Shown piece after piece: positions 1-64,000 of a DNA stretch of 64,000 nt. The stretch is from an uncultured Thalassolituus sp. (GTDB taxonomy: Bacteria; Pseudomonadota; Gammaproteobacteria; Pseudomonadales; Oceanobacteraceae): positions 62,001-126,000 of the forward strand of contig NZ_CATMFB010000003.1 in assembly GCF_950066645.1 (NCBI RefSeq), given 5' to 3'. A model generated the notes under the pieces. That model saw only the letters and a program-made list of their open reading frames with translations, had not been told where the DNA came from and made no database searches. A program made the position numbers and the translations under genes. The first letter of the stretch is position 1. Each line of letters opens with the position of its first letter.

Positions 1-133
1 ACAGTACCACCAGACAAAGCACCCCGAACAATACCGAAGCCATACCGTAAACGCGGAAACGGGTTTCCGCCGAACGGCGGCGCTTCATGCTCGCTTCGAC
101 TTTCTGGCGCGTAGTCATCGTTGAATCAGTCAT
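1..133 (-). CDS. pstA: PstA, phosphate ABC transporter permease (N-terminal fragment)
   Basis: Only the first ~44 codons are inside the window; the gene continues beyond base 1. The ATG lies at 131-133 on the minus strand and overlaps the end of pstC by 8 bases, so the two are translationally coupled. The fragment begins with a short charged cytoplasmic stretch rich in Arg/Lys (RQKVEASMKRRR) and then enters a hydrophobic first membrane segment, as in PstA proteins. The identity rests mainly on position immediately after pstS and pstC; the rest of the protein and pstB would be expected to the left. Confidence 0.8.
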   Translation of the reverse strand, partial: MTDSTMTTRQKVEASMKRRRSAETRFRVYGMASVLFGVLCLVVL

Positions 134-1499
134 ATTGCTCCCGGTACTTCTGTACGATCTTAAGGGCGACGAAGTTCAGCGCCAGCGTCACAACAAACAG
201 AACCAGACCCAGCGCGAATGCCGCCAGTGTCTTCGGTGAATCGAATTCCTGGTCACCCACCAGCAGGGTCACGATCTGTACGGTGACGGTGGTGACGCTA
301 TCAAGAGGGTTCGCCGTCAGGTTCGCGGCCAGACCGGCTGCCATCGCCACAATCATGGTTTCGCCGATGGCACGGGAGACGGCCAGCATAACCGCACCGA
401 CAATCCCGGGCAGAGCCGCCGGAATAACCACCTGGCGTACGGTTTCGCTGCGGGTAGCACCGAGCCCATAGCTGCCGTCGCGCAGAGACTGCGGCACGGC
501 ATTAATCACGTCATCAGACAGTGAAGAAACGAAAGGAATGATCATGATGCCCATAACCAGACCGGCAGCCAGAGCACTTTCAGAAGACACATCCAGCCCC
601 ATGCTCTCACCAACGCCACGGATAAATGGTGCTACGGTCAGAGCAGCAAAGAAGCCATAAACAACGGTCGGGATACCCGCCAGAATCTCCAGCGCGGGCT
701 TCGCCAGGCTGCGTACCTGCGGCGAAGCATACTCAGAAAGATAAATCGCAGCCATCAGCCCCACAGGCACAGCGATAAACATGGCGATCGCAGAAATCAG
801 CAGCGTACCGGCAAACAGCGGAACGGCACCAAAACTGCCGGATGAGCCCGACTGATCCGCACGCAGAGCCACCTGTGGCGACCAGCTGGTACCAAACAGA
901 AACTCAAAGACAGACACTTTCTGGAAAAACAGAATGGCTTCAAACAGAACACTGGCGAGAATCCCCAGCGTGGTCAGAACCGCAATGGCCGAGCTGGTGA
1001 ACAGCAGGCCGCGGACAATCTTCTCAACTTCTGTCCGGGCGCGCATTTCCGCTTCGATACGACGCCAGGTAAGAGCCACACCCAGCAGGATCAGCGCCAG
1101 AATGACACCGCCCTTCAGCAGCGAGATGCGGGACTCCAGTGCGGTCAGATGAGCAGCCGCAGCACTCAACTCGCCCTGAGCCATCAGAGCTCCGTCCCGG
1201 GCCAGGTTATGCACCTTCGACACTGCGAGGTTAATTTCAGCACTACCGGCTTCGCGGATCGCGTCCGGTAACTGAGCGACAATCAGCGCATCAATGACCC
1301 GGGGCTCAATCAGGGCCCAGAGCAGTAGCGTCAGCAGCGGCGGCAACGTGGTCCAGAGTGCCATCAGTGTGCCGTAGTGAGTGGGCAGGGAATGCATCCG
1401 TGATCCCTGACTGGCTAACGTACGCGCTCTGTTGCGCCCGAGGATGTATGCACCCCCAAGAGCTATAAGAATCGCGATCAACAGTGTGCTGTAGTTCAT
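126..1499 (-). CDS. pstC: PstC, phosphate ABC transporter permease, long form
   Basis: Inner-membrane permease of the high-affinity phosphate importer, pairing with PstA. At 457 residues it is longer than the ~320-residue enterobacterial PstC: residues ~1-155 hold two or three membrane segments around a soluble loop, then the typical transporter core begins with FLFGTSWSP. The EAA loop that contacts the ATPase (GLGATRSETVRQVVIPAALPG) lies near residues 346-366. The ATG at 1499 was preferred over one 51 bases upstream, which would run into the hairpin behind pstS; no strong ribosome-binding site is visible for either. Long PstC forms are known in other proteobacteria. Second gene of pstS-pstC-pstA. 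Confidence 0.93.
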   Translation of the reverse strand: MNYSTLLIAILIALGGAYILGRNRARTLASQGSRMHSLPTHYGTLMALWTTLPPLLTLLLWALIEPRVIDALIVAQLPDAIREAGSAEINLAVSKVHNLARDGALMAQGELSAAAAHLTALESRISLLKGGVILALILLGVALTWRRIEAEMRARTEVEKIVRGLLFTSSAIAVLTTLGILASVLFEAILFFQKVSVFEFLFGTSWSPQVALRADQSGSSGSFGAVPLFAGTLLISAIAMFIAVPVGLMAAIYLSEYASPQVRSLAKPALEILAGIPTVVYGFFAALTVAPFIRGVGESMGLDVSSESALAAGLVMGIMIIPFVSSLSDDVINAVPQSLRDGSYGLGATRSETVRQVVIPAALPGIVGAVMLAVSRAIGETMIVAMAAGLAANLTANPLDSVTTVTVQIVTLLVGDQEFDSPKTLAAFALGLVLFVVTLALNFVALKIVQKYREQYD

Positions 1500-1532
1500 G
1501 TCGTCGTCAGTTTCTGTAGTTTGAAAACAGGC

Positions 1533-1560
1533 AAAGGCCGGGGTATTCACCCCGGCCTTT
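1533..1560 (-). terminator. Hairpin between pstS and pstC
   Basis: A 12-bp perfect GC-rich stem (AAAGGCCGGGGT/ACCCCGGCCTTT on either strand) with a four-base loop sits 24 bases after the pstS stop. The trailing T run on the transcribed strand is poor, so this is more likely a partial terminator or an mRNA-stabilising 3' end that leaves pstS more abundant than pstCA. Confidence 0.6.
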
Positions 1561-1584
1561 TAAGAGAACCCAAACAGGCTCTTT

Positions 1585-2631
1585 TTATTTCTTGGCTGCG
1601 ATTGTCTTCAGATTTGTGACAGTATCAACCACTTTCTCATATTCAGCTTCAGTCATCGGGATCATACCCTTGTCTGCGAGGTAGCCATCTTCGCCCATCG
1701 CTTTCTCTGAAGTGAACTCAGCCAGGTACTCTTTGATCCCAGGAATCACGCCGATGTGAGCCTTCTTCACGTAGAAGAACAGTGAGCGGCTTACTGGGTA
1801 AGAACCATCAGAAATCGCATCAAATGTTGGCTCTTCACCTTCAACAACCGAACCGTGAACTTTATCTTCGTTCTGCTCCAGGAAGCTGTAACCGAAGATA
1901 CCCAGGGCATCAGGGTTAGCCACCAGCTTCTGAACGATCAGGTTGTCGTTTTCGCCCGCTTCAACGTAAGCGCCATCTTCACGGATGCCGTGGCACAGAG
2001 CTTTATACTTGCTCTTGTCAGTGTTTTTCATTTCAGCGATGAACGGGAATTTCTTACAACCGCCTTCCATTGCCAGTTCAACGAACGCGTCACGGGTACC
2101 AGACGTTGGTGGTGGACCCAGAACTTCAATTTTCTTCGCTGGCAGTGTTGGGTTTACGTCTTTCCAGGTTTTGTATGGGTTCTCGATCAGAGTGGCAGAA
2201 CCGTCTTTCGCAGGAACCATCTTAGCCAGCGCCAGGAAGATATCTTTACGGGTCAGTTCATACTTAGGCGCTTCGTTAGAGCCAGCCATAACGATACCGT
2301 CATAACCCACCATCACTTCAACGATGTCAGTCACGCCGTTTTTAGCGCACAGTTCGATTTCAGAAGACTTGATAGCGCGTGACGCGTTGGTGATATCAGG
2401 AGTGGCTTCACCAACACCCTGACAGAACAGCTTCATACCACCGCCGGAACCAGTCGATTCCACTTTAGGAGTCGGGAAGTTAGTCGACTTACCGAAACGC
2501 TCTGCAACAACGGTAGAGAACGGGTAAACAGTGGAAGAACCCACAATGCTGATGTAGTCGCGTTCAGCGTGAGCGTTCATACCAGTCAGTGATGCCAGTA
2601 CAGCGGCACCAGTCAGAAGAGCTTTTTTCAT
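1585..2631 (-). CDS. pstS: PstS, periplasmic phosphate-binding protein
   Basis: Periplasmic receptor that captures inorganic phosphate for the PstCAB importer. The 348-residue product starts with a clean signal peptide (MKKALLTGAAVLASLTGMNAHA, cut after residue 22) and shows the family's phosphate-binding loops: GSSTVYPF at 31-38, STGSGGG at ~59-65 and TSGTRDAF near 177-184. Length and motifs fit the PstS group found in Vibrio and Pseudomonas. It heads the pst operon; two Pho-box-like sites lie ~80-130 bases upstream and a hairpin follows the stop. No phoU or phoBR is visible in the window. Confidence 0.96.
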   Translation of the reverse strand: MKKALLTGAAVLASLTGMNAHAERDYISIVGSSTVYPFSTVVAERFGKSTNFPTPKVESTGSGGGMKLFCQGVGEATPDITNASRAIKSSEIELCAKNGVTDIVEVMVGYDGIVMAGSNEAPKYELTRKDIFLALAKMVPAKDGSATLIENPYKTWKDVNPTLPAKKIEVLGPPPTSGTRDAFVELAMEGGCKKFPFIAEMKNTDKSKYKALCHGIREDGAYVEAGENDNLIVQKLVANPDALGIFGYSFLEQNEDKVHGSVVEGEEPTFDAISDGSYPVSRSLFFYVKKAHIGVIPGIKEYLAEFTSEKAMGEDGYLADKGMIPMTEAEYEKVVDTVTNLKTIAAKK

Positions 2632-2711
2632 GGTTATCAGTCCTTATTCTGTGGTGGCCGGGCATCAGCCACATCACTCTGTTCGGATGGTCGCCATTAT
2701 TGGGGCGCTAT

Positions 2712-2758
2712 ATTACAGAAATATGACAAACTTGGAATTTGTTACTTTAAGATGACAG
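2712..2758 (-). promoter_or_regulatory. Two Pho-box-like sites upstream of pstS
   Basis: Read on the minus strand, TTGTCATATTTCTGTAAT (2712-2729) matches the PhoB direct repeat (CTGTCAT, 4-base spacer, CTGTCAT) in 12 of 14 repeat positions. A second copy, CTGTCATCTTAAAGTAAC (2741-2758), has one perfect and one degenerate half. They lie ~80-130 bases before the pstS start, where PhoB normally activates. Inference: phosphate-starvation induction. Confidence 0.65.
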
Positions 2759-2815
2759 TTTAGTGACTGTCCGATCCTCAGACGGCGGGCAGATGACCCA
2801 TGCAGCTCTCCCCGC

Positions 2816-2821
2816 TATAAT
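2816..2821 (+). promoter_or_regulatory. Candidate -10 element for dctQM
   Basis: A perfect TATAAT lies 25 bases before the ATG chosen for dctQ. No good -35 hexamer is seen 16-18 bases upstream. If used, transcription would start near 2828, which supports the start at 2847 rather than the in-frame codons upstream of it. Confidence 0.35.
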
Positions 2822-2846
2822 GCCGCGCAAATCACGGAATGCCGAC

Positions 2847-3365
2847 ATGACCCGCCTGATCCGACTCATAGACAGCTTTACCCGCCTGACCGGCCAGTGT
2901 GTCCGCTGGTTTGCTCTGCTGATGGTACTTTCGACCTGTGCGGTTGTCGCACTGCGATATCTGTTTGATATGCCGTCCATCGCCCTCCAGGAAACCGTGA
3001 TGTACCTCCATGCGTCCCTGTTTATGCTGGGGGCCGCCTACACCTGGCAACAAGGGGGGCATGTGCGGGTCGACGTATTCTACCGCACCTGGACGCCGGC
3101 GCGGCGTCATCTGGTTGAGCGCGCAGGCATTCTACTGCTTGTCTTACCCACCTGTCTGTTCCTGATCTGGGCCAGTTGGGATTATGTGGGTAACGCCTGG
3201 GCCATTCGTGAGCGCTCTCAGGAAGCCTCTGGTCTGCCTCTGGTCTATCTGCTGAAAACCCTGATCGTGGCCCTGCCTGTCACCATTCTGCTGCAAGGAC
3301 TGGCCGAACTGCTGCGTACCTTTGTGTCTGCGGACACCGCACTGGCGGAGAATACCCATGACTGA
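2847..3365 (+). CDS. dctQ: TRAP transporter small permease (DctQ family)
   Basis: Small membrane subunit of a tripartite ATP-independent periplasmic transporter, which uses the sodium gradient to import organic acids. The 172-residue product has four predicted membrane segments (around residues 18-37, 50-68, 92-112 and 135-153) and the family pattern RYLFDMPSIALQE. The start at 2847 (MTRLIRLID) was chosen because an upstream in-frame extension of 28 codons overlaps the likely promoter. Its stop overlaps the start of dctM by 8 bases, a typical coupling. The binding protein for this system is probably the lipoprotein encoded convergently at 5268-6356. Confidence 0.88.
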   Translation: MTRLIRLIDSFTRLTGQCVRWFALLMVLSTCAVVALRYLFDMPSIALQETVMYLHASLFMLGAAYTWQQGGHVRVDVFYRTWTPARRHLVERAGILLLVLPTCLFLIWASWDYVGNAWAIRERSQEASGLPLVYLLKTLIVALPVTILLQGLAELLRTFVSADTALAENTHD

Positions 3366-4734
3366 ATTCATGCCGCTGCTGCTCTTCATCGTCGTGTGCC
3401 TGGTACTTATGTGCGGCTTTCCTGTCGCCTTCACCCTCGCTGGCACATCACTGCTGTTCGCGGGCATTGGCCTGCTGACGGGGACATTTGACGGGGCCTT
3501 TCTCAGTGCCCTGCCCAACCGCATATTCGGTATTCTCAGCAATCAGATTCTGATTGCTGTTCCCCTCTTTGTATTTATGGGCGTGATGCTCGAGAAGTCG
3601 CGCATCGCCGAAAAGCTGTTGCGCAACCTTGGCCTGCTGTTCGGGCCGGTGCGCGGCGGACTTGGGTTCTCCGTTATTCTGGTCGGCATGTTACTGGCGG
3701 CCAGCACCGGAATCGTCGGCGCAACCGTCGTCACTATGGGACTGATCTCTCTGCCGACCATGCTCCGCAATGGTTACAGTCCATCACTGGCGAGCGGCAC
3801 CATCTGCGCGACAGGCACACTGGGGCAGATTATTCCGCCCTCTACTGCGCTGATTATTCTTGGCGATGTTCTCTCCAGCTCATATCAGCAGGCACAGCTG
3901 AAAATGGGAATTTTCACACCAGACACCGTCTCTGTGGCCGACCTGTTTGTAGGCGCACTGATTCCAGGCCTGATGCTGGTCGTGGGCTACCTTCTGTATA
4001 CCGCCGGCGTCGCTGTATTCCGCCCGGCGGCAGCACCTGCGGTCGCCGACAGACAGCCCATGACTCCGGGGTTCCTGCTGGAGTTACTGAAAGGGCTGCT
4101 CCCACCTCTGTTGTTGATTATTGCGGTGCTCGGCTCGATTCTTACCGGAAAAGCCACCCCAACCGAAGCGGCTGGCATCGGCGCCATGGGGGCACTGGTA
4201 CTGGCCATTCTTTATGGCCAGTTCGACCTGAAGCGTCTGCGGGAAGTCATGGACAGCACCCTCCAGGTCACCAGTATGATTTTTCTGATCTTTATCGGGG
4301 CCGCATTGTTCTCTTTGGTATTCCGGGGTTTCGGTGGCGAAGAGCTGGTTCACGATGCGTTCAGCAACATGCCCGGTGGCGTCTTTGCGGCTATGCTAGT
4401 CGTCATGCTGGTGATTTTCCTGCTCGGCTTTATTCTCGATTTTATCGAAATCACCTTCGTGGTAGTGCCGATTGTGGCCCCCGTACTTCTGGCAATGGGC
4501 GTAGACCCCGTCTGGCTTGGCATCATGATTGCCATCAATCTGCAGACGTCATTCCTGACACCTCCGTTCGGCTTCTCCCTGTTCTATCTGAGAGGTGTGG
4601 CACCGCCTGAACTGTCGACGTCGATGCTCTACAAGGGTGCCATTCCCTTTATCGTGATTCAGGTTATCGTGCTCGGTCTGCTCGCCATGTTCCCGGAGCT
4701 GGCCACCTGGTTACCGGACAAGATCTACGGGTAA
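3358..4734 (+). CDS. dctM: TRAP transporter large permease (DctM family)
   Basis: Large, ~12-segment transport subunit of the TRAP system. The 458-residue product shows the conserved family stretches GFPVAFTLAG near the N-terminus, the GIVGATVVTMGLISLP region near residue 120 and QIIPPSTALIILGD near 157-170, and ends with the usual LQTSFLTPPFGFSLFYLRG block. The start at 3358 (MTEFMPLLL) overlaps the end of dctQ; an in-frame ATG 36 bases upstream is inside dctQ and unlikely. With dctQ it forms a two-gene operon; the substrate is probably a 2-oxo acid or similar carboxylate, judged only from the candidate binding protein. Confidence 0.93.
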   Translation: MTEFMPLLLFIVVCLVLMCGFPVAFTLAGTSLLFAGIGLLTGTFDGAFLSALPNRIFGILSNQILIAVPLFVFMGVMLEKSRIAEKLLRNLGLLFGPVRGGLGFSVILVGMLLAASTGIVGATVVTMGLISLPTMLRNGYSPSLASGTICATGTLGQIIPPSTALIILGDVLSSSYQQAQLKMGIFTPDTVSVADLFVGALIPGLMLVVGYLLYTAGVAVFRPAAAPAVADRQPMTPGFLLELLKGLLPPLLLIIAVLGSILTGKATPTEAAGIGAMGALVLAILYGQFDLKRLREVMDSTLQVTSMIFLIFIGAALFSLVFRGFGGEELVHDAFSNMPGGVFAAMLVVMLVIFLLGFILDFIEITFVVVPIVAPVLLAMGVDPVWLGIMIAINLQTSFLTPPFGFSLFYLRGVAPPELSTSMLYKGAIPFIVIQVIVLGLLAMFPELATWLPDKIYG

Positions 4735-4800
4735 GACTGGTCACTGGCACATATTGCGGTACAATTCGCGCACAATAAAAAAGATCAGGGCCAGAGCAAC

Positions 4801-5196
4801 GTGGAAAAGAAGGAAGACAACCAGCCATGCCCGGAGGGCGAGCTTACCCTTAAGCTGATACCCACCCGCGCAGACTGCAATATTCATGGTGACATCAGCG
4901 GCGGCTGGGTAGTCTCACAAATGGATCACGCGGCCGAGTCTGTCGCCAGTCGTCTGGCACAGGGGCGCATCGCCAACGTTGCTCTTGAGTCTGTGGTGTT
5001 TATGTCGCCAATACGCATCGGCGCAGAAGTCTGCATCTATACCAACCTCCTGGAAATTGGCACCTCGTCGATCCGTATGGCAATCGAAGTATGGACACGT
5101 AACCCCCGCGAAGAAATCCGCCGCAAGGTCGTCGACGCCATCTTCGTATATGTCGCCATTGATGGTCAGGGGCGTATCAGGCAGGTGCCGAAGTAA
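4801..5196 (+). CDS. yciA: YciA-type acyl-CoA thioesterase
   Basis: Hotdog-fold enzyme that hydrolyses acyl-CoA to free acid and CoA. The 131-residue length is standard, and the NIHGDISGGW motif at residues 27-36, followed by MDHAAES, matches the YciA active-site helix with its catalytic Asp. It starts with GTG at 4801; upstream the spacer is poor in a Shine-Dalgarno. It follows dctM by 66 bases in the same direction and is closed by a strong terminator, so it may be part of the TRAP operon or independently transcribed. Role: acyl-CoA pool trimming, in cytosol. Confidence 0.88.
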   Translation: MEKKEDNQPCPEGELTLKLIPTRADCNIHGDISGGWVVSQMDHAAESVASRLAQGRIANVALESVVFMSPIRIGAEVCIYTNLLEIGTSSIRMAIEVWTRNPREEIRRKVVDAIFVYVAIDGQGRIRQVPK

Positions 5197-5214
5197 TTCA
5201 TGCGCTGACGGGCA

Positions 5215-5246
5215 TAAAAAAGCCCGGGTCATGTCCGGGCTTTTTT
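5215..5246. terminator. Bidirectional intrinsic terminator
   Basis: AGCCCGG/CCGGGCT stem with a short loop, flanked by A6 on the left and T6 on the right. It serves both the rightward thioesterase gene and the leftward TRAP binding-protein gene, which converge here. Confidence 0.9.
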
Positions 5247-5267
5247 ATTTGAGAGGGAAATCCGCGA

Positions 5268-6356
5268 TCAATTCCTTGCGTTGATATACGCCTGCTCACT
5301 GACTGCGTGATACGCCTTCACCTGGTCGCGGTAGGTCTTGTACGACTCATACACTTTCCCAGACAATGGGTCACCGGCAGCGACCTCTGCTACTACGTCA
5401 TCAGACAGTGTTTTCAGCGTATTCAGCACATCAGCAGGAAAGGCCCGCACATCAACATTGTGCTTGGTTTTCAGCTCAACGAGGGCATTCTGGTTACGGG
5501 TGGTGTATTCCGCCAGCATATCTTCGTTAGTTGCCTGGGCAGCGACTTTCACGATGGCCTGCAAATCGGCAGGTAGCTTAGCAAAAGCATCTTTATTAAT
5601 AATGAATTCCATCATAGAGCCCGGCTCATGCCAGCCCGGGTAGTAATAAATGCTGGCCGCTTTATACAGACCAAAGGCCAGATCGTTATACGGGCCAACC
5701 CACTCAGTCGCATCAATGGTTCCGGTCTGCAGCGATGTGAAAATCTCACCACCGGGCAGTGTCACTGGCGTTCCGCCGGCGCGAGCCAGTACTTCACCGC
5801 CCAGACCCGGAATCCGCATTTTCAGACCCTTAAGATCCTCAACACTGTTAATTTCTTTATTGAACCAGCCACCCATCTGTACGCCGGTATTCCCACCCGG
5901 TAACGGCAGCAGATTAAACGGCGCGTAAACTTCTTCCCACAGCTCCTGGCCACCGCCGTACTGAATCCAGCCGTTCATTTCCTGCGCCGTCAGGCCAAAG
6001 GGGACCGAAGTAAAAAACTGTGCCGCAGCCGATTTTCCTTTCCAGTAGTAAGCGCCACTGTGGCCCATTTCTGCCGTGCCCTGAGAGACCGCATCAAACA
6101 CCTGAAGGGCCGGTACCATCTCACCCGCACCGTACACATGAATCTTGAGGCGCCCAGCGGACAGTTCGTTTACTTTCTCTGCAAATCGCTCCGGCGCGGT
6201 CCCCAGCCCCGGGAAATTCTTCGGCCACGAGGTCACCAGTTTCCATTTGAAGGTTTCCTGTACGGCTGCCGACTGACCGCCTGCCGCTGTGTCACATTCC
6301 TTATTACATCCTGCCAGCGCGAGCGCTGCCAGCGCAGTCACTATCAGTCGTTTCAT
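5268..6356 (-). CDS. TRAP transporter substrate-binding lipoprotein, TakP-like
   Basis: Periplasmic receptor of a TRAP system, 362 residues. It begins with a lipoprotein signal ending LALAGC (Cys17), so it is anchored rather than soluble. The conserved ligand arginine is in KMRIPG (R181), and the GTIDATEWVGPYND block carries the Glu-Trp pair (218-219) that in the Rhodobacter TakP family helps bind the 2-oxo acid and a sodium ion; YYPGWHEPG follows. A good ribosome site (AGAGGAAA) precedes the ATG. It lies just behind uvrD on the same strand and converges with dctQM, the only TRAP permease here, to which it is assigned by proximity. Confidence 0.87.
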   Translation of the reverse strand: MKRLIVTALAALALAGCNKECDTAAGGQSAAVQETFKWKLVTSWPKNFPGLGTAPERFAEKVNELSAGRLKIHVYGAGEMVPALQVFDAVSQGTAEMGHSGAYYWKGKSAAAQFFTSVPFGLTAQEMNGWIQYGGGQELWEEVYAPFNLLPLPGGNTGVQMGGWFNKEINSVEDLKGLKMRIPGLGGEVLARAGGTPVTLPGGEIFTSLQTGTIDATEWVGPYNDLAFGLYKAASIYYYPGWHEPGSMMEFIINKDAFAKLPADLQAIVKVAAQATNEDMLAEYTTRNQNALVELKTKHNVDVRAFPADVLNTLKTLSDDVVAEVAAGDPLSGKVYESYKTYRDQVKAYHAVSEQAYINARN

Positions 6357-6380
6357 TGCCTTTCCTCTTATTATCTGTGC

Positions 6381-8564
6381 TCAGAGAGCATCTAATTTAG
6401 CAAAACTGGCCACCAGCCATTTGCTGCCGGCATCGTCAAAGTTGACCTGAACCCGCAACCCCGGCCCCTGGCCCTCAAACTGCAGTACCGTACCCTCTCC
6501 GAACATTTCATGGAAGACCCGTTGCCCAAGCGCATAGGGGTATTGCTCCTGCACAAAATCCGGTTGGCGCACAGGGGCAGAAGAGCGCGCCGATACCGGA
6601 CGGCTGATGCTGTTCTTCAGACGAACTTCACTGACCAGCTGCGACGGTATTTCGCGGATAAAGCGCGAGGGAGTGCTGAAATTCTCGTTGCCATATAAAC
6701 GACGGCTTTCGGCATAGGTAATCACCAGTTTTTCCATCGCCCGGGTAATACCCACATAAGCAAGGCGACGCTCCTCCTCAAGGCCGTCGGCTTCGTCCAG
6801 CGACATTTTGTGCGGGAATAAGCCTTCTTCAAGCCCCGCGAGTACCACCTGTGGAAACTCCAGGCCTTTCGCCGAGTGCAGTGTCATTAACTGCACCGCG
6901 TCTTCGTATTCATCTGCCTGACCTTCACCGGCATCCAGCGCAGCACTGTCGAGGAAGACCGCCAGTGGCGGCATGTCTTCATCCACATCATCGGCAAAGT
7001 CGGGCTCAAACTGACGCGCAGCGTTCACCAGCTCTTCAAGGTTCTCTACCCGCGCCTGACCTTTTTCGCCTTTTTCTTTCTGATGAAATTCAATCAACCC
7101 GGTGGTCTGCAACATCTGATCGACCAGTTCATGCAGAGGCAGATCCGTCGCTCCGACTGACAGCTCGTCCACCAGATCCATAAAGCCCTGAATTGCCCCA
7201 GACGCGCGCTTAGGCAGACTGCTGTGTGCAATGGCCTTCTGCCCTGCCTGCCACAACGAACAGCCTTCGTCGCGGGCAATCGCACGCAGAGACTCGACCG
7301 TTTTTTCACCAATCGCACGGGCAGGCACATTGATCACCCGCTCGACCGCGCCATCATCATCGCGATTCAGGATCAGGCGCAGATACGCCAGTGCATTTTT
7401 GATTTCGAGACGCTCATAGAAGCGCTGGCCACCATAAATCCGGTACGGAATAGCTGCCCGCAACAAGGCTTCTTCCAGAGTCCGCGACTGCGCATTAGAG
7501 CGATAGAGGATGGCCATTTCGCTGCGCGCACGGCCATTGCGCGCCCAGGTATCAACCAGATCTGCGATATAACGGGCTTCATCCTGCTCATTAAAGGCGC
7601 TGTAGAGCTGAATCGGCTCGCCTTCTTCCCCTTCGGTACGAAGTTCTTTACCGAGGCGGCCCTGATTATTCGCGATCACAGCATTCGCGGCCGCCAGAAT
7701 GGTGGCCGTTGAGCGATAATTCTGCTCGAGTTTAATCAGCTCGGCGCCGGCAAAATCTTCCTGGAAACTGCGGATGTTGCCGATATTTGCGCCACGCCAG
7801 CCATAGATCGACTGATCGTCATCTCCCACGACCATGACCGAAATACGATCACCAGCGAGAACACGGATCCAGGCGTACTGAATATTGTTGGTATCCTGAA
7901 ACTCGTCGACCAGAATATTGCGGAAGCGACTCTGATAATGCGCCAGCAACTCGGGGTTATACAGCCACAGCTCATGCGCCCGCAGCAGAATCTCACCAAA
8001 GTCGACCAGGCCGTTTTTCTGACAGTGCTCTTCGTAGATATGATAAATCTCGTGCATCTGCCGGCTGAACGGATCAGCCGACGGAATGACATGAGCCGCA
8101 CGACGGCCTTCGTCTTTCTGACCGTTGATAAACCACTGAATCTGCTTTGGCGGAAAACGGCTGTCATCAACCCCGTGATCTTTCATCAGGCGCTTGATCA
8201 CCCGTAACTGATCATCACTGTCGAGCACCTGGAAATACTGAGGCAGCTTAGCTTCACGCCAGTGCTGTTTCAGCAGACGGTGCGCCAGTCCATGAAAGGT
8301 CCCCACCCAGAGGCCGTTCGATGGCGATTCCAGCACCTGCTCAAGACGGGTGCGCATCTCCTTCGCCGCTTTGTTTGTAAAGGTCACTGCCATCACAGAA
8401 AAAGGCGATACATTCTCGACCTTCAGAAGCCAGGCAATACGGTGCACCAGCACTCGGGTCTTGCCGGAACCAGCGCCGGCAAGTACAAGCTGGTGTTTCG
8501 ACGAGGCCGCCACCGCATTGCGCTGACCCTCGTTCAGTTCATCAAGAAGTAGAGAGATATCCAT
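6381..8564 (-). CDS. uvrD: DNA helicase II (UvrD)
   Basis: Superfamily 1A 3'-5' helicase of nucleotide-excision and methyl-directed mismatch repair. The 727-residue product aligns by eye with E. coli UvrD from the first residues (MDISLLLDELNEGQRNAV). Walker A is GAGSGKT at 30-36, motif II is DEFQDT, motif III-type DDQSIYGWRGA follows, and motif VI includes VGITRAMEKL. The C-terminal basic patch and small Tudor-like module (GQRVFHEMFGEGTV) that bind RNA polymerase in the family are present. The start at 8564 was preferred to an in-frame ATG 60 bases upstream. No clear LexA box is visible. Divergent from hexR. Confidence 0.97.
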   Translation of the reverse strand: MDISLLLDELNEGQRNAVAASSKHQLVLAGAGSGKTRVLVHRIAWLLKVENVSPFSVMAVTFTNKAAKEMRTRLEQVLESPSNGLWVGTFHGLAHRLLKQHWREAKLPQYFQVLDSDDQLRVIKRLMKDHGVDDSRFPPKQIQWFINGQKDEGRRAAHVIPSADPFSRQMHEIYHIYEEHCQKNGLVDFGEILLRAHELWLYNPELLAHYQSRFRNILVDEFQDTNNIQYAWIRVLAGDRISVMVVGDDDQSIYGWRGANIGNIRSFQEDFAGAELIKLEQNYRSTATILAAANAVIANNQGRLGKELRTEGEEGEPIQLYSAFNEQDEARYIADLVDTWARNGRARSEMAILYRSNAQSRTLEEALLRAAIPYRIYGGQRFYERLEIKNALAYLRLILNRDDDGAVERVINVPARAIGEKTVESLRAIARDEGCSLWQAGQKAIAHSSLPKRASGAIQGFMDLVDELSVGATDLPLHELVDQMLQTTGLIEFHQKEKGEKGQARVENLEELVNAARQFEPDFADDVDEDMPPLAVFLDSAALDAGEGQADEYEDAVQLMTLHSAKGLEFPQVVLAGLEEGLFPHKMSLDEADGLEEERRLAYVGITRAMEKLVITYAESRRLYGNENFSTPSRFIREIPSQLVSEVRLKNSISRPVSARSSAPVRQPDFVQEQYPYALGQRVFHEMFGEGTVLQFEGQGPGLRVQVNFDDAGSKWLVASFAKLDAL

Positions 8565-8577
8565 GAGCGCCAGTCTA

Positions 8578-8599
8578 CCAGAATGGAGTGTCCTTCTGG
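8578..8599. repeat. Inverted repeat between uvrD and hexR
   Basis: CCAGAA and TTCTGG, six-base perfect arms separated by ten bases, lie in the shared promoter region just upstream of the hexR -10 element. The spacing resembles a dimeric regulator site but matches neither the LexA box nor the known HexR operator that I can recall. Function unknown. Confidence 0.4.
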
Positions 8600-8610
8600 A
8601 AAATGCTTCG

Positions 8611-8616
8611 TATAAT
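8611..8616 (+). promoter_or_regulatory. Candidate -10 element for hexR
   Basis: Perfect TATAAT located 28 bases before the GTG start of hexR. No strong -35 is seen. Its position makes in-frame ATG codons at 8588 and 8603 poor start candidates because they would precede the transcript. Confidence 0.45.
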
Positions 8617-8644
8617 CGGGACAACCAGCCGTGAGATACAAACC

Positions 8645-9496
8645 GTGAAAAACCACCCCGTGCTCGCCGAAATCGAAGCCGCCCGCCCGACCCTGCGCAA
8701 GTCAGAGGTAAAGGTAGCGGATTTCGTGCTACAACAGCCTGAACAGGTGATGCACATGCGCATTGTCGACCTCGCGCAGGAAGCTCAGGTCAGTGAGCCG
8801 ACCATAGTGCGCTTCTGTCGTGCCATCGGGTGCAATGGTTTTCAGGAGTTCAAGGTTCATATCGCACAGGAAATGGCCGTCGCCCGGAACATCGGCCAGT
8901 TCGCCATTGCCGAAGACGACAGCATCGAAGATATCTGCTCGAAGATCGCCGATACCACTATTCAGCGACTCAACCAGATCAAGAACCAACTGAGACCCGC
9001 GCAGATCAGCGCAGCAGCCCAGGCCATCAGTACCGCCCGGCGGCTTGAATTTTATGGTTTTGGAGCCTCCGGTGCCGTCGCTACCGACGCCCAGCACAAA
9101 TTCTTCCGTCTTCAGGTGGCCACCGCCGCCTACAGCGACCCACACATGCAGGCAATGTCAGCCGTCACCCTGGGTGATGAAGACGTCGTCGTGGCCATAT
9201 CTCAGAGCGGTCGCACCCGCGACCTGATGCACTCAGTTGAACTCGCCCAACAACACGGCGCAACAGTAATCAGCTTCGCACCACAGAATACGCCGCTCAG
9301 CGAAGCCGCCGACATCCCAGTGTTTATCAACATCGAAGAAGACACCGATAAATTCATCCCAATGACGTCGCGTATTGCTCACCTGATGATCATCGACATG
9401 CTGGCTGTCGCAGTGACGCAACGACGTGGCCCGGATTTTTCAGCACACCTCAACGCTATCAAACGCAGCATCAAATCACTGCGGATTGAAAGCTAA
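8645..9496 (+). CDS. hexR: HexR-type transcriptional regulator (RpiR family)
   Basis: DNA-binding regulator of central carbon metabolism; in pseudomonads and Shewanella HexR controls Entner-Doudoroff and glycolytic genes in response to 2-keto-3-deoxy-6-phosphogluconate. The 283-residue product has an N-terminal helix-turn-helix (LRKSEVKVADFVL to SEPTIVRFCRAIGC, about 16-63) and a SIS sugar-phosphate domain (FYGFGASGAVATDAQHKF, later AISQSGRT). The GTG at 8645 is chosen because a TATAAT lies just upstream and homologues start near here. None of the usual target genes (zwf, edd, eda) is in the window. Confidence 0.9.
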   Translation: MKNHPVLAEIEAARPTLRKSEVKVADFVLQQPEQVMHMRIVDLAQEAQVSEPTIVRFCRAIGCNGFQEFKVHIAQEMAVARNIGQFAIAEDDSIEDICSKIADTTIQRLNQIKNQLRPAQISAAAQAISTARRLEFYGFGASGAVATDAQHKFFRLQVATAAYSDPHMQAMSAVTLGDEDVVVAISQSGRTRDLMHSVELAQQHGATVISFAPQNTPLSEAADIPVFINIEEDTDKFIPMTSRIAHLMIIDMLAVAVTQRRGPDFSAHLNAIKRSIKSLRIES

Positions 9497-9699
9497 CGTC
9501 CTTCCGAGACGATTTGCGCCACTGAAATTCTACTGTCACTGAAGTTTTCTAACACCCGGCCGATAACTCTCCCAAGCAGGACGAAGCTGCCCAATGGCCG
9601 CATAAGGCAGTAGCCTCCCGAGCCGTAATTTGTCATCTTTCTGCAAACAATAATAAGCAGAATCACACTGGATCAGTGATCAGACGGGAACAAGAAACT

Positions 9700-9876
9700 A
9701 TGGAAACCGCAAAAGCTATCGAACTTGAAGAAAGCGTTTCTTTTGACCACGACGGCAATGTTGTTGTGAATAAAGAATGCAATATGTCGAAGAAGCTGAT
9801 CGCGCGACGCGCAATCGAAGCTCATCTTGAGCGCAAGCGTCTGGAAAAGGATCTCGAAGCTTATTATTTCGAATAA
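9700..9876 (+). CDS. Small hydrophilic protein, resembles PA3496 family
   Basis: A 58-residue acidic-basic protein with no membrane segment. The C-terminal half (ARRAIEAHLERKRLEKDLEAYYF) is a charged amphipathic helix typical of the short PA3496-type proteins of Pseudomonadales, annotated elsewhere as putative envelope-integrity factors; I rely on memory of that pattern. The N-terminus (ETAKAIELEESVSFDHDGNVVVNKECNMSK) is unassigned. The ATG at 9700 is preferred; a GTG 24 bases upstream is also in frame. The gene is monocistronic, closed by a strong terminator directly after the stop, which supports that it is real. Confidence 0.65.
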   Translation: METAKAIELEESVSFDHDGNVVVNKECNMSKKLIARRAIEAHLERKRLEKDLEAYYFE

Positions 9877-9904
9877 AAAAACGGGGCTTTCGCCCCGTTT
9901 TTTT
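9877..9904. terminator. Intrinsic terminator
   Basis: ACGGGGC/GCCCCGT stem with a four-base loop, preceded by A7 and followed by T7; it starts at the base after the small-protein stop codon and could work in both directions. Confidence 0.9.
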
Positions 9905-9980
9905 ATTTTCTGATAGGGTTGTCGTAATCCCTCGGACACGTCACCCCTGAAAAACTGTCTGATGCCACTCGAACACGGTA

Positions 9981-10244
9981 TCACCCATGCCCCTCACAAT
10001 TCGGGCATTTCCCTCTGAAAAGTACATAAGTAAATGGATTCCCCTTTTCCGGAAAATTGGCCCAGATGTTTTTTTGGCAGAGCTCACAGGCATAATCCCG
10101 TGACAGAAAATACATGCCTGAAATATAAAAGATAAAAAGCCCAACTGCTGGAATTATGAGGCTTCCAAACAGAACGTAGGTACCGGCTATAACGATGACT
10201 TCAGTAACAAGCCACAGATACGCCATTTGAATCTTAGAGATCAT
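9981..10244 (-). CDS. Small membrane protein with a CxxC...CxxC ribbon
   Basis: Function not recognised. The 87-residue product has two hydrophobic segments (about residues 9-28 and 29-48) followed by a cytosol- or periplasm-facing tail with two Cys pairs, CELC and CPNC, 23 residues apart, as in a minimal zinc ribbon or rubredoxin-like knuckle. A strong ribosome site (AAAGGAG, ten bases before the ATG) supports translation. The gene is more A+T-rich than its neighbours and has no obvious operon partner. It could be a zinc-binding membrane adaptor; no closer assignment is justified. Confidence 0.6.
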   Translation of the reverse strand: MISKIQMAYLWLVTEVIVIAGTYVLFGSLIIPAVGLFIFYISGMYFLSRDYACELCQKNIWANFPEKGNPFTYVLFRGKCPNCEGHG

Positions 10245-10370
10245 ACCGGCTCTCTCCTTTGAAACCCGCCCCCATACTTCCTCCAGTTAATACCTTCGGC
10301 CAACTGATTTAAGCATCATAACCGGATGTTCCGCAGCGACTTTATGTAATCTGATACGTGAACAACACGC

Positions 10371-10405
10371 AAAAAAAAAGCCGGTCAGATGACCGGCTTT
10401 CTTTT
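10371..10405 (-). terminator. amtB terminator
   Basis: AAGCCGGTCA/TGACCGGCTT stem with a two-base loop; the leftward transcript ends in nine Ts. It lies 30 bases after the amtB stop. Confidence 0.9.
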
Positions 10406-10434
10406 TCACAGCGTCCTTGCTGTCAGAGTTCAGC

Positions 10435-11712
10435 TTACTTGCTGGTGAACTCTGGGTAAGCTTCCATACCACACTCAGCAATATCAACGCCTTCGTACTC
10501 ATGCTCTTCGCTAACGCGCAGACCCATGATGGCTTTCAGCAGCATCCATACGATGGCAGAAGCTACGAATACCCAGACGAAGATGGTCAGTGCGCCTACC
10601 AGCTGACCCATGAAGGTCGCGTCAGAGTCAGACAGCAGTACCGCGAAGATACCCCACAGACCAACAACACCGTGTACAGAGATAGCACCTACTGGATCGT
10701 CAATTTTCAGTTTATCCAGAGTCAGGATAGACAGAACAACCAGAACACCACCCGCAGCACCGATCAGGGTCGCCAGGAACGGAGATGGATCAGCAGGCTC
10801 TGCAGTGATTGCAACCAGACCAGCCAGTGCACCGTTCAGGGCCATAGTCAGGTCAGCTTTACGGAACAGCACGTATGCAGTGATCAGTGCAGCAATCAGA
10901 CCGCCAGATGCAGCAGCGTTGGTGTTCAGGAATACTGAAGCCACTTCGTTAGCTACGCCAACGCCAGACAGCTGCAGAGTAGAACCACCGTTGAAGCCGA
11001 ACCAACCCATCCACAGGATGAAGGTACCCAGAGTTGCCAGCGGCAGGTTTGCACCAGGAATCGCGCGGACTTCACCGTTAGGGCCGTATTTGCCTTTACG
11101 TGCGCCCAGCAGCAGTACACCAGCCAGAGCAGCAGCAGCACCCGCCATGTGAACGATACCGGAACCTGCGTAGTCAGAGTAGTTCAGTTCGTACATACCG
11201 AATACAGAAGCACCGCCCCAGGTCCAAGCACCTTCCATTGGGTAGATGAAACCAGTCATCACAACAGCAAATGCCAGGAAAGCCCACAGCTTCATACGCT
11301 CAGCAACTGCACCAGAAACGATAGACATTGCAGTCGCAACGAACACTACCTGGAAGAAGAAGTCAGAAGCGCCAGAGTATGGCAGGCCAGCGTCTTCAAC
11401 ACCGTTACGGAAGTCAGCCTGTGCAGCCAGAACGCCTGCAACTGCTTCATCAGTCATAGAAGCAACACTGTCAGTGCCGCTCAGGAAGTAACCGCCGCCG
11501 TACATGATTTCGTAGCCGCAGATCAGGTACATAGTACATGCGATCGCGAACAGGGCGACGTTCTTAGTCAGAATTTCAGTGGTATTTTTAGAGCGGACCA
11601 GACCCGCTTCGAGCATGGCGAAACCTGCCGCCATCCACATTACTAATGCGCCACACACCAGAAAGTAAAAGGTGTCCATGGCGTATTGAAGATCGTAAAT
11701 TTGATTTTCCAT
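10435..11712 (-). CDS. amtB: Ammonium transporter AmtB
   Basis: Trimeric inner-membrane ammonium channel, 425 residues with eleven predicted membrane segments. The twin pore histidines are visible: H188 in GSGIVHMAGA and H347 in GAISVHGVVGLWG, and the family signature FGFNGGST is present near 238-245. The C-terminal tail (VSEEHEYEGVDIAECG) is the part that docks GlnK. It lies 46 bases after glnK in the same direction, the standard glnK-amtB pair, and is expected to be expressed from the sigma-54-type promoter before torF. The terminator follows directly. Confidence 0.97.
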   Translation of the reverse strand: MENQIYDLQYAMDTFYFLVCGALVMWMAAGFAMLEAGLVRSKNTTEILTKNVALFAIACTMYLICGYEIMYGGGYFLSGTDSVASMTDEAVAGVLAAQADFRNGVEDAGLPYSGASDFFFQVVFVATAMSIVSGAVAERMKLWAFLAFAVVMTGFIYPMEGAWTWGGASVFGMYELNYSDYAGSGIVHMAGAAAALAGVLLLGARKGKYGPNGEVRAIPGANLPLATLGTFILWMGWFGFNGGSTLQLSGVGVANEVASVFLNTNAAASGGLIAALITAYVLFRKADLTMALNGALAGLVAITAEPADPSPFLATLIGAAGGVLVVLSILTLDKLKIDDPVGAISVHGVVGLWGIFAVLLSDSDATFMGQLVGALTIFVWVFVASAIVWMLLKAIMGLRVSEEHEYEGVDIAECGMEAYPEFTSK

Positions 11713-11758
11713 TTATTAAGCCCCCCGCATCAGGCTCTGTTATCAATGGTGTGGCGAA

Positions 11759-12112
<354 letters not shown>

Positions 12113-12130
12113 TTATTAATGAGGTATCAG

Positions 12131-12156
12131 ATAGCCCGTGCGGGGGCACGGGCTAT
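12131..12156 (-). terminator. Hairpin between torF and glnK
   Basis: Perfect 11-bp stem (ATAGCCCGTGC with GCACGGGCTAT) and a four-base loop, without a T tract. It begins 12 bases after the torF stop. Likely an attenuating or 3'-stabilising element making the porin message more abundant than glnK-amtB. Confidence 0.6.
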
Positions 12157-12168
12157 TGTAGCGTGTTA

Positions 12169-12897
12169 TTACTCGATAGGCAGGCTGTAAGACACAACGA
12201 ATTTCAGATCGTCGTCGTAAGAGTCTTCTTCGTCTTCAGCAACTACTTTGCTCGCAGTGAATGAGAGGCTATCGTTGAATGCGTAGCTCAGATCCAGGTG
12301 AGTGTAACCAGCATCTTCACCATCATCATCTTCAACCATCGTGATACCAACCATACCGCTGAAAGCACCAGCGCCGTAGCCCAGAGTCATGTAGCTGTAA
12401 TCGTTAGGATTGCTGGACACTGGGTAATAATAAGAGAAGGAAGCACCTTCATAACCCAGCGAGACAATCATTTCAGACAGAGAGAAAGTGTTGCCGCTTG
12501 TGTCTGATTCCAGAATATCCGGGATGTCATTGTCGTCTTCATCAGTCGGATCGTAGTAAGCGAAGTTGCCAGCGCTTGGATAGACATAAGTCCAGATGGA
12601 AACATCGTAAGAGAAACCTTCCAGTTCGCCGCCGTATCCCAGAGCCAGGTCATACTCATTCCCAGCAGCAGAGTCACCACTTGACGTCCACATTGTTGCG
12701 TATGCACCGCCGGTAGAAACAGTGATGTCGCCGGATACCGCTGGAGAACCATTACCCAGGTCCATACCACGCCACAGGTACATGCTCGCAACAGAAGCAG
12801 AAGCTGACACTTCGACTTCAGCCTGAGCGAACTGGGAACCAGTTACACCTGCAGTCATTACACCAGCCAGAGCGATTGCTTTAGTCAGTTTTTTCAT
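12169..12897 (-). CDS. TorF-family putative outer-membrane porin
   Basis: A 242-residue exported beta-barrel protein. The signal peptide (MKKLTKAIALAGVMTAGVTGSQFAQA) is cut after residue 26; the mature part has alternating hydrophobic strands, many Asp/Gly/Tyr residues and the SMYLWRGMDLG start seen in the TorF/TIGR02001 family, ending with a beta-barrel-type strand (FVVSYSLPIE). Proteins of this family are often found beside glnK-amtB. Inference: an outer-membrane route for small nitrogen compounds induced under nitrogen limitation. It has a good ribosome site (AAGGAAAA) and a sigma-54-type element ~90 bases upstream. Confidence 0.82.
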   Translation of the reverse strand: MKKLTKAIALAGVMTAGVTGSQFAQAEVEVSASASVASMYLWRGMDLGNGSPAVSGDITVSTGGAYATMWTSSGDSAAGNEYDLALGYGGELEGFSYDVSIWTYVYPSAGNFAYYDPTDEDDNDIPDILESDTSGNTFSLSEMIVSLGYEGASFSYYYPVSSNPNDYSYMTLGYGAGAFSGMVGITMVEDDDGEDAGYTHLDLSYAFNDSLSFTASKVVAEDEEDSYDDDLKFVVSYSLPIE

Positions 12898-12984
12898 CGT
12901 TCTTTTTCCTTTATCAGGTTTTATATAGTAGCTGTTGGTATTCCGATGCTTTAACGCACCGTTTTATTTCTGTGTCAAAGCTAT

Positions 12985-13001
12985 AGCAGGTGGCGTGCCA
13001 A
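12985..13001 (-). promoter_or_regulatory. Sigma-54-type promoter for torF-glnK-amtB
   Basis: On the minus strand TTGGCACGCCACCTGCT matches the -24/-12 consensus (TGGCACG, four bases, TTGCT) with one mismatch and the exact GG-10-GC spacing. Transcription would start near 12975, leaving a ~77-base leader before the torF ATG. This is the expected control for glnK-amtB. Confidence 0.82.
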
Positions 13002-13224
13002 CTTTACTATTCACCATTAAAATCAATGACTTACGGATTTTTTTAGTGAAAAGTGAGCTTTTCGAGCCACCAAAACAGGGCACAGAGCCTAGCGGGGCAC
13101 CATTTTTTAACACAGCAAAAGCAGGGTGTGTTCAATATTGGTGCAATAATGCACACCAAGTTGCATTCCCATCGGACTAGTTGGCGTAAACCAGCCAACT
13201 AACAGGTGATAGAGGCTGAAATCG

Positions 13225-13241
13225 TGCACCAAAGAGTGGCT
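13225..13241. promoter_or_regulatory. NtrC-like site (weak)
   Basis: TGCACC-AAAGA-GTGGCT: one perfect NtrC half-site (TGCACC) with a degenerate partner at the right spacing, ~225 bases upstream of the sigma-54-type element. Only suggestive. Confidence 0.35.
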
Positions 13242-13320
13242 TAGTGGTTAAAAACTGATCCAACAGAGTTCAGCGCGTTTCTGTTACCATTGCGGGAAAC
13301 TTTGATGAAGGCGATTCAGA

Positions 13321-13554
13321 ATGATGAAACCCGAGGCAATCCGCTCTAAAGTCGAACAGATGCTGCAACAGACTCCTTTTGCAGGTCTGTCTTCCGATAT
13401 CAAGCTGGCGCTGCAGTCTCAACTGCAGAGTCTGATTACCAACGCCAACCTGGTTACCCGGGAAGAGTTTGAGGTACAGAGCGAGGTTCTGCGCCGTACC
13501 AATGCGCGTCTGGCGGAGTTAGAAGAACGTCTGGCGAAGCTTGAGGCGGAGTGA
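13321..13554 (+). CDS. ubiK: UbiK, ubiquinone biosynthesis accessory factor
   Basis: A 77-residue protein of the YqiC/BMFP family, which in enterobacteria helps the Ubi lipid-binding proteins organise aerobic ubiquinone synthesis. It has the usual N-terminal amphipathic part (KVEQMLQQTPFAGLSSDIK) and a C-terminal coiled coil (VLRRTNARLAELEERLAKLEAE). Two adjacent Met codons are possible starts; the first is taken. Monocistronic, with its own terminator. The ubiquinone hydroxylase genes at the far end of the window belong to the same pathway but are unlinked. Confidence 0.88.
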   Translation: MMKPEAIRSKVEQMLQQTPFAGLSSDIKLALQSQLQSLITNANLVTREEFEVQSEVLRRTNARLAELEERLAKLEAE

Positions 13555-13574
13555 TCTGCTGATTCATATATAAG

Positions 13575-13600
13575 AAGCGGCCTGTTGGCCGCTTTTTTTT
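13575..13600 (+). terminator. ubiK terminator
   Basis: AGCGGCC/GGCCGCT stem, TGTT loop and eight Ts, 20 bases after the ubiK stop. Confidence 0.9.
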
Positions 13601-13621
13601 GCGACTGCTTTGTGATTACTG

Positions 13622-14320
13622 TTAAATAGCCAGCAGCTCCTTCGCTTCCTCCGAGTGTTCAAGCTCTTCACCCGTCCCCTGACTCACAACCCGACCCCGC
13701 TCCAGGATAATAAATTCATCCGCCAGCTCTTTGGCAAAGTCCAGATACTGTTCCACCAGAACAATGGCCATTTCGCCGCGATCTCGGAGCAGCTTAATCA
13801 CCCGACCAATGTCTTTAATGATGGACGGCTGAATACCTTCTGTAGGTTCATCCAGAATCAGCATCTTTGGACGTAGTAACAAGGCCCGAGCAATCGCGAG
13901 CTGTTGCTGCTGGCCGCCAGACAGGTCGCCACCACGTCGCTTCAGCATCTTCTGCAGCACAGGAAACAAGGCGTAGACTTCGGGGTCGATAAAGCGCTGC
14001 GCACGAGGCAGGGCCGAGAAAGCCGTCTGAAGGTTTTCTTCAACCGTCAGCTGCGGAAATATATCGCGCCCCTGCGGAACATACGCGATCCCGGCTTTGG
14101 CCCGATCATATGGCGCCATGGCGAGCAGGCTTTTTCCTTCCCAGAGAATATCACCGGACACGGGGGTAAGGTGCCCTGACAGCGACTTCATCAGAGTTGT
14201 CTTACCCACACCATTACGCCCAAGCACACAGGTCACCTTGCCAGGCTCAGCGGTCATTGCCACGTTATAGAGTGCCTGACTGGCACCGTATGCGACGTTC
14301 AGATTATTTACGGTCAACAT
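13622..14320 (-). CDS. urtE: UrtE, urea ABC transporter ATPase
   Basis: One of two ATPases of the urea importer, 232 residues, of the LivF-like branched-chain type. Walker A is GRNGVGKTT, the signature LSGGQQQQLAIARAL, Walker B LILDEPTEGIQPS; the last phrase (EGIQPSI) is typical of UrtE as opposed to LivF. The ATG at 14320 gives MLTVNNLNVAYG and lies one base past the urtD stop; an in-frame ATG 84 bases upstream is inside urtD. Last gene of urtABCDE, ending convergent with ubiK. Confidence 0.94.
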   Translation of the reverse strand: MLTVNNLNVAYGASQALYNVAMTAEPGKVTCVLGRNGVGKTTLMKSLSGHLTPVSGDILWEGKSLLAMAPYDRAKAGIAYVPQGRDIFPQLTVEENLQTAFSALPRAQRFIDPEVYALFPVLQKMLKRRGGDLSGGQQQQLAIARALLLRPKMLILDEPTEGIQPSIIKDIGRVIKLLRDRGEMAIVLVEQYLDFAKELADEFIILERGRVVSQGTGEELEHSEEAKELLAI

Positions 14321-14321
14321 A

Positions 14322-15089
14322 TCAGCGCCCCAGATACACTTCGATAACTTCCTGATTTGCCTTAACAGTTTCAAGGCTCCCTTCGGCCAGCACCCGACCT
14401 TCATGCAGCACGGTCACTTTACAATCGAGAGCTTCGATAAAGTCCATGTCATGCTCGACGACCATCAGTGAATGCTTTTTCGCCAAGCGTTTAAAAAGCT
14501 CGGCGGTCTTCATGGTTTCTTCGTCAGTCATGCCAGCAGCAGGCTCATCAATCAGGAGTAACTCGGGCTCCTGCCCCAGTAACATACCGATCTCCAACCA
14601 TTGCTTCTGACCATGCGACAGACTTCCGGCCTCTTCATGCTGACGATCTTTCAGATCGATCAGGTCGAGAATCTCGTCGATTTTCTCCTGGCGTGCCGGC
14701 GTCAGTTTATGCACCAGAGCCTGCCAGACAGAACGTCCGCCCTTCAGAGACATTTCGATATTTTCGAAGACAGTCAGGCTTTCGATCACACTCGGTTTTT
14801 GAAATTTCCGACCCACCCCCATATTGGCAACCTGAGCTTCGTCATACCGGGTGAGATCTTCTTTATCGTTGAACAGAATCGTGCCGGAGTCTGGTCGGGT
14901 TTTCCCGGTAATAACATCCATCATGGTGGTTTTGCCCGCACCGTTAGGGCCGATAATGGCCCGCATTTCTCCCGGCTCGATAAACAGTGACAGCGAGTTC
15001 AGCGCTTTAAAGCCATCGAAGCTGACACTGACACCGTTCATATAAAGTACGGTCGGATGATCAATATGTTTTGGTGTTGCGATACTCAT
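14322..15089 (-). CDS. urtD: UrtD, urea ABC transporter ATPase
   Basis: Second ATPase of the urea importer, 255 residues, LivG-like. Walker A is GPNGAGKTT, signature LSHGQKQWLEIG (the HGQKQWLE form is typical of UrtD), Walker B LLLIDEPAAGMTDEE. Its start overlaps the urtC stop by four bases and its stop lies one base before urtE, so urtC, urtD and urtE are tightly coupled. Confidence 0.95.
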   Translation of the reverse strand: MSIATPKHIDHPTVLYMNGVSVSFDGFKALNSLSLFIEPGEMRAIIGPNGAGKTTMMDVITGKTRPDSGTILFNDKEDLTRYDEAQVANMGVGRKFQKPSVIESLTVFENIEMSLKGGRSVWQALVHKLTPARQEKIDEILDLIDLKDRQHEEAGSLSHGQKQWLEIGMLLGQEPELLLIDEPAAGMTDEETMKTAELFKRLAKKHSLMVVEHDMDFIEALDCKVTVLHEGRVLAEGSLETVKANQEVIEVYLGR

Positions 15090-16252
15090 ACTTTGCCCTC
15101 CGCAGTCGCACTCTGCCCGCCGCCAGGGCCCCCAGAGGAGCTACGCCGTTTCTCCTGTATCTGGGCCCAGAGCCCAACCACACCTTTCGGCAGATACAGC
15201 GTTGTCAGAACAAACAGGCCGCCCAGCATAAACAACCACAGCTCGGCAAAGGCGCCTGTAAAATAGGTTTTCGCATAGTTCACCAGCACCGCTCCGATCA
15301 CGGCACCATAGAGTGTTCCGCGACCACCAACGGCAACCCAGATAATTATCTCGATGGAATTAATCGGCGCGAACTCTCCCGGATTAATAATCCCGACCTG
15401 CGGCACATACAAAGCACCTGCCACACCGGCAAGCATGGAAGACACAACGAAGACGAAGAGTTTGTACCACTCAACGCGATAGCCCAGAAAACGTGCACGG
15501 GATTCACTGTCGCGGATAGCGACAAGTACCCGCCCCAGTTTCGATGTGACGATAAAACGACTGATGAGGTAGCCGCCGATCAGTGCGATGCCCGAGGCAA
15601 AGAATAACGCCGCACGGGTGGTATCGGCCTGGAGGTCAAAGCCCAGAATGTCTTTAAAGTCGGTCAGGCCGTTGTTGCCACCAAAGCCCATGTCATTGCG
15701 GAAGAAAGCCAGCAACAAGGCGTACGTCAGTGCCTGGGTAATGATCGAGAGATATACCCCGGTGACGCGTGAACGGAATGCCAGAACCCCGAAAACAAAT
15801 GCCAGCAATCCGGGGGCAGCCAGAACCATAATCATGGCGAACCAGAACTGATCGAATCCCTGCCAGTACCACGGCAGCTCGGTCCAGTTCAGGAACACCA
15901 TAAAGTCAGGCAGCTCAGGGTTAGCATACACACCCCGGTCGCCAATCTGGCGCATCAGATACATACCCATGGCATAGCCACCCAGCGCAAAGAAGGCGCC
16001 GTGACCCAGACTGAGAATACCGCAGTAACCCCAGATCAGATCCACCGCGACTGCCAGCAGGGCATAGCAAAGATATTTACCCAACAGAGTCATAGTGAAG
16101 GTCGAGACGTGAAAAAGCGACCCTTCAGGGACCAGCAGGTTACTGAGAGGCACCAACACAGATACCAGTAACAGCACCAGAAGCAGTTTCCGGCCAGCTT
16201 TGTCATTCATGATCAGGCGGGTCAGTGGGCCACCTTTAATTTCCTGTGACAT
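15086..16252 (-). CDS. urtC: UrtC, urea ABC transporter permease
   Basis: LivM-type inner-membrane permease of 388 residues, with about ten hydrophobic segments and the family phrases LSLGHGAFFALGGYAMGMYLM near 82-102 and the EAA-like loop ESRARFLGYRVEWYKLFVF. Length is normal for UrtC. It follows urtB by nine bases. The C-terminus ends in a Gly/Ser-rich tail that is not conserved in function. Confidence 0.94.
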   Translation of the reverse strand: MSQEIKGGPLTRLIMNDKAGRKLLLVLLLVSVLVPLSNLLVPEGSLFHVSTFTMTLLGKYLCYALLAVAVDLIWGYCGILSLGHGAFFALGGYAMGMYLMRQIGDRGVYANPELPDFMVFLNWTELPWYWQGFDQFWFAMIMVLAAPGLLAFVFGVLAFRSRVTGVYLSIITQALTYALLLAFFRNDMGFGGNNGLTDFKDILGFDLQADTTRAALFFASGIALIGGYLISRFIVTSKLGRVLVAIRDSESRARFLGYRVEWYKLFVFVVSSMLAGVAGALYVPQVGIINPGEFAPINSIEIIIWVAVGGRGTLYGAVIGAVLVNYAKTYFTGAFAELWLFMLGGLFVLTTLYLPKGVVGLWAQIQEKRRSSSGGPGGGQSATAEGKV

Positions 16253-16261
16253 AACAGCTCC

Positions 16262-17884
16262 TTAACCCATATCCGCCGCACGCCCCTTGAGCGCGAACAA
16301 TCCACGCGGGCGCTTCTGAATAAACAGAATGATAAATACCAGAACCAGGATCTTAGCGACGACCGCGCCCGCCCAGGGTTCCAGCAGCTTATTCACAACC
16401 CCGAGTGACATGGCACCCACGAGCGTCCCCCACAGATTGCCGACACCACCGAAGACGACCACCATAAAGGAGTCAATGATGTAGGCCTGCCCCATGTTTG
16501 GCCCCACATTAGTGAGCTGAGACAGGGCAACACCTGCGATGCCCGCAATGCCCGACCCGAGACCAAAGGTCAGCGCATCGACCCAACCCGTTCTGATACC
16601 CATCGAGCTGGCCATCGGACGGTTCATGGTGACGGCCCGCATCTGCAGACCAAAAAGCGTGCGCTTCAGAACCAGAGCCAGCAAAGCAAGTACGACCAGA
16701 CTGAAGATAATGATGTAAAGGCGGTTGTACGTAAGCTCGAGAGCAGGGTTAATCATAAAGGTGCCTGCCATCCAGTCGGGCGTTGCCACTTCACGGTTAA
16801 GCGGGCTGAAAATAGAACGTACTGCCTGCTGCAGCACCAGACTGATACCAAACGTGGCCAGCAGAGTCTCTAACGGGCGTCCGTAGAGGTGACGGATCAC
16901 ACCGCGTTCAATCGCAACCCCCACCAGTCCACTGACCAGAAATGCTGCGGGAATAGCGACGGCCAGAGACAGGCCGATATGATCAGGCATCAGCTGCTGA
17001 ACCACATAAGTGGTGTAAGCACCCAGCATAATCATTTCGCCGTGAGCCATATTGATCACACCCATCACCCCGAAGGTAATGGCCAGACCAATCGCCGCCA
17101 GTAACAGTACCGCGCCGAGAGCCAGACCGAAATAGAGGTTTTCGATGACGGCGTTAACGCGCAACAGGTCTTCAATTTTTTCCAGTGCGTCGGTCGCGGC
17201 TTTTACTTCAGATGCTCGTCCGTCAGACTCTGCCGCACGCACAAAGTTAGCCAATGCTCCCCGCACGTCGGGATACAGAGACCCCGCCAGTGCATCAATC
17301 CCGGCAAGACGGGTAGCGCTGTCACCAGATTCCAGGGATTTAATGCCTTGCACCAGCGACAGGATATCTTTTACTTCTGAATTTTTTTCTTCAGCCATCG
17401 CCCGGCTGAGGGTAACGCTGTCAATGTCGTCTGCAGATTTCAACAGATTAACGGCCGCCTGCTTGCGTACTGACGCGACCGGAGAAAAAATCTGAAGCCT
17501 GGCGATACCGGAACGAAGAATCGTACGTAATGAATTATTTACGCTGATTTTTTTAATATCGCGGCTACTCGCAATCTCAATCACTTCGCCATTAAAAAAC
17601 GACGTTATCTTATCTTCGCCTTTGATGACGACAACACGATCGTCTTTGCGGTAGTACAGGTCACCATTCACCATGACCTGCGAAAATTCGAGGGTTTTAG
17701 GGTCGTTAATTTCGACCAGCGCTTCTGTCAGCGCTTTTTTTTCACGAAAGCCGGCATCGATCAGCTGTTGCGCAAGGGCGTGCAGCTCTGTATCGGGTTT
17801 CATGGAATCTGCTGCGGCATGGGCGTTAACTGCACAACACAGAACGGCCAGATACAGCATTACCTGTCGGAATACTGAAAGCAT
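16262..17884 (-). CDS. urtB: UrtB, urea ABC transporter permease with long N-terminal domain
   Basis: LivH-type permease of 540 residues. Residues ~1-24 form a signal peptide (AVLCCAVNAHAAAD), residues ~30-245 a periplasmic HEAT-like region rich in Leu/Ala helices, and ~250-540 the eight-segment permease with INMAHGEMIMLGAYTTYVVQ and FGLGSGIAGIAGV. This long two-part form is usual for UrtB. It is separated from urtA by a hairpin and 73 bases and then runs on into urtC. Confidence 0.94.
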   Translation of the reverse strand: MLSVFRQVMLYLAVLCCAVNAHAAADSMKPDTELHALAQQLIDAGFREKKALTEALVEINDPKTLEFSQVMVNGDLYYRKDDRVVVIKGEDKITSFFNGEVIEIASSRDIKKISVNNSLRTILRSGIARLQIFSPVASVRKQAAVNLLKSADDIDSVTLSRAMAEEKNSEVKDILSLVQGIKSLESGDSATRLAGIDALAGSLYPDVRGALANFVRAAESDGRASEVKAATDALEKIEDLLRVNAVIENLYFGLALGAVLLLAAIGLAITFGVMGVINMAHGEMIMLGAYTTYVVQQLMPDHIGLSLAVAIPAAFLVSGLVGVAIERGVIRHLYGRPLETLLATFGISLVLQQAVRSIFSPLNREVATPDWMAGTFMINPALELTYNRLYIIIFSLVVLALLALVLKRTLFGLQMRAVTMNRPMASSMGIRTGWVDALTFGLGSGIAGIAGVALSQLTNVGPNMGQAYIIDSFMVVVFGGVGNLWGTLVGAMSLGVVNKLLEPWAGAVVAKILVLVFIILFIQKRPRGLFALKGRAADMG

Positions 17885-17922
17885 TATGACATCCGGAATA
17901 GAAAAGTATCAGGGCACGAAAA

Positions 17923-17947
17923 AGGCGGAAGGAGAAGCCTTCCGCCT
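17923..17947 (-). terminator. Hairpin between urtA and urtB
   Basis: AGGCGGAAGG/CCTTCCGCCT, a perfect 10-bp stem with a five-base loop, ten bases after the urtA stop and followed by five Ts on the transcribed strand. Acts probably as a leaky terminator that keeps the binding protein in excess of the membrane and ATPase subunits. Confidence 0.75.
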
Positions 17948-17957
17948 CAGGACGTGA

Positions 17958-19274
17958 TTACTCGCCAGTCGCTACTGCACCGCCACAGGACTTAGTCACT
18001 GTGTTGTAGTTGCCGCAGTTAACCGGAGCCGTCCAGTCAGAGATCAGGTTCTTGCTTTCTGGCAGATAGTCGGTCCATGCATCACCCGGAACTTCCTCAT
18101 CGGTCGCCCAGACGATTTCAAACTGACCGTCTTCCTGAATTTCACCAATCAGCACTGGCTTAGACAGGTGATGGTTTACGTTCATGACCGCAGTACCACC
18201 TGTCAGGTTAGGTACTTCGATGCCGTACATAGCGGTACGTACTTTATCGACCTCTTCAGAGCCTGCTTTTTCAACCGCTTTTGCCCACATATTGAAGCCA
18301 ATATAAGTCGCTTCCATCGGGTCATTGGTCACACGCTTCTCACTGCCAATGTACTTGTGCCATTGCTCGATAAACTCTTCATTCTGATCGCTTTCAGCGC
18401 TCTGGAAGTAGTTCCACGCCGCCAGGTGACCAACGAGAGGCGCAGTATCAAAACCAGACAGTTCTTCTTCACCTACAGAGAAGGCAACCACAGGGATGTC
18501 TTCAGACTTCACCCCCTGGTTTGCGAGTTCTTTGTAGAAAGGAACGTTCGCATCACCGTTAATGGTAGAAACAACCGCAGTTTTCTTACCCGCGCTGCCG
18601 AATTTTTTCACATCAGATACGATCGTCTGCCAGTCGCTGTGACCGAAAGGCGTGTAATTGATCATGATGTCTTTGGCATCAACACCTTTAGACTTGAGGT
18701 AGCTTTCCAGAATTTTGTTGGTAGTACGTGGATACACGTAGTCAGTACCAGCCAGAACAAAGCGCTCTACACCGAGATCGTTGATCAGGTAATCCACCGC
18801 AGGAATGGCCTGCTGGTTAGGCGCTGCACCTGTGTAGAACACATTGTAAGAAGACTCTTCGCCTTCGTACTGTACCGGGTAGAACAGCAGGCCGTTCAGC
18901 TCTTCAACCACCGGGAGTACAGACTTACGGGAAACAGATGTCCAGCAGCCGAAAATCACATCAACGTCTTCTTTTTCCAGAAGCTCACGGGTTTTTTCGG
19001 CGAACAGAGGCCAGTTTGACGCAGGATCAACAACAACCGCTTCCAGTTTCTTACCCAGCAGGCCGCCTTTCTTGTTCTGCTCTTCTACCATCATCAGCAC
19101 GGTATCTTTCAGAGTGGTCTCAGAAATCGCCATCGTGCCGGAAAGGGAGTGCAGAACACCAACCTTGATGGTGTCATCAGCGGCATGTGCCAGGCTTACA
19201 CCTGCTGCCAGTGCAGTCATACCGATAAATTTAGTTACTTTCCCAAGTGCGTTGAGGTCTGTCTTTTTCATCAT
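17958..19274 (-). CDS. urtA: UrtA, urea-binding protein
   Basis: Periplasmic receptor of the urea importer, 438 residues, type I (LivJ-like) fold. The signal peptide ends ALAAGVSLAHA (residue 31). The mature start DDTIKVGVLHSLSGTMAISE and the phrases VIFGCWTSVSRKSVLPV and LLFYPVQYEGEES are characteristic of UrtA/FmdD-type short-chain amide and urea receptors. Two tandem ATGs are available; both follow a good AAAGGAAA ribosome site. It heads the urt operon behind a sigma-54-type promoter with an NtrC-like site. Amide rather than urea binding cannot be excluded from sequence alone. Confidence 0.93.
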   Translation of the reverse strand: MMKKTDLNALGKVTKFIGMTALAAGVSLAHAADDTIKVGVLHSLSGTMAISETTLKDTVLMMVEEQNKKGGLLGKKLEAVVVDPASNWPLFAEKTRELLEKEDVDVIFGCWTSVSRKSVLPVVEELNGLLFYPVQYEGEESSYNVFYTGAAPNQQAIPAVDYLINDLGVERFVLAGTDYVYPRTTNKILESYLKSKGVDAKDIMINYTPFGHSDWQTIVSDVKKFGSAGKKTAVVSTINGDANVPFYKELANQGVKSEDIPVVAFSVGEEELSGFDTAPLVGHLAAWNYFQSAESDQNEEFIEQWHKYIGSEKRVTNDPMEATYIGFNMWAKAVEKAGSEEVDKVRTAMYGIEVPNLTGGTAVMNVNHHLSKPVLIGEIQEDGQFEIVWATDEEVPGDAWTDYLPESKNLISDWTAPVNCGNYNTVTKSCGGAVATGE

Positions 19275-19352
19275 TATTTCCTTTTATCTTCTTTTATGAA
19301 GTTCCGGATTTATATTGGCTCTCTGGCCAGGTATCGAACTCGCAGATAAGTG

Positions 19353-19369
19353 AGCAATTGGCATACCAG
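19353..19369 (-). promoter_or_regulatory. Sigma-54-type promoter for urtA
   Basis: On the minus strand CTGGTATGCCAATTGCT has the invariant GG and GC separated by ten bases and a perfect TTGCT -12 box; the -24 box (TGGTAT) has C-to-T changes. Start would be near 19342, ~68 bases before the urtA ATG. The NtrC-like site ~90 bases further upstream strengthens the call. Confidence 0.72.
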
Positions 19370-19456
19370 TTTTAAGCGCTATTTTCAGACCAAAAACCCG
19401 CTTTTCCGGCCATAAGAAAGCCAATCCCTGCATTTTTGAAGAGATAGAAAAAGGTG

Positions 19457-19473
19457 TGCACCACAATGGTTCA
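19457..19473. promoter_or_regulatory. NtrC-like enhancer site upstream of urtA
   Basis: TGCACC-ACAAT-GGTTCA differs from the NtrC palindrome (TGCACC, five bases, GGTGCA) at one of twelve arm positions. It lies between the GntR gene stop and the sigma-54-type element, at a typical enhancer distance. Confidence 0.7.
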
Positions 19474-19484
19474 GATGGATTTAA

Positions 19485-20204
19485 TTACGTCACTTTTGGG
19501 GGCATATCCATATTTTTATCTTCCGCATAACGCTTTCTTGCTTCCTGAATTCTGTGCAGTGTGATTTCCCTGACTGTGTTTTTACTGATTTCGATATGTT
19601 TCTTCAGATGATTAACGACTTTGTCCCGCCTTCCATGGCAGATATCGTCCAGTATTTCACTGTGTTCCTTGTACGTCGCTTCGATCCGACCTTTCTGAGT
19701 AAAGTCCAGACGACGAATAATCCTGAGGCGCTCACAGACGCTGCGATGGATCGCTGCCATTTCCTGATTTTGCCCGCACTCCAGCAGGCCAAAATGAAAT
19801 TCTTCATCCAGGAAAGCAACCTCGCTGCTGTCATGGCTGCGCTGCTCTGGCCGGCAGCACCAGATTGTCATTAATCCGGCCAACCGACCCTCTCTGTCTT
19901 TGTCTTCACACAAACGCCTGACGGCTTCGGCTTCCAGTAAAATCCGTACGTCGTACAGATCTTCAAAATATTGAAAATCGAATGGCCTCACCTGCCAGCC
20001 ACTGCGAAAGTGCACCTGCACATATCCATCACGCTCCAGGCGATACAGGGCTTCGCGCACGGGAGTCCGGGAAGCGGACATGCGTCGCGCAATTTCACTT
20101 TCGCTGAACCTGTCACCCGGCAACAGCTGAAAATCAAAAATATCGAGTTTAAGTTGCTGATATATCCGCTCGGCAATATTGGTCGTACGCGCTGCGGACG
20201 TCAT
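19485..20204 (-). CDS. GntR-family regulator (FCD subfamily)
   Basis: A 239-residue regulator with an N-terminal winged helix (residues ~8-75; FSESEIARRMSASRTPVREALYRLERDGYV is the recognition part) and a C-terminal FCD ligand domain (~80-220; YEDLYDVRILLEAEAVRRLC-like start, HHL-type metal ligands not clearly resolved). It follows atzF by six bases on the same strand, so it is cotranscribed with allophanate hydrolase. A perfect palindrome of the GntR type at the predicted atzF transcription start suggests autoregulation of the atzF-gntR pair. Ligand unknown; allophanate or a urea/guanidine-related compound is plausible. Confidence 0.88.
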   Translation of the reverse strand: MTSAARTTNIAERIYQQLKLDIFDFQLLPGDRFSESEIARRMSASRTPVREALYRLERDGYVQVHFRSGWQVRPFDFQYFEDLYDVRILLEAEAVRRLCEDKDREGRLAGLMTIWCCRPEQRSHDSSEVAFLDEEFHFGLLECGQNQEMAAIHRSVCERLRIIRRLDFTQKGRIEATYKEHSEILDDICHGRRDKVVNHLKKHIEISKNTVREITLHRIQEARKRYAEDKNMDMPPKVT

Positions 20205-20210
20205 ATCAGC

Positions 20211-22031
20211 TCAGCCCTGCGCCTTAAGATGCTGAATATAAGCGCGCCAGCCGCCAAAGTGGCTGATATCTGTTGCGCTTGATACCGCCTCCGGCTCGCA
20301 GATAAACCCTTTCACCTTGCGACCATCCACCAGCTCAAGCGTACCAATACCCAAAGGCTGTGGTATTTCCTCAACAAATGCACCGAAGGCTGACACGTCC
20401 ATCCGCCACAGCTCGACAATCAGCGAGTGTCCCACCGTTTCAGAAAGAGCGTCGTCGCTGAGTCTGACCAGACCAGGCTTAGGGGGAACCGTATTCGCCA
20501 GTGCATACAGTTGGTATTTTCTGGCCGTCAGTGTCTGCTCCAGCAGTACCGCGTGACGACTGGTCAGCTGATGGTTCAGGGGCATACCGGTCAGATGCGC
20601 GCCCACGACTGCAACCACCACCGAGGTGTCGCTTTTCCTGCCGAGCATGACCGGTGCCTCTGGCAATGCCAGATGAGCCTGCCAGTGCGCAGCAAACTGT
20701 GACAACGACAGATCGCTCCAGGCCGGTGCGATCACGGTAATGCCGAACGGCAGACCATCAGTGCGCATGTCTGCAGGCAACGCAATCGCTGCGAGATCTG
20801 CGAGATTCACAAAATTGGTGTAGGTCCCAAGCTGGCTGTTGACCTCTACCGGCGCAGCGTCGACCTCGGCTGTTAATGGAAAACGCGGTGTCGTCGGCAC
20901 CAGAAACGCGTCCACCGTGCTGAACATGGCATGAATTTCTGACTGCAGAGCCTTGCGTCGGTACTCAGCCTTAAACGCCGACACCGCCGTGGGCTCAGCG
21001 CCTGAATGAATAATCGCTTTCACCACAGGGTTAATGCCCGGGTGATCCTGCTGGAGAAATTCACCGACAGCGGCGTAGCGCTCTGAAACCCAGGGGCCCT
21101 GATACAGAAGTTCGGCCAGTTCGGTCATCGGTGAGAAGTCGATCTGCTTTACCTGAAACCCCGCATCCTCTGCGCGCTCACACGCTTTCTGAAACGCAGA
21201 TTCCTGCACCTCATCACCGAACCAGGAAGGCGCAGCAGGAATGCCGAGAGTGCGGATTCTTTTATTCGGAACCATAGTACGACTGCGGGAATATGCATCC
21301 GCAGGATCAGGCTGTGCACACACCTGCAGAACCACATCAGCGTCTGCAGCATTCAGTGCAAAAACAGAAACGCAATCCAGACTGCGACAGGCTGGCACAA
21401 CGCCAGTGGTGCTGATCGCGCCCACCGATGCCTTCATACCGACGATATGATTGAAACCGGCCGGCACCCGGCCTGATCCGGCGGTGTCGGTCCCCAGAGA
21501 AAAAGCCACCTGCCCCATAGCCACTGCCGTGGCTGACCCAGAGCTGGAGCCCCCGGAAATGTAGTCAGCATTAAACGCATTAGCGACAGCACCATACGGG
21601 GAACGGGTTCCTACCAGGCCTGTCGCAAACTGATCGAGATTTGTTTTCCCCAGTACGATGGCGCCGGCCTCTCGCAGAAGGCGTACGGCAGTGGCATCAC
21701 TATCGGGCTGATAACTGTATTCAGGGCAGGCAGCGGTGGTCGCCATCCCCCGCACATCAATATTGTCTTTTACCGCAAAGGGAACACCGTACAGAGGCAG
21801 CTCCGTGCCCTCCTGCTTCAGCTCAGACAGCCGTGTAAGCTGATCACGCAGAGCAACGTCACTGACAAGTGAAATCCAGGCACTGCCATGGCGGAGTACG
21901 CCGTCGCTGAATTCATCAAGCTCTATCTGCCGGCGCAGCTGTTCGAGCAATTGCTCAGGGCTAGCCCCGTTTCGATAGGCGCGCGACCAGTCTCTGATGT
22001 TCCATCCAATCGTGTCTGTGTCTGCTGTCAT
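20211..22031 (-). CDS. atzF: Allophanate hydrolase (AtzF type)
   Basis: Hydrolyses allophanate to carbon dioxide and ammonia, the last step of urea carboxylase, cyanuric-acid and guanidine pathways. The 606-residue product is an amidase-signature enzyme: the Ser-cisSer-Lys triad is K88 (PFAVKDN), S162 (GGSSSGS) and S186 (TAGSGRVP), with the family spacing of 24 between the serines. Residues ~470-606 form the C-terminal domain found in AtzF, which handles the first hydrolysis product. No urea carboxylase, biuret hydrolase or urease gene lies in the window. Behind a sigma-54-type element and a GntR-type operator. Confidence 0.92.
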   Translation of the reverse strand: MTADTDTIGWNIRDWSRAYRNGASPEQLLEQLRRQIELDEFSDGVLRHGSAWISLVSDVALRDQLTRLSELKQEGTELPLYGVPFAVKDNIDVRGMATTAACPEYSYQPDSDATAVRLLREAGAIVLGKTNLDQFATGLVGTRSPYGAVANAFNADYISGGSSSGSATAVAMGQVAFSLGTDTAGSGRVPAGFNHIVGMKASVGAISTTGVVPACRSLDCVSVFALNAADADVVLQVCAQPDPADAYSRSRTMVPNKRIRTLGIPAAPSWFGDEVQESAFQKACERAEDAGFQVKQIDFSPMTELAELLYQGPWVSERYAAVGEFLQQDHPGINPVVKAIIHSGAEPTAVSAFKAEYRRKALQSEIHAMFSTVDAFLVPTTPRFPLTAEVDAAPVEVNSQLGTYTNFVNLADLAAIALPADMRTDGLPFGITVIAPAWSDLSLSQFAAHWQAHLALPEAPVMLGRKSDTSVVVAVVGAHLTGMPLNHQLTSRHAVLLEQTLTARKYQLYALANTVPPKPGLVRLSDDALSETVGHSLIVELWRMDVSAFGAFVEEIPQPLGIGTLELVDGRKVKGFICEPEAVSSATDISHFGGWRAYIQHLKAQG

Positions 22032-22054
22032 AACCCGTCGCCAATGAATTCAAC

Positions 22055-22066
22055 CTTGTATACAAG
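22055..22066. promoter_or_regulatory. Predicted GntR operator at the atzF start of transcription
   Basis: CTTGTATACAAG is a perfect 12-base palindrome with the TTGT..ACAA arms typical of FCD-type GntR regulators. It lies immediately downstream of the -12 element of the sigma-54-type promoter, covering the predicted +1, so a bound repressor would block initiation. The GntR gene itself is downstream in the same transcript. Confidence 0.65.
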
Positions 22067-22072
22067 TTAGTA

Positions 22073-22089
22073 AGCGACAGGTATGCCAG
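22073..22089 (-). promoter_or_regulatory. Sigma-54-type promoter for atzF-gntR
   Basis: On the minus strand CTGGCATACCTGTCGCT keeps the GG-10-GC spacing and a good TGGCA -24 box; the -12 box is TCGCT instead of TTGCT. Transcription would begin near 22062. No full NtrC palindrome is seen upstream, only several GCACC half-sites around 22180-22215. Confidence 0.55.
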
Positions 22090-22224
22090 TTCTGAACAGG
22101 ATGGCTGAATTACCGGTAAGCCATTGTTAATGATGAAATTTTTACAAAGAGAAAGATGTAACAAGGGATACCATCGCGTGAAGCACCGCACCAGTTACAA
22201 GCATGGAAGCACCATTACGCACAG

Positions 22225-22806
22225 TCACAGTGCCTTCAGGTAGAACTGCATCTTCTTTGTGCTTTCTGCCGACTCACCGATATCAAGCCACGCAAACCCG
22301 GCCTGACACTCAACCATCGGGGCATAGCCAAAGTTCTGCCAGACACCGTCGAGCGGGGTGTACCCCTCAGGGCGCATCGGATGATCATCGGGACGAACTA
22401 CCGCACAGAACACCGAGTACGATGCGCCCGTCTTCAGAGCGTGACCTTCCCGTTGTTTGAAAAATTCGCGATAGACGCCACGACCACGATAGGCAGGCAA
22501 CAGAACGGACTCCGCGCAATAGAAGTATTGTCCGACGTCCTTCTGCTGTTGCTCAAATGGCTGCCGGAAGGCCTCAACCTCGGCAGCCAGAGGAAGGCCC
22601 GTCGACGCTCCCACCAGACGTTCCTTATCCCAGGCCAGCACGGCGATACTGTCAGCACAATCGAGATAGGTCTGAAGGTAGTTCTTTTCGTAGTCCGCAG
22701 ATCCATCATAAAGATACGGAAAATCACGGAATACTCTGATCCTGAGGTCAGCCAGATCATCCAGCACCGACAGAATTTCTGTTCCGTTTAAAACGGTTAT
22801 ATCCAC
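22225..22806 (-). CDS. GNAT-family N-acetyltransferase
   Basis: A 193-residue acetyltransferase-fold protein. The acetyl-CoA loop is in the LLPAYRGRGVYREFFKQRE stretch (about 102-121), and an RIRVFRDFPYLYDG N-terminal pattern is seen in a group of uncharacterised GNATs of marine bacteria. Substrate unknown. It lies between the alpha-dioxygenase-like gene and atzF on the same strand but is isolated from the former by a terminator and from the latter by the regulated promoter, so it is probably transcribed alone. Confidence 0.8.
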   Translation of the reverse strand: MDITVLNGTEILSVLDDLADLRIRVFRDFPYLYDGSADYEKNYLQTYLDCADSIAVLAWDKERLVGASTGLPLAAEVEAFRQPFEQQQKDVGQYFYCAESVLLPAYRGRGVYREFFKQREGHALKTGASYSVFCAVVRPDDHPMRPEGYTPLDGVWQNFGYAPMVECQAGFAWLDIGESAESTKKMQFYLKAL

Positions 22807-22865
22807 GAATATTCTCCCTGATTTCCGTGATTATCCAATAAAACACATCGGCAGCAAAAAGACAT

Positions 22866-22894
22866 AAAAAAGCCGGGGACATGCCCCGGCTTTT
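22866..22894. terminator. Intrinsic terminator after the alpha-dioxygenase-like gene
   Basis: AAGCCGGGG/CCCCGGCTT stem with a four-base loop, with A6 on one side and T4 on the other, 28 bases after the stop of the haem-protein gene. Confidence 0.88.
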
Positions 22895-22921
22895 ACTATT
22901 CAGAAATTTCAGTTCTGAATA

Positions 22922-25675
22922 TTAACGGTCTTCGTAACGCTGGTGTTTGAAGAACACACCGGAATCACCGAATACCGAGGTAGTGAACTCAGAGTTCATT
23001 ACCAGCTCACCGATCTTAACGGCGTCAGCGCGACGCTCGTTCTGCAGACGCTGCTGCTTAGACGCCCAGATAGAAGACTTGATCTCCATATCGGTCGCGT
23101 ACACGTCATACAGTTTAGTGCCTGCAGGCAGGCTCAGCAGGTCGTCACGGAAGTCATGTTCGCCTTCGGCAAACATACCTGAGACTTCAGCACTTGGTAC
23201 GAAGTACACCTGAGTCGGAGACACAGGGTTAGCTTCTGTAGTACCGTCAGACTGAGTTTCGGACATCGCGTTGGCAACTACGAGGGTTGGCTTGCTGGTA
23301 ACGAATGAGAACAGCAGGCTGGAACCCAGAGTATCGTTGCTTTCGAGGCTGACATAGTTAGACAGCTCGTTCGCAAAGATGTCGTAGTTATCTTCCTGGC
23401 CAGACAGTGTGTAAAGCGCAGAAATGTTTTCTGAAGGCTTACCGTCGATCAGAGTTTTCCAGGCGAAACCAGGCGCGAAACCCCGGTCAGCAGGATCACC
23501 AGTCACAGACAGACGCAGCAGACCACACTCATTACCTTCGAAGACACCTGTGTATGGGTGGCTGCCGGTAGAGTTAAAGCTGACTTTGGCCATTGCACCG
23601 TGAGGGTGAATCGGCTTGGAGTGACCCGCAGGGGCTACGTCACCAACGTACTTCACTTTGTCAGAAATTACGCTGCTGATCAGACCACCGATATCGACTT
23701 CAGGAATCGCTGGAAGCTCACCGGCTTCGTATTCAGTACGCTTAACACCGTTGGTCCACAGCAGAGACTGCTTGTCACAGGCTGCCCAGTTATCGTAGTC
23801 AGCCGGGATGTTCAGACCCCATGGTTTGAAGGCGTTATCCACACCCGCCAGAGACAGCTCAAGGCTTGGGAAGTGACGCTTGAGGATGTCGACCATAGTG
23901 GTGTTTTCAACCCAGTCGTAACCTTCTGGCGTGTACACTTCCGGCGTGTAGTATTCAGTGAAGAAACGGTCAGTAATGATGCGACGTGATGCGTTCATGA
24001 TGAAGATCTGGAATGCAGTCTCACCAAAGCCGAAGCCTTCCGGACGAACGGTTTCAGCCAGCTGACCAACCAGAGCATCAATCTTCTCAACATCGTTGTC
24101 GTACAGACGACGCATTTCTGCAACCAGCTCAGCATCATCAGTCAGATCAGTGAAGTCATTGATCGGGTTCAGACCAATCTGGCGACGGAACTCGTTATAA
24201 CGCGGCACACCACGCTCACGGTCACGTACAACATCGATGGTTGCCATATCCAGCAGACCACGGCCCGGTACCCACAGGTTACGCATAAACTCTGGGTAGT
24301 TGCGCAGAGTCAGAGCACCCGGGTTAGTCACACCGAAGGAGTACCACAGGCGATCAGCGCCCTGATCATCCAGAATGTCTTCAGCATTCGCATCACGGGT
24401 ATCGGTCAGAGGAATAGACTCAGCCACCACGTTCGAGCCCACGTCATACACGTCAACCGTGTCACGCAGCAGTGGGTGCATACGGTATACCGCCACAAAC
24501 TCTTCAGTCAGAGTGAAAGGAACACCCGCGTTATCTGAGTTACGCGCACCTGCCAGACCAGTCAGAGCCCACTCAAGCGCAGCGCCGCTGTCCAGAGCTT
24601 CTTCCATTTTAGGATCAAAGCCCAGGATGGTACGTACCCAGGAATCAGATTTCGCAAGATCTTCTGCCAGCTTATCGAATTCGCCAGCGTACTTGTCACG
24701 CGCTTCCTGATTACCTGCCAGACCCCACCAGTTCGCGTACATCGCACGCTCAGTCACTGGGTTAGCGATAATGGCTGGCGTCCACTCCACAGTGTGGATT
24801 TTCGCCATCAGGGCCGCGTTGATCAGACGTGCTTTATCGAACAGCCACTGATCGTCTTTGTCTGGGTAGTTAGCCGCCAGCATGTTCGCGATGGTGTTGT
24901 GTTCGTTCACAAACAGCTGATGCAGCATGCTCAGACCGAGCCACCAGTTGTCGTTAAAACCAGTCTGTGGCAGACCAGAGAAAAACTCGCGTGGCAGTGA
25001 GCCATCGGAGTTTACCGTCAGGCGACCGCCCTGGAACTCACGCAGTGAGTTCGTGGTTTCAATGTTGCTGCCGTAAATCTGGGAACCATCCCACCAGTGA
25101 GTGTTTTCGTTCAGATATGCGTCCGGCAGACCTGCTTCATCTTCCGCAGCAATACGGGTCGGATCAGGCAGGGTACGACGGATTGAGATAGTCCCGGTAC
25201 CACGGGCATCGCCTTCTGGCAGCTCAACTTCGATGTAGTCATCAGTTGAACCATCGCCATGGCTGAACCAGTCGTGGGTCATAAACTGAATCCATGCAGC
25301 AGCGGCGAAGTTCAGAGTGGTTGCAGGCTTGAACTCGTCACGTGCCATCAGTGAGTTACTGATATCGCGTGGATTCGGGGAAAGTAAGGTGTCAGTTTCA
25401 CCGTGTGCAGCATCGAGTGCTACGTTACGGCCAAAGCGGCGGTTTACAGAACCTTCCGCAGGGTTTTCCAGAATGTTACAGGTACCGTCTTCAAGACGGG
25501 CTGTCAGACTGCGTTCGTCACATTCGATATCTGCGTTGTATTCGTCCCAACGTTCAAAATCAAACAGGTTGTTTTTAAACAGTTCGTTACGTTCAACAGC
25601 AAGCGTCAGCAGACCGGCGGTGATTCCCAGTGTTCCGAATTTCACCAGGCCGGGCCAGGTTACCCAGATACTCAT
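22922..25675 (-). CDS. Fatty-acid alpha-dioxygenase-like haem protein with catalase-like C-terminal region
   Basis: A 917-residue member of the animal-peroxidase/cyclooxygenase superfamily, closest by eye to fatty-acid alpha-dioxygenases, which add O2 to the 2-carbon of fatty acids. Seen: FMTHDWFSH with the distal haem His134; WWDGSQIYG at 194-202; LFVNEHNTIANML; INAALMAKIHTVEWT at 285-299; FTLTEEFVAVYRMHPLL with candidate radical Tyr397 and proximal His400; SRRIITDRFFTEYY with Arg570, a candidate for the fatty-acid carboxylate. The dioxygenase part ends near 625; plant enzymes stop at ~620-640 residues. The remaining ~290 residues contain IHPHGAMAKVSF, RLSVTGDPADRGFAPGFAWK and DNYDIFANE, whose His690-Asn763 spacing (73) equals the distal His-Asn spacing of catalases; no proximal haem Tyr motif is seen. 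Hydrophobic residues 8-26 may attach it to the membrane. Strong ribosome site (GAAGGAGA). Monocistronic. Confidence 0.82.
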   Translation of the reverse strand: MSIWVTWPGLVKFGTLGITAGLLTLAVERNELFKNNLFDFERWDEYNADIECDERSLTARLEDGTCNILENPAEGSVNRRFGRNVALDAAHGETDTLLSPNPRDISNSLMARDEFKPATTLNFAAAAWIQFMTHDWFSHGDGSTDDYIEVELPEGDARGTGTISIRRTLPDPTRIAAEDEAGLPDAYLNENTHWWDGSQIYGSNIETTNSLREFQGGRLTVNSDGSLPREFFSGLPQTGFNDNWWLGLSMLHQLFVNEHNTIANMLAANYPDKDDQWLFDKARLINAALMAKIHTVEWTPAIIANPVTERAMYANWWGLAGNQEARDKYAGEFDKLAEDLAKSDSWVRTILGFDPKMEEALDSGAALEWALTGLAGARNSDNAGVPFTLTEEFVAVYRMHPLLRDTVDVYDVGSNVVAESIPLTDTRDANAEDILDDQGADRLWYSFGVTNPGALTLRNYPEFMRNLWVPGRGLLDMATIDVVRDRERGVPRYNEFRRQIGLNPINDFTDLTDDAELVAEMRRLYDNDVEKIDALVGQLAETVRPEGFGFGETAFQIFIMNASRRIITDRFFTEYYTPEVYTPEGYDWVENTTMVDILKRHFPSLELSLAGVDNAFKPWGLNIPADYDNWAACDKQSLLWTNGVKRTEYEAGELPAIPEVDIGGLISSVISDKVKYVGDVAPAGHSKPIHPHGAMAKVSFNSTGSHPYTGVFEGNECGLLRLSVTGDPADRGFAPGFAWKTLIDGKPSENISALYTLSGQEDNYDIFANELSNYVSLESNDTLGSSLLFSFVTSKPTLVVANAMSETQSDGTTEANPVSPTQVYFVPSAEVSGMFAEGEHDFRDDLLSLPAGTKLYDVYATDMEIKSSIWASKQQRLQNERRADAVKIGELVMNSEFTTSVFGDSGVFFKHQRYEDR

Positions 25676-25797
25676 AGTGTCTCCTTCATTTTTGTTGTTT
25701 TAAGTCTTTCCAGACCGCTAAGGAGTGAAACATATGTCTATTACAAAAAAGATGTCATTTCGGGAAAGGAGTGACAAACCCGGCCCGATCCTGCCAA

Positions 25798-25811
25798 TTG
25801 GTATAGACCAA
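25798..25811. promoter_or_regulatory. Palindrome upstream of the alpha-dioxygenase-like gene
   Basis: TTGGTATAGACCAA: five-base perfect arms around a four-base centre, ~120 bases before the start codon. It resembles GntR/FadR-type operators in outline but lacks the FadR spacing (TGGTC-N-GACCA). Candidate operator only. Confidence 0.3.
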
Positions 25812-25966
25812 ATACGACACACGGTAAATTTTCACAGATCCTGGACTAACAGAAGAATGGGGCACACTGCGACACAGAGCGAAAAAGTCGCCAAAAATGG
25901 CGGAATTAATTGATTTTAATCAGATTAAAAAGAAGGAATGTCCCGAATTGCCACAAGGTGGGAAAA

Positions 25967-25987
25967 TGCCAGAAAATTTTCCTGGCA
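25967..25987 (-). terminator. Weak terminator after the exonuclease gene
   Basis: TGCCAG/CTGGCA arms with a nine-base A/T-rich loop, eight bases after the stop, followed by TTTT on the transcribed strand. Confidence 0.5.
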
Positions 25988-25994
25988 CGACAAT

Positions 25995-26486
25995 TCAGGC
26001 GGTAATAACACGCAGGAAAGTCTCCTGTAAGACCCGTACGTCATTGGCCGCACGGTGGCGACTGAGGCTGAACTCCTGCCACAGATCTTTTTTCGTGCCT
26101 TGCCAGTTTTCCATCTGGTCTGGGGTCAGCAGTTTATTGATGGTCTCAATACGAAAGCGCTGAACCAGCTCCGCTTCTTCAAACAGGCGACCGATCCAGG
26201 AACTGTCAAAGCTCCAGGCGTCGGAATAGAGAGTTTTGCCACGTAACTCCTCGTTGAGAAACAAGGCAACGTCGCGCACGCTCAGACCCTCTTCACGCAA
26301 CTGATCACGGGAAATGCCGTGGATGGCTTCAGCCTCATCACTCCAGTGAGTCCAGCTATCGGCGGGCAGGATCAGACAGCTCTTAACCTCACGGTCTTCA
26401 AGCGCGAATCCTATTTCAATCGGATAGCTGCCGCGGCCAAACCCCGAGGCTTCTACGTCGATAATGGCCGGAACTACTCTACTCAC
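25995..26486 (-). CDS. DnaQ-like 3'-5' exonuclease (DEDDh)
   Basis: A small ribonuclease/deoxyribonuclease-fold protein of 163 residues from the chosen GTG at 26486. The first acidic pair is in AIIDVEASGFG, a Ser-Phe-Asp block (SDAWSFDSSWIGRLF) supplies the next Asp, and LSRHRAANDVRVL gives the catalytic His and last Asp, completing the DEDDh set. An ATG at 26570 is in frame but its 28-residue extension looks non-coding and has no ribosome site, whereas GAGAAG lies ten bases before the GTG. Third gene of a likely ygiF-gspE-exonuclease unit. Substrate unknown. Confidence 0.75.
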   Translation of the reverse strand: MSRVVPAIIDVEASGFGRGSYPIEIGFALEDREVKSCLILPADSWTHWSDEAEAIHGISRDQLREEGLSVRDVALFLNEELRGKTLYSDAWSFDSSWIGRLFEEAELVQRFRIETINKLLTPDQMENWQGTKKDLWQEFSLSRHRAANDVRVLQETFLRVITA

Positions 26487-26579
26487 AGGTACAACTTCTC
26501 TTTTTAAAGGCGGCGACTCTTGTGAAGTCTGACCGCAGACTGACTGACCAGCGGGGTCAAGGCCCGCCATTCTGGCAAG

Positions 26580-28361
26580 TCAGGAATGATTATTCAATTT
26601 TGTTGCCGGAGCGACGCGCATAACTTCTGCAATGGTTGTCATTCCAGCAGCGACTTTATGCGCACCGCTGAGACGCAGACTGTGCATCCCTTCTTTCATC
26701 GCCGCCTGCCTGAGCTTCTGATGATCTGTGTTTTCTGTAATCAGTACATCAACGGTTTCTGACATGGGCATTACTTCATAAATGCCCATACGTCCAAGAT
26801 AGCCAGTGCCCCGACACTCGAGGCAACCCTTGGGGCCGTAGATATGTGCAGGCGTTTTTACCAGCCAGGGCGCCGTCAGCTGCTTCCAGGCTTTTTCATC
26901 CACCGGTTGCTGTGTCTTGCAGTGAGGACAGAGCGTACGCACCAGACGCTGCGCCATGACGCCGATCACACTGGAGCGAATCAGGTACGCAGGCAAGCCC
27001 AGCTCCAGTAAACGGGTAAACGCCGACGGCGCATCATTGGTATGCAGTGTAGACAATACCAGGTGCCCCGTCAGTGCAGCCTGCACCGCAATCTCTGCAG
27101 TCTCCAGATCACGCACCTCACCCACCATAATGATATCCGGATCCTGACGCAGCAGGGCCCGGACACCCGTCGCAAACGACAGATCAATCGCCGGATTTAC
27201 CTGCATCTGGTTAAACGCAGGCTCGACCATTTCAATCGGATCTTCGATGGTAGAAACATTCACTTCCGGTGTCGCCAGCTGGCGCAGGGTCGAATATAGC
27301 GTGGTGGTTTTACCTGACCCTGTCGGGCCCGTCACGAAAATAATGCCGTGGTTGTTACTGGTCATTTCTGCCCAGCGGCGACGGTCTTCTTTGGCAAATC
27401 CCATTTCAGAGAAACTGCGCATCAGCACCTGAGGGTCAAAGACCCGCATCACCATTTTCTCGCCAAACGCAGTGGGCAAGGTCGATAGTCGCAGTTCAAC
27501 TTCATCGCCTTCGGGCGTTTTCGTTTTCAGGCGGCTGTCCTGAGGCTTACGCTTTTCTGCGATGTTCATCCGGCCAAGTGACTTTACCCGCGCAATTACG
27601 GCCATACCGACTTCAGCAGGCAATTCATAGACATTGTGCAGTACCCCATCAATGCGGAAGCGCACGTGGGTAATTTCGCGGCGGGGTTCAAGGTGAATAT
27701 CACTGGCGCGCTGATCGAACGCGTATTGCAGCAGCCAGTCAACAATATTGACGATATGTTCGTCATTGGCGTCGGGGGCTTTGGCTTTGCCCAGCTCCAG
27801 CATGGATTCCAGATTCTGAACCGAGCTGATACCTGAGTGATCTTTACGGGCGCGGGACACCGAGTTGGCGAGCTGATAGAACTCAACGCGATAGCGGCGG
27901 ATATCTTCCGGGCTACTGAGCACCCGGGTCACACGACGACGGGTGACATGTTCCAGATCGGACACCCAGGCAGTGACGTGTGGCTCGGAGCAGGCAACCG
28001 TGACCTCATCGACACCGACCTTTACGACCAGTATCTGATGGCGCTCTGAGAAGGCGTAGGACATAACATCGGTGACCGCCGACACATTGATTTCCAGCGG
28101 ATCAATCGCATAGCTCTGCATGCCCTCGCGTTCGGCAAGCCAATCCACCAGCGCGTGCTCTGTCAGCACCTTACTGCCGGTCGCGCGTGAATCGCGATAC
28201 CCCTGGCGGGCGAGAACGGTCAGAGCATGCAGGCCAGTCTCGTCGGCCTTACGGCGGATGGTCTGAGCCAGGTGGTGATCGTCATCGTTCAGCAGGCCGT
28301 CACGGCGAAGCTCTTCTACCAGTGTAGTGAGCGTTAACGTTCGTTCGGCGGTAGCCTGCAT
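26580..28361 (-). CDS. GspE/PulE-type secretion ATPase, orphan
   Basis: A 593-residue type II secretion / type IV pilus assembly ATPase. The N-terminal ~150 residues are a MshEN-like domain (YAIDPLEINVSAVTDVMSYAF). The C-terminal motor has Walker A GPTGSGKTTTLYS, Asp box STIEDPIE, Walker B RQDPDIIMVGEVRD, His box GHLVLSTLHTND and a zinc tetracysteine formed by CPHC and CLEC. All catalytic features are intact. No gspF, gspG or other secretion gene is nearby, so its machine must be encoded elsewhere or it is a housekeeping PulE-like ATPase. It follows ygiF by four bases. Confidence 0.9.
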   Translation of the reverse strand: MQATAERTLTLTTLVEELRRDGLLNDDDHHLAQTIRRKADETGLHALTVLARQGYRDSRATGSKVLTEHALVDWLAEREGMQSYAIDPLEINVSAVTDVMSYAFSERHQILVVKVGVDEVTVACSEPHVTAWVSDLEHVTRRRVTRVLSSPEDIRRYRVEFYQLANSVSRARKDHSGISSVQNLESMLELGKAKAPDANDEHIVNIVDWLLQYAFDQRASDIHLEPRREITHVRFRIDGVLHNVYELPAEVGMAVIARVKSLGRMNIAEKRKPQDSRLKTKTPEGDEVELRLSTLPTAFGEKMVMRVFDPQVLMRSFSEMGFAKEDRRRWAEMTSNNHGIIFVTGPTGSGKTTTLYSTLRQLATPEVNVSTIEDPIEMVEPAFNQMQVNPAIDLSFATGVRALLRQDPDIIMVGEVRDLETAEIAVQAALTGHLVLSTLHTNDAPSAFTRLLELGLPAYLIRSSVIGVMAQRLVRTLCPHCKTQQPVDEKAWKQLTAPWLVKTPAHIYGPKGCLECRGTGYLGRMGIYEVMPMSETVDVLITENTDHQKLRQAAMKEGMHSLRLSGAHKVAAGMTTIAEVMRVAPATKLNNHS

Positions 28362-28365
28362 GCGC

Positions 28366-29367
28366 TTATTCCCTGATCAATGTAGTGAAGCCGTTCCCGC
28401 ATTCAATCATATCCGCCAGAGTGCTGCGAGCCTCCCGGACCAGAGACTGCCAGTCTGCCGGAGAATCCTGCGAACTCTGACACATTTCATAGAGTAAGCG
28501 GGACAGTTCAGTCAGCGACTGTGCCGCGCTCAGCGTCTCATCTGGCACTCCGTCAGTCAGCTCCGGTAACAGCCGGGCCAGACACTCTGCCGGACGCCCG
28601 TTCAATACGCACCAGAGGGGGTAACCCGCCCGCCAGAGAGCATCAGCGGCGCCTCCTGCCGGATCAAACAGGCGGCTTTCGACCGCGCGCTGCAGCACCG
28701 TCAGACTGGAAGACAGAAACGCTGACCAGTCGCTGTCATCCACCTGAGGAGGTAACCATTGCCCGGCTTTACCCGCCTGACGGTAGCCGCGCTCTGCCTT
28801 GGAAATATCACTGAGCCAGAGTGGCGCCTGTTGCTGCATCTGAGACACCAGCTGCCAGAGATCTGCGGGGTCACCGCTCAGCAGCTCAAGCTCTGTTTCA
28901 CACAAAGGCTGAGTCGTGCCCCCCGCAACGACCTCACCTTCATCGATCACGACTTCAATCCGGCTTGTGCCCTCTCCGGCTAACCAGCGCCGGCGACGGA
29001 AATGGGTACCAAAGACTTTTTCCAGTGTGCTCAGATCACTGTCCGATGGCAGACACTCTGCGACTTCCGGATCCTGCAACAAAGAGATATCCAGCTCGCC
29101 GGTTGCCAGGGGCCAGTTCCATTCACCACGGACATGCATTCCGGCCACCGAACGTCCCCGGGTTTTCAGTGTCTGCTCATAACCGCCCCCCGTTGCACGG
29201 ACCCTCATCGCTGCGCGGTTGCGTTGCAACAGCAGGTCAGGAGTGTCGTAGTAATCATTCATCAGGCGCTTTTCACCAGAGGCAGTCAGGTGCTGGTCCA
29301 GCCAGTGCGCCAGGGGGACAGTATTTTCCGGTGTGAGCCGCAGTTTCAGTTCAATTTCTTTTGCCAT
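28366..29367 (-). CDS. CYTH-domain triphosphatase (YgiF-like)
   Basis: A 333-residue CYTH protein; family members such as E. coli YgiF hydrolyse inorganic tripolyphosphate in a metal-dependent tunnel. The signature ExExK is the N-terminal EIELKL (E4, E6, K8), followed by NDYYDTPDLLLQ, AMRVRATGGGYEQTLKTRG and ETELELLSGD, which complete the charged tunnel. Residues ~205-333 are helical and may be a shortened CHAD-like tail; full-length YgiF has a larger one. Divergent from argE, first gene of a three-gene leftward unit. Confidence 0.87.
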   Translation of the reverse strand: MAKEIELKLRLTPENTVPLAHWLDQHLTASGEKRLMNDYYDTPDLLLQRNRAAMRVRATGGGYEQTLKTRGRSVAGMHVRGEWNWPLATGELDISLLQDPEVAECLPSDSDLSTLEKVFGTHFRRRRWLAGEGTSRIEVVIDEGEVVAGGTTQPLCETELELLSGDPADLWQLVSQMQQQAPLWLSDISKAERGYRQAGKAGQWLPPQVDDSDWSAFLSSSLTVLQRAVESRLFDPAGGAADALWRAGYPLWCVLNGRPAECLARLLPELTDGVPDETLSAAQSLTELSRLLYEMCQSSQDSPADWQSLVREARSTLADMIECGNGFTTLIRE

Positions 29368-29423
29368 CGCGCTATTGTCATTGCCATGCCGTCACCGGCA
29401 CACATCCCGTCTTTGAGGTCATC

Positions 29424-30584
29424 ATGCGTCTCCCCGGTACCATCGAAAAATTATCTGCTCTGATCAGCCGCAACAGCATCAGTTCTGTGCTGCCGGAATA
29501 CGATCAGAGCAACGAAGCCGTTATTCATCTGCTGGCCAACTGGTGCCGGGATCTTGGGTTTGAAGTGGTTATTATGCCGGTCGAAGGCAATCCGGGTAAG
29601 TTCAATCTGCTTGCGACTCTGGGCACGGGGTCCGGCGGACTGGTACTCAGTGGCCACACAGATACTGTTCCCTGCAACCCGGAGCGCTGGCAGTCTGACC
29701 CCTTTACCCTGACCGAACGTGATGGTCGTTTCTACGGCCTTGGCACTTGTGACATGAAGGGCTTCTTCGCTTTAGTCCTCGACGCGGTAGAAGAATGTCT
29801 GCAACACGAGTTTCATCAGCCGTTGATTATTCTCGCCACCGCCGATGAGGAAAGCTCCATGTGCGGAGCCCGCGCTCTGACCCGTGATACCGGCCCACAT
29901 GGCCGCTACGCCATTGTCGGTGAGCCTACCAGTCTGAAACCGATCCGGATGCATAAAGGCATTATGATGGAGAGCATCCGCCTGACCGGAAAGGCCGGAC
30001 ATTCATCCAACCCGGCGCTGGGCATCAGTGCCATGGACGCACTGCACGATGTCATGGGTGAACTCAAAAACCTGCGGCTGGATCTGGCGCAACGGTATGA
30101 AAATGCTCACTTTGCAGTGACAACACCTACGCTGAACCTGGGCTGCGTCCACGGGGGGGATAACCCCAACCGCATCTGCGCGACCTGTGAACTGGCCTTT
30201 GACCTGCGCGCTCTGCCCGGCATGAACAACGATGATCTGCGTAACGAAATCCGCCGCAGACTGACGCCCATTGCCGAGCAGAACCGCGTTGAACTGACCT
30301 ACGAATCACTGTTTCCCGGGATAGACCCATTTGAAGAAGCCCGCACCAGTGAACTGGTGCAGATGGCAGAAAAACTGACAGGCCATACCAGCGATGCGGT
30401 GAACTACGCGACCGAGGCGCCTTTCCTGCAGAAGCTGGGGATGGAGACCATTATCCTCGGCCCCGGCAATATCGATCAGGCTCATCAACTGGACGAGTAT
30501 CTGGCCTTGGATCAGATCACTCCCTGCGTTGATCTGATCCGCGACATGATCCGTCATTTCTGCCAGACACCAGCACAGAGTTGA
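29424..30584 (+). CDS. argE: Acetylornithine deacetylase (ArgE)
   Basis: Zinc metallohydrolase of arginine synthesis that releases ornithine and acetate from N-acetylornithine. The 386-residue product matches ArgE in length and M20 motifs: LSGHTDTVP with the first metal His, GLGTCDMKG with the bridging Asp, ADEESSMCGA with the general-base Glu and metal Glu, and the late GNIDQAHQLDEY with the last metal His. The start at 29424 follows GAGG; an upstream in-frame ATG lies in the divergent spacer. The argA gene for the first pathway step is 3.3 kb downstream on the same strand. Confidence 0.95.
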   Translation: MRLPGTIEKLSALISRNSISSVLPEYDQSNEAVIHLLANWCRDLGFEVVIMPVEGNPGKFNLLATLGTGSGGLVLSGHTDTVPCNPERWQSDPFTLTERDGRFYGLGTCDMKGFFALVLDAVEECLQHEFHQPLIILATADEESSMCGARALTRDTGPHGRYAIVGEPTSLKPIRMHKGIMMESIRLTGKAGHSSNPALGISAMDALHDVMGELKNLRLDLAQRYENAHFAVTTPTLNLGCVHGGDNPNRICATCELAFDLRALPGMNNDDLRNEIRRRLTPIAEQNRVELTYESLFPGIDPFEEARTSELVQMAEKLTGHTSDAVNYATEAPFLQKLGMETIILGPGNIDQAHQLDEYLALDQITPCVDLIRDMIRHFCQTPAQS

Positions 30585-30587
30585 GGC

Positions 30588-31484
30588 ATGTCTTCCCTCC
30601 GGCATCTGGATCTTAACCTTCTGAAAGCGTTCGATGTGCTGATGGACGAACGCAGCGTCACCCGCGCAGCCGACCGCCTGGCCGTCAGTCAGCCTGCGGT
30701 CAGCGGCATGATGAACCGCCTGCGCGAAAACTTTAACGACCCCCTTTTTATCCGCGCCCGCCGGGGCATAGTGCCAACCCCCAGGGCGGAAGCGCTGGCG
30801 GGGTCCGTCAAGCGACTGCTGGCGGATGCCGAGGCGATGCTCAGCCCCGGGGAGTTTGACCCGGCTACCGCAGAAATGATTCTGACCGTCGCCGGCACCG
30901 ATTATTCAATGCGTAATATTCTGGTGCCGCTTCTCAGTGTCCTGCGACAGGAAGCTCCGGGCATTCAGCTCAGGATGCTGCCTATCGACGACACACTGAT
31001 AGAGACACAGCTCGAACGTGGGGATATTGATATCGCTCTGATGACAGAAGTCACTGCGCCTGCCAGTTGCCATGCCCGGGCGCTGTTTGCTGAGCACTAT
31101 CTCTGTGCGATGCGGAAAGGGCACCCACTGGAGCAGGCCCTTCCTCTGTCGCTGGATGCCTTTTGCGCGGCGCCACAGGCGCTGATGTCTTACGTTGACG
31201 GCGCGCTGTCCGGGGATACCGACAACGCGCTTAAAAAACTCGGCAGATCCCGCCATGTCGCCGTATCCGTGCCCAACTTTCTGGTGCTCTGTGAGGTACT
31301 GCACCACAGTGATCTCATCGCTGTGGCGCCCTCCCGTATTTTCCGTAACTCCAGCGGCATCACAGTCTCTGCGCCACCGCTGGAGATTCCCGGCTTCACC
31401 AAGACCATGGTCTGGCACCCTCGCACTGCGCACGATCCGGCGCATGTCTGGATACGGGAACGGTTAGCCAACCTCTTCGGCTGA
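30588..31484 (+). CDS. LysR-family transcriptional regulator
   Basis: A 298-residue LysR regulator: HTH at about 8-65 (LNLLKAFDVLMDERSVTRAADRLAVSQPAVSGMMNRLRENFNDPLF) and a periplasmic-binding-like effector domain from ~92. The FIRARRGIVPTPRAEAL linker places it in the NodD/SyrM-like subgroup. It follows argE by three bases and converges with the OYE gene, overlapping its 3' end by 21 bases. Target genes unknown; the next gene on the opposite strand (old yellow enzyme) is not a divergent partner. Confidence 0.9.
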   Translation: MSSLRHLDLNLLKAFDVLMDERSVTRAADRLAVSQPAVSGMMNRLRENFNDPLFIRARRGIVPTPRAEALAGSVKRLLADAEAMLSPGEFDPATAEMILTVAGTDYSMRNILVPLLSVLRQEAPGIQLRMLPIDDTLIETQLERGDIDIALMTEVTAPASCHARALFAEHYLCAMRKGHPLEQALPLSLDAFCAAPQALMSYVDGALSGDTDNALKKLGRSRHVAVSVPNFLVLCEVLHHSDLIAVAPSRIFRNSSGITVSAPPLEIPGFTKTMVWHPRTAHDPAHVWIRERLANLFG

Positions 31485-32591
31485 CAGATCCGGCACCTCG
31501 TGGTACCGCTCCAGCCAGTGCGCATACGGAGCCGGCAAGACCCACTCAGGGCGCTCAACCCCCAGAGTCCGCGCTGCCTGCAGAGGCCAGAAAGGGTTCG
31601 CCAGATGAGCCCGGCCAATCATGGCCAGATCAATCTGCTCATCACGGATGCCCTTGTCGGCAAGTCGGGGAGCGCCCAGCCCCCAGGCAGTCGCGACAGG
31701 CATGCCTGTTTCCTGACGCACGCGCTCTGCAAGAGGCAACATAAAGCCGGCTCCCCAGGGAATCTCCGCCATCGGAGTATTGAATCCGAGGGTGACGCTG
31801 ATGAAGTCTGCGCCGTGCTCTCTGAACTGCCTGATCAACCGGACAGACTCAAGGGTCGTGACATCATCATTGCCATCATATTCGGCAACGCCAAAACGAA
31901 TGGTGAGAGGCAGATTCTCCGGCCATGCTTCTCTGACATCATCCAGAGTTTCCAGCAGAAAACGTCCGCGTCCAGCCTCGTCACCGCCGTAGGCATCTGT
32001 GCGTTGATTTGCATGCGGAGAAAAGAAGCTCTGAGCCAGGTAACCGTGGGCAAAATGTAATTCCAGCCACTCGAAACCCGCCTTAGCGGCTCGCCGGGCA
32101 GCATTGGCAAACGCCGTCCGCACATCCGCAATATCTTCGATGCTCAGAGCCTCAGGGACGCGTGGCAGTCCACCACCAAACGCAACCGCTGACGGCCCAC
32201 GCGGCGTCCACGCTGAGGGGTCGGCCGGATCAATATGATCGTCGCCCTCCCAGGGACGGTGAGCACTGGCTTTGCGCCCCGCGTGAGCGATCTGAATACC
32301 GGGCACAGCTCCTGCATTTCTGATCTGACGGGCGACGCCAGCCAGCCCTTCGATATGGTCGTCACTCCACAGCCCCAGACAGGCGGGCGTAATCCGCCCC
32401 TCGGGCAATACGCCGGTTGCTTCGACAATCACCAGCCCCGCACCGCCGCGAGCCAGGCCCGCGTAATGCGACAGATGCCAGTCATTCACAAACCCGTCGG
32501 TCGCCATGTACTGGCACATCGGCGGCACCGCGATACGATTACGCAACTGCACGTCTTTTAAGCGGAATTCTGAAAACAGAGTATTTGTCAT
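31464..32591 (-). CDS. Old yellow enzyme family NADH:flavin oxidoreductase (YqjM-like)
   Basis: FMN-dependent ene-reductase of 375 residues that reduces activated C=C bonds. Early motifs RNRIAVPPMCQYMATDG and HYAGLARGGAGLVIVEATGV, then the active-site QIAHAGRKA (the His of AHAGRK) and HFAHGYLAQSFFSPHANQRTDAYGG are those of the YqjM/thermophilic-like group. The start at 32591 follows GGAGGGAA and overlaps the stop of the SRPBCC gene by four bases, so the two are coupled. Physiological substrate unknown. Confidence 0.92.
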   Translation of the reverse strand: MTNTLFSEFRLKDVQLRNRIAVPPMCQYMATDGFVNDWHLSHYAGLARGGAGLVIVEATGVLPEGRITPACLGLWSDDHIEGLAGVARQIRNAGAVPGIQIAHAGRKASAHRPWEGDDHIDPADPSAWTPRGPSAVAFGGGLPRVPEALSIEDIADVRTAFANAARRAAKAGFEWLELHFAHGYLAQSFFSPHANQRTDAYGGDEAGRGRFLLETLDDVREAWPENLPLTIRFGVAEYDGNDDVTTLESVRLIRQFREHGADFISVTLGFNTPMAEIPWGAGFMLPLAERVRQETGMPVATAWGLGAPRLADKGIRDEQIDLAMIGRAHLANPFWPLQAARTLGVERPEWVLPAPYAHWLERYHEVPDLSAEEVG

Positions 32592-33109
32592 AGCGCTTCC
32601 CTCCCGGCTGCTGCAACAAGTCCATCCAGCCATGCCTGATGCGCATTCAGCATCGGATTCGGCTGCTCCGCCGCAAGCTGCTGTGCAGGCACGCCGTTCT
32701 GGGTCTCCTGAGTCAGTACCCTCACCCTGCCATGGGGAAGCGCCTCGACGATCCATGCATGGTGAACATCCAGACGCTGCTCCTCATCTCCCTCAACCCA
32801 ACCGTGCCAGGCAATACGTCCGGGCTGGCCATCGCCCGGAGGCGTGAGCTCGGTTACTTCCCCCTCGACATCGAAGCCAAAGGTTACGAAACGGAAACGG
32901 GCACCCGCCGTCAGGGCAACACCCGCCTGTTCAGGCGCATCGTATATGAAAGGCTGCGAGGCATTGTGGTAGTAAGACGGCCAGAGCGAAGGCGTCGACA
33001 AGTGGCGCCATACCTCATCAAGATTCGCGTTGGCTGAGATCACTTCATTGGATACGAAGTTATCGGTCGTGCCGGGAAGGTAGCCTGCTGGCCAGATAAT
33101 TGAATGCAT
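32588..33109 (-). CDS. SRPBCC-fold (START-like) protein
   Basis: A 173-residue member of the START/Bet v1-like superfamily, which often binds hydrophobic small molecules. The N-terminal strand-helix (NEVISANANLDEVWRHLSTPSLWPSYYHNA) and the central beta region (GVALTAGARFRFVTFGFDVEGEVTEL) support the fold. It is translationally coupled to the OYE gene, suggesting that both act on the same compound. Its ribosome site lies inside a perfect hairpin (33114-33139). Confidence 0.78.
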   Translation of the reverse strand: MHSIIWPAGYLPGTTDNFVSNEVISANANLDEVWRHLSTPSLWPSYYHNASQPFIYDAPEQAGVALTAGARFRFVTFGFDVEGEVTELTPPGDGQPGRIAWHGWVEGDEEQRLDVHHAWIVEALPHGRVRVLTQETQNGVPAQQLAAEQPNPMLNAHQAWLDGLVAAAGREAL

Positions 33110-33113
33110 AATG

Positions 33114-33139
33114 CCTCCTCATAAGCGTGTATGAGGAGG
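33114..33139 (-). promoter_or_regulatory. Perfect hairpin covering the ribosome-binding site of the SRPBCC gene
   Basis: On the transcribed strand, ten-base perfect arms (CCTCCTCATA with TATGAGGAGG) enclose a six-base loop. The 3' arm contains the AGGAGG Shine-Dalgarno five bases before the ATG, so the folded RNA would hide the ribosome site. The same repeat in DNA could be an operator. See findings. Confidence 0.7.
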
Positions 33140-33203
33140 ATGAGCTACGTCATGATATTAATCTAATCAGTAATCGGTATTATTTATATCAGCTAAAATT
33201 ATA

Positions 33204-33623
33204 TCAGGCAGGGTGTGCCGCGTTGGCTGCCGCCTGCATGGTGCCTGCCAGCAGACCATACACTTCTGCCCAGGCATTGCGCACATCCGGAGTAAAGTGA
33301 TCGCCGAGGCCCTGCTCCAGGGTCCAGAGCAGCGCCTTGCCGACCGTTTCGTAATCTTTGTCCTTAACGCCGTAGTCTACGTGGCGCACGCCCAGTTCCT
33401 GCACGGCAGGTACAATTGCATCCAGGTTGTTCAGGCCATTCACGGCGATTCCGATCATTTTCATCAGCTTCGCCCCCTGCGCTTCCATATCCCCTTTGAA
33501 CAGGCTTTTCAGGGCCGGGTCGAGCTCGAACAGTTTTTTATAAAATAACTCCGCCGCCAGTGGAGCAATCGGCTCTACCTTTTTAAAACTGTCCTGAACG
33601 GTTGCAATCGTTTGCTGTTCCAT
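33204..33623 (-). CDS. Single-domain haemoglobin (Vitreoscilla type)
   Basis: A 139-residue globin. It aligns by eye with Vitreoscilla haemoglobin: AELFYKKLFELDP with Tyr at helix B10, MEAQGAKLM with Gln in the E helix, and ELGVRHVDYGV with proximal His81. No flavin reductase domain follows, so it is a stand-alone globin for oxygen or nitric-oxide handling. The ATG at 33623 has a good GAGGGAGA ribosome site; upstream in-frame codons cross a probable operator and were rejected. Upstream of the SRPBCC/OYE pair on the same strand but with a 94-base A+T-rich gap. Confidence 0.9.
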   Translation of the reverse strand: MEQQTIATVQDSFKKVEPIAPLAAELFYKKLFELDPALKSLFKGDMEAQGAKLMKMIGIAVNGLNNLDAIVPAVQELGVRHVDYGVKDKDYETVGKALLWTLEQGLGDHFTPDVRNAWAEVYGLLAGTMQAAANAAHPA

Positions 33624-33657
33624 TGTTGTCTCCCTCATTATCATGGTTGGCGCATTT

Positions 33658-33680
33658 AAGTGGCATTTTCTATGCCACTT
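33658..33680. promoter_or_regulatory. NsrR-like operator upstream of the globin gene
   Basis: A 23-base inverted repeat: AAGTGGCAT, five bases, ATGCCACTT, with perfect nine-base arms. Arrangement and length match the NsrR consensus AAGATGYATTT-N-AAATRCATCTT in outline (AAG..GCATTT and ATGC..CTT). It lies 34 bases before the globin ATG, where a repressor would block transcription. Inference: nitric-oxide-responsive control. Confidence 0.55.
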
Positions 33681-33903
33681 AATTATAGGGCAGCTCTGAA
33701 CGGCATATATACCTGCCTCACCACCTTTCTTTTTTTCAGTTTGTGACATCTCAGTGCAGAGGCTCGTCAGAAGCCCCAGTATGGCGCAAGTCGCTCACAG
33801 ACACGCCCTCAGACTCAGCCTCCGGACTATTCCATGTATTTTCCCTTCTGTCTGGCGGAACCTCATGATTAAATCGGCATAGTTAACACAAAGGACTCCC
33901 GCT

Positions 33904-35205
33904 TTGAACGACACCACCGCCTACGTGCAATGGTTCCGCCAGTCTTCACCCTATATCAACGCACACCGGGGAAAGACATTCGTCATCATGTTTGATGGTG
34001 ATGCACTGATGCATCCGAATTTTGACACTGTGATTCAGGATATTGCGCTGCTGAACAGTCTCGGAGTCCGGCTCGTGTTGGTGCATGGCGCCCGTCCACA
34101 GATCGATGCCGTACTGGAACGCCTGGATATATCCAGTAACTTCCACAACGATCTGCGCATCACGGACAGCGAAGCACTGCGCGCAGTAAAAGCGGCGGTG
34201 GGTATGGTCAAAGCAGATATCGAATCGCGTCTGTCACTCGGTATCCCGGGCTCTCCTATGCATGGCTCACGGATTCGTGTCGTGAGTGGCAATTTCGTGA
34301 CCGCCAAACCTCTCGGGGTCATCGATGGCGTTGATTTCCAGCACACGGGGGAAGTCCGCAGAGTCGAACATCAGGCGGTCAACAGTCTGCTCGACCAGCA
34401 GAACGTTGTTCTCTTATCCTGCTCTGGGTACTCACCGTCCGGAGAAATGTTCAACCTGGGCGTTGAGGATGTCGCTTACCACGCGGCCACCAGCCTGCGC
34501 GCCGACAAGCTGATTGCTTTCAATGCCGGCGAAGGACTGCTGGATGACAGTGGTGAGCCGATCAAAGAGCTGACCTGCCGTCAGCTGGAGCTGCATCTGC
34601 CAGAATTAAAAGGTAGTCAGCGCTGGCAGGCCGATATGGCAATGCGATGTGTGCGTCAGGGTGTCCCCCGCGTCCATCTCATCAGCTACGAAACCGACGG
34701 GGCACTGCTACAGGAACTCTTCACCCGTGAAGGTAAAGGTACGCTGGTCAGCCAGGATGCCTATGATCAGTTACGGGCCGCCAATATCGACGATGTTGCG
34801 GGCATTCTTGATCTGCTGCGCCCGCTGGAAGAGCAGGGCGTGCTGGTACGACGTTCGCGCGAACTACTGGAAAATGAAATTCATCGCTTTTTCGTGATTG
34901 AGCGCGATGGCCTGATTACCGCCTGCGCAGCGGTGTATCCCTATTCTGAAGATCAGGCAGAACTGGCCTGCGTGGCTGTTCATGGTGACTATCGGGGCAG
35001 CAACCGCGGACAACGCCTGCTTGAGCAGATAGAACAGGAAGCCCGCCGTCGCAATCTGAAACAACTGTTTGTGCTGACGACGCGGACCGCGCACTGGTTT
35101 GTAGAGCACGGTTTTAAAGCGGGCCAGGTGAGTGAGCTGCCGCAGGAAAAACAGAAGCTGTATAACTACCAGCGTAATTCCAAGGTATTTTTTAAAACCC
35201 TGTAA
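33904..35205 (+). CDS. argA: N-acetylglutamate synthase (ArgA)
   Basis: First enzyme of arginine synthesis, acetylating glutamate with acetyl-CoA. The 433-residue product has an N-terminal amino-acid-kinase-like regulatory domain (~20-285, with MFDGDALMHPNFDTVIQDIALLNSLGVRLVLVHGARPQ) and a C-terminal GNAT domain (~290-433, with ACVAVHGDYRGSNRGQRLLEQIEQEA). It starts with TTG at 33904, nine bases after AAAGGA; no ATG alternative fits the family start. Arginine feedback inhibition is expected for this architecture. Confidence 0.95.
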   Translation: MNDTTAYVQWFRQSSPYINAHRGKTFVIMFDGDALMHPNFDTVIQDIALLNSLGVRLVLVHGARPQIDAVLERLDISSNFHNDLRITDSEALRAVKAAVGMVKADIESRLSLGIPGSPMHGSRIRVVSGNFVTAKPLGVIDGVDFQHTGEVRRVEHQAVNSLLDQQNVVLLSCSGYSPSGEMFNLGVEDVAYHAATSLRADKLIAFNAGEGLLDDSGEPIKELTCRQLELHLPELKGSQRWQADMAMRCVRQGVPRVHLISYETDGALLQELFTREGKGTLVSQDAYDQLRAANIDDVAGILDLLRPLEEQGVLVRRSRELLENEIHRFFVIERDGLITACAAVYPYSEDQAELACVAVHGDYRGSNRGQRLLEQIEQEARRRNLKQLFVLTTRTAHWFVEHGFKAGQVSELPQEKQKLYNYQRNSKVFFKTL

Positions 35206-35211
35206 CTGACC

Positions 35212-35967
35212 ATGATGGATCTGAGCCACCTCGGCAAGGAAGTGCATCGTCGCTACGATGAGCTGGGTATTATTCAGGTATTTGACGATGGCAATAAACG
35301 CTATCTGAGTTTCGGGACGGCCGATGAGCAGAGCTGCCAGCTCCGCTCACGGCCGGATCAGCCTCAGCACGAATATACCCGCGCGATGTTCGCCATTATT
35401 ACACTGCTCAATGAACCACAGCGGGCCGCAGTGCTCGGGGTCGGTGGCGGCGTACTGATCCGCGCATTATTCAGTTATTTTCATACTCTGCATATAGATG
35501 CCGTCGACCTTCGCCGCGCAGTCATTCTGATTGCCCAGCAACATTTCGGCTTACCGCGGGACCTCCGCATTCAGGCTGTCCACCTGCCCGCCACGGATTA
35601 TCTTAAACAGGCATCTCCGGGTTCACTCAATGTGCTGTTCAGTGATCTGTACCTCGCGGAAGGGCTGGATAAGAGCCAGCTATGCAATGATTATCTGCAG
35701 CTCTGCGCAAGTGCTCTCGCGGACGACGGTTGGCTGGTATTGAATCTGTGGAAAGAACATCGCGAAGATGGCCGCATGTTGCCGCTGCTGCGCCATCACT
35801 TTGCAACCGTTCTGCATGCCACAACGATGGACGGCAACTGGATTGTCTGGGCGAATAAATCTCAGATCACGATGGATAAAAAAGAGATCAGGCAGCAAGC
35901 TAAGCGACTCAGTGCCTCTCTGGGCTTTAACCTCTGGCAGGCTGCCAGAGGTTTCTTCCGCCATTGA
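35212..35967 (+). CDS. Spermidine-synthase-like protein
   Basis: A 251-residue class I methyltransferase-fold protein of the aminopropyltransferase group. The SAM-type loop is AVLGVGGGVLIRAL (~80-93) and the acidic residue binding the ribose is in IDAVDLRRAVI. In spermidine synthases the catalytic strand reads D-x-x-D (e.g. SDCTDP); here it is FSDLYLAEGL, keeping the first Asp but not the second, which binds the diamine. It may therefore use another substrate or be a methyltransferase-like protein. It follows argA by six bases, so it is cotranscribed with it. Confidence 0.75.
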   Translation: MMDLSHLGKEVHRRYDELGIIQVFDDGNKRYLSFGTADEQSCQLRSRPDQPQHEYTRAMFAIITLLNEPQRAAVLGVGGGVLIRALFSYFHTLHIDAVDLRRAVILIAQQHFGLPRDLRIQAVHLPATDYLKQASPGSLNVLFSDLYLAEGLDKSQLCNDYLQLCASALADDGWLVLNLWKEHREDGRMLPLLRHHFATVLHATTMDGNWIVWANKSQITMDKKEIRQQAKRLSASLGFNLWQAARGFFRH

Positions 35968-35968
35968 T

Positions 35969-36691
35969 TCAGAAAGGATCGAAGCGGTAAAGCCAGGCGT
36001 AAGAAATACCGACGTAAGAAAAGTTGCCGATACTGTCATTGCCGTACTCAGGCACGTACGACACACCAATACGATGCTGGTCGGCAATCACAGTACCGAC
36101 TTCCAGTGAATAGGCAAAATCAACGGAAGCACCCGTTTCATCGCCGACATTGTTCAGAGCCAGATCATTGTCTGTCCCTGATACAAGAATATTATAATAA
36201 GCCAGATTATTATTTATCTGGCTCGGCGTTAATGTCCTGTCTCCGAATTGCGCAGATGTAAAAGTGAAATCAAAGTCCGTCCGGATAACACCGAGACCGA
36301 CGGCGGCAAAAATATCAATGGCACTGCTCAGCGGCAGGCGATACATCGCATTTACCCGGACACTCTGTCGGCTGAAGCTGTCACTGTAGCTACAGACCAG
36401 ATCGTTACCTTCCGGATTGAGAAACGTCACTCTGCCCTCAATACACACGGCTTTCACCGTTTCTTCAGAATCAGGCGACACACCTGCTTCAAGTTCCAGT
36501 ACCCAGTTACGGGTCAGGTTCAGTCCGAGACGCCCCTGATACATCAGGGTGGTGCGGTCTTCGGAGCGACCATCGGTCGACAAGACACCGTATTGGATAC
36601 CCCCTCCGATATATTGCGAGGTATCTGCCAATGCCTGATAAGGTGCTGCCAGGAAAACTCCGAGCGATAGACTGGTAATTATTTTTTTCAT
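35969..36691 (-). CDS. Outer-membrane beta-barrel protein
   Basis: A 240-residue exported protein. The signal peptide MKKIITSLSLGVFLAAPYQALA is followed by alternating strands (SQYIGGGIQYGVL, LMYQGRLGLNLTRNWVLELEAGV, VRVNAMYRLPLSSAIDIFAAVGLGVIRTDF) and a C-terminal Phe (AWLYRFDPF), the usual BamA recognition end. It looks like the OmpA/OmpW-type eight-stranded barrel. The ATG at 36691 was chosen because the signal peptide starts there. Converges with the spermidine-synthase-like gene. Confidence 0.8.
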   Translation of the reverse strand: MKKIITSLSLGVFLAAPYQALADTSQYIGGGIQYGVLSTDGRSEDRTTLMYQGRLGLNLTRNWVLELEAGVSPDSEETVKAVCIEGRVTFLNPEGNDLVCSYSDSFSRQSVRVNAMYRLPLSSAIDIFAAVGLGVIRTDFDFTFTSAQFGDRTLTPSQINNNLAYYNILVSGTDNDLALNNVGDETGASVDFAYSLEVGTVIADQHRIGVSYVPEYGNDSIGNFSYVGISYAWLYRFDPF

Positions 36692-36830
36692 ACTGCAACC
36701 AGAAACGAGTGAGACAGACCACAAGATGTCGTGTATCCATGATCAGGTCAAGTACACCATCGCTTGCCTGTGACACCGACCTCGGGTAGCGTTCGCCAGC
36801 GATAATGATAAAAAGTTCAGGATATATCTC

Positions 36831-37694
36831 ATGTTTGAAACTCTGGTGCGTACCGCACTCCCCATCGCCCTGATTCTGATCATGACCGGCGTCGGCATGG
36901 GCCTGACGACCGCAGACTTCCGGCGGGTAATTCAGCAACCGAAAGCCTTTTTCGTCGGTGCTGTCTGTCAGATGTTGCTGCTTCCTCTTATTGCGGTTGG
37001 AATTATTGCCCTCACAGGGCTTACCGGCCCGGTAGCGATTGGCCTGTTTATTCTGGCTCTCTGCCCGGGTGGCGCCACTTCCAACATGTACACCCTGCTG
37101 GCGCGGGGCGATGTCGGCCTATCCGTGTCTCTGACGGCAGTCATTGGATTTATTACCCCTTTCACCATTCCAATCCTCGGCGCCTGGGCGCTACAGCACT
37201 ATGGTGTGGCCGGGCAGACGTTCGAATTACCGTTATTTGATACCTGGAAAACCCTGATTATCGTGACGGTCCTTCCGGTGATTATTGGCATGATCATCCG
37301 CCACTATGCGACAGGATTCGCTCAGAAGGCCGAGCCCTGGGTGTCACGTTTTTCCGTTATCGTGCTGGCTCTGGTGATTGCTTCAATATGCGTCAGCCTG
37401 GGTGCCCGATTGATCGAATTTGCCCTGCTCTCAGGTCCGGCAGCTCTGCTACTGAACCTGATTACCATGGCGTTGGGCTACGTGGCCGGTAATGCGCTGC
37501 TGCATCATGAAGATCAGGCGCGTACGATCAGTATTGAGGTCGGTCTGCAGAACGGTACTCTGGCACTGATGATTATCACCACGATTCTCCAGAGCCCAGA
37601 AATGGCTGTCGCCCCGAGCATCTACAGCCTGTTGATGTTTGTTACCGCTACGCTGTTCACTCTCTGGGTACGTAAGCGTCCACTTACCGCCTGA
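36831..37694 (+). CDS. Bile acid:sodium symporter (BASS) family transporter
   Basis: A 287-residue membrane transporter with nine or ten predicted segments. The signatures LCPGGATSNMYTLLARGDVGLSVSLTA (about 76-102) and EVGLQNGTLALMI near residue 234 are the two conserved sodium-site regions of the BASS family. Substrate unknown; bacterial members carry bile acids, pantoate or other organic anions. Single gene, divergent from the outer-membrane protein and followed by a hairpin. Confidence 0.88.
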   Translation: MFETLVRTALPIALILIMTGVGMGLTTADFRRVIQQPKAFFVGAVCQMLLLPLIAVGIIALTGLTGPVAIGLFILALCPGGATSNMYTLLARGDVGLSVSLTAVIGFITPFTIPILGAWALQHYGVAGQTFELPLFDTWKTLIIVTVLPVIIGMIIRHYATGFAQKAEPWVSRFSVIVLALVIASICVSLGARLIEFALLSGPAALLLNLITMALGYVAGNALLHHEDQARTISIEVGLQNGTLALMIITTILQSPEMAVAPSIYSLLMFVTATLFTLWVRKRPLTA

Positions 37695-37705
37695 ACAGAC
37701 AATCC

Positions 37706-37731
37706 GCTCTGTTGCAGCCCTGCAACAGAGC
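37706..37731 (+). terminator. Hairpin after the BASS transporter gene
   Basis: GCTCTGTTGCA/TGCAACAGAGC, an 11-bp perfect stem with a four-base loop, 11 bases after the stop; no T tract follows. Possibly a rho-dependent end or stabiliser. Confidence 0.5.
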
Positions 37732-37819
37732 CTCGTCACTGCTGCCAATGCGTACGGAGCACATTCGGGTACCATCGCGCCCCTGAATGTGAACCCACTA
37801 ACCGGAAGCTTTGTTGTTT

Positions 37820-38335
37820 ATGCTGTCCCAGATCATCACGTCCATCATCAAACGTAACGAACCGGCAACCATTGCTCCACTCGGCACCAGTGTTGTCTCA
37901 GGTCGGGTACTGCCACACCAGATAGACTACAACCTGCACATGAACAATGCTAAGTACCTGAACATACTTGAGCGTTCCCGCTGGGTACTGTTCCGGGAGA
38001 ATGGCTGGTTCCGTCATTTCTTCAATAAGCGCCTGAACCTGGTGGTCGCATCACTGGAAATCACCTTTATCCGCGAGCTGAATCTTTTTTCAAAATACGA
38101 AGTGCATACCCGCATCATGAGCTGGGATGAAAAATATGTGTATTTTGAGCACCGCATCATGGTGAAGGGAAAACTCTGCGGCCACGCTCTGGTGAAGATG
38201 GCAGGCATCCGCAAAGGCAAGCGTGCTTTCTGTGCGGAAATCTGTGACACCGTTGGTATCGATTATCAGGATGCCACCGCCTATACAGTGATCGACCACT
38301 GGGCGGCGATGACACAGGCAAAACGCGATATCTGA
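37820..38335 (+). CDS. Thioesterase-superfamily (hotdog) protein
   Basis: A 171-residue hotdog protein of the 4HBT-like group. The phrase QIDYNLHMNNAKYLNILERSRW is the active-site region of the acyl-CoA thioesterase / THEM6-like family (the usual Asp is in the IDYN part). RIMSWDEKYVYFEHRIMV follows as the central strand. ATG at 37820 is preferred over two TTG codons nine bases upstream. Substrate unknown. Convergent with the DUF1254 gene. Confidence 0.8.
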   Translation: MLSQIITSIIKRNEPATIAPLGTSVVSGRVLPHQIDYNLHMNNAKYLNILERSRWVLFRENGWFRHFFNKRLNLVVASLEITFIRELNLFSKYEVHTRIMSWDEKYVYFEHRIMVKGKLCGHALVKMAGIRKGKRAFCAEICDTVGIDYQDATAYTVIDHWAAMTQAKRDI

Positions 38336-38341
38336 CATAAG

Positions 38342-38369
38342 AAAGTGGTGAGCATCTGCTCACCACTTT
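38342..38369. terminator. Terminator between convergent genes
   Basis: AAAGTGGTGAGCA/TGCTCACCACTTT, a perfect 13-bp stem with a two-base loop, placed exactly between the thioesterase and DUF1254 genes; short T/A tracts lie on both sides. Confidence 0.75.
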
Positions 38370-38375
38370 ACTTCG

Positions 38376-39788
38376 TTATTCCCGGATAAGTTCCGGTATT
38401 TCCCATTCATTTTTCAGAATCTCATCCCTCGGATCGTAGAATCTCAGCGTCAGCTGAAAATCCCCCGCGGGCACGGGCAACCAGTTGCTCAGCGGTATCC
38501 CCTGAGGCGGAAGATGCGACAGGATAACGGTAACCTTGCCATCGTCTTCGACAAGACCCGTATTCGTTCCGACCGCATAACGCTCTATCCCCAGGCCTGC
38601 AGCCATCTCATTGACCGCCAGAAAGCCATTGTCCTGATAGACCGTCATGGACCAGAACGCGTCCACCGGTGGCAGATCATCCGCATTCATTGTGAAGGTG
38701 TAGGTGTTCTGACCATTGAGGCGCATGCGGTTCGCATCACGCATCGTGTTCTGATAGGTGGCGTATTCATTTTTATTCGCTCCGAAGCCAACCTGCGCGA
38801 CCACAGCACGAATAAAGTACCGACGACCATAATCCCCCAGAGGGACCGCGTCGGGATCAGGACCCCAGCCCTTCAGGCCAAGCATACTGATGGCGCCATC
38901 TAGGCTCGCCTGGGCCATGGCCGTCCCGATATCGAGCTGTGTATTCTCGAGTCTGTTACGCCTTGGCTCCTGACCGCGAGCATCAGCAATCAAGCCGGCA
39001 GCCTGTAACTGACTGACCATCCAGCGATCTTCAGCCGGGGGCGGATTATCCTGCATCAGCTGGGACAGACGCTGGAAAAACTCATCCCCTGAAAGGTCTT
39101 TCACAACCTCAATCGGAGGTGTGCGCTCGTTGTCACCCTTACAATTGATCTCAGCAAACGGTGGCGGTGAAGCCCGCCGTGTACTCAGAGTAAACTGATC
39201 CTGAATCGCATGAACTGCCGACAGGTCTTCACCCTCGAGTATTTCGGTACGTCCGATAATCCACACCAGATCGGTCGGTGAATCAATCCGCTGGTAGCCA
39301 CGGGGAACACGCCCCCGCCAGCCCGGGCCGGTAATAAAGTAGTGCCCTTCTTCTGCTCCATGACTCTGAGTACCCACCCCTGCAAAGTTATTCGACCAGG
39401 CATCCACTAATGCCATAAGAATATACCGGTCAGAAACAGCGGGCATATCGAGCAGCACCGGCCCGCTGGAGAGATCGAGCATTGCCGAGGAATACAGGGT
39501 ATCGACATTCGGGCGGACAACGGCTTTAAAGCGTTCGTCCGGTATTTCATACACGTGCTTGAAGGTATTTATATCCGCTCCCAGACTGCACGAGCGTTCC
39601 GGCCCGGTCATGCCGTCGAGGGTTTCACCCATTAATACGATGGGAAATCCATAGACGTATCCCATTGCTGCACTCGTCGCCAGCGACGAGGCTTTGACCG
39701 TAACAGGCAATACCAGCAGAAGCAGGCAACCCATCGCTATTCCAGAGAGGGGTCTCTGCAGACTCCTCAGACTCAGTAACCTTTCCAT
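38376..39788 (-). CDS. Exported DUF1254/DUF1214 protein
   Basis: A 470-residue secreted protein of unknown function. The signal peptide (SGIAMGCLLLLVLPVTVKAS) is followed by the DUF1254 pattern YVYGFPIVLMGET and RPNVDTLYSSAMLDLSSGPVLLDMP, then by the DUF1214 pattern (DAFWSMTVYQDNGFL, LPVPAGDFQLTLRFYDP) near the C-terminus. Such proteins are common, often in several copies, in environmental proteobacteria without a clear role. Start at 39788 with a good AAAGGAT ribosome site. Divergent from an AraC-type regulator that may control it. Confidence 0.85.
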   Translation of the reverse strand: MERLLSLRSLQRPLSGIAMGCLLLLVLPVTVKASSLATSAAMGYVYGFPIVLMGETLDGMTGPERSCSLGADINTFKHVYEIPDERFKAVVRPNVDTLYSSAMLDLSSGPVLLDMPAVSDRYILMALVDAWSNNFAGVGTQSHGAEEGHYFITGPGWRGRVPRGYQRIDSPTDLVWIIGRTEILEGEDLSAVHAIQDQFTLSTRRASPPPFAEINCKGDNERTPPIEVVKDLSGDEFFQRLSQLMQDNPPPAEDRWMVSQLQAAGLIADARGQEPRRNRLENTQLDIGTAMAQASLDGAISMLGLKGWGPDPDAVPLGDYGRRYFIRAVVAQVGFGANKNEYATYQNTMRDANRMRLNGQNTYTFTMNADDLPPVDAFWSMTVYQDNGFLAVNEMAAGLGIERYAVGTNTGLVEDDGKVTVILSHLPPQGIPLSNWLPVPAGDFQLTLRFYDPRDEILKNEWEIPELIRE

Positions 39789-39986
39789 ATTGTTATCCTT
39801 TTTATTTGGGATGCACGACAACGCCGTGCTGATCAACAGGCTAGGTGAGAGCGTTCTGCGAAGTTATTACCATTTGAGACAGACACAGGAGTCATTGGCG
39901 AACCACGATTATATTTTTGTAACATTGGATTTCAGCCGTGATAACGGACAGGCACAATTCTAAGTAAATCTGAGACGGACAAGGAC

Positions 39987-41012
39987 GTGCAGCGCAATTC
40001 ACCGACCGTGGCCCTGACCACCATCAAAGCCCACCTGACGGCCCTGAAGGCATTCCTGAGCGCCAGTGAACGTCTGGCGGAACTGACCAGTATCGAGCGC
40101 CTTATCGAGCAGCAGATTCAGGCACGCCCGGCAATGACCCGGGTGCCTGTGTCCGATGTTGCACGCAACCTGGATCTGGTGGCTCAGTGGCTGAACGAAC
40201 CTTTTCTCGGCCTGCGCCTGGCTCCTTATTCCAGCCGCCACCACCCCCATCTGAGCTTTTTCTTTCATACCTCGGGGTTTCCGCTGCCGGACTATCTGCT
40301 CATCCTTGAGCGCTACATCCGTATATGTACTCAGGTGATGACACTGTCTCTGGACGAAACACCTGACCACCTGATACTGACCTTTACACCTGACGACGAT
40401 ATTCCGATCAGCGTGCACCAGCACGAAGGTTTTGCCGCCTCGGTAGCGGATGCGGTGTATCGCTGCTTCTCACTGCGGCCGGACAAAGTCAGCTTCCGCC
40501 ATCAACGGGCACTTCAGTGCGATGAAGAGTATGAGCACTATCGTGCGGTATTCGGCTGCGAACCCTTCTTCCGCCAGAGCGATACGCAACTGATATTCAG
40601 CCGCCCCCGATCCTTCCGGCGTGCGTTCAGCGATCCGGATTCCCATATCCGCAGCCTGCAACAGTTTGAAGCTCTGAATCACAAGGCATTTCCCGACGAG
40701 AGCTGGTCTGGCCGCTGTCGTTTCCTGCTACGCCTGCTGATGTATTGCGGGGAACCACAGAAGCAGACGCTTGCGGATATTCTCACCGTTACCCCCAGAA
40801 CGTTACAGCGACGCCTCAGTGACGAAGGCACAACCTTCAGAGCACTGCTCAACCAACTGCGGATGGATATGACAGAGCAATATCTGCAGGAGGGTAAGCT
40901 CAGCCACGAAGAGATTACCTTTCTGCTCGGGTTCCGGGATCGGGGCGTTTTCTATCGTGCATTCCGCCAATGGTTCGGCACCAGCCCAGGGGAATATCAA
41001 CAGGCGCTGTAG
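39987..41012 (+). CDS. AraC-family transcriptional regulator
   Basis: A 341-residue regulator with an N-terminal arabinose-binding-like domain of the OruR/ArgR-type group (residues ~20-210) and C-terminal tandem helix-turn-helix (LADILTVTPRTLQRRLSDEGTTFRALL and ITFLLGFRDRGVFYRAFRQWFGTSPGEYQ). It starts with GTG at 39987 close to AAGGA. It is divergent from the DUF1254 gene with a 198-base spacer, the common layout for a local regulator and target. Confidence 0.9.
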   Translation: MQRNSPTVALTTIKAHLTALKAFLSASERLAELTSIERLIEQQIQARPAMTRVPVSDVARNLDLVAQWLNEPFLGLRLAPYSSRHHPHLSFFFHTSGFPLPDYLLILERYIRICTQVMTLSLDETPDHLILTFTPDDDIPISVHQHEGFAASVADAVYRCFSLRPDKVSFRHQRALQCDEEYEHYRAVFGCEPFFRQSDTQLIFSRPRSFRRAFSDPDSHIRSLQQFEALNHKAFPDESWSGRCRFLLRLLMYCGEPQKQTLADILTVTPRTLQRRLSDEGTTFRALLNQLRMDMTEQYLQEGKLSHEEITFLLGFRDRGVFYRAFRQWFGTSPGEYQQAL

Positions 41013-41121
41013 CCCTCTGGCCTGATATGACGGGGATTACATTTGATTATTTCCTGTACGAAACACTATGTTCTGCTAGACTGCAATGCGTTTGTCATAC
41101 TCGCCCAGCGAAGGAAGGCCC

Positions 41122-42267
41122 ATGAACAGCCGCGAACGCGACACTCAGGCACTGAAGAATAAGAAAAATGAACTGGTCAGCAACTTCGTCGGCCGCAGCA
41201 ACCTCAAGGCAACATTACAGACGCTGAACACTCTGGTTCCAGTGCTGCTGCTCACAGCGGCTGGCGTCGCCAGTACGTCCATTTCCTACTGGCTGACGGC
41301 GGGTATCATTGTCCTGCTGACACTCTTTCTGCTGCGCTCATTTGTTCTGTTACACGACTGTGGCCACAATGCCATGTTTGCAAACCCGAAACTGAATTCT
41401 GCAGTGGGCTTTGTTTTCGGTGTGTTCTGCGGTATGCCGCAGTACGTCTGGTCCAGACACCATGACTATCACCATTCCACCAATGGTAACTGGAATAAGT
41501 ATCGTGGCCCGCTGGCCGTGCTTTCGGCCTCTGAATACGCTCAGCTGAACGATAAACAGAAACGTGGCTATGCACGTCAGCGTCGCATCTGGATGGGACC
41601 TCTCGCCGGATTCCTCTATTTCGTATTTAACCCCCGCTTCACCTGGATGAAAGGATCCGTCGCGCTGATCCGTCATATGGTGAAACGCATACAACAGGGT
41701 GACGCCCGCTCACTCAGTGCAGCGGCAGAAGGCTTTGAAACCCCGTACTGGGATAACTGGAAGGAATTCCGGCATATCACTGGTAATAATCTGGTACTTC
41801 TGACGTGCTGGACGTTGGCTACCCTGGCCTTTGGCCCGGCGTTCCTTCTGGTGTATGTAACCGCCCTGTCACTGGCAGGAGCCTCCGGCATCATCCTGTT
41901 TACCGTTCAACACAACTTTGAAGGGTCTTACGCGTCCGGTGACGAAGGTTGGGACTACCACACCGCCGCACTTGAAGGCACCAGTTACCTGAAACTGCCG
42001 CGCGTTCTGCACTGGTTTACCGCAGACATTGGCTATCATCATATTCATCACCTGTCCGCGCGTATTCCGAATTACCTGCTGCGTGACTGTCACCATGCCT
42101 ACAAAGATCTGTTCAGAAATGTTCCTCGTCTGACTCTGAAAGATGTGCCTCGCTCCATGCAGTACATTATCTGGGACGAGGACGCTCAGACGCTGATCAC
42201 CCAGGCACAATTTGAAGAGCGCAACCTGAACAATAGCGTTGAAGACGCGGCAGGCAGCGCCGCCTGA
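41122..42267 (+). CDS. Membrane fatty-acid desaturase
   Basis: A 381-residue di-iron membrane desaturase. The three histidine boxes are HDCGHN (near residue 76), HHDYHH (near 113) and HHIHH (near 307), with four hydrophobic segments in pairs, as in delta-12/omega-3 type enzymes. The start at 41122 has AAGGAAGG as ribosome site; an ATG 36 bases upstream is in frame but lacks one. It sits alone between the AraC gene and a convergent diguanylate cyclase. Likely substrate: acyl chains of membrane lipids. Confidence 0.9.
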   Translation: MNSRERDTQALKNKKNELVSNFVGRSNLKATLQTLNTLVPVLLLTAAGVASTSISYWLTAGIIVLLTLFLLRSFVLLHDCGHNAMFANPKLNSAVGFVFGVFCGMPQYVWSRHHDYHHSTNGNWNKYRGPLAVLSASEYAQLNDKQKRGYARQRRIWMGPLAGFLYFVFNPRFTWMKGSVALIRHMVKRIQQGDARSLSAAAEGFETPYWDNWKEFRHITGNNLVLLTCWTLATLAFGPAFLLVYVTALSLAGASGIILFTVQHNFEGSYASGDEGWDYHTAALEGTSYLKLPRVLHWFTADIGYHHIHHLSARIPNYLLRDCHHAYKDLFRNVPRLTLKDVPRSMQYIIWDEDAQTLITQAQFEERNLNNSVEDAAGSAA

Positions 42268-42279
42268 GATAACTCTGCT

Positions 42280-43398
42280 TCAGTCAGGGCAGGCCTGGCT
42301 GAAGCGGTACGTATTTTTCCCTGAATTTTTTGCAGCGTACAACGCTTCATCAGCGAGTGTAATTAACGGCTCTGCAGTACGGCTGTTGTCCGGTACGCTG
42401 GCCACTCCGATACTGACCCCAATGACAGCCTGCTCACCCTCGCCCGTTTCGTATGGCTCGCGCAGGGCCGCCACCATCGTCTGGGCTTTCGCTTCTGCCT
42501 GATTCAGGCTCAGGCCTTCAACCAGTACCAGAAACTCATCCCCGCCGAGACGGCAGACCAGATCGCAATCCCGGTTCAGGCGCAGCAGACGTCGCGCGAC
42601 TTCCTTCAGCACCGTATCGCCCGCATCATGCCCCTGAGTATCATTCACCGATTTAAAACCATCCAGGTCCAGATAAAAGACCGTTGCCCGCCGCCCTGTC
42701 ACCATCTGCAGTCCAGCCAGAACAGAGCGCAGACGACGTCTGTTGGCGAGATTGGTCAGGGGGTCAATATTAAGGAGCAGGCGGTTATGATACTCAGCTT
42801 CTATTTTGCCGCGTAATAAACGATGCTGCTTCCGCGCAATCAGAATCATCGCCATCAGGTACAAAGCAATAGCGACGGACAGAACAGGCATCCATTCTTC
42901 CGACTCCTGCGTGAGCCCGAAAATAATCGTCGGACCAGCCACCGCAAGAATCAGCAGCTGATACAAGCGGGGAACGCCCATCAGCACTGACGACATCCCC
43001 CCAATCATGGCGAAAATCAGATTACTCGCAAGAATCATCAGCATGACGTCACCGGACATAATGCACAGCAACAACGCCAGACCGGTGGTCATGGACCACA
43101 GCGACGAGACGCGACAGATCCGTAACAGGACGCCGGGATCGCCATGCCGTTTAAAACGGTACTGCAGTGATACCCGCAACGACATAAAGCACAGCTCAGT
43201 CAGCACCCAGGCAAATCCCCACCACTCTCTCAGCGTCAGCGCCGCAACCAGCCCCAGGGCCAGTATAAATACCGACGTCAGTGCCGCCAGCGACACTGAG
43301 TGATTGATCGAACCGATCAGTTCCTGCTGAACCTGAGGCTCGGGCGAGCCGCCTGATTGCAGGAACCAGGTAAATTCAGCGTATAGTCTGCTTTCCAA
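42280..43398 (-). CDS. Membrane diguanylate cyclase (GGDEF)
   Basis: A 372-residue c-di-GMP synthase. Residues ~30-195 form about six membrane segments (MASE-like sensor), then a complete GGDEF domain with CRLGGDEFLVLVEG and, five residues before it, an RxxD inhibitory site (RDCD). The substrate loop NLANRRRLR and FYLDLDGFKSVNDTQGHDAGD are intact, so it should be active and product-inhibited. Signal unknown. Convergent with the desaturase gene. Confidence 0.93.
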   Translation of the reverse strand: MESRLYAEFTWFLQSGGSPEPQVQQELIGSINHSVSLAALTSVFILALGLVAALTLREWWGFAWVLTELCFMSLRVSLQYRFKRHGDPGVLLRICRVSSLWSMTTGLALLLCIMSGDVMLMILASNLIFAMIGGMSSVLMGVPRLYQLLILAVAGPTIIFGLTQESEEWMPVLSVAIALYLMAMILIARKQHRLLRGKIEAEYHNRLLLNIDPLTNLANRRRLRSVLAGLQMVTGRRATVFYLDLDGFKSVNDTQGHDAGDTVLKEVARRLLRLNRDCDLVCRLGGDEFLVLVEGLSLNQAEAKAQTMVAALREPYETGEGEQAVIGVSIGVASVPDNSRTAEPLITLADEALYAAKNSGKNTYRFSQACPD

Positions 43399-43495
43399 GT
43401 ACTGACCCTTTGAACTCTGCTAACCCTTGTAAACAGAGTATGGGACAGAAAGCGGGTTATGCCACCGACAGACTGCGCATATCTGGTGCTTGCTG

Positions 43496-44581
43496 TCAGT
43501 TATGCAGAGCATCCAGGCGTGGGAACAACCGGTAGCCATTACCGTGAATCTTCTTCAGAACAGAAGGCGTAAAGTCAGGGAACCCCTGATTCGCAACATT
43601 AGCCGCGAGGGTTGCCATCTCTACCGGAACAAGCGCCTCCGGTGCGAAAGGATAATCTGTGCCCAGCACGACCTGATCAGCGCCAAACTGTTCAATCAAG
43701 GGAAACAGCGTTGAAGCGGAAGGTGAAAGAGCCGTATCAAAATATAACCTTCGCAGATAATGCGGTACTCCCCTCGGCGCTTTCTCACGGAATTCGGGAT
43801 ACTGGAAGCTCAGCAGGCTGACACGCCAGGCAATGTACGGAACCGTGCCACCTGCATGTGACAGAATCCACTTAATGTCGGGATATTTTTCAAACGTTCC
43901 ATTCCAGAGCATATTGGTCACCGCCCGGGTCGTATCCAGAACAAACTCGACGGCGAAGACCGGTGCTTCCAGCCCTAGCTGTCCCTGCAACGGATGCGAG
44001 TTAGGATGAATCAGTACCGTAGCTCCCCGGGCATTCAGCTCTTCCATGATAGGGTCGAGTGCCGGATCTCCCAGAAACACCCCATTGGTATTCGCCAGAA
44101 GACAAACGCCATCGGCATCCAGCGAATCAAATGCATGTCGGAGGACCGCACAGGACTCATCGACCAGAGGCATAGGAAGCGTGGCGAAAAATCCGAACCG
44201 GAAGGGATGCGCCTGCACCGTATCGTGAAGGAACTCATTAACGGTATGCGCTAACCCGGACGCAAATGTTGCATCCCCGAAGTAGGTTCCCGGTGACGAT
44301 AAAGACAGAACCGCCGTATCTATTCCTGTCAGGTTCATCACTTTGAGGGAATCTTCAGGAGTCCACTCAGGGAAGGCCACCCCGCCAGATTCGGTGATAC
44401 CGATACTGGCCAGAGCTTCAATGTAAGGTGCTGGCACTGCATGATGATGAACATCGATTTTCTTATGCCCCAACAATCCTGCCTGCGCCGTCTGTCCGAG
44501 CCCCTGCGCTATCAGACCCGCACCGGCAGCCACTTTCGCCCCTGTTGTCATAAGTTCACGACGACTGATGTTGTTTGTCAT
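43496..44581 (-). CDS. Amidohydrolase (ACMSD-like) with Tat signal
   Basis: A 361-residue metal-dependent hydrolase or decarboxylase of the amidohydrolase-2 group. The N-terminus (NNISRRELMTTGAKVAAGAGLIA) is a twin-arginine signal, so the enzyme is probably periplasmic. The metal motif KIDVHHHAVP, the later WILSHAGGTVPYIAW and VVLGTDYPFAPE are those of the ACMSD/dihydroxybenzoate decarboxylase-like subfamily. It starts at 44581 after a strong GGAGGATC site. An AbgT-type transporter lies just upstream on the same strand; a shared aromatic or amidated substrate is possible. Confidence 0.85.
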   Translation of the reverse strand: MTNNISRRELMTTGAKVAAGAGLIAQGLGQTAQAGLLGHKKIDVHHHAVPAPYIEALASIGITESGGVAFPEWTPEDSLKVMNLTGIDTAVLSLSSPGTYFGDATFASGLAHTVNEFLHDTVQAHPFRFGFFATLPMPLVDESCAVLRHAFDSLDADGVCLLANTNGVFLGDPALDPIMEELNARGATVLIHPNSHPLQGQLGLEAPVFAVEFVLDTTRAVTNMLWNGTFEKYPDIKWILSHAGGTVPYIAWRVSLLSFQYPEFREKAPRGVPHYLRRLYFDTALSPSASTLFPLIEQFGADQVVLGTDYPFAPEALVPVEMATLAANVANQGFPDFTPSVLKKIHGNGYRLFPRLDALHN

Positions 44582-44609
44582 AGTTGATCCTCCGGAGAAC
44601 AACTGTGAC

Positions 44610-44637
44610 AATATCGTCATAATGACTATTTAGTCAA
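44610..44637 (-). promoter_or_regulatory. Promoter with palindromic operator before the amidohydrolase gene
   Basis: Minus-strand TTGACT (44632-44637) and GATATT (44610-44615), 16 bases apart, form a plausible -35/-10 pair. The palindrome TGACTATTTAGTCA (44623-44636; six-base perfect arms) overlaps the -35 element, as expected for a TetR- or MarR-type repressor. No such regulator is encoded adjacent. Confidence 0.5.
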
Positions 44638-44660
44638 TACAGAGTCAGTAAAAGTCCGTT

Positions 44661-46145
44661 CTATACTCCCAGCGCCCACCCCGACGTCATCCAGACGAGT
44701 AACAGGGCCGACCAACCGAACAGAAACGCCAGGCTGTAGGGCAGCATCATAGCCATCACAGTGCCCATACCGAGGTCTCTGCGGTACGTCTGTGCAAACG
44801 CCAGCACCACACCGAAATACGGCATCAGCGGGGTAATGATATTGGTGCTGCTATCACCAATACGGAAGGCAACCTGAGTGACCTCTGGCGCTATACCCAC
44901 CAGCATCAACATAGGCACAAACACTGGGGCGAGTAATGCCCACTTCGCACTGCCGCTGCCTACAAATAAGTTGATAAAGGCCGCGATAAAAATAAACACC
45001 AGTAAGAGAACTGCAGGGGGAGCGTCGATCTGTGTCAGCAGGTCTGCACCACTGACGGCAGTGATCAGACCCAGCTGGCTCCACGAAAACCAGGCAACGA
45101 ACTGAGCCGCGAAAAACATCAGCACCAGATACCCTGCCATCCCAGCCAGGGTCTGCTCCATCGCATGAACGACATCGCTTCCATAGCGCCAGCGCCCGGA
45201 CGCAAAGCCATAGATAACGCCACAGATCAGAGCATAAAGGGAGATAACCACCACAATGCCTTTCATAAACGGCGATGTGGTGATGGACTGGCCAGAACGC
45301 AACCAGGCATCAGGCGTGAGCAAGCCACTGAGCAGAACAACAATAAAGAGCAGACTGAAAACGCCCACCGCCCAGAGCCCGCGACTCTGTTCCGGTCGGT
45401 CGACAGGCGCCTCCGCATGATCTGGCACCCCGGTAGTCAGCCCGGCCAGTCGTGGCTCTGTCCAACGATGCGTAACCCAGGTACCGAGCACACTGACCAG
45501 TAACACAGACGCCATCATAAACCAGTAATTCGCGGCGATGCTGACGGTATAGCCAGGTTCAACTATCTGAGCGGCTTCGGTGCTGATGCCAGACAGGAGC
45601 GCATCAAACGGGCCTAAGAGCAGGTTAGCGCTGTAGCCCCCCGACACACCGGCAAACGCCGCGGCGATCCCCGCCAGAGGATGGCGACCGGCACTCTGAA
45701 AAATCATGGCTGCCAATGGAATCAGGACAACATAGCCGGCATCCGCAGCCAGACTCGACATCACGCCACTGAACACCACCAGAAACGTCAGAATCTTCCC
45801 TTCCGCGCGGCGAACCAATCCCGCGAGCAGAACACCAATCAGTCCACTGCGTTCAGCGACACCAAGACCGAGCATGGCGACCAGCACAGTGCCAACCGGG
45901 GCAAATTGAGTAAAGTTCGAAACTGTCGACGTCAGCATCTGCTGAACACCCGACGCAGACATCAGATTGACGGCAGACACTGACTCTCCACTCACTGGGT
46001 GCGTGGCCTGCAACCCAGAAAACGACGCCAGAGCCGACGCCAGTAGCACCAGGGCACACAGCCAGACAAAAAGAAGAGTGGGGTGTGGCAGACGGTTGCC
46101 CGTCTGCTCAAGGGTGTTCAGTAGTTTATCGCTGAAGCGCGGCAT
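44661..46145 (-). CDS. AbgT-family transporter
   Basis: A 494-residue transporter with about eleven membrane segments. The first part (LPHPTLLFVWLCALVLLASALASF), VGTVLVAMLGLGVAERSGLIGVLL and SSLAADAGYVVLIPLAAMIF are AbgT signatures; the SSLAADAGYVV block and DSSTNIITPLMPYFGVVL are the two re-entrant loops. E. coli AbgT imports p-aminobenzoyl-glutamate, while others export sulfonamide-type antimetabolites. Its neighbour is an exported amidohydrolase, and folA is next upstream, so a folate-related role is possible but not proven. Confidence 0.92.
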   Translation of the reverse strand: MPRFSDKLLNTLEQTGNRLPHPTLLFVWLCALVLLASALASFSGLQATHPVSGESVSAVNLMSASGVQQMLTSTVSNFTQFAPVGTVLVAMLGLGVAERSGLIGVLLAGLVRRAEGKILTFLVVFSGVMSSLAADAGYVVLIPLAAMIFQSAGRHPLAGIAAAFAGVSGGYSANLLLGPFDALLSGISTEAAQIVEPGYTVSIAANYWFMMASVLLVSVLGTWVTHRWTEPRLAGLTTGVPDHAEAPVDRPEQSRGLWAVGVFSLLFIVVLLSGLLTPDAWLRSGQSITTSPFMKGIVVVISLYALICGVIYGFASGRWRYGSDVVHAMEQTLAGMAGYLVLMFFAAQFVAWFSWSQLGLITAVSGADLLTQIDAPPAVLLLVFIFIAAFINLFVGSGSAKWALLAPVFVPMLMLVGIAPEVTQVAFRIGDSSTNIITPLMPYFGVVLAFAQTYRRDLGMGTVMAMMLPYSLAFLFGWSALLLVWMTSGWALGV

Positions 46146-46216
46146 AAGGCCATCCGTGATAAAAGTCTGTTAACAGGATGCCGTAAAGCCGCGGTCAGGC
46201 AAAGCGAAAGCCGGGA

Positions 46217-46720
46217 TCAGCGACGCTCATAGACTACAAAGCTGTAGTCGTAGGGGTTTGGGCCTTCTGCTGCGAAGTCTTCACGGGCAACTTCATGCCA
46301 TTCGCTCTTATCGTATTCTGGGAACCAGGCATCACCCTCGACCTCGGCGTGAACCTCGGTCAGATAGAGTCGGTCACACACCGGCAGACACAGAGCGTAA
46401 ATCTCTGCACCACCCATGATCATGGCTTCTTCCTGGCCATCAATCAGGCAGACGCTCTCTGCCAGAGCACGGGCGTCTTCGACGCTGCTGACGACCTTAA
46501 CACCTTCTGGCTGATAATCCGCCTGACGGGTAATCACAATATTGGTCCGTCCGGGCAGCGGCTTCCCGATACTTTCATAGGTTTTGCGGCCCATGATCAC
46601 AGGCTTACCTAACGTTGTCTGTTTAAAGTACTTGAGATCGTTAGGGAGATACCAGGGCAGAGCGTTGTTGCGACCGATCACGCGGTTCTGCGCAACGGCG
46701 ACAATCATTGAGAGTTTCAC
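46217..46720 (-). CDS. folA: Dihydrofolate reductase (FolA)
   Basis: NADPH-dependent reduction of dihydrofolate to tetrahydrofolate, cytosolic. 167 residues, the family length, with MKLSMIVAVAQNRVIGRNNALPWYLPNDL and the catalytic Asp in PNDLKYFK, then GKPVIMGRKTYESIGKPLPGRTNIV and MIMGGAEIYALCLP. It is on the same strand as thyA, with which it forms the thymidylate-folate cycle, though a GGDEF/EAL gene lies between them. Confidence 0.97.
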   Translation of the reverse strand: MKLSMIVAVAQNRVIGRNNALPWYLPNDLKYFKQTTLGKPVIMGRKTYESIGKPLPGRTNIVITRQADYQPEGVKVVSSVEDARALAESVCLIDGQEEAMIMGGAEIYALCLPVCDRLYLTEVHAEVEGDAWFPEYDKSEWHEVAREDFAAEGPNPYDYSFVVYERR

Positions 46721-46778
46721 GGCAGACTTCCGTTAAGGCTGAATTCTGCCGTGATGATACTGACTCACGGCTGGCTTG

Positions 46779-48446
46779 TCAGTGGCAGCGTGCTACCAGT
46801 GCGGGGATCTGATCGGGCGCCACCGGACGGGCAAAGAAAAATCCCTGATACTGATCACACCCGAGTTGACCAAGCATGGTCAGGGCTTCCTGACTCTCAA
46901 CGCCTTCTGCAACCACATTCAGGTTCAGATTATGAGCGAGGTCGATGATCAGGCTGGCGATGGCTTCATCGTCACGGCTGGAGGAAATATCGCGGATAAA
47001 TGCTTTGTCGATCTTCAGGTAATCAATCGGCAGAGTTTTCAGATACACCAGAGAAGAAAAACCGGTACCAAAATCATCCACCGCGATGGCCACCCCAGCC
47101 TCACGCAACTCACTCAGGACGGTCACTGCCTGACCGTGATTCTGCATCAGCATACTCTCGGTGATTTCGAGCGTCAGATTCGTGGGCGAAAGACCGGTGG
47201 CATCCAACACATCAAGAATGCATCCTGCCAGATTCTCCTGCCGGAACTGGCGGGCAGACAGGTTGACCGAAACCCGTGAGCTGGCCGTAACCTGCCCGGC
47301 TTCAAGCCATTGCCTGAACTGGCTGCACGCCTGCTCCAGGCACCAGATACCGTAATCTTCGATCAATCCGGTTTCTTCAAGTACGGGGATAAAAATCGCC
47401 GGGGACACACCTCCCAGTTCAGGGTGAGTCCAGCGCATCAAGGCTTCGACGCCCAGAAACTGACGGCCATCAATACTGACCTGTGGCTGATATTCCAGAT
47501 AGATCTCGCCTCGCTCTAACGCCTGATAGAGACTCCCTTCGAGACTGAGACGGATGCGATCGGCCGGACGTGGCTGATCGTTGATACAATAGTGATTCCC
47601 ACCGCGCCGCTTCGCTTCATGCAACGCCAACTCCGCGCGGCGGATAATCTGTACCGCGTCGTAGGTCACCGCACTGCCAAGCTCAATACCCATACTGGCG
47701 GTCACGAACACATCGCCGCAATCGAGCGTAAAGGGCTGACGGAACTGATCCATCAGTTTTTCAGCGACACTGGCAACACTCCGCCCGCCCAGATTGCCGG
47801 CAATCACGGCAAAGGTATTGCTACCAATACGAGCGAGCGTATCCGAACTGCGGGTGCAGCCACGCAGGCGGTCGGCCACTGCCTGCAGCAATGCATCACC
47901 ATGCAGATGACCATGCTCATCGTTGACGCGCTTGAAACGGTTCAGGTCGAGAATCATCAGCGCCAGATCGGCCCGCGAGCGCTTGTGTTGTGCCAGGCTG
48001 TGCTCCATGCGATCCTGAAACAGCTGACGGTTTGCGAGCTGGGTCAGACCATCAAAATACAGGTAGTGCTGTAGCTCAAATTCACGGTTTTTACGCGCCC
48101 GAGCGACCTCGATAACCGTAAAGAGGTCACTGCCAGCAGTCACTACTTCCTGTGCCCCCAGTTCAATCAGTGCTGAAGGGGATTCGGGAAGCAGATCAAG
48201 CATCACAACGATCACGGCATCAGGAATGGTGCGGGCAAGTTTCGCCACCCGCATATCCAGTTCGCGGGTCTGACGGACAGAATGAAGACATACGACGCCC
48301 TGATAAGCACGCCAGGCATCGATCACGCTTTCGATATTGGTAAAGGTCTGAGAGTAACCGTAGTCAGGCACCCGTATGTCTGTTCCGCTCAGTGAGCAGA
48401 AGAGTATCGCTGGGGTTTCTGGGGAAGTCGCAAGACTGACGGACAT
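46779..48446 (-). CDS. GGDEF-EAL protein, degenerate cyclase, intact phosphodiesterase
   Basis: A 555-residue c-di-GMP protein. Residues 1-120 resemble a receiver fold (VIVVMLDLLPESPSALIELGAQEVVT) but lack the usual phospho-acceptor acidic pocket, so it may be a pseudo-receiver. The GGDEF domain (~130-290) reads RIGSNTFAVIAG instead of GGDEF, so cyclase activity is not expected. The EAL domain (~305-550) keeps VEALMRW, NLSARQF, LEITES, DDFGTGFSS, KIDKAFI and AEGVES, all needed for metal binding and catalysis. Likely an active phosphodiesterase, the GSNTF part perhaps binding GTP. Confidence 0.9.
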   Translation of the reverse strand: MSVSLATSPETPAILFCSLSGTDIRVPDYGYSQTFTNIESVIDAWRAYQGVVCLHSVRQTRELDMRVAKLARTIPDAVIVVMLDLLPESPSALIELGAQEVVTAGSDLFTVIEVARARKNREFELQHYLYFDGLTQLANRQLFQDRMEHSLAQHKRSRADLALMILDLNRFKRVNDEHGHLHGDALLQAVADRLRGCTRSSDTLARIGSNTFAVIAGNLGGRSVASVAEKLMDQFRQPFTLDCGDVFVTASMGIELGSAVTYDAVQIIRRAELALHEAKRRGGNHYCINDQPRPADRIRLSLEGSLYQALERGEIYLEYQPQVSIDGRQFLGVEALMRWTHPELGGVSPAIFIPVLEETGLIEDYGIWCLEQACSQFRQWLEAGQVTASSRVSVNLSARQFRQENLAGCILDVLDATGLSPTNLTLEITESMLMQNHGQAVTVLSELREAGVAIAVDDFGTGFSSLVYLKTLPIDYLKIDKAFIRDISSSRDDEAIASLIIDLAHNLNLNVVAEGVESQEALTMLGQLGCDQYQGFFFARPVAPDQIPALVARCH

Positions 48447-48551
48447 CGGAGTTCTCCTTTTCGATTCCGTCAGTGTAGAAGGCCAGAGGCGTTTTACCGG
48501 CCCGTGGGTGAGAAAGTCAGTCTGTTTGCCTGAACAATCTCACCCTGCGCA

Positions 48552-49346
48552 TCAAACTGCGACAGGAGCTTTGATGTGAGGATGAGATTCGTATCCTTCG
48601 ATCTCAAAATCCTCAAAACGGTAATCAAAAATACTGTCAGGCTTACGCTTAATCACCAGCCGGGCCAACGGCTTAGGTTCGCGGCTCAGCTGCAGGTCGG
48701 TCTGCTCAAGGTGGTTGGCATACAGGTGCACATCGCCACCGGTCCAGACGAAGTCGCCCACTTCCAGATCACACTGCTGCGCCATCATATGTACCAGCAG
48801 CGCATAACTGGCGATATTGAATGGCACCCCAAGGAAGATATCGGCACTGCGCTGATACAACTGACAGGAGAGCTTGCCGTCGGCAACGTAGAACTGGAAG
48901 AAAGCGTGACACGGTGGCAACGCCATATTCTGAATTTCGCCGACGTTCCAGGCGCTGACAATCAGGCGACGGGAGTCCGGATTGTTTTTGATCTGCTCCA
49001 CCAGCTGAGTGATCTGATCGACGTGACGACCATCGGCCGCGGGCCAGCTGCGCCATTGCGAACCGTAGACAGGCCCCAGATTACCGTCTTCGTCTGCCCA
49101 CTCATCCCAGATAGAGACACCATTCTCTTTCAGGTAACGGATGTTAGTGTCGCCACTCAGAAACCACAGCAGCTCATGAATGATAGAGCGCAGGTGAAGT
49201 TTCTTGGTCGTCACCAGAGGGAAGCCCTCGCTGAGATCAAAACGCATCTGATAACCGAAACAGCTATAGGTGCCGGTGCCAGTACGGTCTTCTTTAAACA
49301 CACCGTTCTCGCGCACGTGGCGCATCAGATCAAGGTATTGCTTCAT
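48552..49346 (-). CDS. thyA: Thymidylate synthase (ThyA)
   Basis: Folate-dependent methylation of dUMP to dTMP. The 264-residue product has the nucleophile Cys146 in [12 protein letters not shown], exactly as in E. coli, preceded by DRTGTGTYS and the phosphate-binding RR pair ([10 protein letters not shown]) and followed by [20 protein letters not shown]. The start overlaps the lgt stop by four bases, the conserved lgt-thyA coupling. Confidence 0.98.
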
Positions 49347-50143
49347 GTTTTCTTTTCTCCGCCACGATACGCCCAGATCAGCAGAATAATTCCGAAGACA
49401 ATCATTGGAATACTCAGCATCTGACCCCGGCTCATCCAGCCAAACAGATCAAACCCGATATGCGCATCCGGCTCACGGAAGAATTCTGCAAACGTGCGGA
49501 ACACACCATAGCCGATCAGAAACATCGCACTGACCGCTTTCTGCGGACGCGGACGGGAGGAATAGAACCAGAGGATAACAAACAGCAGAAAGCCTTCCAA
49601 TGCAGCCTGATATAACTGCGACGGGTGACGCGCAATGTCTCCGGCCCGCGGAAATACCATCGCCCAGGGCACAGATTCGGGATCGGCCATACGACCCCAG
49701 AGTTCACCACCGATGAAATTCCCGATCCGGCCGAACATCAGCCCGAGCGGCACGAATGGCGCCCCGAAGTCCGACACCTGAAAGAAGCTGCGGTTATGAA
49801 TTCTGCAGAAAATGGCAATGGCGACCAGTACCCCGAGCAGTCCGCCATGGAAGGACATACCCCCTTCCCAGACACGCAGCAGCCATAACGGATCTTCAAG
49901 AAACTGCGGGAAGTTATAGAAGAGGACGTAACCGCAGCGACCACCGAGGATAACCCCCATAGCGCCGTAAAAAATCAGGTCAGAGACCTGCTGGGGAGTC
50001 CAGTCATTGTCGGCCTGTCTCGCCCGCCAGGTCGCCAGAAAATAAGCAGAACCGAAGGCTGCAAGATACATCAGGCCGTACCAGTGCACATCCAGTGGGC
50101 CCAGTGAAAAAGCGACTGGGTCGATATTCGGGTAGGTCAGCAT
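49343..50143 (-). CDS. lgt: Prolipoprotein diacylglyceryl transferase (Lgt)
   Basis: Inner-membrane enzyme that attaches diacylglycerol to the lipobox Cys of prolipoproteins. 266 residues with seven membrane segments; [13 protein letters not shown] and the Lgt signature [14 protein letters not shown] (with the essential Arg/Asn/Glu) are intact, and [13 protein letters not shown] carries the catalytic His. It precedes thyA and follows the TSUP gene by nine bases, suggesting one leftward transcript TSUP-lgt-thyA. Confidence 0.97.
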
Positions 50144-50152
50144 TCTGTATCC

Positions 50153-50938
50153 CTAGAAGAAAATAAAACGTATTCCGACGACGCAGAGTAACACAGCGAA
50201 GAGCTTTTTCAGCAAGCCGGCATTGAGTTTATGGGCCAGTCGCGCACCGACCCGGGCAAAAGGCACGCTCGTCAGTGCGATCCCTGCCACCGCAGGCCAG
50301 TAGACGAATCCGGTACTCCACAACGGAAGCCCATCATGCTGCCAGCCCGCGACGACATTGGCGACGGCCCCGGTGGCCGCAATCGGTATTCCGCAGGCCG
50401 CAGAAGTCGCCACAGCCTGACGCATGCTAAACCGCATCCATGTCAGATATGGGACAGTGAAGGTGCCTCCACCGATGCCGAACCAGGACGAGCCGAATCC
50501 TATGATTCCCCCTGCGGTCAGTAACCCTGCCTGACCCGGCTTATCACCCTGGCCGGGTGGTTCCCAACCAGAAAACATTTTGACCGATAACAACAGGGCA
50601 AAAACGCCGATGATCGTCTGCAGCGTCTCCCCCGGCACCTCTGTAATCAGTGCAACGCCCAGTGCAGTTCCGGTAACAATACCGGTGGCCATCTGGCGGA
50701 CCAGCATCCAGTCAATCGCGCCATTGGCGTGATGTTCTTTCACTGAGCTGAAGGAGGTGAACACAATAGTGGTCAGGGACGTGGCAACGGCCATGTGGGT
50801 CAGCACCTCAGCAGGGACGCCCTGCGCCGCCAGGCTGAAAATCAGTACCGGAACGATGACCATGCCGCCACCGATGCCAAACAGACCAGCCAATATCCCG
50901 GCAGCGGCACCGACGGCCAGGTACAGAAGAAAACTCAT
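50153..50938 (-). CDS. TSUP (TauE/SafE) family membrane protein
   Basis: A 261-residue membrane protein with about eight segments. The two internal repeats each start with a GxFGIGGGxxxVP signature: GLFGIGGGMVIVPVLIFSLA (residues ~18-37) and SSWFGIGGGTFTVPYLTW (~152-169), the hallmark of the family. TSUP proteins are thought to export sulfite, sulfonates or other organosulfur compounds. The gene lies ahead of lgt and thyA on one strand; the order TSUP-lgt-thyA is also found in pseudomonads as far as I recall. Confidence 0.88.
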   Translation of the reverse strand: MSFLLYLAVGAAAGILAGLFGIGGGMVIVPVLIFSLAAQGVPAEVLTHMAVATSLTTIVFTSFSSVKEHHANGAIDWMLVRQMATGIVTGTALGVALITEVPGETLQTIIGVFALLLSVKMFSGWEPPGQGDKPGQAGLLTAGGIIGFGSSWFGIGGGTFTVPYLTWMRFSMRQAVATSAACGIPIAATGAVANVVAGWQHDGLPLWSTGFVYWPAVAGIALTSVPFARVGARLAHKLNAGLLKKLFAVLLCVVGIRFIFF

Positions 50939-51015
50939 AACGGATTCCTACACACAGAGGCCGGCATTATGAATGAAGAGATTCGCCCTTGCACAGAATC
51001 CGTTACACTGCCCCT

Positions 51016-51759
51016 ATGTGCCTGATTGTCTTTAACTGGCAGCCGCAACAGTCTCAATGGCTGCTGCTGAGCGCCAACCGCGATGAGTTTATGCAACGCC
51101 CGGCTGCACCGATGCACGAATGGCCGGATGACGCCGGCCTGTTCGCAGGGAAAGACCTGGAGCAGGGTGGCACCTGGCTGGGGGTGACGAAAGATCAACG
51201 TTGGGCTGCACTGACCAACATCCGTGCCCCCGGAGCCGGACCAGACAACCCAAGCTCACGAGGCGCTCTGGTAGTGGATTACCTGCGATCCGGACGGTCA
51301 CCCAAAGACTGGCTGCAAGCGCTCGATACGTCTCATTATGCCCCGTTTAATCTGCTCGCAGGCGATCGTCACCACCTCTGGTATATGAATAATCATCCGC
51401 AACCAGAGATACGCGAAGTGCCGCCGGGCATCCACAGCCTCAGCAATGCGCACCTGAACAGCCCCTGGCCGAAAGCTCGTCTCGCAGAAGCTCAGATGGC
51501 TCAGGCACCGGCCGATGAGCAACAGTTAACACGCCTGCTGTCACGCCGGGATATCTGGCCGGACAACGAGCTGCCTGCCACTGGCGTGCCAATCACCTGG
51601 GAGCGGATGCTCTCTGCCCAGTTTATCCGGGCCCCCGGTTATGGCACCCGCTGCAGTACCGGAATACGGACGCTGAACGACGATATTTATCTCGCAGAAA
51701 CGACCTGGAGCGCGGAAGGCACAATTGATAAAGAAGTAAGTTTCCAGTTGCACAGGTAA
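51016..51759 (+). CDS. NRDE-family (TANGO2-like) protein
   Basis: A 247-residue protein of the NRDE/TANGO2 family. The N-terminal Cys of MCLIVFNW and the SANRDEFMQRPAAPMHEW motif (the NRDE sequence is at residues ~23-26) are the family marks, followed by GGTWLGVTKDQRWAALTNIR and the C-terminal YGTRCSTGI block. Members fit an N-terminal nucleophile hydrolase-like fold and have been linked to haem handling; the role is not settled. ATG at 51016, divergent from the TSUP gene. Confidence 0.85.
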   Translation: MCLIVFNWQPQQSQWLLLSANRDEFMQRPAAPMHEWPDDAGLFAGKDLEQGGTWLGVTKDQRWAALTNIRAPGAGPDNPSSRGALVVDYLRSGRSPKDWLQALDTSHYAPFNLLAGDRHHLWYMNNHPQPEIREVPPGIHSLSNAHLNSPWPKARLAEAQMAQAPADEQQLTRLLSRRDIWPDNELPATGVPITWERMLSAQFIRAPGYGTRCSTGIRTLNDDIYLAETTWSAEGTIDKEVSFQLHR

Positions 51760-51841
51760 GACAGGCTGGAGGTTACAAACGGTTGCAAACAAAAACGTGA
51801 ACACCCTCTCACTCTGAAAATCCCCGTCCATACTTTCAGGT

Positions 51842-53617
51842 ATGAATTGCCTGAATCGCAAGAGTACACGCACGCCTCAACATAAGGTCCCACTCCTGAT
51901 CGGGGGCCTCTGTATGCTGCTGCTGTTCGCTGTTCTGGGTGCCAGTGTTTACACCAAGCCCTATATGCCGCCGAGCGTGGCACAGCGTCACATGGAGCAT
52001 TGGTTGATTGAAGGTGCCCGTCACGTCGCCGGAGAGGTGAGGCTGCGTCACATCCGCAATCTGGAGCCCTTCTATCTGAAGCGCGACTATCAGCCTATCT
52101 GGCTGGACAGCTACCAGTTACGCCCCGAAGCCAGAGAGTTACTCCAGCTTCTGCGGGAGACTGCCGTCGATGACTGGCGCCAGTATGGATATTCTCTGGA
52201 AACCCTCGAGCGGGAAACCCTGCGCCTCAGCAATATCCCGGAACAGGCGACCGCCATTGAAGTTCTGTTGTCTGACGCCTTTATTACCTACGCGCAGCAG
52301 GCCCTGAACGACGAACTTCTGCCAGACACAGGAGAGGGTGACCACCCTATCCGCAAAGTCGCAAATATCGATGTTCCGTCTATTTCTGAGGAAGAAGTGA
52401 TTAACCTTCTGCATGAAGCCGTGCGGCAGGATCGCCTCAATGATCTGGTGTCCAGTCTGGCTCCTCAGCATGAAGGTTACCGCCGCCTGCGCACCGAGCT
52501 GGACCGCTACCGTCGCATTGACCGCTCAGGCCGCTGGATGGTCATGCCTGCAGACCTGACACTGGCCGCGGGTGATCACCACCGTCTGGTGCCATACCTG
52601 CGCTGGTTACTCGACGAATACGGCGACCTCCCTAAAGGTGCACTCAACTGGCTGTTCAGCTCCGATAAGAACGCTCTGCAGTGGCCGGCGAAGCACGAAG
52701 TGGTCGACCTGAACGAAGTCCGGTTCTTGTTTGACGGCCCTCTGCGGGACGCAGTCATGAGTTTTCAGCAACGCAATAAACTCGAAGCCACCGGCGAAAT
52801 TGATGAACCGACCGTAAAAATGCTGAATATCCCCCCACATCAGGTGGCTCAGCGTATCGCGCTCAACATGAAGCGCTGGCGTCATCTTCCGGAAAATCTC
52901 GGCGAACGCTATGTCATGGTGAATATGGCGGATTTCCATATGAATCTGATAAACCGGGGAAAATCCGAACTGGATATGAAAGTGATCATCGGCAAGCCGA
53001 ACCGCCGCACCCCGGTCATGACAGACACCATCCGCCTGATCGAAATCGCCCCGACCTGGACCGTACCAACCCGGATCGCGTCGTCTTATCTGTTGCCTAA
53101 GCTGAAGCGCAACCCTGCGTATCTGCAACAGAAAGGCTTTGATGTTATGCAATGGCGTGATGGTGCACTGGTGCACGTGCCCTCACAGGATATCGACTGG
53201 AAACGTTACAGCGCGCGCTATCTGCCCTATACCTTTGTTCAGCGCCCGGGCAAAGACAATGCGCTCGGCACGGTGAAATTCCTGTTCCCGAACCCGCAGG
53301 ATATTTACCTTCACGACACCTCTCAGCCGGAGCTGTTCAGCCTCGACGAGCGCGCACTCAGCTCGGGTTGTGTGCGCGTCGAAAAACCCCGGTTGCTGGC
53401 TGAAAAGCTACTGCGCAGCCAGGACGGCTGGCACCGTGGTCTGATCGATGAAGCGATCGATCACAACCGGACCAGCCGTATCCGTCTGAAAGACCCGGTA
53501 CCTGTATACCTGATGTACTGGACGACCTGGGTCGACGAACAGGGCAAGCTACAGATACGCGACGATGTCTATCAACGCGATCTCGTCGCTGGCGCAGCGA
53601 CCCACGCCAGTCTCTGA
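51842..53617 (+). CDS. L,D-transpeptidase (LdtD/YcbB-like)
   Basis: Cell-wall cross-linking enzyme of 591 residues. It has an N-terminal signal anchor (residues ~17-37), a long scaffold domain, a peptidoglycan-binding helix bundle (FDGPLRDAVMSFQQRNKLEATG near 300) and a YkuD catalytic domain ending with HDTSQPELF and SSGCVRVEKP; the nucleophile is Cys510. Size and order match E. coli LdtD. It makes 3-3 cross-links that bypass penicillin-binding proteins. The downstream gene is YcbK-like, as in enterobacteria. Confidence 0.93.
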   Translation: MNCLNRKSTRTPQHKVPLLIGGLCMLLLFAVLGASVYTKPYMPPSVAQRHMEHWLIEGARHVAGEVRLRHIRNLEPFYLKRDYQPIWLDSYQLRPEARELLQLLRETAVDDWRQYGYSLETLERETLRLSNIPEQATAIEVLLSDAFITYAQQALNDELLPDTGEGDHPIRKVANIDVPSISEEEVINLLHEAVRQDRLNDLVSSLAPQHEGYRRLRTELDRYRRIDRSGRWMVMPADLTLAAGDHHRLVPYLRWLLDEYGDLPKGALNWLFSSDKNALQWPAKHEVVDLNEVRFLFDGPLRDAVMSFQQRNKLEATGEIDEPTVKMLNIPPHQVAQRIALNMKRWRHLPENLGERYVMVNMADFHMNLINRGKSELDMKVIIGKPNRRTPVMTDTIRLIEIAPTWTVPTRIASSYLLPKLKRNPAYLQQKGFDVMQWRDGALVHVPSQDIDWKRYSARYLPYTFVQRPGKDNALGTVKFLFPNPQDIYLHDTSQPELFSLDERALSSGCVRVEKPRLLAEKLLRSQDGWHRGLIDEAIDHNRTSRIRLKDPVPVYLMYWTTWVDEQGKLQIRDDVYQRDLVAGAATHASL

Positions 53618-53759
53618 AACAGACACCTGACCATTTTCTGATCACTTTTTCCCTGACTAACCTGTCCGGCATGCGTAACCTGTGACCTTTGTTTGAGTCA
53701 GGTCAGAATTTATTTGGCATACTCCGTGTTGTAACTGATCTGTAACGGAGACCCGTAAC

Positions 53760-54302
53760 ATGCTGAATCGCCGAGTATTTCTGCAACAGGCTGCTGCCGT
53801 ATCAGCGGCAGGAATGGCAGGTTTCAGCATGAATGCGCAAGCGTCTTCCCCCGCAGAAAAAACCCTTCACCTGTATAACATTCACACTGGCGAAACGGTC
53901 AGCAGCACTTTCTGGGCTGAAGGTTTTTACATTGATTCAGAAATTGAAACGCTGGACATGCTGTTGAGAGATTTCCGCGCCAACGACGTGATCGCCATGG
54001 AGCGTGAGCTATACCATCATCTGCACCGCCTGCAGACAATGTTCAATGCTAAACAGCCTCTCAATATCATCTCGGGCTACCGCTCACCAGGCACAAACGC
54101 GCGCCTGAGCGCTAATTCGAATGGTGTGGCAAAGCGCAGTCTGCATATGCAGGGACGAGCGATTGATCTGCGGATTCCTGGCGTTTCAACAAACGACCTG
54201 CAGAAAGCAGCGCTGAACATGCGTTTCGGTGGAGTGGGTTACTACCCAGAGGATGGTTTCGTACACCTGGATACAGGACGGGTACGCCGCTGGCAGGGTT
54301 AA
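53760..54302 (+). CDS. YcbK-like peptidase M15 (DUF882) protein with Tat signal
   Basis: A 180-residue exported protein with a twin-arginine signal (MLNRRVFLQQAAAVSAAGMAG). The DUF882 core has ISGYRSPGTNARL, SLHMQGRAIDLRIPG and GGVGYYPEDGFVHLDTG, whose His/Asp/His form the zinc site of M15-type murein peptidases. Family members sit next to the LdtD gene in E. coli too, suggesting a shared role in peptidoglycan trimming. Its end overlaps the 3' end of ptsP by four bases. Confidence 0.9.
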   Translation: MLNRRVFLQQAAAVSAAGMAGFSMNAQASSPAEKTLHLYNIHTGETVSSTFWAEGFYIDSEIETLDMLLRDFRANDVIAMERELYHHLHRLQTMFNAKQPLNIISGYRSPGTNARLSANSNGVAKRSLHMQGRAIDLRIPGVSTNDLQKAALNMRFGGVGYYPEDGFVHLDTGRVRRWQG

Positions 54303-56578
54303 CGGACTGACGGACCGATAATACGACCAAAGCCGGCTTTTTCGAGCATAAGCTGCATGGTTGATGCGATTACCTGACCACTCTCCATGGTCAGTACTTC
54401 AGCGAGAAGCTGTTCAGACCACTCTTTACTGATACCACGAATAATCGACTTCACTTTCGGTAAGTTCGTCGCGTTCATCGACAGGCTGTCGTATCCCATC
54501 GCCATCAGCAGCACAGCCCCCATCGGATTACCCGCCAGCTCACCACAGACGCTGACGGGCTTCAGTTCGGCATGGGCTTCATCCACAATTTTCTTCAGCG
54601 CCATCAACACGGCGGGATGAAACGCCTGATAGAGATCAGCCACGCGGGGATTGTTGCGGTCAACGGCTAACAGGTATTGCGTCAGATCGTTACTGCCTAC
54701 CGAGAGGAAATCCACCCGCTGCGCCAGATCAGGAATCTGATAAACCGCAGCCGGCACCTCAATCATTACACCGACCTGAGGCATCTCAACATGAAACCCT
54801 TCTTCCAGGGTTTCAACATGCGCCCGGTAGATAAGATGCAGGGCTTCATCAACTTCCGAAACGTTACTGATCATAGGCAACATGATGCGAAGGTTATTCA
54901 GGCCTTCGCTGGCCTTCATCATGGCCCGCACCTGCACCAGAAAAATCTCAGGATGATCCAGAGTTACCCGGATGCCACGCCAGCCCAGAAAAGGGTTGGC
55001 TTCGTTGATCGGGAAGTACGTCAGAGACTTATCACCGCCAACATCCAGCGTGCGCATCGTCACCTGATTAGGGCTGAAGGCTTCCAGCTGTTCACGATAG
55101 ATTTTCTGCTGTTCGTTTTCGGACGGGAAGCGGTCCTTCATCATAAAGGGCACTTCGGTCCGGTAAAGGCCTACCCCTTCAGCACCGCGATCCAGACTGC
55201 GCAGAGCGTCGGTGATCAGACCTGTATTCACCAGCAGTGGAATACGATGACCATCCAGAGTTTCGGCAGGCTGATGCAGCAGACCTTCAAGATCTTCCGC
55301 CAGCGCCTGTTCTTCTTCATAAATGGCCTGATACTGTTCGCGCAGCTCTTCATTCGGGTTGGAATACAGCAGACCGCGATAACCATCGACAACGATATCA
55401 ATGCCTTCCAACTGGGCGTAAGGAAGATCGACGGCCCCCATTACGGTAGGCACACCCATCGCACGGGCAAGAATTGCCACATGAGAGTTTGATGATCCTT
55501 TTACGGAGACCAGAGCGCGGAGTTTATGCGTCGGGACTTCGCCCAGCATCGCGGGTGTCAGCTCTTCACTGACCAGAATCGTGGCGTCGGGATAATCATC
55601 TTCACTGGTTTCAACTTCAGCACCCTGCATATGTGCAAGAATGCGGGTTCCGAGATCCATGATGTCAGTAGCCCGCTCACGCAGGTAGACGTCTTCCATC
55701 ATCTGGAAGTGGCCGACATATTCCATCACCACTTCACGCAGAGCGCCCTGTGCCCAGTTACCGCGCTGAATGGCCGCTTTTACCTCCGCCCCCAGCGCAT
55801 TGTCATCGAGCATGTTCAGGTAGACATCGAACAGCGCCATTTCTTCAGGCCGCAGCTCACCCTCGAGCTGCCCACCGAGCTTACGGATTTCATTCCGCGC
55901 AGCATCTAACGCCTGATCGAAGCGGGCCAGTTCGTCGGCGATCGATTCCGGCTCACGATCGACCACACTGGCCAGGTCTGCCGCCGGAGAGATGACCACA
56001 CCAACCCCGAGACCAACACCGGGCGCACCAGGCGCACCATTAAACCGCGCTGACTTCTTCTGTTCTGAAGGTGTCTTGGGAATGTGCAGAATATTGCCCG
56101 TGGCTTCCGCGTGTGCAATCACCCCGGCCAGCTGAGCAGACATAGTCACGAGGAAAGCTTCTTCACCTTCATCGAACTGGCGGCTGTCACGCTGCTGTAC
56201 CACCATCACGCCCATCAGGCGCTTGTGGTGAATAATGGGCACACCCAGAAACGAGAGGAATGGGTCTTCACCGGTCTCAGGCAGAAACTGAAAGCGCGGA
56301 TGCGCCGGCGCATTATCGATATTAAGAGGCTCTTCGCGGGTCCCGACAAGACCAACCAGGCCCTGCGAGCTGGAAAGGCTGACTTTGCCGACGGCTTCTT
56401 CTTTCAGGCCTTCGGTCGCCATCAGCACATAGCGTTTGGTCTCCGGATCGTACAGATATACAGAGCATACTTCAGTGCGCATCGCCTCGCGGATACGGGC
56501 AACGACCACTTTAAGAGCTTCACTCAGTTCAGTAACTGAGCTGACCTCCTGTACGATTCTCCTGAGTATATCTAGCAT
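54299..56578 (-). CDS. ptsP: Phosphoenolpyruvate-protein phosphotransferase PtsP (EI-Ntr)
   Basis: First enzyme of the nitrogen phosphotransfer system, passing phosphate from PEP to NPr and then to EIIA-Ntr. The 759-residue protein has an N-terminal GAF domain (~15-160, a glutamine/2-oxoglutarate sensor in the family), then EI with the phosphorylated His in GSSNSHVAILARAMGVPTVMG and the PEP-binding VGIMIEVPAAVY-like and GSNDLTQYLLAVDRNN blocks. It follows rppH by six bases, the conserved rppH-ptsP order. No ptsN/ptsO in the window. Confidence 0.97.
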   Translation of the reverse strand: MLDILRRIVQEVSSVTELSEALKVVVARIREAMRTEVCSVYLYDPETKRYVLMATEGLKEEAVGKVSLSSSQGLVGLVGTREEPLNIDNAPAHPRFQFLPETGEDPFLSFLGVPIIHHKRLMGVMVVQQRDSRQFDEGEEAFLVTMSAQLAGVIAHAEATGNILHIPKTPSEQKKSARFNGAPGAPGVGLGVGVVISPAADLASVVDREPESIADELARFDQALDAARNEIRKLGGQLEGELRPEEMALFDVYLNMLDDNALGAEVKAAIQRGNWAQGALREVVMEYVGHFQMMEDVYLRERATDIMDLGTRILAHMQGAEVETSEDDYPDATILVSEELTPAMLGEVPTHKLRALVSVKGSSNSHVAILARAMGVPTVMGAVDLPYAQLEGIDIVVDGYRGLLYSNPNEELREQYQAIYEEEQALAEDLEGLLHQPAETLDGHRIPLLVNTGLITDALRSLDRGAEGVGLYRTEVPFMMKDRFPSENEQQKIYREQLEAFSPNQVTMRTLDVGGDKSLTYFPINEANPFLGWRGIRVTLDHPEIFLVQVRAMMKASEGLNNLRIMLPMISNVSEVDEALHLIYRAHVETLEEGFHVEMPQVGVMIEVPAAVYQIPDLAQRVDFLSVGSNDLTQYLLAVDRNNPRVADLYQAFHPAVLMALKKIVDEAHAELKPVSVCGELAGNPMGAVLLMAMGYDSLSMNATNLPKVKSIIRGISKEWSEQLLAEVLTMESGQVIASTMQLMLEKAGFGRIIGPSVR

Positions 56579-56584
56579 GCATCC

Positions 56585-57076
56585 TCAGCCAGCATGGCGT
56601 TGTAACCGCGCGATACGGGGCGCCAGCTCCGTCATTGCACGGCGATATACGTCCCGCTTAAACGAGACGACCTCTCCAAGCGGGAACCAGTAACTCACCC
56701 AGTTCCAGCCATCAAATTCGGGTTTTCCGGTTGCTGCGAGATTAATGTCCGATTCCTTACCGGTCAGTCTCAGCAGGAACCACTTCTGTTTCTGCCCAAC
56801 ACACACAGGGCGGCTGTCATGGCGGACCATGCGCCGGGGTAATCTGTAACGCAACCAGCCGCGGGTACAGCCGAGAATCTCGACATGCTCACGCTGGAGA
56901 CCAACTTCTTCAGCCAGTTCTCGGTACAGTGCTTTCTCCGGAGACTCGCCCCGTTTGATTCCCCCCTGCGGGAACTGCCAGGCATTCTGACCAATCCGTT
57001 TCGCCCAAAGCACCTGTCCCTGCTCATTGCAGAGAATGATGCCCACGTTCGGACGGTAACCTTGTTCGTCTATCAC
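56585..57076 (-). CDS. rppH: RNA pyrophosphohydrolase (RppH)
   Basis: Nudix hydrolase that removes pyrophosphate from the 5' end of mRNAs and so starts decay. The Nudix box [23 protein letters not shown] is complete. The start at GTG 57076 gives the family start [13 protein letters not shown] and has GGATGG as ribosome site; an ATG 60 bases upstream adds residues not found in the family. The 163-residue length fits. Cotranscribed with ptsP and divergent from a HAD phosphatase gene. Confidence 0.93.
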
Positions 57077-57270
57077 AATGCCATCCAAATATTTCTTTCT
57101 GGCTTCAAACCTTGCCGATTTCGTGCCAAAGGTCAATAGCCATTATCCCGGAATCTGATATCCGGTCGCTTTCCGGTGCCCATTTGTTCACCAGAGCGCA
57201 AGTTACAAGTGAGGAAAGTATGCGCTGTTCCCGGTAGAATAGCGATTTATTTCATGCAGGATTCCTGACT

Positions 57271-57933
57271 GTGGCACTCGCTATTTTTGATCTTGATCAC
57301 ACTTTGCTGTCCGGAGACAGCGACCACGCCTGGGGCCAGTTTCTGGTCGACAGGGGCCTGGTAGACCCCGAAGTCCACAAGCTCCGCAACGATCATTTCT
57401 ACGAGCAGTACAAAGCAGGCACCCTGGATATCCATGAATATCTGGAATTTGCGATGCGCCCGCTCACGGAGCACGAACCCGACAAGATGCATGCAGAGCG
57501 AGAAGTCTTTCTTGATGAGCGCATCGAGACCCTGATCAGCCAGCGCAGCCGTGACCTGCTCCGCAAGCACGAAGAGCAGGGGGATACGCTACTGATCATC
57601 ACCGCGACCAACGGTTTCGTCACCTACCCGATTGCCGCGCGCCTGGGCGTTGCCCATATCATTGCGCCACATCCGGAAGTCATCGAAGGCCGCTACACAG
57701 GCAAAACCGTCGGCGTCCCGAGTTTTCACGAAGGCAAAGTCACCCGCCTGAAAGAGTGGATGGAAACCCACCAGCACGATCTGGAAGGCAGTTATTTCTA
57801 CAGTGACTCGCACAATGATCTGCCGCTGCTGCGACTGGTTGACCACCCGGTTGCGGTTGATCCCGATCCGACGCTCAGAGCCGAAGCCGAAAAGGCTGGC
57901 TGGCCCATCATCAGCCTGGTTGACCCGGAGTAA
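57271..57933 (+). CDS. HAD-family phosphatase (IB type)
   Basis: A 220-residue haloacid-dehalogenase phosphatase of the SerB-like IB subfamily. Motif I is DLDHTLL (nucleophile D7, acid D9), motif II Thr/Ser lies in LLIITATN, and motif IV is YFYSDSHNDLPLL. A homologue beside rppH is common in pseudomonads, where it has been assigned as a histidinol-phosphate-like phosphatase. It starts with GTG at 57271. Followed after four bases by the imelysin-like gene. Confidence 0.9.
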   Translation: MALAIFDLDHTLLSGDSDHAWGQFLVDRGLVDPEVHKLRNDHFYEQYKAGTLDIHEYLEFAMRPLTEHEPDKMHAEREVFLDERIETLISQRSRDLLRKHEEQGDTLLIITATNGFVTYPIAARLGVAHIIAPHPEVIEGRYTGKTVGVPSFHEGKVTRLKEWMETHQHDLEGSYFYSDSHNDLPLLRLVDHPVAVDPDPTLRAEAEKAGWPIISLVDPE

Positions 57934-57937
57934 ATTC

Positions 57938-59089
57938 ATGCGGCGTTATGCTCTGGCGGCGTTAGTGATGGCAGCAGGCCTCACCAGCTGCTCACAACAG
58001 GAAGAAGCCCGTCCGCTGGCCCCTGCAGCATCAGTACTGCCCGCGCCTCCGGCGATTCCTGAGGCGCAGCACTACACCAGCCATCTGATTGCAGAAAGCT
58101 ACGAGCATCTCACCGCCGCAGAAGCCGCTATTTCGTCTCTGGAACAGGCAATACAGACACTGATTGCTCAACCCGAAGAAGACGCTGTCCGTCAGGCCCG
58201 GCGGCTATGGCGTGAAAGTTACTCTCAATACCTGATTGCACAGGCATCTATGCGCCTGCCCGTCAGTGAGCCGCCAGAATGGCGAAGCGCTGGCCTGACA
58301 CGCGACGACCTCGAACGCCAGATCAACAGCTGGCCAATTGAGCCCGGTTACATAGATTATCTGGAAGGGTATCCGTATTCCGGGATCGTGAATGATACTG
58401 CACTGGAGCTGACGGAAAGCAGCCTGCTGGATCAACATCAGTTCGCCGACGACAGCTACGTGAGTATTGGTTTTCACGCGATTGAGTTTCTGCTCTGGGG
58501 CGAAAGCGGTCAGCGCACCGCCGCAGACTTTGACCGCTCATTAAAAACGGTTGCCAGCGAGGAGCGTCCCGCCGTCATCAATCAGGAGCGACGGGGTGAC
58601 TACCTGCTACACACAGTGCGCCTGCTCCGCCAGCATATGCAGCGACTGCAACTACGCTGGTCTCCGGAAACGGGTTATTACGCCAGCCGTCTGGCCGAGG
58701 TCAGTCCCGAGAAAACCCTGCAGGCCAGCATGTTAACGGCGCAGTCGCTGATCGCAGATGAACTGTTAAACCGCTACATGAACGAAGAAAGCAGTCCGTT
58801 CAGCAAACAGAGCCAGGCAGACATCAGCGCACTGACGACGGGCCTGTCTCACCTGCTCCTTCCTGAAGACAGCGCAACCGGACTTAATCCCATGCTGGTG
58901 CCTTATCCTGAGCTGAGTCAGCGCCTGCAGGCAGGGTTTGCCGGAACAGAAGAGTGCCTGAATGACTGGGAACAGAACGACAGTGAAGCGCTGGCGCGCC
59001 AGAACTGTCGCCTGAAACTGATTGAGCTGCTGTCCGCACTGGATCAGACGGCGCAGCAACTCGGAATGGAAGTCCCGCTCAGCGAGTAG
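57938..59089 (+). CDS. Imelysin-like periplasmic lipoprotein
   Basis: A 383-residue lipoprotein with signal ending LTSC (Cys18). The GxHxxE signature of the imelysin/ICMP family is present in IGFHAIEFLLWG, and the protein is otherwise all-helical with two similar halves as in IrpA/EfeO-type proteins. Family members take part in iron or haem uptake, though proteolysis has been ruled out for several. It overlaps the 3' end of rlmI by 11 bases. Start at 57938 was chosen because the signal peptide starts there. Confidence 0.85.
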   Translation: MRRYALAALVMAAGLTSCSQQEEARPLAPAASVLPAPPAIPEAQHYTSHLIAESYEHLTAAEAAISSLEQAIQTLIAQPEEDAVRQARRLWRESYSQYLIAQASMRLPVSEPPEWRSAGLTRDDLERQINSWPIEPGYIDYLEGYPYSGIVNDTALELTESSLLDQHQFADDSYVSIGFHAIEFLLWGESGQRTAADFDRSLKTVASEERPAVINQERRGDYLLHTVRLLRQHMQRLQLRWSPETGYYASRLAEVSPEKTLQASMLTAQSLIADELLNRYMNEESSPFSKQSQADISALTTGLSHLLLPEDSATGLNPMLVPYPELSQRLQAGFAGTEECLNDWEQNDSEALARQNCRLKLIELLSALDQTAQQLGMEVPLSE

Positions 59090-60275
59090 GCAGCACGCGA
59101 GCAAATACCGCTTTCAGATAACGGGTTTCGGGAATCGCCGGCAATACCGGATGGTCTGCACCCTGCGAGCCCACGTGCTGGATCATCACCTCACGATCCA
59201 GCTCCCGCCCCAGCGTCCGCAGGATATCCGGGAGACGATCGTCCGCCAGATGCATTGAGCATGAGCCGCTGACAATAATCCCGTCGCGGTTCAGCAGACG
59301 CATCGCGATCTGGTTGATCCGCTTATAAGCCTGCTCGCCAGCCTTGATGTCTTTGCGGCGCGGGATAAACGCCGGAGGATCGACCACAATAACGTCGAAG
59401 CGCTCAGCGTTATCCCGTAACTGCTTGAGCGCAGCAAAGGCATCCCCTTCCCAGCAGTGCAGCTTTTCTTCTACGCCATTAAGTGCGGCGTTCTGCTCCA
59501 CCCAGTCCAGCGCCTGCGCTGAAGCATCGACACAATGCACTTCGGCGGCACCATGACGGGCAGCCTGCACGCCCCAACCACCGACGTAGCTGAATACATC
59601 CAGTACGCGCTTACCTTTCACCAGTCGGTTAAGCTGGGCGCGGTTCTCGCGGTGGTCATAGAACCAACCGGTTTTCTGACCGTGAATCACGGGTGCCATA
59701 AAGCGGGTGTCGTTCTCAATCAGCGGTGCACAGTCGTCTTCCAGAGCCCCTTCAACAACTTCGACGTATTCCGGTAAGCCTTCGACAGCCCGGAGCTTAC
59801 CGTCGTTCTTCAGAACGATCACTCGTGGCGATGCGACTTTCTGAATCGCATGTACGATCTCATCCTTCAGCAGTTCCATCGCGACACTGGAGATCTGAGC
59901 CACGGCGACATCACCAAAGCGATCAATTACCAGCCCCGGCAGGCCGTCGCTGTCGCCATACACCCAACGGTAACAACTGTGGGGATACCAGAGCTCACGA
60001 CTGCTCATGGCCACCTGCAGGCGGTGCACCAGCAGCGATGCATCCAGTAACTGGCGGGTATCGCGACTGATCAGTCGGGCGCAGATCAACTGCTCCGGGC
60101 TGACCACAGCTACGCCCAGCGGCTTTCCACCGGCAGCCTCTACCACAACCTGCTCTCCCGCTGTCAGGTCCTTGAGCGGTGTCGCTGCAGTGTCAACTTC
60201 GTTGCTGTACACCCACAGGTGACCACCCTTCAGACGGCGTTCGGCTTTGGGTTTCAGGCGGAGTACGGACAACAT
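59079..60275 (-). CDS. rlmI: 23S rRNA m5C methyltransferase RlmI
   Basis: Methylates C1962 of 23S rRNA in E. coli. The 398-residue product has an N-terminal PUA domain (RLKGGHLWVYSNEV, ~12-70) and a Rossmann methyltransferase domain with SAM loop VLDVFSYVGGWGVQA, acidic VDASAQAL, catalytic VDPPAFIPRRK and SGSCSMHL. The length and motif order match RlmI and not RlmK. A TGAGGAA ribosome site precedes the ATG. Divergent from the HDOD gene. Confidence 0.94.
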   Translation of the reverse strand: MLSVLRLKPKAERRLKGGHLWVYSNEVDTAATPLKDLTAGEQVVVEAAGGKPLGVAVVSPEQLICARLISRDTRQLLDASLLVHRLQVAMSSRELWYPHSCYRWVYGDSDGLPGLVIDRFGDVAVAQISSVAMELLKDEIVHAIQKVASPRVIVLKNDGKLRAVEGLPEYVEVVEGALEDDCAPLIENDTRFMAPVIHGQKTGWFYDHRENRAQLNRLVKGKRVLDVFSYVGGWGVQAARHGAAEVHCVDASAQALDWVEQNAALNGVEEKLHCWEGDAFAALKQLRDNAERFDVIVVDPPAFIPRRKDIKAGEQAYKRINQIAMRLLNRDGIIVSGSCSMHLADDRLPDILRTLGRELDREVMIQHVGSQGADHPVLPAIPETRYLKAVFARVLPTR

Positions 60276-60398
60276 GATGATTCCTCAGGAAAGCTGACGG
60301 ATGGAGTAAGTCCGTCAGAGATAACAAAATTAACATTCATTATACGCGAGCCGGACTAAACTTCGTGTATCCAGGCATTCAGGATACTCGTATCAACT

Positions 60399-61271
60399 AT
60401 GGCCAGCGAACTGACCGAAGCCCAGATACTGGAGATCATGCAGGGAATCAAGATTCCACCCCAGCCTCAGATACTGGTGGACCTGCAGATCGAACAGCTG
60501 AACCCAGACCCTGACCTTCAGGCGATTTCGCGCCTGATCAGTCAGGACGTCGGGCTTTCGGGCGCCATACTGAAAGTGGTCAACTCTCCGGCGTTTGGCC
60601 TCAGATCCCAGATCCTGTCGGTGCAGCAGGCGGTCAGCCTGATCGGGGTCGGCAGTGTTATCAACGTGATCAATGGTCTCGCCATCCGCAGCGAACTGAG
60701 CGATGAAAATATCGTTCAGCTCAACCGCTTCTGGGACACAACAACAGACATCGCCAACACCTCCGTCGATATCGCCCGTTTTATCGGCTTTGAACAGACT
60801 GACTGGGCGTACATGCTCGGGTTATTCCACAACTGTGGTATCCCGCTGATGATGATGCGCTTTGATAATTACTTCAAAGTCATGGAAGAGTCGTACGGCC
60901 ACCCTGAAAAAAGAGTGGTAGATACTGAGAATGAACTGCTGAACACCAACCACGCTGTGATCGGTTATTACACGGCCAAGTCCTGGCGGATACCTAAGCC
61001 CATCTGCGACGTTATTGCCGAACATCACAACGCAACCCGCTACTTTCAGCCCGACAACCAGAGCGACGATACCCGCAAAACACTACTGGGGATTCTGAAG
61101 ATCGCGGAACATATCTGCGGAAACTACCGGATACTCGGGCGCCAGTCTGAAGATCTGGAGTGGCAGGCCAGCTCGGCGGAGATTCTGGCCTATCTGGGCA
61201 TCGGCGATTACGACATTGAGCAACTGACCTTCAACTACCAGGAGAGTGGCGTCAGCGTTCAGAACTACTGA
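60399..61271 (+). CDS. HDOD-domain signalling protein
   Basis: A 290-residue protein with one HDOD domain (about 15-215), an HD-related fold lacking the full metal site. Typical phrases are KIPPQPQILVDL, SQDVGLSGAILKVVNSPAFGL, VGSVINVINGLAIR and AYMLGLFHNCGIPLMMMRF. HDOD proteins link to c-di-GMP, motility or stress signalling by protein contacts. No attached GGDEF/EAL or receiver domain. Single gene, its end one base from the convergent ubiI-like gene. Confidence 0.9.
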   Translation: MASELTEAQILEIMQGIKIPPQPQILVDLQIEQLNPDPDLQAISRLISQDVGLSGAILKVVNSPAFGLRSQILSVQQAVSLIGVGSVINVINGLAIRSELSDENIVQLNRFWDTTTDIANTSVDIARFIGFEQTDWAYMLGLFHNCGIPLMMMRFDNYFKVMEESYGHPEKRVVDTENELLNTNHAVIGYYTAKSWRIPKPICDVIAEHHNATRYFQPDNQSDDTRKTLLGILKIAEHICGNYRILGRQSEDLEWQASSAEILAYLGIGDYDIEQLTFNYQESGVSVQNY

Positions 61272-61272
61272 G

Positions 61273-62478
61273 TCAGACCTTTTCCAGCCCCATCGCCTTC
61301 ATAACAACATGCTGCTTCACCGGTAGCGCCCTGTCAAACAGACGCATACCCTCATTCCGCAGTAGCCGGATCAGTGGAGCATCCGCCGCGAACAGACGCT
61401 TGAACCCTTCCATAAGTGCCATCGTCGCGAGATTGTCGGCCTGCCGGCGACGCTGATAACGTCCGAGCACTGCATCGCTGCCCGGGTTTAAACCTTTGCT
61501 CAGAGCACGGAGAATCTCTTCCGCCAGCACTTCGGCGTCTTTAAAGCCCAGATTCACACCCTGACCGGCAAGCGGGTGAATGGTATGAGCGGCATCCCCG
61601 GCCAGAACCACGCCGCGCTCATAATATTGACGAGCGTGACGCTGACGTAGTGGAAAACGCTGACGGGCAGAGACCTCTGTCACCTTGCCCAAATGACCTT
61701 CGAAGGCCTGAGTAAGCGCCGCACAGAACGCATCATCTTCGAGGGCGAGCACCGCATCTGCTTCTTCGGGCATAGTGGACCAGACGATAGATGCGACATG
61801 CTCATCCGAATGCAGTGGCAGAAACGCCAGCGGTCCCTGTGGCCGGAAGCGCTGCCAGGCCGTGCCGGCGAGACTTTTCTCTGTTCTGACGGTGGCTACG
61901 ATGGCGTGATGCTCATAGTCCCATTCAGTGGTTGCCACGCCTGCCAGCTGACGCACCCGCGACAAAGCACCGTCTGCACCGATGACTAGCCGCGCCGTCA
62001 AAGTCTCACCATTACCAAGGGATATCGGTACCCAGCCGTGTTCATCCGGGTTATCCAGACTGGTGAGCGTAGTCCGTAACTGAGTGACGCCCTCAAGCGC
62101 AGCGTTGACCTGCTGCAGTGCCCAGAGGGTCTGGCGGTTTTCGACAATATGCCCGAGTGCTGGCACATGCAGTTCAGCCGCATTGAATGTGACCGCTCCG
62201 GTGCCTTCAGCGTCCCAGACATGCATCCGGGTGTAGCCACTGAGTACACCGGCCGGAATGTTTTCCCAGACACCCAGACGGGTCAGAAATGCCTGCGTCT
62301 GAGCTGTCAGGGCACTGACCCTGAGGTCATAGTCCTGCAGTCCGCCGACGGGGGCCGGAGCCTGTATATCTGCCGGGTCGATCAGGGCAACACGGACCGT
62401 ATCGGAGCCGCCTGCCAGAGCGGCGGCAATTGCCTGCCCGACCAGTCCTGCTCCTACAATGGCAACATCAAATTGCAT
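61273..62478 (-). CDS. ubiI: Ubiquinone hydroxylase, UbiI/VisC-like FAD monooxygenase
   Basis: FAD- and NADH/NADPH-type monooxygenase of 401 residues that hydroxylates the ubiquinone precursor ring, most likely at C5 (UbiI). The Rossmann FAD motif is IVGAGLVGQAIAAAL at the N-terminus, the DG region is VIGADGALSRVRQLAG and the second FAD motif GDAAHTIHPLAGQGVNLGFKDAEVL is complete. It lies six bases after ubiH, the pepP-ubiH-ubiI order known from E. coli; a UbiF or UbiM role is possible because the paralogues are hard to separate by motif alone. Confidence 0.82.
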   Translation of the reverse strand: MQFDVAIVGAGLVGQAIAAALAGGSDTVRVALIDPADIQAPAPVGGLQDYDLRVSALTAQTQAFLTRLGVWENIPAGVLSGYTRMHVWDAEGTGAVTFNAAELHVPALGHIVENRQTLWALQQVNAALEGVTQLRTTLTSLDNPDEHGWVPISLGNGETLTARLVIGADGALSRVRQLAGVATTEWDYEHHAIVATVRTEKSLAGTAWQRFRPQGPLAFLPLHSDEHVASIVWSTMPEEADAVLALEDDAFCAALTQAFEGHLGKVTEVSARQRFPLRQRHARQYYERGVVLAGDAAHTIHPLAGQGVNLGFKDAEVLAEEILRALSKGLNPGSDAVLGRYQRRRQADNLATMALMEGFKRLFAADAPLIRLLRNEGMRLFDRALPVKQHVVMKAMGLEKV

Positions 62479-62484
62479 GGCGTT

Positions 62485-63711
62485 TTATCCCAGTTTGGCT
62501 GCGGTGTGGCCCAGGCCCATCGCATGGCGTGCAAATAAACGACGGGCAACCGGCGCCGCCGACATGCCCAGAAGACCGGCATCCCGCAGAATCGCCACGC
62601 CCGGTGCGCGACTGCCAAACAGGCGCGGTAACAAGTCGCTGGCCAGAATCGTATTGCGCTGGTCAGTCTTCTGTTGTTCGAGATATCCCATCAGCACCCG
62701 CAGGTCGCCCACCTGACGACCTTCCCGGACCGCGCGGTTAAGGTGCTCAGACAGCACGGCAGCGTCACGCAGAGTCAGGTTGAACCCTTGTCCGGCGACC
62801 GGGTGCAGGCTGTGTGCGGCATTTCCCAGCAGAACGAGCGAACGGCGGACCTGCTCGTTCGCTTTTACCAGCGCCAGCGGATAAGTAAGGCGCTCTCCGA
62901 TGTCAGTGATACGCCCGACGCGATAGCCGATACGCTCCTGCAGACGCGCGATCAGCGTGGCATCGTCCTGAGCCAGAGCATCTGCCATTTCGTCGTCGCT
63001 GAGCGTCCAGACCACTGCATAGTCATGACTGTGAAGTGGCAGAAACGCGATAGGACCGTCTTCACTGAAGCGCTCAAAGGCCCAATGCTCATGCGGCTGA
63101 TCACAACGCACCTGAGTGACCAGAGCCTGCGTCCCGTAGGGGCGTCGCTGCTGGACAATCCCCAGCTGAGGCATAAGAGGCGATCGCCCACCATCCGCCA
63201 TAACCAGCAAACCAGTCTGCAGAGTACGTCCGTCGCTGAGCTGCAGCCCGGCACCATCGGCGTTCATTGTTACCTGAGTGACTTCGGCCGGCGCCAGTGA
63301 CAACAACCCACGAGCCTCGTCCAGGCCGTTCAACAACCCGTGACCAAGGCGATGGTTTTCAATGATATAACCGAGCGCGTCGGTACCCTGCTCGCTGGCA
63401 TGTAGCTGAGTCTGCCCGAAGCGCCCTTCATCACTCACCTGAATATGATCAATCGCACAGGCCCACGGGCTGATGTGCTGCCACAGGTCGAGCGCTTCGA
63501 GAATCTGACGGGTTCCCCAGGATAACGCCGTTGCTCTGCCGTCAAAGCTCGGGGGCCTGTCCGTCGCGTCATTCCAGACCAAAGGCTGACGATCAATAAG
63601 AGCAACCGTCAGACCGGCCTGGCGCGCAGGTTCAAGCAGGTGAACCATGCTGGCACCGGCCATTCCGGCACCAAGTATGGTGATATCAGCATTCAGGTGG
63701 GTATCAGTCAT
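62485..63711 (-). CDS. ubiH: Ubiquinone hydroxylase UbiH
   Basis: Second FAD monooxygenase of ubiquinone synthesis, 408 residues, expected to hydroxylate C1. FAD motif ILGAGMAGASMVHLLEPA near the N-terminus; VMADGGRSPLMPQLGI; and GNAAHSLHPVAGQGFNLTLRDAAVL near the C-terminal third. The usual GD of the GD(A)AH box is GN here, as in UbiH of E. coli. It lies six bases from pepP and six from the ubiI-like gene, so the three form one leftward transcript. Confidence 0.9.
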   Translation of the reverse strand: MTDTHLNADITILGAGMAGASMVHLLEPARQAGLTVALIDRQPLVWNDATDRPPSFDGRATALSWGTRQILEALDLWQHISPWACAIDHIQVSDEGRFGQTQLHASEQGTDALGYIIENHRLGHGLLNGLDEARGLLSLAPAEVTQVTMNADGAGLQLSDGRTLQTGLLVMADGGRSPLMPQLGIVQQRRPYGTQALVTQVRCDQPHEHWAFERFSEDGPIAFLPLHSHDYAVVWTLSDDEMADALAQDDATLIARLQERIGYRVGRITDIGERLTYPLALVKANEQVRRSLVLLGNAAHSLHPVAGQGFNLTLRDAAVLSEHLNRAVREGRQVGDLRVLMGYLEQQKTDQRNTILASDLLPRLFGSRAPGVAILRDAGLLGMSAAPVARRLFARHAMGLGHTAAKLG

Positions 63712-63717
63712 GCGTAC

Positions 63718-64000
63718 TCAGGCACTCATCAGGGCTTCGATATCGGCAACCTCTTTGACCACCGCACTGGTCAGCACGTGGCAGCCGCCTTCAGTTACTA
63801 CGACGTCATCTTCAATCCGGATGCCGATACCACGCCACTGTGGTTCCACCGACTCATCATCCGGCGCGATATACAGGCCAGGTTCGACGGTCATCACCAT
63901 CCCCGGCTCCAGTACCCGCCACTGACCATCAATGCGGTATTCACCCACATCATGTACATCCATGCCGAGCCAGTGTCCGGTTTTATGCATATAAAACTGG
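63718..64000 (-). CDS. pepP: Xaa-Pro aminopeptidase PepP (C-terminal fragment)
   Basis: Only the last ~93 codons are in the window; the gene continues to the right of base 64000. The pita-bread metallopeptidase end is clear: [18 protein letters not shown] with metal- and substrate-binding histidines, [14 protein letters not shown] with a metal Glu, and [14 protein letters not shown] with the last. These match PepP of E. coli closely. First gene of the pepP-ubiH-ubiI unit, as in other gammaproteobacteria. Confidence 0.93.

Follow-up and report, generated by a model that had tools for sequence, protein, structure and literature searches.

What reaction would be carried out by a 917-residue protein that matches plant α-dioxygenases as far as residue 620 and then continues in a C-terminal extension of about 295 residues? 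The protein is encoded on the minus strand of the window, that is, the whole 64,000-nucleotide stretch of DNA from an uncultured Thalassolituus sp. that was analysed. The original prediction described a fatty-acid α-dioxygenase-like haem enzyme, and the reading frame and the motifs it quoted are all present: FMTHDW with H134, WWDGSQIYG, IHTVEWT, FVAVYRMHPLL with Y397 and H400, and DRFF with R570. The catalase-fold tail and the paired cysteines described below were absent from it. The gene and its start are as follows.

22922..25675, minus strand: gene for the predicted α-dioxygenase/catalase-fold fusion protein, 917 aa (open reading frame and translation, ATG start)
25681..25686, minus strand: Shine-Dalgarno-like AAGGAG, 5 bases ahead of the ATG at 25675 (sequence reading)

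A search of the window's genome gave one match to the fusion gene. Pfam assigns the 917-residue protein to An_peroxidase (PF03098, E 2.1e-107), and NCBIfam returned nothing useful for the whole chain. A structure model of the entire protein is poor, with a pLDDT of 48.7. For comparison, genome contigs were scanned with a domain profile, which yielded 165 relatives; the analysis covered the best 80 of them. Residue and cysteine counts refer to a set of 77 fused proteins, namely the window protein and 76 from the best 80 of the 165 loci, defined by a W-[VA]-[TAS]-W-P start followed by more than 880 residues. The N-proximal part has the following features.

23816..25624, minus strand: α-dioxygenase domain, aa 18-620, animal haem peroxidase superfamily (PF03098, phmmer match to the rice and Arabidopsis enzymes, tree)
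25274..25276, minus strand: H134, distal haem His, equivalent to rice H157 (rice alignment; 77 of 77)
24476..24487, minus strand: Y397-R-M-H400, radical Tyr (rice Y379) and proximal haem His (rice H382) (rice alignment; Y397 and H400 each in 77 of 77)
23981..23983, minus strand: R565, carboxylate-binding Arg, equivalent to rice R559 (rice alignment; 77 of 77)

The α-dioxygenase-like identity was borne out by several comparisons. In a sequence search of the PDB, the rice α-dioxygenase scored 355 bits (E 9e-105) and the Arabidopsis enzyme 315 bits; with the same query, a cyanobacterial peroxidase deposited as lactoperoxidase scored 107 bits and prostaglandin synthases at most 48. Identity to the rice enzyme is 39% (214 of 543 aligned positions). 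Thirteen residues of the rice fatty-acid channel are given in the accessible part of PMC8720084; 12 of that listed set are identical in the window protein, the exception being rice M325, replaced by T308, and the H311/T316/R559 set is fully conserved. The haem His pair and the radical Tyr are likewise in place. The original prediction had named Arg570 as the key arginine, which is the wrong residue: R570 corresponds to rice R564, and it is R565 that aligns with the carboxylate-binding R559. A tree had been suggested as a check on whether the protein falls inside the peroxidases, and it does not. In a 22-row tree, built without cyclooxygenase, linoleate diol synthase or 10S-dioxygenase rows, 20 plant and bacterial α-dioxygenases, the window protein among them, separate from two peroxidases with support of 100/100; the branching order within the α-dioxygenases is partly unresolved, the fused branch receiving 85/77. 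Pfam, which names only An_peroxidase, would allow an ordinary animal-type peroxidase without dioxygenase activity, a reading that we consider most improbable since the tree, the PDB scores and the channel residues all point to α-dioxygenase. On these sequence comparisons we are highly confident that the window protein is an α-dioxygenase, and 2-hydroperoxy fatty acids are therefore its likely product.

Oxygenation at another carbon deserves mention because the superfamily includes a bacterial enzyme of different regiospecificity, the cyanobacterial 10S-dioxygenase, described in the available text of PMC13049297. An attack on a carbon other than C2, for example C10, is nevertheless very unlikely here, given that 12 of the 13 rice channel residues, including the H311/T316/R559 set, are identical and that the protein groups with α-dioxygenases in the 22-row tree of α-dioxygenases and peroxidases.

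The window protein shares with the plant α-dioxygenases (rice 4kvj, Arabidopsis 4hhr) the haem His pair, the radical Tyr and the carboxylate set, the alignment covering approximately aa 18-620. In contrast, the plant chains stop at the point where the window protein passes into its C-terminal domain, and in the aligned plant rows neither C52 nor C66 has a Cys counterpart. The view that such enzymes are rarely described in bacteria is dated: PMC8720084, in the portion available, reports α-dioxygenase sequences from five bacterial phyla and activity for two cyanobacterial enzymes, so the α-dioxygenase half of the window protein is not itself new. The cyanobacterial enzymes CalDOX and LepDOX resemble it in being bacterial and in conserving H311, T316 and R559, as far as the same excerpt goes. 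In that study, again according to its accessible sections, N- and C-terminal extensions were trimmed before tree building.

The extension is what sets the window protein apart. Chance read-through was ruled out, as the frame is single and continuous and is kept in all 21 rows of the full-length family alignment, the window protein included. The features of the extension are listed here.

22925..23776, minus strand: predicted C-terminal catalase-fold domain (C-domain), aa 634-917, apparently without the proximal-Tyr helix (AlphaFold2 (AF2) model, Foldseek, VIA-align, profile-profile comparison)
23606..23608, minus strand: H690, putative equivalent of the catalase distal His (profile alignment, VIA range register; 77 of 77 fused proteins)
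22943..22945, minus strand: H911 in the terminal FFKHQR, candidate replacement haem ligand (48 of 50 in the A6 alignment; 73 of 77 fused proteins)

Searches by sequence did not name this domain. For residues 634-917, Pfam gave no family at E values up to 10, PF00199 being unmatched, and the PDB sequence search found nothing credible, the best hit being a T-cell-receptor chain at E 0.55 that was taken as chance. The AF2 model of the domain has a pLDDT of 90.3 and a pTM of 0.90 and forms a barrel of the catalase superfamily. The top two Foldseek matches are 3dy5, a coral allene oxide synthase-8R-lipoxygenase, and 3e4w, a 33-kDa catalase-related protein; the latter superposes only loosely (TM 0.39, rmsd 10.5). 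A profile-profile comparison with catalase, run with controls, also gave a match. Judging from the model and the profiles together, the C-domain almost certainly has a catalase fold.

Which catalase residues are retained? In mammalian catalase, H75 is the distal His, R112 the haem-propionate Arg and S114 the Ser beside the distal His. H690, R721 and S723 align with the catalase distal His and R-x-S motif in the profile alignment, and we take them to be the equivalents of H75, R112 and S114. Their conservation was scored in an alignment of 50 rows (A6), made up of 43 non-redundant sequences from 79 loci, the window protein and six distant rows; the loci came from the best 80 of the 165, and one (L106) was excluded because it contains X. 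Among these relatives, which are 17–30% identical, R721 and S723 are present in 50 of 50 rows and H690 in 49, the lone exception being Q in L122, the row of 17% identity. When a gapless start is assumed, the VIA ranges place H690 at position 75 in human catalase, 74 in the bovine, 54 in the Proteus and 56 in the Helicobacter enzyme, presumably the distal His in each. The catalase distal Asn is not clearly kept: the estimated position, 755, is Tyr in 42 of the 50 rows.

The proximal side is different. At range level, VIA-align sets the last residue of the model, 284, on residue 355 of human catalase, whose proximal Tyr we take to be Tyr358. The C-domain would end about three residues ahead of the proximal Tyr in the human, bovine, Proteus and Helicobacter enzymes alike. 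A profile alignment forced over the full length, whose end is of low confidence, agrees that the chain stops before this Tyr. Thus, the modelled C-domain seems to lack the haem-ligating proximal Tyr, and because the chain appears to end before it, ordinary haem ligation is unlikely and the domain may be inactive. In catalase, the segment following the last strand runs along the proximal side. H911, the last strongly kept His, forms an F-x-H seven residues from the C-terminus and falls in the segment after the last strand in the same forced alignment, with its low confidence at the end.

The fusion is widespread among the relatives. The α-dioxygenase motif IHT[VI][ED]WT lies in frame with the C-domain in 76 of the best 80 of the 165 loci; at L106 and L107 the aligned proteins read IHTTEWT instead, and L041 and L105 have a short frame in which no such motif was found. 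Record names among these 80 include Thalassolituus, Oleispira, Alcanivorax, Marinobacter, Pseudomonas, Moraxellaceae and Teredinibacter, and one bin named Pedobacter is probably a binning error. Diverged copies (L021, L022 and L107) come from Oleispira bins in which another copy is present as well (G024, G025); L021 and L022 end in QQH instead of HQR, and L107 reads QQ as far as it was matched. One scan for viral relatives gave six candidate stretches, none of them related.

The two halves also occur in other arrangements. In Calothrix PCC 6303, the α-dioxygenase and a C-domain homologue are encoded by two genes of the same strand, between which a transposase gene lies. The plasmid segment (L027, 2938-10071) reads α-dioxygenase, short hypothetical, transposase, C-domain homologue, GMC oxidoreductase and patatin-like phospholipase, all on one strand, and looks like an oxylipin gene run. 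In Rhizobium, Phyllobacterium and a gammaproteobacterium (L136), a catalase domain that Pfam does name is fused to the N-terminal side of the α-dioxygenase (L030 2873-5701, L031 2765-5614 and L136 1024-3981). A cytochrome c gene adjoins the L030 fusion, and a patatin-like gene lies near that of L031. α-Dioxygenases have thus been joined to a catalase-type domain on either side, and it is chiefly this repeated pairing that suggests that the partner works on the hydroperoxide. A further catalase-related N-terminal domain, at L140 1-2490, is part of a much longer frame that runs off the locus. For six separate-gene relatives of the C-domain (P0002, P0012, L033, L187, L188 and L189), Pfam gave no family. 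An additional pair of Cys is common to L122, L188 and L189, one lying close to the distal-His position and the other close to the C-terminus.

Fatty-acid oxygenases paired with a catalase-related protein are known elsewhere. In the coral fusion 3dy5, a catalase-type domain is likewise linked to an oxygenase of fatty acids, in that case a lipoxygenase. Both 3dy5 and 3e4w presumably keep the proximal Tyr, unlike the C-domain of the window protein. In Nostoc, as reported in the available text of PMC13049297, which cites Brash 2014, a 10S-dioxygenase of the same superfamily works beside a catalase-related hydroperoxide lyase that handles its product; there, however, the partner is a separate gene and the regiospecificity differs, whereas the partner in the window is fused and apparently truncated. 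By analogy, the window fusion would be the α-oxidation counterpart of such pairs.

The surroundings of the gene vary among the best 80 of the 165 loci. A MalT-type regulator lies directly upstream, within 1.4 kb, in 54 (48 on the same strand), and a MalT-type gene lies some 3 kb downstream in two further loci; the window's own copy has no MalT-type neighbour. The type was defined by AAA and LuxR-type DNA-binding domains, found by Pfam in two representatives, and extended to the rest by blastp clustering. At least one member of a type II secretion gene cluster is found in the flanks of 35 of the 80 loci, where T2SSE, secretin, T2SSC, T2SSF and T2SSG were named by Pfam on one protein each and H and J by eye. 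This linkage is partly shared descent, since 28 of the 35 records are labelled Pseudomonas. Upstream of the window copy are an unnamed gene (25995-26570) and a T2SSE-type ATPase gene (26580-28361). The original prediction had also noted a desaturase and two thioesterases near the gene, as follows.

41086-42267: fatty-acid desaturase gene (Pfam)
4801-5196 and 37811-38335: two thioesterase-fold genes (Pfam)

These genes exist, but a link to the fusion gene was rejected, as they lie 12–18 kb away with other genes between. A gene for a DUF1254/DUF1214 protein (38376-39836) adjoins a thioesterase-fold gene, and the desaturase gene lies about 1.3 kb away from it. Downstream of the α-dioxygenase gene, the segment 13622-22031 holds urea-type ABC transporter genes, a GntR-like regulator gene (by eye) and an allophanate hydrolase gene (Pfam Amidase, AH_C).

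Where in the cell would the protein act? The evidence comes mainly from the N-terminus and the cysteines.

25574..25675, minus strand: hydrophobic N-terminal segment, aa 1-34, a membrane helix or possible signal anchor (hydropathy, alignment)
25478..25522, minus strand: C52 and C66, predicted disulfide 1 (Cys at both positions in 77 of 77)
23525..23779, minus strand: C633 and C717, predicted disulfide 2 (both in 20 of 77, neither in 57, one alone in none)

Among the 77 proteins, Cys outside these two pairs occur only in L101, which has four in insert columns; they are taken as a frame error because its frame runs past the usual end. Complete pairing and joint loss have the look of disulfides and make export likely. 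Neighbouring proteins were counted for comparison: in the 54 MalT-type neighbours, the ten commonest Cys counts (41 proteins) span 7–20, and 24 GspE neighbours have 5–10. Sixteen GspD proteins, an exported comparison, have 0–10 Cys with odd counts common (3 in five of the 16, 5 in two), so export alone does not enforce pairing. That odd counts occur in an exported protein is one point for a cytoplasmic enzyme whose paired Cys reflect a metal site or a redox switch; the hydrophobic segment is also short (best 19-residue hydropathy 1.6) and has no clear signal peptidase site. Still, C633 and C717 are present or absent jointly in 77 of 77 proteins, no other Cys occur in chains of some 917 residues, L101 apart, and the MalT-type and GspE neighbours carry many more, which leaves a cytoplasmic location improbable. 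Export of the fusion protein is thus the probable reading of these sequences, and the first 34 residues may serve as a membrane anchor. In the same segment, L25 and R29 match the rice channel residues L53 and R57 in the alignment.

Separate-gene relatives bear on export in both directions. By eye, lipoprotein- or signal-like N-termini were seen in those of Pseudomonas veronii, which keeps the C633/C717 pair, and at L033, L034 (4869-5849), L122, L187, L188, L189 and L191. In contrast to the window protein, the Calothrix α-dioxygenase has three Cys; its C-domain homologue is on a separate gene and has neither Cys nor a signal-like N-terminus. This pair of Calothrix proteins speaks against export being a requirement.

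We propose an extracytoplasmic, membrane-anchored fatty-acid α-dioxygenase fused to a catalase-superfamily domain and working in two steps, a scheme whose chances as a whole we put at even. In the first step, strongly supported by homology, the haem of the first domain would oxidise Tyr397 to a radical. This radical would take a C2 hydrogen from the fatty acid held by H294, T299 and R565, and O2 would then add to give the (2R)-hydroperoxy acid. The catalase-fold domain would receive this hydroperoxide and reduce or rearrange it, or merely remove peroxide; possible products are a 2-hydroxy acid, a 2-oxo acid or, with loss of CO2, an aldehyde one carbon shorter. The obligate Cys pairs would place these events outside the cytoplasm. 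That the C-domain acts on the 2-hydroperoxide at all is, in our estimate, about evenly balanced.

The C-domain could instead be a haem-free, dead catalase scaffold serving in lipid binding, chain pairing or membrane docking, with the α-dioxygenase acting alone and its product decaying spontaneously to the aldehyde. The apparent end of the chain ahead of the proximal Tyr fits this reading, and the accessible part of PMC9305512 describes the 2-hydroperoxide formed by α-dioxygenases as decaying spontaneously. Moreover, other bacterial α-dioxygenases are without the domain (of 24 plasmid records, one matches at least 80% of the query in one place), and the C-domain occurs alone in three plasmid records. 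A pure scaffold, however, would need none of H690, R721, S723 and H911, which are kept in 49, 50, 50 and 48 of the 50 rows despite 17–30% identity; we give the scaffold a substantial chance, a little short of even. It is tempting to go beyond the two-step scheme and propose that the C-domain is a haem enzyme in its own right, representing a new branch of the catalases with H911 in place of the proximal Tyr as ligand, so that one exported polypeptide makes and converts 2-hydroperoxy fatty acids. This bolder form is improbable. If it were true, oil-degrading and other Pseudomonadales would have, at their cell envelope, a complete machine for making oxylipins by α-oxidation.

Judged by titles and abstract openings, a search of the open-licence literature found no description of an α-dioxygenase/catalase-fold fusion. 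As far as these searches go, a fused catalase-fold domain with no evident proximal Tyr and with probable export is undescribed. The diol synthase of Pseudomonas aeruginosa belongs to a different, dihaem enzyme family. Its system is similar in that oxylipins are made in a gammaproteobacterial periplasm, according to the available portion of PMC5155153.

Bacterial α-dioxygenases are under development as aldehyde-making catalysts, and the Pseudomonadales branch of the family carries a conserved, unnamed domain, predicted to have the catalase fold, in proteins that look exported. An active C-domain would bring a new partner reaction for fatty-acid 2-hydroperoxides; a dead one would be a natural experiment on what a catalase barrel is retained for when it has no Tyr-ligated haem. 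Either way, bacterial α-oxidation outside the cytoplasm becomes testable, perhaps as the source of an extracellular signal like the oxylipins of P. aeruginosa.
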